A stretch of 11,411 bases of DNA, taken from contig JAUXBM010000022.1 in assembly GCA_030619415.1 (NCBI GenBank), positions 1 through 11,411 on the forward strand, written 5' to 3'. Position 1 is the first letter of the stretch. The number at the start of each line of letters is the position of its first letter. A program made the position numbers and the translations under genes. The notes beneath the pieces were generated by a model that did no database searches, was not told the origin of the DNA, and saw nothing but the letters and a program-made list of their open reading frames with translations. The DNA comes from Chlorobiota bacterium. Lineage in GTDB: Bacteria; Bacteroidota; Bacteroidia; Bacteroidales; F082. Shown one piece after another: positions 1 to 11,411 of this stretch.

Positions 1-915
1 ATGACAAACCTTTCAAAAAAGGCGAGGGTTCTTTTGAACGAACATTACGAGTTTGGCCTGCAACCCCCTATCGATGTTCAAACCTCCTCAGACGGAACCA
101 AAAAATACTTGTTTAAAGTAGAAGGTGGCTATATTGAATCTGCTTTTATTCCAGAAGAGAAAAGGAAAACCTTGTGCGTTTCTTCGCAGGTTGGTTGCAA
201 AATGCGCTGCCTGTTCTGCATGACAGGAAAACAAGGGCTTCAGGGACAACTAACAGCAAACCAGATACTCAATCAGGTTCGTAGCATCGCGGAACACGAT
301 CAGCTCACCAACCTGGTTTATATGGGAATGGGTGAACCATTCGACAACCTGGAAGCTGTAATGCAAAGTCTCGAGGTACTCACATCCGACTGGGGTTACG
401 GCTGGAGTCCGAAACGCATCACGGTTTCTACGATTGGGATCGTTCCGGCAATGCGCCATTTCATTGAAAATTCAAATTGCCACCTGGCCGTTAGTTTGCA
501 CACACCTTTTGAAGCAGAACGCCGTTCGCTGATGCCTGTCAGCCAAAAATATTCCATCAAACAAATCATGGAAGAAATAAAGGGCCATGATTTTGGCCGG
601 CAGCGAAGAATTTCATTTGAGTACATCGTTTTCAAGGACATGAATGATACACCAAAACATGTGAATGAGCTGGCGCGTATATTAAATGGCATTCGCTGCC
701 GCATTAACCTCATTCGTTTTCACGAAATACCCAACACGCCATTGGAGGGTACTGATGAAAAACGTTTACTCGATTTCCAGGAAACATTAAAAGCAAAAGG
801 GCTCACCACCACAATCCGTGCATCACGTGGGCAGGATATTGATGCAGCCTGCGGGCTGTTATCGACACGTGAGTTAGGCAAAAAAGAAAATTTATCTGAT
901 TTAAAAACAGCATAA
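1..915 (+). CDS. rlmN: Dual-specificity 23S rRNA A2503 / tRNA A37 C2-methyltransferase RlmN, 5'-truncated by the window edge
   Basis: This radical SAM enzyme methylates C2 of A2503 in 23S rRNA, and of A37 in some tRNAs in characterised homologues. Counting from the ATG at base 1, the CxxxCxxC iron-sulfur cluster motif is C66, C70 and C73. The two further family cysteines are C59 (LCVSSQVGC) and C284 (AACGLL), matching E. coli C118 and C355. The SAM-binding MGMGEP motif is at 109-113. The visible 304 residues are shorter than the usual 345-385. The first residues, MTNLSKKAR, align with an internal segment of the family (FDEMTDINK in E. coli), so the ATG at base 1 is probably an internal methionine and roughly 50-80 N-terminal residues lie outside the window. 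The C-terminus is complete (TAA at 913-915). Function is confident; the true start is not visible. Confidence 0.95.
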   Translation: MTNLSKKARVLLNEHYEFGLQPPIDVQTSSDGTKKYLFKVEGGYIESAFIPEEKRKTLCVSSQVGCKMRCLFCMTGKQGLQGQLTANQILNQVRSIAEHDQLTNLVYMGMGEPFDNLEAVMQSLEVLTSDWGYGWSPKRITVSTIGIVPAMRHFIENSNCHLAVSLHTPFEAERRSLMPVSQKYSIKQIMEEIKGHDFGRQRRISFEYIVFKDMNDTPKHVNELARILNGIRCRINLIRFHEIPNTPLEGTDEKRLLDFQETLKAKGLTTTIRASRGQDIDAACGLLSTRELGKKENLSDLKTA

Positions 916-932
916 TAAATTCGATGTTTCAC

Positions 933-1018
933 GGAGTAATGGAGTGCTGGAGCGATGGAGTAGACAATAAAGAAATTTGAACAATACATTCCAATACTCC
1001 AATACTCCACCACTCCAT
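933..1018. repeat. Inverted repeat built of 8-bp GGAGT-type units
   Basis: Just after rlmN, four consecutive 8-bp units start with GGAG (933, 941, 949, 957). About 30 bases later the complementary units run from about 991 to 1018 (CCAATACT twice, then CCACCACT). The arms 939-962 and 995-1018 are complementary at 20 of 24 positions and enclose a 32-base spacer. The structure could fold in RNA. It is followed only by a short T-run (1020-1023), so it is at best a weak terminator. A dispersed intergenic repeat is equally plausible. Confidence 0.7.
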
Positions 1019-1077
1019 ATTTTGCCTTAATTTTATAGCCGGTCTTAATATTTAATTAATACTCAAAAAACCAAGCC

Positions 1078-2148
1078 ATGAAACTTAAAAAAGGCTTTGC
1101 AAGCGACAACTGGTCAGGGGTTTGTCCCGAAATCATGCAGGCATTGGAGGAAGTGAATCCAGCACACAATGAGGCATACGGAGAATTGAGTGATCCAATT
1201 ACTGAGGCTGCCCTTAATAAATTCAAGCAGCATTTTGGAGAAGATATCGCCGTGTTTTTTGTTTACAATGGCACAGCTGCCAATGTGCTTGGAATTGCCC
1301 ATTTGATGAAATCGTACCATGCTGTGGTTACAGTTGGAACTGCACACCTAAATGAAGACGAATGCGCTGCTCCTGAAAAGTTTATGGGTTCTAAAATTCT
1401 AAAGGTGGAGACTGAGGATGGGAAAATAAGGCCTGGTCACGTAAAGCCCTTCCTCAATAGTTTTGGATTTCAACACCATGCCCAACCCAAAGTAATTTCT
1501 ATTTCGCAGGTAACGGAGCTGGGTACTATTTATAGTGTGGACGAAATAAGAGCACTAGCAGATTTTTCCCACGAAAATGGCATGTACCTGCACATGGATG
1601 GTGCGAGAATTTCTAATGCTGTGGTTGCTTTGAATACTGATTTCCGAACCATTACTGTTGACGCCGGCGTGGATGTGTTGTCATTTGGCGGAACTAAAAA
1701 TGGGTTGATGTTTGGCGAGGTGGTCATTTTCTTTGGCAAAGACAAAGGCGTTGATTTCGAATACCTCCGAAAACAAGGCATGCAATTGCATTCCAAGATG
1801 CGCTACATCTCTGCTCAATTCAACCGTTACCTGAGCGGGGATCTTTGGAAAAAGAATGCACTACATGCCAACCTTATGGCAAAAAAGCTGGCTGTGTCCC
1901 TGTCACAATTTCCTCAATTCAGGATTACCCAGGAAGTCAGGGCCAATGGGGTATTTTGCACCATGCCTCCGGAAATTATCCCAACGCTTCAAAATGAATA
2001 TTTTTTTCACGTCTGGAACGAAAAACCCTCATTGGTCAGCAATGCCTTTGCAGACAATGTTAAAGAGGTGCGGTTAATGTGCTCGTGGGACACAACTATT
2101 GAAGATATTGAGGGATTTGTTTCCCTGATCAGGCAAAAACTGGGCTAG
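1078..2148 (+). CDS. ltaE: Low-specificity L-threonine aldolase family protein (PLP-dependent)
   Basis: This is a fold-type I PLP enzyme that by family cleaves L-threonine or L-allo-threonine to glycine and acetaldehyde in the cytoplasm. Visible motifs are the N-terminal FASDN segment (7-11), NEAYG near 31-35, a histidine at 90 in TAHLNEDE that fits the PLP-stacking residue, HMDGAR (172-177) with the PLP-binding aspartate D174, and SFGGTKNG with the Schiff-base lysine K207. At 356 residues it is close to the 333-350 of characterised enzymes. The ATG at 1078 puts FASDN at the expected distance; no Shine-Dalgarno sequence is seen, as is usual in Bacteroidota. It is separated from rlmN by 162 bases and appears monocistronic. 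Related beta-eliminating lyases share this fold, so exact stereospecificity cannot be read from the sequence. Confidence 0.9.
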   Translation: MKLKKGFASDNWSGVCPEIMQALEEVNPAHNEAYGELSDPITEAALNKFKQHFGEDIAVFFVYNGTAANVLGIAHLMKSYHAVVTVGTAHLNEDECAAPEKFMGSKILKVETEDGKIRPGHVKPFLNSFGFQHHAQPKVISISQVTELGTIYSVDEIRALADFSHENGMYLHMDGARISNAVVALNTDFRTITVDAGVDVLSFGGTKNGLMFGEVVIFFGKDKGVDFEYLRKQGMQLHSKMRYISAQFNRYLSGDLWKKNALHANLMAKKLAVSLSQFPQFRITQEVRANGVFCTMPPEIIPTLQNEYFFHVWNEKPSLVSNAFADNVKEVRLMCSWDTTIEDIEGFVSLIRQKLG

Positions 2149-2195
2149 TCCGGATTTGCAATCCTGACTCTTTAGTGTGTTGGATTTGTAATCCA
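2148..2195. repeat. Pair of REP-like palindromes (GGATTTGYAATCC)
   Basis: Two nearly identical 13-base palindromes lie 30 bases apart, starting at the ltaE stop codon. GGATT-TGC-AATCC is at 2152-2164, with flanking GTC/GAC (2148-2150 and 2166-2168) extending the stem past one mismatch. TGGATT-TGT-AATCCA is at 2181-2195. Paired short palindromes with a conserved core are typical of REP elements mobilised by RayT (IS200-like) transposases; no transposase is present here. An 11-base piece of the same core (GGATTTGCAAT) recurs at 3299-3309. Confidence 0.55.
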
Positions 2196-2309
2196 CAATG
2201 TCTTTTATCAGAGAATTCTTTCCCAAATGAAATACCCTTTGAACCCGGAATATGCTACAGAAAATCTATTATGAGCTACAATTACTGCAAAATATAACAC
2301 TCCGTTAGA

Positions 2310-2352
2310 TTTTGAAGCCTCACCATAGCGGTGCTAAGCTTTCGTTTCAAAA
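2310..2352. repeat. Imperfect palindrome / stem-loop upstream of nfo
   Basis: TTTTGA (2310-2315) pairs with TCAAAA (2347-2352), AGC (2316-2318) with GCT (2338-2340), and CACC (2321-2324) with GGTG (2330-2333), around a 5-base loop. The arms are interrupted by small bulges. It lies about 95 bases before the nfo ATG and about 160 bases after ltaE. No U-tract follows directly, so I call it a structured repeat or leader element and not a terminator. The rest of the 2149-2447 spacer shows no coding signal. Confidence 0.45.
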
Positions 2353-2447
2353 CCTTATATTTTATTGTACTTGTAACTCTCATTACGAAGTTCTATTACA
2401 TAATCCGGGTTGAAATAACAAATTAATTAGTTTTGAAAAAACAAAAA

Positions 2448-3293
2448 ATGAAATTTATAGGAGCGCATGTTAGTGCATCTGGAGGGGTTGAGAACGCACC
2501 CATCAATGCCAGTAAAATAGGGGCGAAAGCGTTTGCCTTGTTCACAAAAAATCAGAAGCAATGGTTTGCCAAACCCTTGTCAACAGAAAATATTGATGGT
2601 TTCAAAAGCAATTGTGAAAAACTTGGTTACGATCCAAAATATATCCTGCCCCACGACAGTTACCTGATCAACCTCGGTAACCCGGTTCCCGAAAACCTTG
2701 CCAAATCACGCAATGCTTTCCTCGACGAAATGCAACGATGCGAACAATTGGGCATTAAGCTGCTCAATTTTCATCCCGGTGCACATTTGAAACAAATTTC
2801 CGAGGAGGAGTGTATTGAAAGAATAGCTGAATCCATCAACATTACTTTAGACAAAACCAAAGGTGTGACAGCCGTCATCGAAAATACGGCCGGCCAGGGC
2901 AGTGCAATCGGCTATAAGTTTGAGCACCTGGCAGCCATTATTGAGATGGTTGAGGATAAAAGCCGGGTGGGTGTTTGCCTCGATACCTGTCATACTTTCA
3001 CCGCGGGATACGACATTAAATCAGAAGAAGGATACAAAAACACTTTTGAAGAATTTGAAAACATTGTTGGATTTCAGTACCTGAAAGGCCTCCACCTCAA
3101 CGATTCTAAAAAAGAACTGGCCTCCCGCGTCGACCGTCATGACAATATTGGTTTAGGCCTGCTTGGCGTTGAAGTATTTCGCCGAATCATGAATGACCCC
3201 CGTTTTGATGATATGCCAATCATTCTTGAAACGCCCAACAGTGATTTGTGGGAGGAGGAGATAGTGATGTTGTATGGTTTTAAATCGGATTAA
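2448..3293 (+). CDS. nfo: Endonuclease IV (AP endonuclease)
   Basis: This Zn-dependent AP endonuclease cleaves 5' to abasic sites and removes 3'-blocking groups in base-excision repair. From the ATG at 2448 the protein has 281 residues, and all nine metal ligands fall at exactly the E. coli Nfo numbers: H69, H109, E145, D179, H182, H216, D229, H231 and E261. The start [14 protein letters not shown] is the family N-terminus. An in-frame TTG at 2433 would add only a lysine-rich MKKQK and is rejected. A TAnnTTTG match overlaps that TTG (2428-2435), but its upstream TTG is only 15 bases away, so I do not claim a promoter. The last ~20 codons are duplicated in diverged form at 3917-3971 beyond the toxin-antitoxin pair, suggesting that the present 3' end may have been replaced. 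The enzyme itself looks intact and active. Confidence 0.97.
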
Positions 3294-3308
3294 TATATGG
3301 ATTTGCAA

Positions 3309-3339
3309 TTTGAGGATTTTTTCAAAGTAATAGATTTTG
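3309..3339 (+). promoter_or_regulatory. Candidate Bacteroidota-type promoter for the toxin-antitoxin pair
   Basis: A TTTG (-33-like) at 3309-3312 is followed after 18 bases by TAGATTTTG (3331-3339), which fits the Bacteroidota -7 consensus TAnnTTTG with one mismatch or a one-base shift. Transcription would start near 3345, giving a short leader before the ATG at 3362. This is motif evidence only. Confidence 0.45.
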
Positions 3340-3361
3340 TAAATTCGTAAAAAAAATAGAA

Positions 3362-3598
3362 ATGACTACGCTGGAATTAAAAAACTTACTTGTTCAGAGG
3401 ATTTCGGAGATCAACGATGTGCAATTTCTCAAAGCTCTAAAAACAATTCTCGATTCAAAATCAGATTCAAATATACTAAGTCTTTCACCGGAAATTACCC
3501 ATGAAATAATAACTTCCAAAAAAGAAATTGAACAAGGATTGTTTGTAGAAAATGACTTCCTGGAAAAAGAGATCACAGAATGGCTAAACGAAAAATAA
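3362..3598 (+). CDS. Putative antitoxin of a RelE/ParE-type module
   Basis: This is a small, acidic, mostly helical protein of 78 residues, encoded directly before a RelE/ParE-like toxin and overlapping it by 19 bases, which is the classic type II antitoxin arrangement. The first half (LELKNLLVQRISEINDVQFL) looks like an amphipathic helix. The middle reads LSLSPEITHEIITSKKEIEQG, and the C-terminus (FLEKEITEWLNEK) could be the toxin-wrapping segment. I see no ribbon-helix-helix, HTH or AbrB motif, so how it would bind its operator is not evident. The ATG is preceded by an A-rich stretch and a candidate promoter. The antitoxin role is inferred from size, position and overlap; I do not recognise a named family with certainty. 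Confidence 0.75.
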   Translation: MTTLELKNLLVQRISEINDVQFLKALKTILDSKSDSNILSLSPEITHEIITSKKEIEQGLFVENDFLEKEITEWLNEK

Positions 3599-3879
3599 TC
3601 TGGTCACACCGGGCAAAGATCAAGCGCTATCAGATTCTCGAATTCTACATCAACCGAAATAAGAGTAAGCGTTATTCAATAAAACTTAACCGCAGAATTA
3701 ACAAAGAACTACGCCTGTTACAGAAATATCCGAAACTAGGAATCAAAACCGAAATCGAAAATGTCAGAGGATTGATCATTGAAGATTTTATTCTTTTTTA
3801 CGAAACTAAAAAAGAGCGGATTATCATTCACACCATTTGGGATGCAAGGCAAAATCCTGATGATTTGATTATAAAATAA
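3580..3879 (+). CDS. RelE/ParE-superfamily toxin
   Basis: This is a 99-residue, strongly basic protein with the RelE/ParE pattern. An N-terminal strand (KIIWSHRAK) is followed by two helices (residues about 12-48), then YPKLG (50-54), the strand pair around VRGLIIEDFILFYE (62-75), and a final IIIHTIWDARQNPDDL (81-96). The ending with W-x-x-R-x-x-P/D-x-L is typical of this superfamily. By family it is either an mRNA interferase (RelE-like) or a gyrase poison (ParE-like), and the sequence alone does not decide which. Its ATG lies inside the antitoxin gene, implying translational coupling. The pair is AT-rich compared with nfo and gatDE and sits between two nfo 3' ends, which suggests that it was acquired. 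Confidence 0.88.
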   Translation: MAKRKIIWSHRAKIKRYQILEFYINRNKSKRYSIKLNRRINKELRLLQKYPKLGIKTEIENVRGLIIEDFILFYETKKERIIIHTIWDARQNPDDLIIK

Positions 3880-3916
3880 GCAACTACTTCTACATCGCCA
3901 ACAAATACTTTTCCTC

Positions 3917-3971
3917 AAAACACCCAACGGTTGTTTGTAAGAGGAGGAAATTGAGTTGCTTTATGGCTTGA
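3917..3971 (+). pseudogene. Remnant of a second nfo 3' end
   Basis: Bases 3918-3971 align without gaps to the nfo 3' end at 3229-3282 with 40 of 54 identities. Read in the nfo frame, the remnant gives KTPNGCL-stop-EEEIELLYGL against [18 protein letters not shown]. The metal ligand Glu261 has become Lys (AAA, 3917-3919), and Trp268 has become a stop (TAA, 3938-3940). Several differences are synonymous (ACG/ACA, GAG/GAA, ATA/ATT, TTG/CTT, GGT/GGC), so the two ends diverged under coding selection before this one decayed. Weak similarity may reach back to about 3893 with an indel. Confidence 0.75.
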
Positions 3972-4032
3972 TTGTAAAGCATTGTTTCTGCGTGTGTTTA
4001 TTGATCCCAAAAAGTACAAACCGCAAAGAAGC

Positions 4033-5418
4033 TTATTTATAAACCCTTCTCACAAAATCATCTACGTCAGGCACCCCACCCTGGTAAACCAGGTAACCAT
4101 TGTAGGGTTCGCGAAGTGTTATCTCATCATTAACAGGCGTTAGCATCATTTCTTTCACTTTTTTAGGATCATCGGTCTGGCCTAAAATCCAGCTGAGTTT
4201 TACCCAGGCTACCTCAGGCAGCATATTTCCTGCCGGGATAATTCCTTTGGCCATCATATCCCGGCCGGTATCATATACAAACATGTGCACATATCCCCAG
4301 ATGGTTTGCAGTGTCATATACATATGCACCCCTTTTTCGTGTGCGCGTTCAATGGCAGGATAAAGTTCCTTGTTCACATGGCCAAGACCGGTACCCACGA
4401 AAATAACTCCTTTGTAACCTGCGTCAACAAGGGCGTCAAGCACATCCGGTTTCATGCCGGGGTAATAATACAGCATGGTTACATCATTGCTGAAATAGGG
4501 TAATATTTTCACGTTTTTATCGCTGCGCCGCTTGTTGTAATCCCCTTTTATTAACCTGATTTCATTCCGGTTGACACGTGCCAGTGGCGTGTCGCCGATC
4601 GTCCTGAAAGTAGAACGGTATGAAGAATGCATTTTGCGTACGCGGGTTCCTTTATGCAGTAATCCATATTCATCGGAGGTTGGGCCAAACATGCACACCA
4701 TTACTTCAGCAATATCTGAATGACCCGCAGCCCGCATGGCATGCATCAGGTTGAGGGCCGCATCTGAGCTTGGACGGTCAGAAGATCTTTGCGATCCCAC
4801 TAGGACAACCGGCACAGGCAGGTTCTGGCACATAAATGTCAGTGCGGCACCGGTATGATGGAGTGTATCGGTACCATGTCCCACAACAATTCCCTCCACG
4901 CCATTTTCAATTTCCTTACCAATCGCTTTGGCCAGTGAAACATATTGTTTGGGTCCCATGTTTTCACTGAACACAGCAAATACTTTTTCCGTTTCCAGGT
5001 TGCAGATATCGGCAAGTTCAGGAACGGCACCATACAATTCACCAGGTGAAAATGCCGGGATTACAGCACCGGTCCGGTAATCAAGGCGGGAGGCTATGGT
5101 TCCCCCGGTCCCAAAAAGTTTCACTTTTGGCAGACCGGGTGTCATGGGAAATTCTTTTTCAGGAATTTTATAATTGGCTTTTTTATAGCCTGTTTCCTTC
5201 ATTTTTGTGATGTTACGAACATCGATGCCAATGTTGTAGCCGGTGATGATCTTTACCACAATGTGCTTGTCATCATCATTTTCAGCCCTTGGCAAAACGG
5301 TACCTTCGAAAGTGCCCCTGGTAGTATCAACTTTGGTAGTTCCCCAAACCCGCACTTTATATTTTTTCAGCACTTCGAGTGCATCGCCTTTATAACCCTG
5401 AAAAATATCTTCTGTCAT
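4033..5418 (-). CDS. gatD: Glu-tRNA(Gln) amidotransferase subunit D (archaeal-type GatD)
   Basis: This is the glutaminase/asparaginase-type subunit that releases ammonia for conversion of Glu-tRNA(Gln) to Gln-tRNA(Gln) with GatE. The 461 residues include an N-terminal small beta-barrel domain (about 10-75, KVRVWGTTKVDTTRGTFEG...), absent from simple type I/II asparaginases but present in archaeal GatD. An L-asparaginase-like domain follows. Its catalytic residues are all visible: T107 in GTGGTIAS (103-110), T183 and D184 in HGTDT (181-185), and K262 in RVRKMHSS. The T107-T183 spacing of 76 equals that of the Methanothermobacter enzyme (T101/T177). The gene lies 75 bases downstream of gatE on the same strand. 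A stand-alone asparaginase is unlikely, given the N-terminal domain and the adjacent gatE. The subunit appears complete and active; its presence in a bacterium is unusual. Confidence 0.93.
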   Translation of the reverse strand: MTEDIFQGYKGDALEVLKKYKVRVWGTTKVDTTRGTFEGTVLPRAENDDDKHIVVKIITGYNIGIDVRNITKMKETGYKKANYKIPEKEFPMTPGLPKVKLFGTGGTIASRLDYRTGAVIPAFSPGELYGAVPELADICNLETEKVFAVFSENMGPKQYVSLAKAIGKEIENGVEGIVVGHGTDTLHHTGAALTFMCQNLPVPVVLVGSQRSSDRPSSDAALNLMHAMRAAGHSDIAEVMVCMFGPTSDEYGLLHKGTRVRKMHSSYRSTFRTIGDTPLARVNRNEIRLIKGDYNKRRSDKNVKILPYFSNDVTMLYYYPGMKPDVLDALVDAGYKGVIFVGTGLGHVNKELYPAIERAHEKGVHMYMTLQTIWGYVHMFVYDTGRDMMAKGIIPAGNMLPEVAWVKLSWILGQTDDPKKVKEMMLTPVNDEITLREPYNGYLVYQGGVPDVDDFVRRVYK

Positions 5419-5454
5419 TTTTTATGTTTTTCTCTGTTTTTCCCTACCTCAAAG

Positions 5455-5468
5455 CCCTCCGGGGAGGG
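5455..5468. repeat. GC-rich hairpin in the gatE-gatD spacer
   Basis: CCCTCC (5455-5460) and GGAGGG (5463-5468) form a tight perfect palindrome in an otherwise AT-rich 75-base spacer. On the plus strand it is followed by an ATTTTCGTTTTT tract, the shape of a terminator, but no plus-strand gene ends here. On the minus strand, the direction of gatE and gatD, no T-tract follows. It may be a dispersed repeat or may modulate gatD expression relative to gatE. Confidence 0.4.
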
Positions 5469-5493
5469 GAATTTTCGTTTTTCATTTCTTCAA

Positions 5494-7434
5494 TTAAATT
5501 TTCTCACTCAATTCCTTCAAATCCATGTTACCAATAGCCAGCTTCTTAACCTGGCCCATAACCCAATTGACACGGTTTGAGTCAGAGCCGACCTTTTTTT
5601 CCTTGTTGAACTTCTCAATCAATAACGGAAGCTTTTCAAGAATGAATTTGGTTTTCGTCCGCTTAAATTTCATTTCAATAAGAATGGATTCGAAATCCAT
5701 TTTTGGATGTTCAACCAGTTCAGGTAAAATAGATTTGGCCAGTCGATAGTCGAGTTTCTCTTTTTTTAAATAGGCAAATAGCTTATAAATCTTGCTGCCA
5801 TATAATTCGTCGGCACCGGTGTATTGTCCTTTAGCATGTTTTAAGGCATGGCCAAAAAAAGTGCCCACAAAAACGGGATCAACCTCCAACTCGTTGATTA
5901 TTTTTTCAATTAACGGAAAATGATCTTTCGAGAAAATATAGGTGTAGGTATCTTCAGGTACATTCCATTCTTTTAGCTTCCGGTACCGTTCAATAATATC
6001 CTCCGGCATGTTTTTACCCAGGCTTTGAATATATTCATCCTCAAGCGGGATTGGTGCTGAATCGGTATCAGGATACATGCGGTCGGCACCAGGGAGCACA
6101 CGCTCAAAAATAGTGGTTCCATCTTCAAACGATTTTCGGGTTTCGTTTGGAATGCCTTCCAGTGCCATCCGGCAGCGTTCTTCAACTGCTTCGAGTGCAG
6201 TCGTGATATCATCTGCCGGACCGGTGATAATAATTTGCGCATCATTTTCTCCGGCATTTAACAGCTCCCTGATTTCATTCCATTGACTTTCAGCAATTGT
6301 TGGTTCAAACTCCTCCGAATGCAACATATTTGGTCTTTCGATACAGGCAATTACTTTTAGCCTTTCCGACAATTCGTTGGCAAACATTTTACCGGGTTGG
6401 GTAAACCAGGATAATGCACCCTCAAAATTTGGCAAATTCACTGCAATTAACTTTTCAGCATGGCCGGGTAATTCTACACCTTTCAACATACTTTTATCCA
6501 ATTCAACATGACTGACCTTCCATTTAGAAGAAGATTTGATCCGTTGTTTCAACATATCACGCATCAACAGCAGCGACCATTGACGGAAAGCCTCATTGTG
6601 CGTCAATTCAGGAATCCATTTCGTGTGGGCAACCCCTTTGATTTCAACACGGGAGCCGCCTCTGCAGCTTACATTTACATCCTGCCTGCCTGCACCCATT
6701 CCTGTTCTCACTTTACCGGTGCTTCGGTTCAGAAATCGAATATAATCGCAGGTTTCCTTTACTTCTACGGGGTTCACACAATCAGGATAAGTAACGGTTT
6801 CGATCAGGGGCATACCCAATCGATCAGTCTTATACACCCTTTTGTGGCCAACATCAGAAATCTCCCGGCAGGAGTCTTCTTCAATGCTTAACTGAATCAG
6901 TCGTATTTTTTTGTGTGGCAATTCGAGCTCACCTTCTACGCCAATAATTGCAGTCCGCTGAAACCCTGTTGGGATACTTCCATCGAGGTATTGCTTGCGG
7001 GTGATATGTACCTCACCGACTACGTTCAGTTTCGAAAGCAGCGAAATTTCGATGGCAATTCCAAGCGCTTCACGGTTCATAGGGAATGGTGGTGTATCAT
7101 CCACTTCGTAGGTGCATGCCGATTGGTTTTTGAGGCGGTAATAGATCTCCTTTCGGGTTTTAAACTCCATGAGCGCAGTCCCATCATATTCGCCAAGTTC
7201 GCTGAGGGTGGGGCGCATATGCCTGATCAGTTCGGCATCATAATCATCATGTCCGTTAAATATACCTGCCGGACAATGACAAAACAGCTTTTCTTTGGTA
7301 AGCAGCTGCTGATGAACCTCTAATCCCGACATAAACCCGATGCGGTTGTAGTCTTTCTGAGTGGCTTTTTTTCGGGGAATATAACCTGCCTTCCATTGGC
7401 TTTCGGCATGGTTGTGTTTGGGATCAAACTTCAT
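5494..7434 (-). CDS. gatE: Glu-tRNA(Gln) amidotransferase subunit E (archaeal-type GatE)
   Basis: This is the kinase/transamidase subunit that phosphorylates the Glu of Glu-tRNA(Gln) and aminates it with ammonia from GatD. At 646 residues it is near the usual ~620-630. The GatB/E cradle domain covers about 30-300. It includes GLEVHQQL (37-44, whose H41 fits a metal ligand), KLFCHCP (49-55), YLDGSIPTGFQRT (149-161), SIEEDSCRE (183-191), GMPLIETVTYPD (207-218) and GAGRQDVNVS (247-256). A GAD/AspRS-like insertion covers about 310-430 (NLPNFEGALS, TQPGKMFANELSERLKV). This insertion distinguishes GatE from GatB. The signature ETRKSFEDGTT...RVLPGADRMYPDTD (431-458) follows, then helical and YqeY-like tail domains (about 470-646, ending VMGQVKKLAIGNMDLKELSEKI). 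It is the first gene of a gatE-gatD unit and is divergent from the OstA-like gene. No convincing promoter is seen in the 179-base divergent gap beyond a near-match TACTTTAG (minus strand, 7459-7466). All domains are present. Confidence 0.95.
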   Translation of the reverse strand: MKFDPKHNHAESQWKAGYIPRKKATQKDYNRIGFMSGLEVHQQLLTKEKLFCHCPAGIFNGHDDYDAELIRHMRPTLSELGEYDGTALMEFKTRKEIYYRLKNQSACTYEVDDTPPFPMNREALGIAIEISLLSKLNVVGEVHITRKQYLDGSIPTGFQRTAIIGVEGELELPHKKIRLIQLSIEEDSCREISDVGHKRVYKTDRLGMPLIETVTYPDCVNPVEVKETCDYIRFLNRSTGKVRTGMGAGRQDVNVSCRGGSRVEIKGVAHTKWIPELTHNEAFRQWSLLLMRDMLKQRIKSSSKWKVSHVELDKSMLKGVELPGHAEKLIAVNLPNFEGALSWFTQPGKMFANELSERLKVIACIERPNMLHSEEFEPTIAESQWNEIRELLNAGENDAQIIITGPADDITTALEAVEERCRMALEGIPNETRKSFEDGTTIFERVLPGADRMYPDTDSAPIPLEDEYIQSLGKNMPEDIIERYRKLKEWNVPEDTYTYIFSKDHFPLIEKIINELEVDPVFVGTFFGHALKHAKGQYTGADELYGSKIYKLFAYLKKEKLDYRLAKSILPELVEHPKMDFESILIEMKFKRTKTKFILEKLPLLIEKFNKEKKVGSDSNRVNWVMGQVKKLAIGNMDLKELSEKI

Positions 7435-7613
7435 ATTTGTGATCTGTTAGAAAAAACGCTAAAGTAGTAAAAAGGAGTTTCGTTTTCGGCTTGCATTTAA
7501 AAGCAATTCGATTTTATCACAAAGCAATTTGCAATGATTTATAGAATATTTTGTGCCAATAATATTTACATTTACACGTTCATTCAAATGATGCCAAATC
7601 AGGGCAACCGACT

Positions 7614-9122
7614 ATGTTCAGAACCTTCATCGTCATCTTTTTTTTGCTGCTTATCGCCAGTGGTTCATTTGCCCAAAAAAAATCGAAAATTTTTGTTGAG
7701 CGTACGGATGTGCAACGCTATACCGAGTTAATTGCCAAAGAGCAATTAATCGGGAATGTCATCATCCGACAGGAGAATACACGGTTTTACTGTGACAGTG
7801 CTTACCTGAACGATAAAGAAAATAGTTTTGAAGCTTTCGGAAATGTGCATATTGATGTGAACGATTCGGTGGATGTTTATGGTGATCGCATGCTTTATGA
7901 AGGCGATACCCGCATTGCCGAATTGTTTGGCAATGTTAAATTAATCGACAATAACACAGTACTTACGACTGAACATCTTGTTTACAACCGAAATACAAAA
8001 ATTGCCTTTTATGATGTGGGGGGGACAATTGTAAACCAGGAGAACACATTGGTGAGCGAACGAGGCTATTACAATACCGAAACCAAAATTCTCTATTTCA
8101 GGAAAGATGTAGTTTTGACCAATCCTGAATCGGAAACTTATTCCGACACGCTGATTTACAATACAATCACTGAAACAGCTTTCTTTAAGGGCCCGACCAT
8201 TATGCGGGGCACAGAAAGTACAATTTATATGGAAGATGGATGGTATGACACCAAATCCGATTTTTCGAAACTAACCAGGCGGCCGGTAATCAGCAGCGCA
8301 GATCAAACAATCACTGCTGATAGCATTTATTACGACAATCTAAAATCCTACGGGCGTGCATTCGGTCATGTCGAAATTCTCGATACTACCCACCAGGTTT
8401 TGATCAGGGGCAAATATGCCGAAATGTGGGACAACGTAGGACAGTCTTTTATCACCGACAGTACCCTGGCAATTACATACGATGAAAAAGATTCGATGTA
8501 TATCCATTCGGACACGATGTGGATGTTTTTCGACAAAACGCGAAACGCTAAAAGAATGCTTGCCTATTACAATGTCAGGATCTTTCGTGAAACTTTGCAG
8601 GGAAAATGCGACTCCCTCGCCTATACCATGAATGATTCTACCATTCGCCTTTATGATGAGCCGATTTTGTGGTCAGGTAAAAACCAGCTTTCGGCTGACT
8701 CAATTAGTGTTGTGCTTTCAAATAACGAACTCGATTCGCTGATTATGTACAACACGGCATTTATTGTTTCGCGCGACAGTACCGAGAGTTATAACCAGAT
8801 CAGGGGAAAGGACATGGTCGGTTATTTTCGAAACAACGAACTGTCCAAAATTAGCGTCGAAGGCAATGCACAAACTGTTTATTATATTCGTGAGGATGAT
8901 GGATTTTTGATTGGTGTTAACCTTTCCGAGTCGAGTTCCATGCTCATTCGGTTGGTTGATAACGACATCAAAACGATCAATTATATGTCGCAACCCAAAG
9001 AGACGATGTACCCCGAAGCAGACCTCCCCGGCGAGATGCGAAAATTAAAGGGATTTACCTGGAAAGAACGATTAAGGCCCTTAACCAAAGACGACATATT
9101 TATTACCGGTCAGGAGGATTGA
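7614..9122 (+). CDS. OstA/LptA-like periplasmic LPS-transport protein
   Basis: This is a secreted protein of 502 residues with a signal peptide at 1-20 (hydrophobic IVIFFLLLIASG, predicted cleavage SFA-QKK). The mature part is a run of short beta-strand repeats of the OstA (LptA/LptD N-terminal) type, with recurrent GNV cores: LIGNVIIRQ (46-54), AFGNVHIDV (74-82) and LFGNVKLID (104-112). YCDSAYLND and similar D-S/D-xx-Y segments alternate with them. In LPS export such beta-jellyroll proteins bridge inner and outer membranes. It is much longer than E. coli LptA (~185), as is usual for Bacteroidota OstA. There is no lipobox and no LptD barrel. The start at 7614 is supported by the signal peptide; upstream ATGs at 7588 and 7591 are out of frame. 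It converges with the MCE gene, 11 bases apart, a neighbourhood I recall as recurrent in Bacteroidota. Confidence 0.88.
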   Translation: MFRTFIVIFFLLLIASGSFAQKKSKIFVERTDVQRYTELIAKEQLIGNVIIRQENTRFYCDSAYLNDKENSFEAFGNVHIDVNDSVDVYGDRMLYEGDTRIAELFGNVKLIDNNTVLTTEHLVYNRNTKIAFYDVGGTIVNQENTLVSERGYYNTETKILYFRKDVVLTNPESETYSDTLIYNTITETAFFKGPTIMRGTESTIYMEDGWYDTKSDFSKLTRRPVISSADQTITADSIYYDNLKSYGRAFGHVEILDTTHQVLIRGKYAEMWDNVGQSFITDSTLAITYDEKDSMYIHSDTMWMFFDKTRNAKRMLAYYNVRIFRETLQGKCDSLAYTMNDSTIRLYDEPILWSGKNQLSADSISVVLSNNELDSLIMYNTAFIVSRDSTESYNQIRGKDMVGYFRNNELSKISVEGNAQTVYYIREDDGFLIGVNLSESSSMLIRLVDNDIKTINYMSQPKETMYPEADLPGEMRKLKGFTWKERLRPLTKDDIFITGQED

Positions 9123-9133
9123 TATTTCTCAGG

Positions 9134-10081
9134 CTAGAAAAGCGAAAACTTGACGTAGCGTTTTGGGTTCAACCGGATGTCTTCAAGCAATTTGTTCAGC
9201 TCCTCGGCTGATTTATTTACTTCCATATAAAGGGTGTCGTTGTGTAACAACATACCCAGCGTACCCTCTCCCTCATTAATTTTGGTAAGAATTTCATCCA
9301 GTTCACTGAGCGATTTATTGGCTTTATCGAAAGTAGCGACGATATCTGTCTTCACCAACGAATCACTGAAAGTTTCAAGATTGCCGATAATGTTCGAAAT
9401 ACTCTCCCTGTTATCTCTCAGGGTCAATGAGACAGAATCAATGTTCGACAATATTGATGCAATCCTGTTTGCTTCCGATTCTACAAGTGTATCGATGTTT
9501 GAGGTAGTGCGCTCCAGGTTACTAAAAGTTAAACGGATATCATTGAAACTCTCCACCAGGTTTTCGCGGGCACTCTCATTAAATATGGTTTGAATAGCCA
9601 CTACAAGCGAATCGATAGACGATAAAAGGTTTTCTGCTTTAATTTTGATCGGCTGCACCTGTGCATTTACTTCATCTTTGATGGAGCCTTCGGTAGCACT
9701 TGCCAACGTATCACCAGGGCGGGCGAGTTCTATCGCAGAACCCAATTTTAAATCAATTGATTTTGAGCCCATCAAATCGGCGCTGAATATCCGCGCAACT
9801 GAATTTTTTGGGACAGGAAAATCCTGGCTCAGCATCATCAATACAATAATATCACCCGACAAATCAGGATCGAAATACACCTGGTTTACCTGACCAACCC
9901 TCAAGCCATTGATTAATACCGCGTTGGATACTTCCAGTCCTTCGATGCTCTCGTATTTGGCATAATAAAAGAACTGTTTTTGAAGTATGTTTTTTCCTTT
10001 CAGGAAATTATATCCCCAAATAAATAAGGCAAGCGAAAGGATAAATGTTACACCAATCAGAATAGATTTATATCGTTTCAC
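9134..10081 (-). CDS. mlaD: MCE/MlaD-family phospholipid transport protein
   Basis: This is a membrane-anchored substrate-binding component of an Mla-type ABC lipid transporter between the inner and outer membranes. Of its 315 residues, 1-5 are a short basic cytoplasmic start (MKRYK). One transmembrane helix spans about 6-24, and an MCE domain covers about 37-115 (YESIEGLEVSNAVLINGLRVGQV, then VARIFSADLMGSKSIDLKLG). A long helical or coiled-coil region follows, about 135-300, rich in Ser/Asn/Leu heptad-like repeats. The segment EGEGTLGMLLHNDTLY (270-285) and the ending LNPKRYVKFSLF are, as I recall, typical of Bacteroidota MlaD proteins. The gene follows the amidase by 106 bases and has its own candidate promoter. 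No permease or ATPase gene is in the window, so the transporter partners must lie elsewhere. Confidence 0.92.
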   Translation of the reverse strand: MKRYKSILIGVTFILSLALFIWGYNFLKGKNILQKQFFYYAKYESIEGLEVSNAVLINGLRVGQVNQVYFDPDLSGDIIVLMMLSQDFPVPKNSVARIFSADLMGSKSIDLKLGSAIELARPGDTLASATEGSIKDEVNAQVQPIKIKAENLLSSIDSLVVAIQTIFNESARENLVESFNDIRLTFSNLERTTSNIDTLVESEANRIASILSNIDSVSLTLRDNRESISNIIGNLETFSDSLVKTDIVATFDKANKSLSELDEILTKINEGEGTLGMLLHNDTLYMEVNKSAEELNKLLEDIRLNPKRYVKFSLF

Positions 10082-10134
10082 GGCAGAATGTTAAGGTTTA
10101 TTAGAAAACGATGTTAGCTCATAAATGTTATTAA

Positions 10135-10170
10135 CAAAGGTAATAAAAGGAGAACGTCTTTCACAACAAA
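10135..10170 (-). promoter_or_regulatory. Candidate Bacteroidota-type promoter for mlaD
   Basis: On the minus strand, TACCTTTG (10142-10135) matches the -7 consensus TAnnTTTG exactly. A TTG at 10166-10164, next to TTTG at 10170-10167, lies 21 bases upstream. The leader before the mlaD ATG would be about 45-50 bases. This suggests that mlaD can be transcribed apart from the amidase. Confidence 0.5.
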
Positions 10171-10187
10171 TTCAATAGCATATGTGA

Positions 10188-11273
10188 TCAATTGTTCTTT
10201 TCAAGCTTCCTGGCTTCCTCAATACTTATCCTTTCTTCAGCCTGGAAGGCCACAACAAAAGCATCTTTGAAGTCTTTTTCGCGCACCTTAAAAAGATAAG
10301 CTGATGCTTCACCAAAGGTATTAAAACGGCCCGCCGTATATTTATAAAGCCCATTATGAGCATAAACAAACAAATCAGAAAGCCCGGTAAATTTGGGGTT
10401 TGATAATTCGAAGAGTTGCGGACTGGTAAAAAATTGAATCCTGTAGCTCAGCCCGGAATAAACAATTGTTTCCTCTTTTTCCTCCACCCGGTTCTCTTTT
10501 TCAAAGTCCAGTTTATATTTTTTAAAAGCCCGGTAAATTGCGGAGGCCATATAAGCCTGGCCTTTCTCCGACATCAGGAATTTTTCTTCAGTCAGGTTAC
10601 TGATGAATCCCAATTCAACAAGCACGCCCGGCATGGCAGTCCGCCACAATACCAGGAAACCTGCCTGGTGAACGCCCCTGTCTTTTCGGCCCACCCTGCT
10701 CTTAAACTGGTCCTGGATATAGGTGGCCAGCAAAATGCTCTGATCCTGGTAAGTATCCTGAAAAAGGGAAAAGCGGATATACGACTCTGTTGAATTCGCA
10801 TCAAATCCCTGGTACTGCTCTTCGGCATCATCCTCAAACATGATGGCGGCATTTTCAAGCATGGCCACATTCAGATTGGCATTGCTCTTATGCAAACCCA
10901 TCGTATAAGTCTCGGATCCATAAGCCTTCCTATTTGAATTGGCATTGCAATGGATGGAAATAAAAAAATCAGCATTGTTCTTATTCGCAATTTCAGCCCT
11001 TTTGTGCAATGGAATAAACTTGTCGCTGTTCCGTGTATAAATTACATTTACATCGGGAAGATATTTTTTAATATAGCTGCCGGTTTGTTTGGCAATGGCT
11101 AAAGCGATGTCTTTTTCTTTCGCGTTTTTGCCAACGGCTCCGGGATCCTTACCTCCATGACCTGCGTCGATTACAACCGTGGTTATCTTGCTTCCTTTTT
11201 GGGAATACGCGTCATAAGTTGTCAATCCTAAGAAAACAAATAGAAGTATTGCGATATAGAAGCGTTGTTCCAT
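10188..11273 (-). CDS. N-acetylmuramoyl-L-alanine amidase (Amidase_3) with SPOR-like C-terminal domain
   Basis: This is a Zn-dependent amidase that cuts the bond between muramic acid and L-Ala of peptidoglycan in the periplasm, typically for cell separation and wall turnover. A signal peptide covers about 1-24 (hydrophobic YIAILLFVFLGLTTY, cleavage near AYS-Q or Q-K). The Amidase_3 domain runs about 31-253, with Zn ligands and catalytic residues H39 (DAGHGG), E53 (AKEKDIAL), H108 (ISIHCNAN) and E220 (VELGFISN), all present. After a charged linker (255-268), residues about 274-346 (YRIQFFTSPQLF..., YKYTAGRFNTFGEASAYLFKVR) fit a SPOR-like fold that binds denuded septal glycan. It is the first of the amidase-mlaD pair. 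AmiC-like naming would be reasonable, but I leave the symbol open. Confidence 0.93.
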   Translation of the reverse strand: MEQRFYIAILLFVFLGLTTYDAYSQKGSKITTVVIDAGHGGKDPGAVGKNAKEKDIALAIAKQTGSYIKKYLPDVNVIYTRNSDKFIPLHKRAEIANKNNADFFISIHCNANSNRKAYGSETYTMGLHKSNANLNVAMLENAAIMFEDDAEEQYQGFDANSTESYIRFSLFQDTYQDQSILLATYIQDQFKSRVGRKDRGVHQAGFLVLWRTAMPGVLVELGFISNLTEEKFLMSEKGQAYMASAIYRAFKKYKLDFEKENRVEEKEETIVYSGLSYRIQFFTSPQLFELSNPKFTGLSDLFVYAHNGLYKYTAGRFNTFGEASAYLFKVREKDFKDAFVVAFQAEERISIEEARKLEKNN

Positions 11274-11334
11274 GAGGGATTGATCAATTTTTTGGAATTA
11301 TATTTGCAATTAGAAACACTGTTTTCCGTTAAAA

Positions 11335-11362
11335 CAAAAGTAAATCAAACGATTTTGCCCAA
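11335..11362 (-). promoter_or_regulatory. Candidate promoter for the amidase gene
   Basis: Read on the minus strand, TACTTTTG (11342-11335) matches TAnnTTTG exactly. A TTG at 11362-11360 is 17 bases upstream, slightly tighter than the usual ~19-21. The amidase ATG is about 62 bases downstream. Bases 11363-11411 show nothing further that I can assign. Confidence 0.4.
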
Positions 11363-11411
11363 CGGTCGGTTATTCGGTATTTTGTTAACATGGTTCTGGT
11401 TATTATTTATA

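Follow-up and report, generated by a model that had tools for sequence, protein, structure and literature searches.

The window, an 11,411-nucleotide contig assigned to the Bacteroidales family F082, carries a gatE–gatD pair that probably codes for a functional amidotransferase of the GatDE type, a heterodimer acting on Glu-tRNA(Gln). As judged from sequence, this enzyme would be long resident in these bacteria, largely vertically inherited, usually present beside GlnRS and tuned to tRNA-Gln beginning with U1 (probability about 0.6). Both genes lie on the minus strand: gatE (5494..7434) encodes 646 residues, and gatD (4033..5418), directly 3′ of it after a gap of 75 bases, encodes 461. The two reading frames are uninterrupted at the positions first reported, and their products score over the cut-offs of the family models, so the first-pass annotation was right to call this a complete pair in Bacteroidota DNA. 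The flanking genes are on the plus strand: nfo (deoxyribonuclease IV, 2433..3293; NF002199, 489.8 bits), a bacterial gene, is convergent and downstream of gatD, and an OstA/LptA-like gene (7614..9122; OstA_2, 164.1 bits) is divergent and upstream of gatE. A separately assembled locus, L063, shows the window's order, AmiA-MlaD-OstA-gatE-gatD-nfo, with nfo again adjoining gatD, and an OstA homologue is present at 25 of 81 gatE loci, the window counted. Where gatD was detected (115 of 129 gatE loci), it always lies downstream on the same strand. Genome G285 has glnS-gatE-gatD on a single strand and in G427 gatD is adjoined by glnS, a linkage that suggests a common substrate, tRNA(Gln).

GatD reaches 502.4 bits against TIGR02153 (cut-off 324) and 503.3 bits against NF003217 (cut-off 310), and GatE reaches 426 bits against TIGR00134 (cut-off 319.55) and 474.6 bits against NF003107 (cut-off 456); these are the GatD and GatE equivalog models, named gatD_arch and gatE_arch in NCBIfam. 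GatD contains the N and C domains of an L-asparaginase-type glutaminase preceded by GatD_N (PF18195, 45.9 bits, cut-off 25.7), and Thr107, Thr183, Asp184 and Lys262 are Thr, Thr, Asp and Lys in 134 of 134 GatD rows, which bears out both the catalytic residues and the N-terminal barrel originally claimed. For GatE, the same holds of the GatB/E kinase-transamidase cradle (GatB_N, 154.2 bits, cut-off 23.4), but the GAD insertion and the helical YqeY-like tail, which are present at the expected places, are divergent and fall below their Pfam cut-offs (residues 328–414, 12.6 bits against 23.4, and residues 509–644, 25.3 bits against 27, respectively; boundaries approximate). A GAD match at E up to 1 is found in 55 of 74 aligned GatE sequences, archaeal rows among them. 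Twenty-two tested GatE positions are identical across all 154 bacterial rows, and the archaeal rows (n = 4) depart at two of them only, Asp113 and Leu150; these alignments include duplicates, the distinct sequences numbering 124 for GatD and 141 for GatE. Against two GatB equivalog models the window's GatE scores 122.7 bits (cut-off 338) and 118.4 bits (cut-off 314.8), so that it does not identify as GatB. The best PDB relatives by sequence are the archaeal GatD and GatE of 1zq1 and 2d6f. An AlphaFold2 model of GatE, built from 26 sequences, is of low confidence (mean pLDDT 65.1, poor in the cradle); its top three Foldseek hits are 2d6f_D, 2d6f_C and 1zq1_C, with TM values of about 0.42 (query length) and rmsd above 11.

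GatDE is not peculiar to this genome, as a recent transfer would have it. GatE was matched in 53 of 60 genomes and 16 of 16 genera of the window's family, and it exceeds the cut-off in 63 of 149 genomes of the order, leaving 86 without it; a second GatE clade was found outside the window's class. In the GatE tree, the window's family forms one clade (98), 37 order-type rows share one branch (99) and 15 outside-class rows another (99), while the archaeal rows stand apart on a long branch. Given the length of that branch, which leads to few sampled archaeal sequences (Thermococcales and Methanothermobacter wherever named, among the matches listed), any interdomain transfer of GatDE is probably old, within this narrow archaeal sampling. 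Within the order, the distribution is patchy: mapped onto a GluRS tree of 70 genomes, it takes 17 or more changes of state (mean of 23.7 after shuffling), and the correlation between GatE and GluRS distances is only a moderate one (rho 0.36 over 20 genomes). This patchiness suggests frequent loss or movement of GatDE, which is probably not essential in genomes that also have GlnRS. Taken as a whole, the sequences indicate that GatDE is carried intact by many Bacteroidota and is broadly and largely vertically inherited within the window's family and order. The 80 gatE loci kept come from MAG or uncultured-bacterium records. Databases already carry GatD and GatE names for these bacterial proteins; a published description of GatDE in Bacteroidota was not found in the literature searched.

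Retention under selection, also proposed at first pass, is supported by codon-position identities between the window and G422 of the same genus, which are 79/91/44% at positions 1/2/3 for gatE and 91/97/47% for gatD. This pattern in the coding sequences is that of purifying selection with strong constraint on both genes. By analogy with archaeal GatDE, GatD would supply ammonia taken from an amide donor, the GluRS of the cell would make Glu-tRNA(Gln), and GatE would phosphorylate the glutamyl group and then amidate it. Because most relatives also have GlnRS, GatDE would usually run beside the direct route, either as a parallel supply or in the correction of mischarged tRNA.

Indeed, GlnRS is also encoded in 56 of 63 GatE-positive genomes of the order and in all 18 of those outside the class, and the suggestion that GatDE replaces GlnRS as a general rule must be abandoned. 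The presence of GatE and the absence of GlnRS are not associated: GlnRS is missing from 7/63 GatE-positive and 9/86 GatE-negative genomes of the order (p = 1.0; four of those nine, G304, G319, G373 and G382, hold glnS fragments), and from 9/53 and 1/7, respectively, in the family (p = 1.0). GatDE appears to be the sole Gln route in patches only, the best case being genus g264 of the window's family, in which GlnRS is absent and full-length GatE present in 4/4 genomes; four misses through incompleteness alone would have a chance of about 3e-5, if independent. The GatE search gave no second match in g264, and tblastn with GatE detects GatB at 11 of 11 test loci of the phylum; GatB-like matches occur in ten of the 149 order genomes, among the matches listed. 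In such lineages, GlnRS is apparently gone and GatDE would be left as the likely only route. A contrast within one genus is offered by G280 (GatE present, GlnRS absent) and G393 (the reverse). No GlnRS was found in the window's own genome, the bin of which is 56% complete.

The same co-occurrence, together with the adjacency of glnS in G285 and G427, is what would be expected if GatDE acted beside GlnRS in error correction only, repairing Glu-tRNA(Gln) mischarged by GluRS and keeping Glu out of Gln codons without any supply role. This explanation is the strongest of the alternatives but still rather improbable: genus g264 keeps GatDE without GlnRS, so that a supply of Gln-tRNA(Gln) is required there, and 86 of the 149 order genomes do without GatE over the cut-off.

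The first base pair of tRNA-Gln, where an archaeal determinant might have been expected, is not of the archaeal kind. Each of the 106 tRNA-Gln genes read has U at position 1, and 102 of them were scored U1-A72; the archaeal A1-U72 was not seen, although the search model was derived from three U1-A72 genes and could miss a very different tRNA-Gln. The substrate of the bacterial enzyme would thus bear the U1 start, which implies that GatDE reads its tRNA by a rule other than the archaeal A1-U72 one. We propose, tentatively and at somewhat less than even odds, an old bacterial GatDE branch re-tuned to U1-A72 tRNA-Gln that serves beside GlnRS as a second, sometimes sole, route.

Two D-loop types of tRNA-Gln, of 7 and 8 bases, were distinguished, and at first they looked specific to GatDE; both also occur in genomes lacking GatE, and no type peculiar to GatE-positive genomes was found. 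A division of labour, with GlnRS charging one isoacceptor (often CUG, near glnS) and GluRS plus GatDE supplying UUG, would fit the 8-base tRNA-Gln(CUG) that adjoins glnS in several GatE-positive genomes, the 7-base UUG type found elsewhere and the window's own genome, where only the UUG, 7-base type was seen (in a gene beginning with U, G000:C204). This arrangement is nevertheless very unlikely, as the same CUG/UUG pairing recurs in GatE-negative genomes such as G346, G309 and G252, and the type counts overlap (UUG 7-base in 22/36 GatE-positive against 22/28 GatE-negative). GluRS itself bears no sign of a special non-discriminating mark: it exceeds the cut-off in 75 of 80 genomes, and in the 70 read (G252, G254, G269, G271 and G317 left out) the equivalent of Arg358 is invariably Arg, GlnRS-less genomes included, which makes this position uninformative on discrimination. 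Of the 149 genomes of the order, 142 have AsnRS above the cut-off, the window's own among them. A role of GatDE in serving Asn is accordingly unsupported, and the separate Asn-tRNA amidation system that had been envisaged beside it is not needed.

A non-tRNA role, with GatD acting as an asparaginase or glutaminase and GatE repurposed or idle, is about as improbable as a division of labour. GatD does score 375.2 bits against the model for type I asparaginases, above its cut-off of 260.5, but GatD_N is kept, GatD and GatE co-evolve (rho 0.77 over 60 random loci) and the tested acidic and basic GatE residues are invariant. A recent archaeal transfer into this single genome, or a chimeric contig, is suggested by the archaeal NCBIfam names of the families but is very hard to credit, being refuted by the family-wide presence of GatE and opposed by the identical gene order of the independently assembled L063, by the long branch between bacterial and sampled archaeal GatE and by the GC content of gatE and gatD (0.43–0.46, the remainder of the window being at 0.41).

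The putative bacterial amidotransferase shares with archaeal GatDE (Methanothermobacter thermautotrophicus, PDB 2d6f; Pyrococcus abyssi, PDB 1zq1) its two subunits, the GatD_N and asparaginase domains, the GatE cradle, GAD position and tail, and all tested catalytic residues. Yet the window's GatE is only 30–35% identical to the archaeal proteins, with its GAD and tail more divergent than the Pfam thresholds allow; moreover, the host tRNA-Gln begins with U1 rather than A1 and GlnRS is usually present. GlnRS is absent from all archaeal species, according to the portion of PMC9499178 consulted. Coexistence of GlnRS and GatDE, if true, would run against the argument that GatDE–tRNA coevolution excluded GlnRS from archaea. 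The reviews consulted describe GatDE as archaeal only; a bacterial branch, if true, would mean that it is not an archaeal signature.

With bacterial GatCAB, the pair shares the reaction class, and GatB has the cradle and tail fold of GatE, but the window's GatE lies far below the GatB cut-offs. GatD is not known to be related to GatA. Deinococcus, Thermus and Bdellovibrio, which possess GlnRS plus GatCAB (excerpt of PMC4206432), likewise combine a direct synthetase and an amidotransferase in the same cell; in that excerpt, however, the enzyme is GatCAB, with a tie to Asn-tRNA(Asn), whereas in the genomes studied here GatDE takes that place and AsnRS is above the cut-off in nearly all genomes of the order. 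In a survey that sorted 366 bacterial genomes by GluRS, GlnRS and gatCAB, GatDE is unmentioned and the absence of gatCAB was read, for Bacteroidetes as well, as the mark of an indirect Gln route that no longer functions (PMC3927822). Should the bacterial GatDE prove functional, this reading would not hold for much of the order as sampled in the present analysis. Bacteria that have both GlnRS and GatDE would offer a naturally occurring setting in which to study why a cell keeps two routes to the same aminoacyl-tRNA, and how GatDE can read a U1-A72 tRNA.

Both genes of the GatDE-type Glu-tRNA(Gln) amidotransferase in the window, gatE (7434–5494) and gatD (5418–4033), score over their NCBIfam equivalog cut-offs and are arranged head to tail, both on the minus strand, with a gap of 75 bases. 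In Pfam terms, GatD contains GatD_N and both asparaginase domains; GatE contains GatB_N, while its tail and GAD insertion are matched only below cut-off. By sequence, the nearest solved structures are archaeal GatD and archaeal GatE, and a low-confidence fold model likewise points to these two proteins. The GatD catalytic residues singled out in the first-pass annotation are unvarying across the bacterial relatives gathered, as are 22 chosen GatE positions. Its proposal of a complete GatDE in Bacteroidota is thus borne out: judged from sequence, the system is genuine, complete and constrained, and it is predicted to be active.

The window is one complete contig (C74) of 11,411 bases, and the bin that holds it is of metagenome type (1.65 Mb, 237 contigs, 56% complete, 0.6% contaminated). 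In L063, a locus from a separate assembly, gatE-gatD is flanked by AmiA, MlaD and OstA at one end and by nfo at the other, with the same order and orientation as in the window; the GatDE of the window is real and resident. Among 81 loci, the window counted, homologues of OstA were found in 25, of MlaD in 17, of AmiA in 18 and of nfo in 2, counts affected by the many loci that end early at contig ends. The contiguity of gatE and gatD is not universal, since a separate 136-aa ORF (L333, 3559–3966, plus strand) intervenes in genome G405 of genus g264, which belongs to the window's family. Between nfo and gatD, the window carries a possible type II toxin-antitoxin pair (3362–3879, plus strand), in which a small ORF of 78 aa (3362–3598) extends into the beginning of a ParE-type toxin gene (3580–3879; PF05016, 27.9 bits against a cut-off of 23).

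Within the window's family, 53 of 60 genomes gave a GatE match, covering 16 of 16 genera and 6 of 6 genomes of its own genus; five of the 53 (G400, G409, G412, G425 and G436) hold fragments only. Over cut-off, GatE occurs in 63 of 149 genomes of the order and in 19 of 247 of a phylum-wide draw. The window's own genome is among these 19 and the remaining 18 lie outside its class, in one class or several; other genomes of its class and order in this draw were without GatE over cut-off. A scan of genome contigs confirmed at least 570 stretches, and the best 80 of these all bear MAG or uncultured titles, 77 naming Bacteroidota groups and the other three Chlorobiota, Ignavibacteriales and Aminicenantes (L075, L127 and L141). 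The last, titled Candidatus Aminicenantes, has a gatE-gatD pair of the same type, at 61% and 71% identity; either the genes moved to another phylum or the contig is misbinned. Two GatE matches were seen in G435, of the window's genus, one near full-length at 60% identity to the window and one a contig-end fragment at 90% (C137 and C167), reflecting either a second copy or bin contamination. A lone transfer does not fit the family and order counts or the gene order shared with L063; GatDE in Bacteroidota is widespread and probably old.

A GatE tree of 59 rows was built by a quick method with SH-aLRT support only, and 6 archaeal and 2 other rows have an odd letter make-up. The window's family is recovered as a single clade (98). 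The rows divide into three branches, 37 of order type (99), 15 that come from outside the class (99) and 7 archaeal, and the root is flanked by long branches on either side. G405 and G441 are the window's nearest rows; L340 (G418) is identical to L063, deposited as Bacteroidetes bacterium, and L337 (G446) to L062, deposited as Bacteroidales bacterium, so the depositors' naming indicates where the family belongs. Among the archaeal GatE matches listed, those with names are from Thermococcales and Methanothermobacter only. The order's GatE type also occurs in G156, from outside the class, and in one Ignavibacteriales-titled MAG; therefore, some transfer between classes is probable. Over 20 genomes, distances of GatE and GluRS show a moderate correlation (rho 0.36, a value reached in 12 of 2000 permutations), and GatE presence on a 70-genome GluRS tree requires at least 17 changes (shuffled mean 23.7; 0 of 200 shuffles as low). 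This pattern suggests that GatE has long been present and has been lost or transferred many times.

The suggested replacement of GlnRS is contradicted in most hosts. GlnRS scores over cut-off in 133 of 149 order genomes and 56 of the 63 with GatE; in the family, in 50 of 60 (44 of 53 with GatE, 6 of 7 without); and outside the class, in 18 of 18 GatE-positive and 15 of 18 chosen GatE-negative genomes. GatE-positive order genomes without GlnRS over cut-off are the window's own G000 (56% complete), G255 (88%), G280 (96%), G320 (99%), G372 (82%), G375 (78%) and G386 (83%), with GatB-like matches in G255, G372 and G375. Nine GatE-negative order genomes fall under the glnS cut-off: four hold glnS fragments (G304, G319, G373 and G382), G260 and G322 have GatB-like matches, and neither was seen in G257, G292 or G337. 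Neither GatE nor GlnRS was seen in G416 of the family. No association between GatE presence and GlnRS absence was found in the genomes compared. An exception is genus g264, where GlnRS is absent and GatE full-length in 4 of 4 genomes (G405, G418, G431 and G441; 96, 93, 86 and 93% complete), an absence hardly explained by independent incompleteness. The two sampled species of genus g157 have one enzyme each, GatE in G280 and GlnRS in G393. The window's own genome has AsnRS, a GluRS cut by a contig end and no GlnRS over cut-off; GlnRS is over cut-off in 4 of its 5 sampled genus mates. G381, which has GatE, carries two GlnRS genes over cut-off (C37 and C52).

GatDE in Bacteroidota thus mostly coexists with GlnRS. 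The genes share a contig in 8 of 44 family genomes having both, within about 20 kb in six, a count drawn from related, non-independent genomes and short contigs. In G285, glnS, gatE and gatD follow on one strand, with a gap of about 100 bases and then essentially none; in G427, glnS and gatD are convergent neighbours.

In public protein records, proteins of Bacteroidales MAGs already bear the names GatD and GatE, so these sequences were known to databases. No report of bacterial GatDE was recognised in the available portions of the literature searched, most subscription journals lying outside its reach; in the accessible parts of PMC13047044, PMC12283126 and PMC13131534, GatDE appears in the reference list alone. 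Partial texts of PMC9499178, PMC8762117, PMC8007984, PMC3927822, PMC4206432, PMC9976931 and PMC7373986 provided the background. The genes would overturn the statement that GatDE is found only in archaea, and its coexistence with GlnRS is the other point of interest.

The equivalent of GluRS Arg358 is unchanged in 70 of 70 sequences; this residue bears on discrimination. In nine order genomes, six with GatE and three without, glnS has a tRNA-Gln(CUG) gene with an 8-base D-loop no more than about 350 bases away (L153, L154, L157, L165, L168, L169, L254, L255 and L256), a possible glnS-tRNA(Gln) cassette. The window's own genome encodes tRNA-Gln(UUG) on contig C204. A model made from three tRNA-Gln(CUG) genes with U1-A72, which a very different tRNA-Gln might escape, was applied to 38 GatE-positive and 48 GatE-negative genomes. 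Among the matches listed, the sequences of 106 tRNA-Gln genes were read, 61 from the former set and 45 from the latter; the first base is U in all 106, and U1-A72 was scored by script in 102. If tRNA-Gln is the substrate, these gene sequences imply that tRNA recognition by bacterial GatDE must differ from that of the archaeal enzyme: archaeal GatDE is reported, in the part of the source available, to use A1-U72 and the D-loop of its tRNA (PMC9499178), whereas the bacterial tRNA-Gln genes read start with U1.
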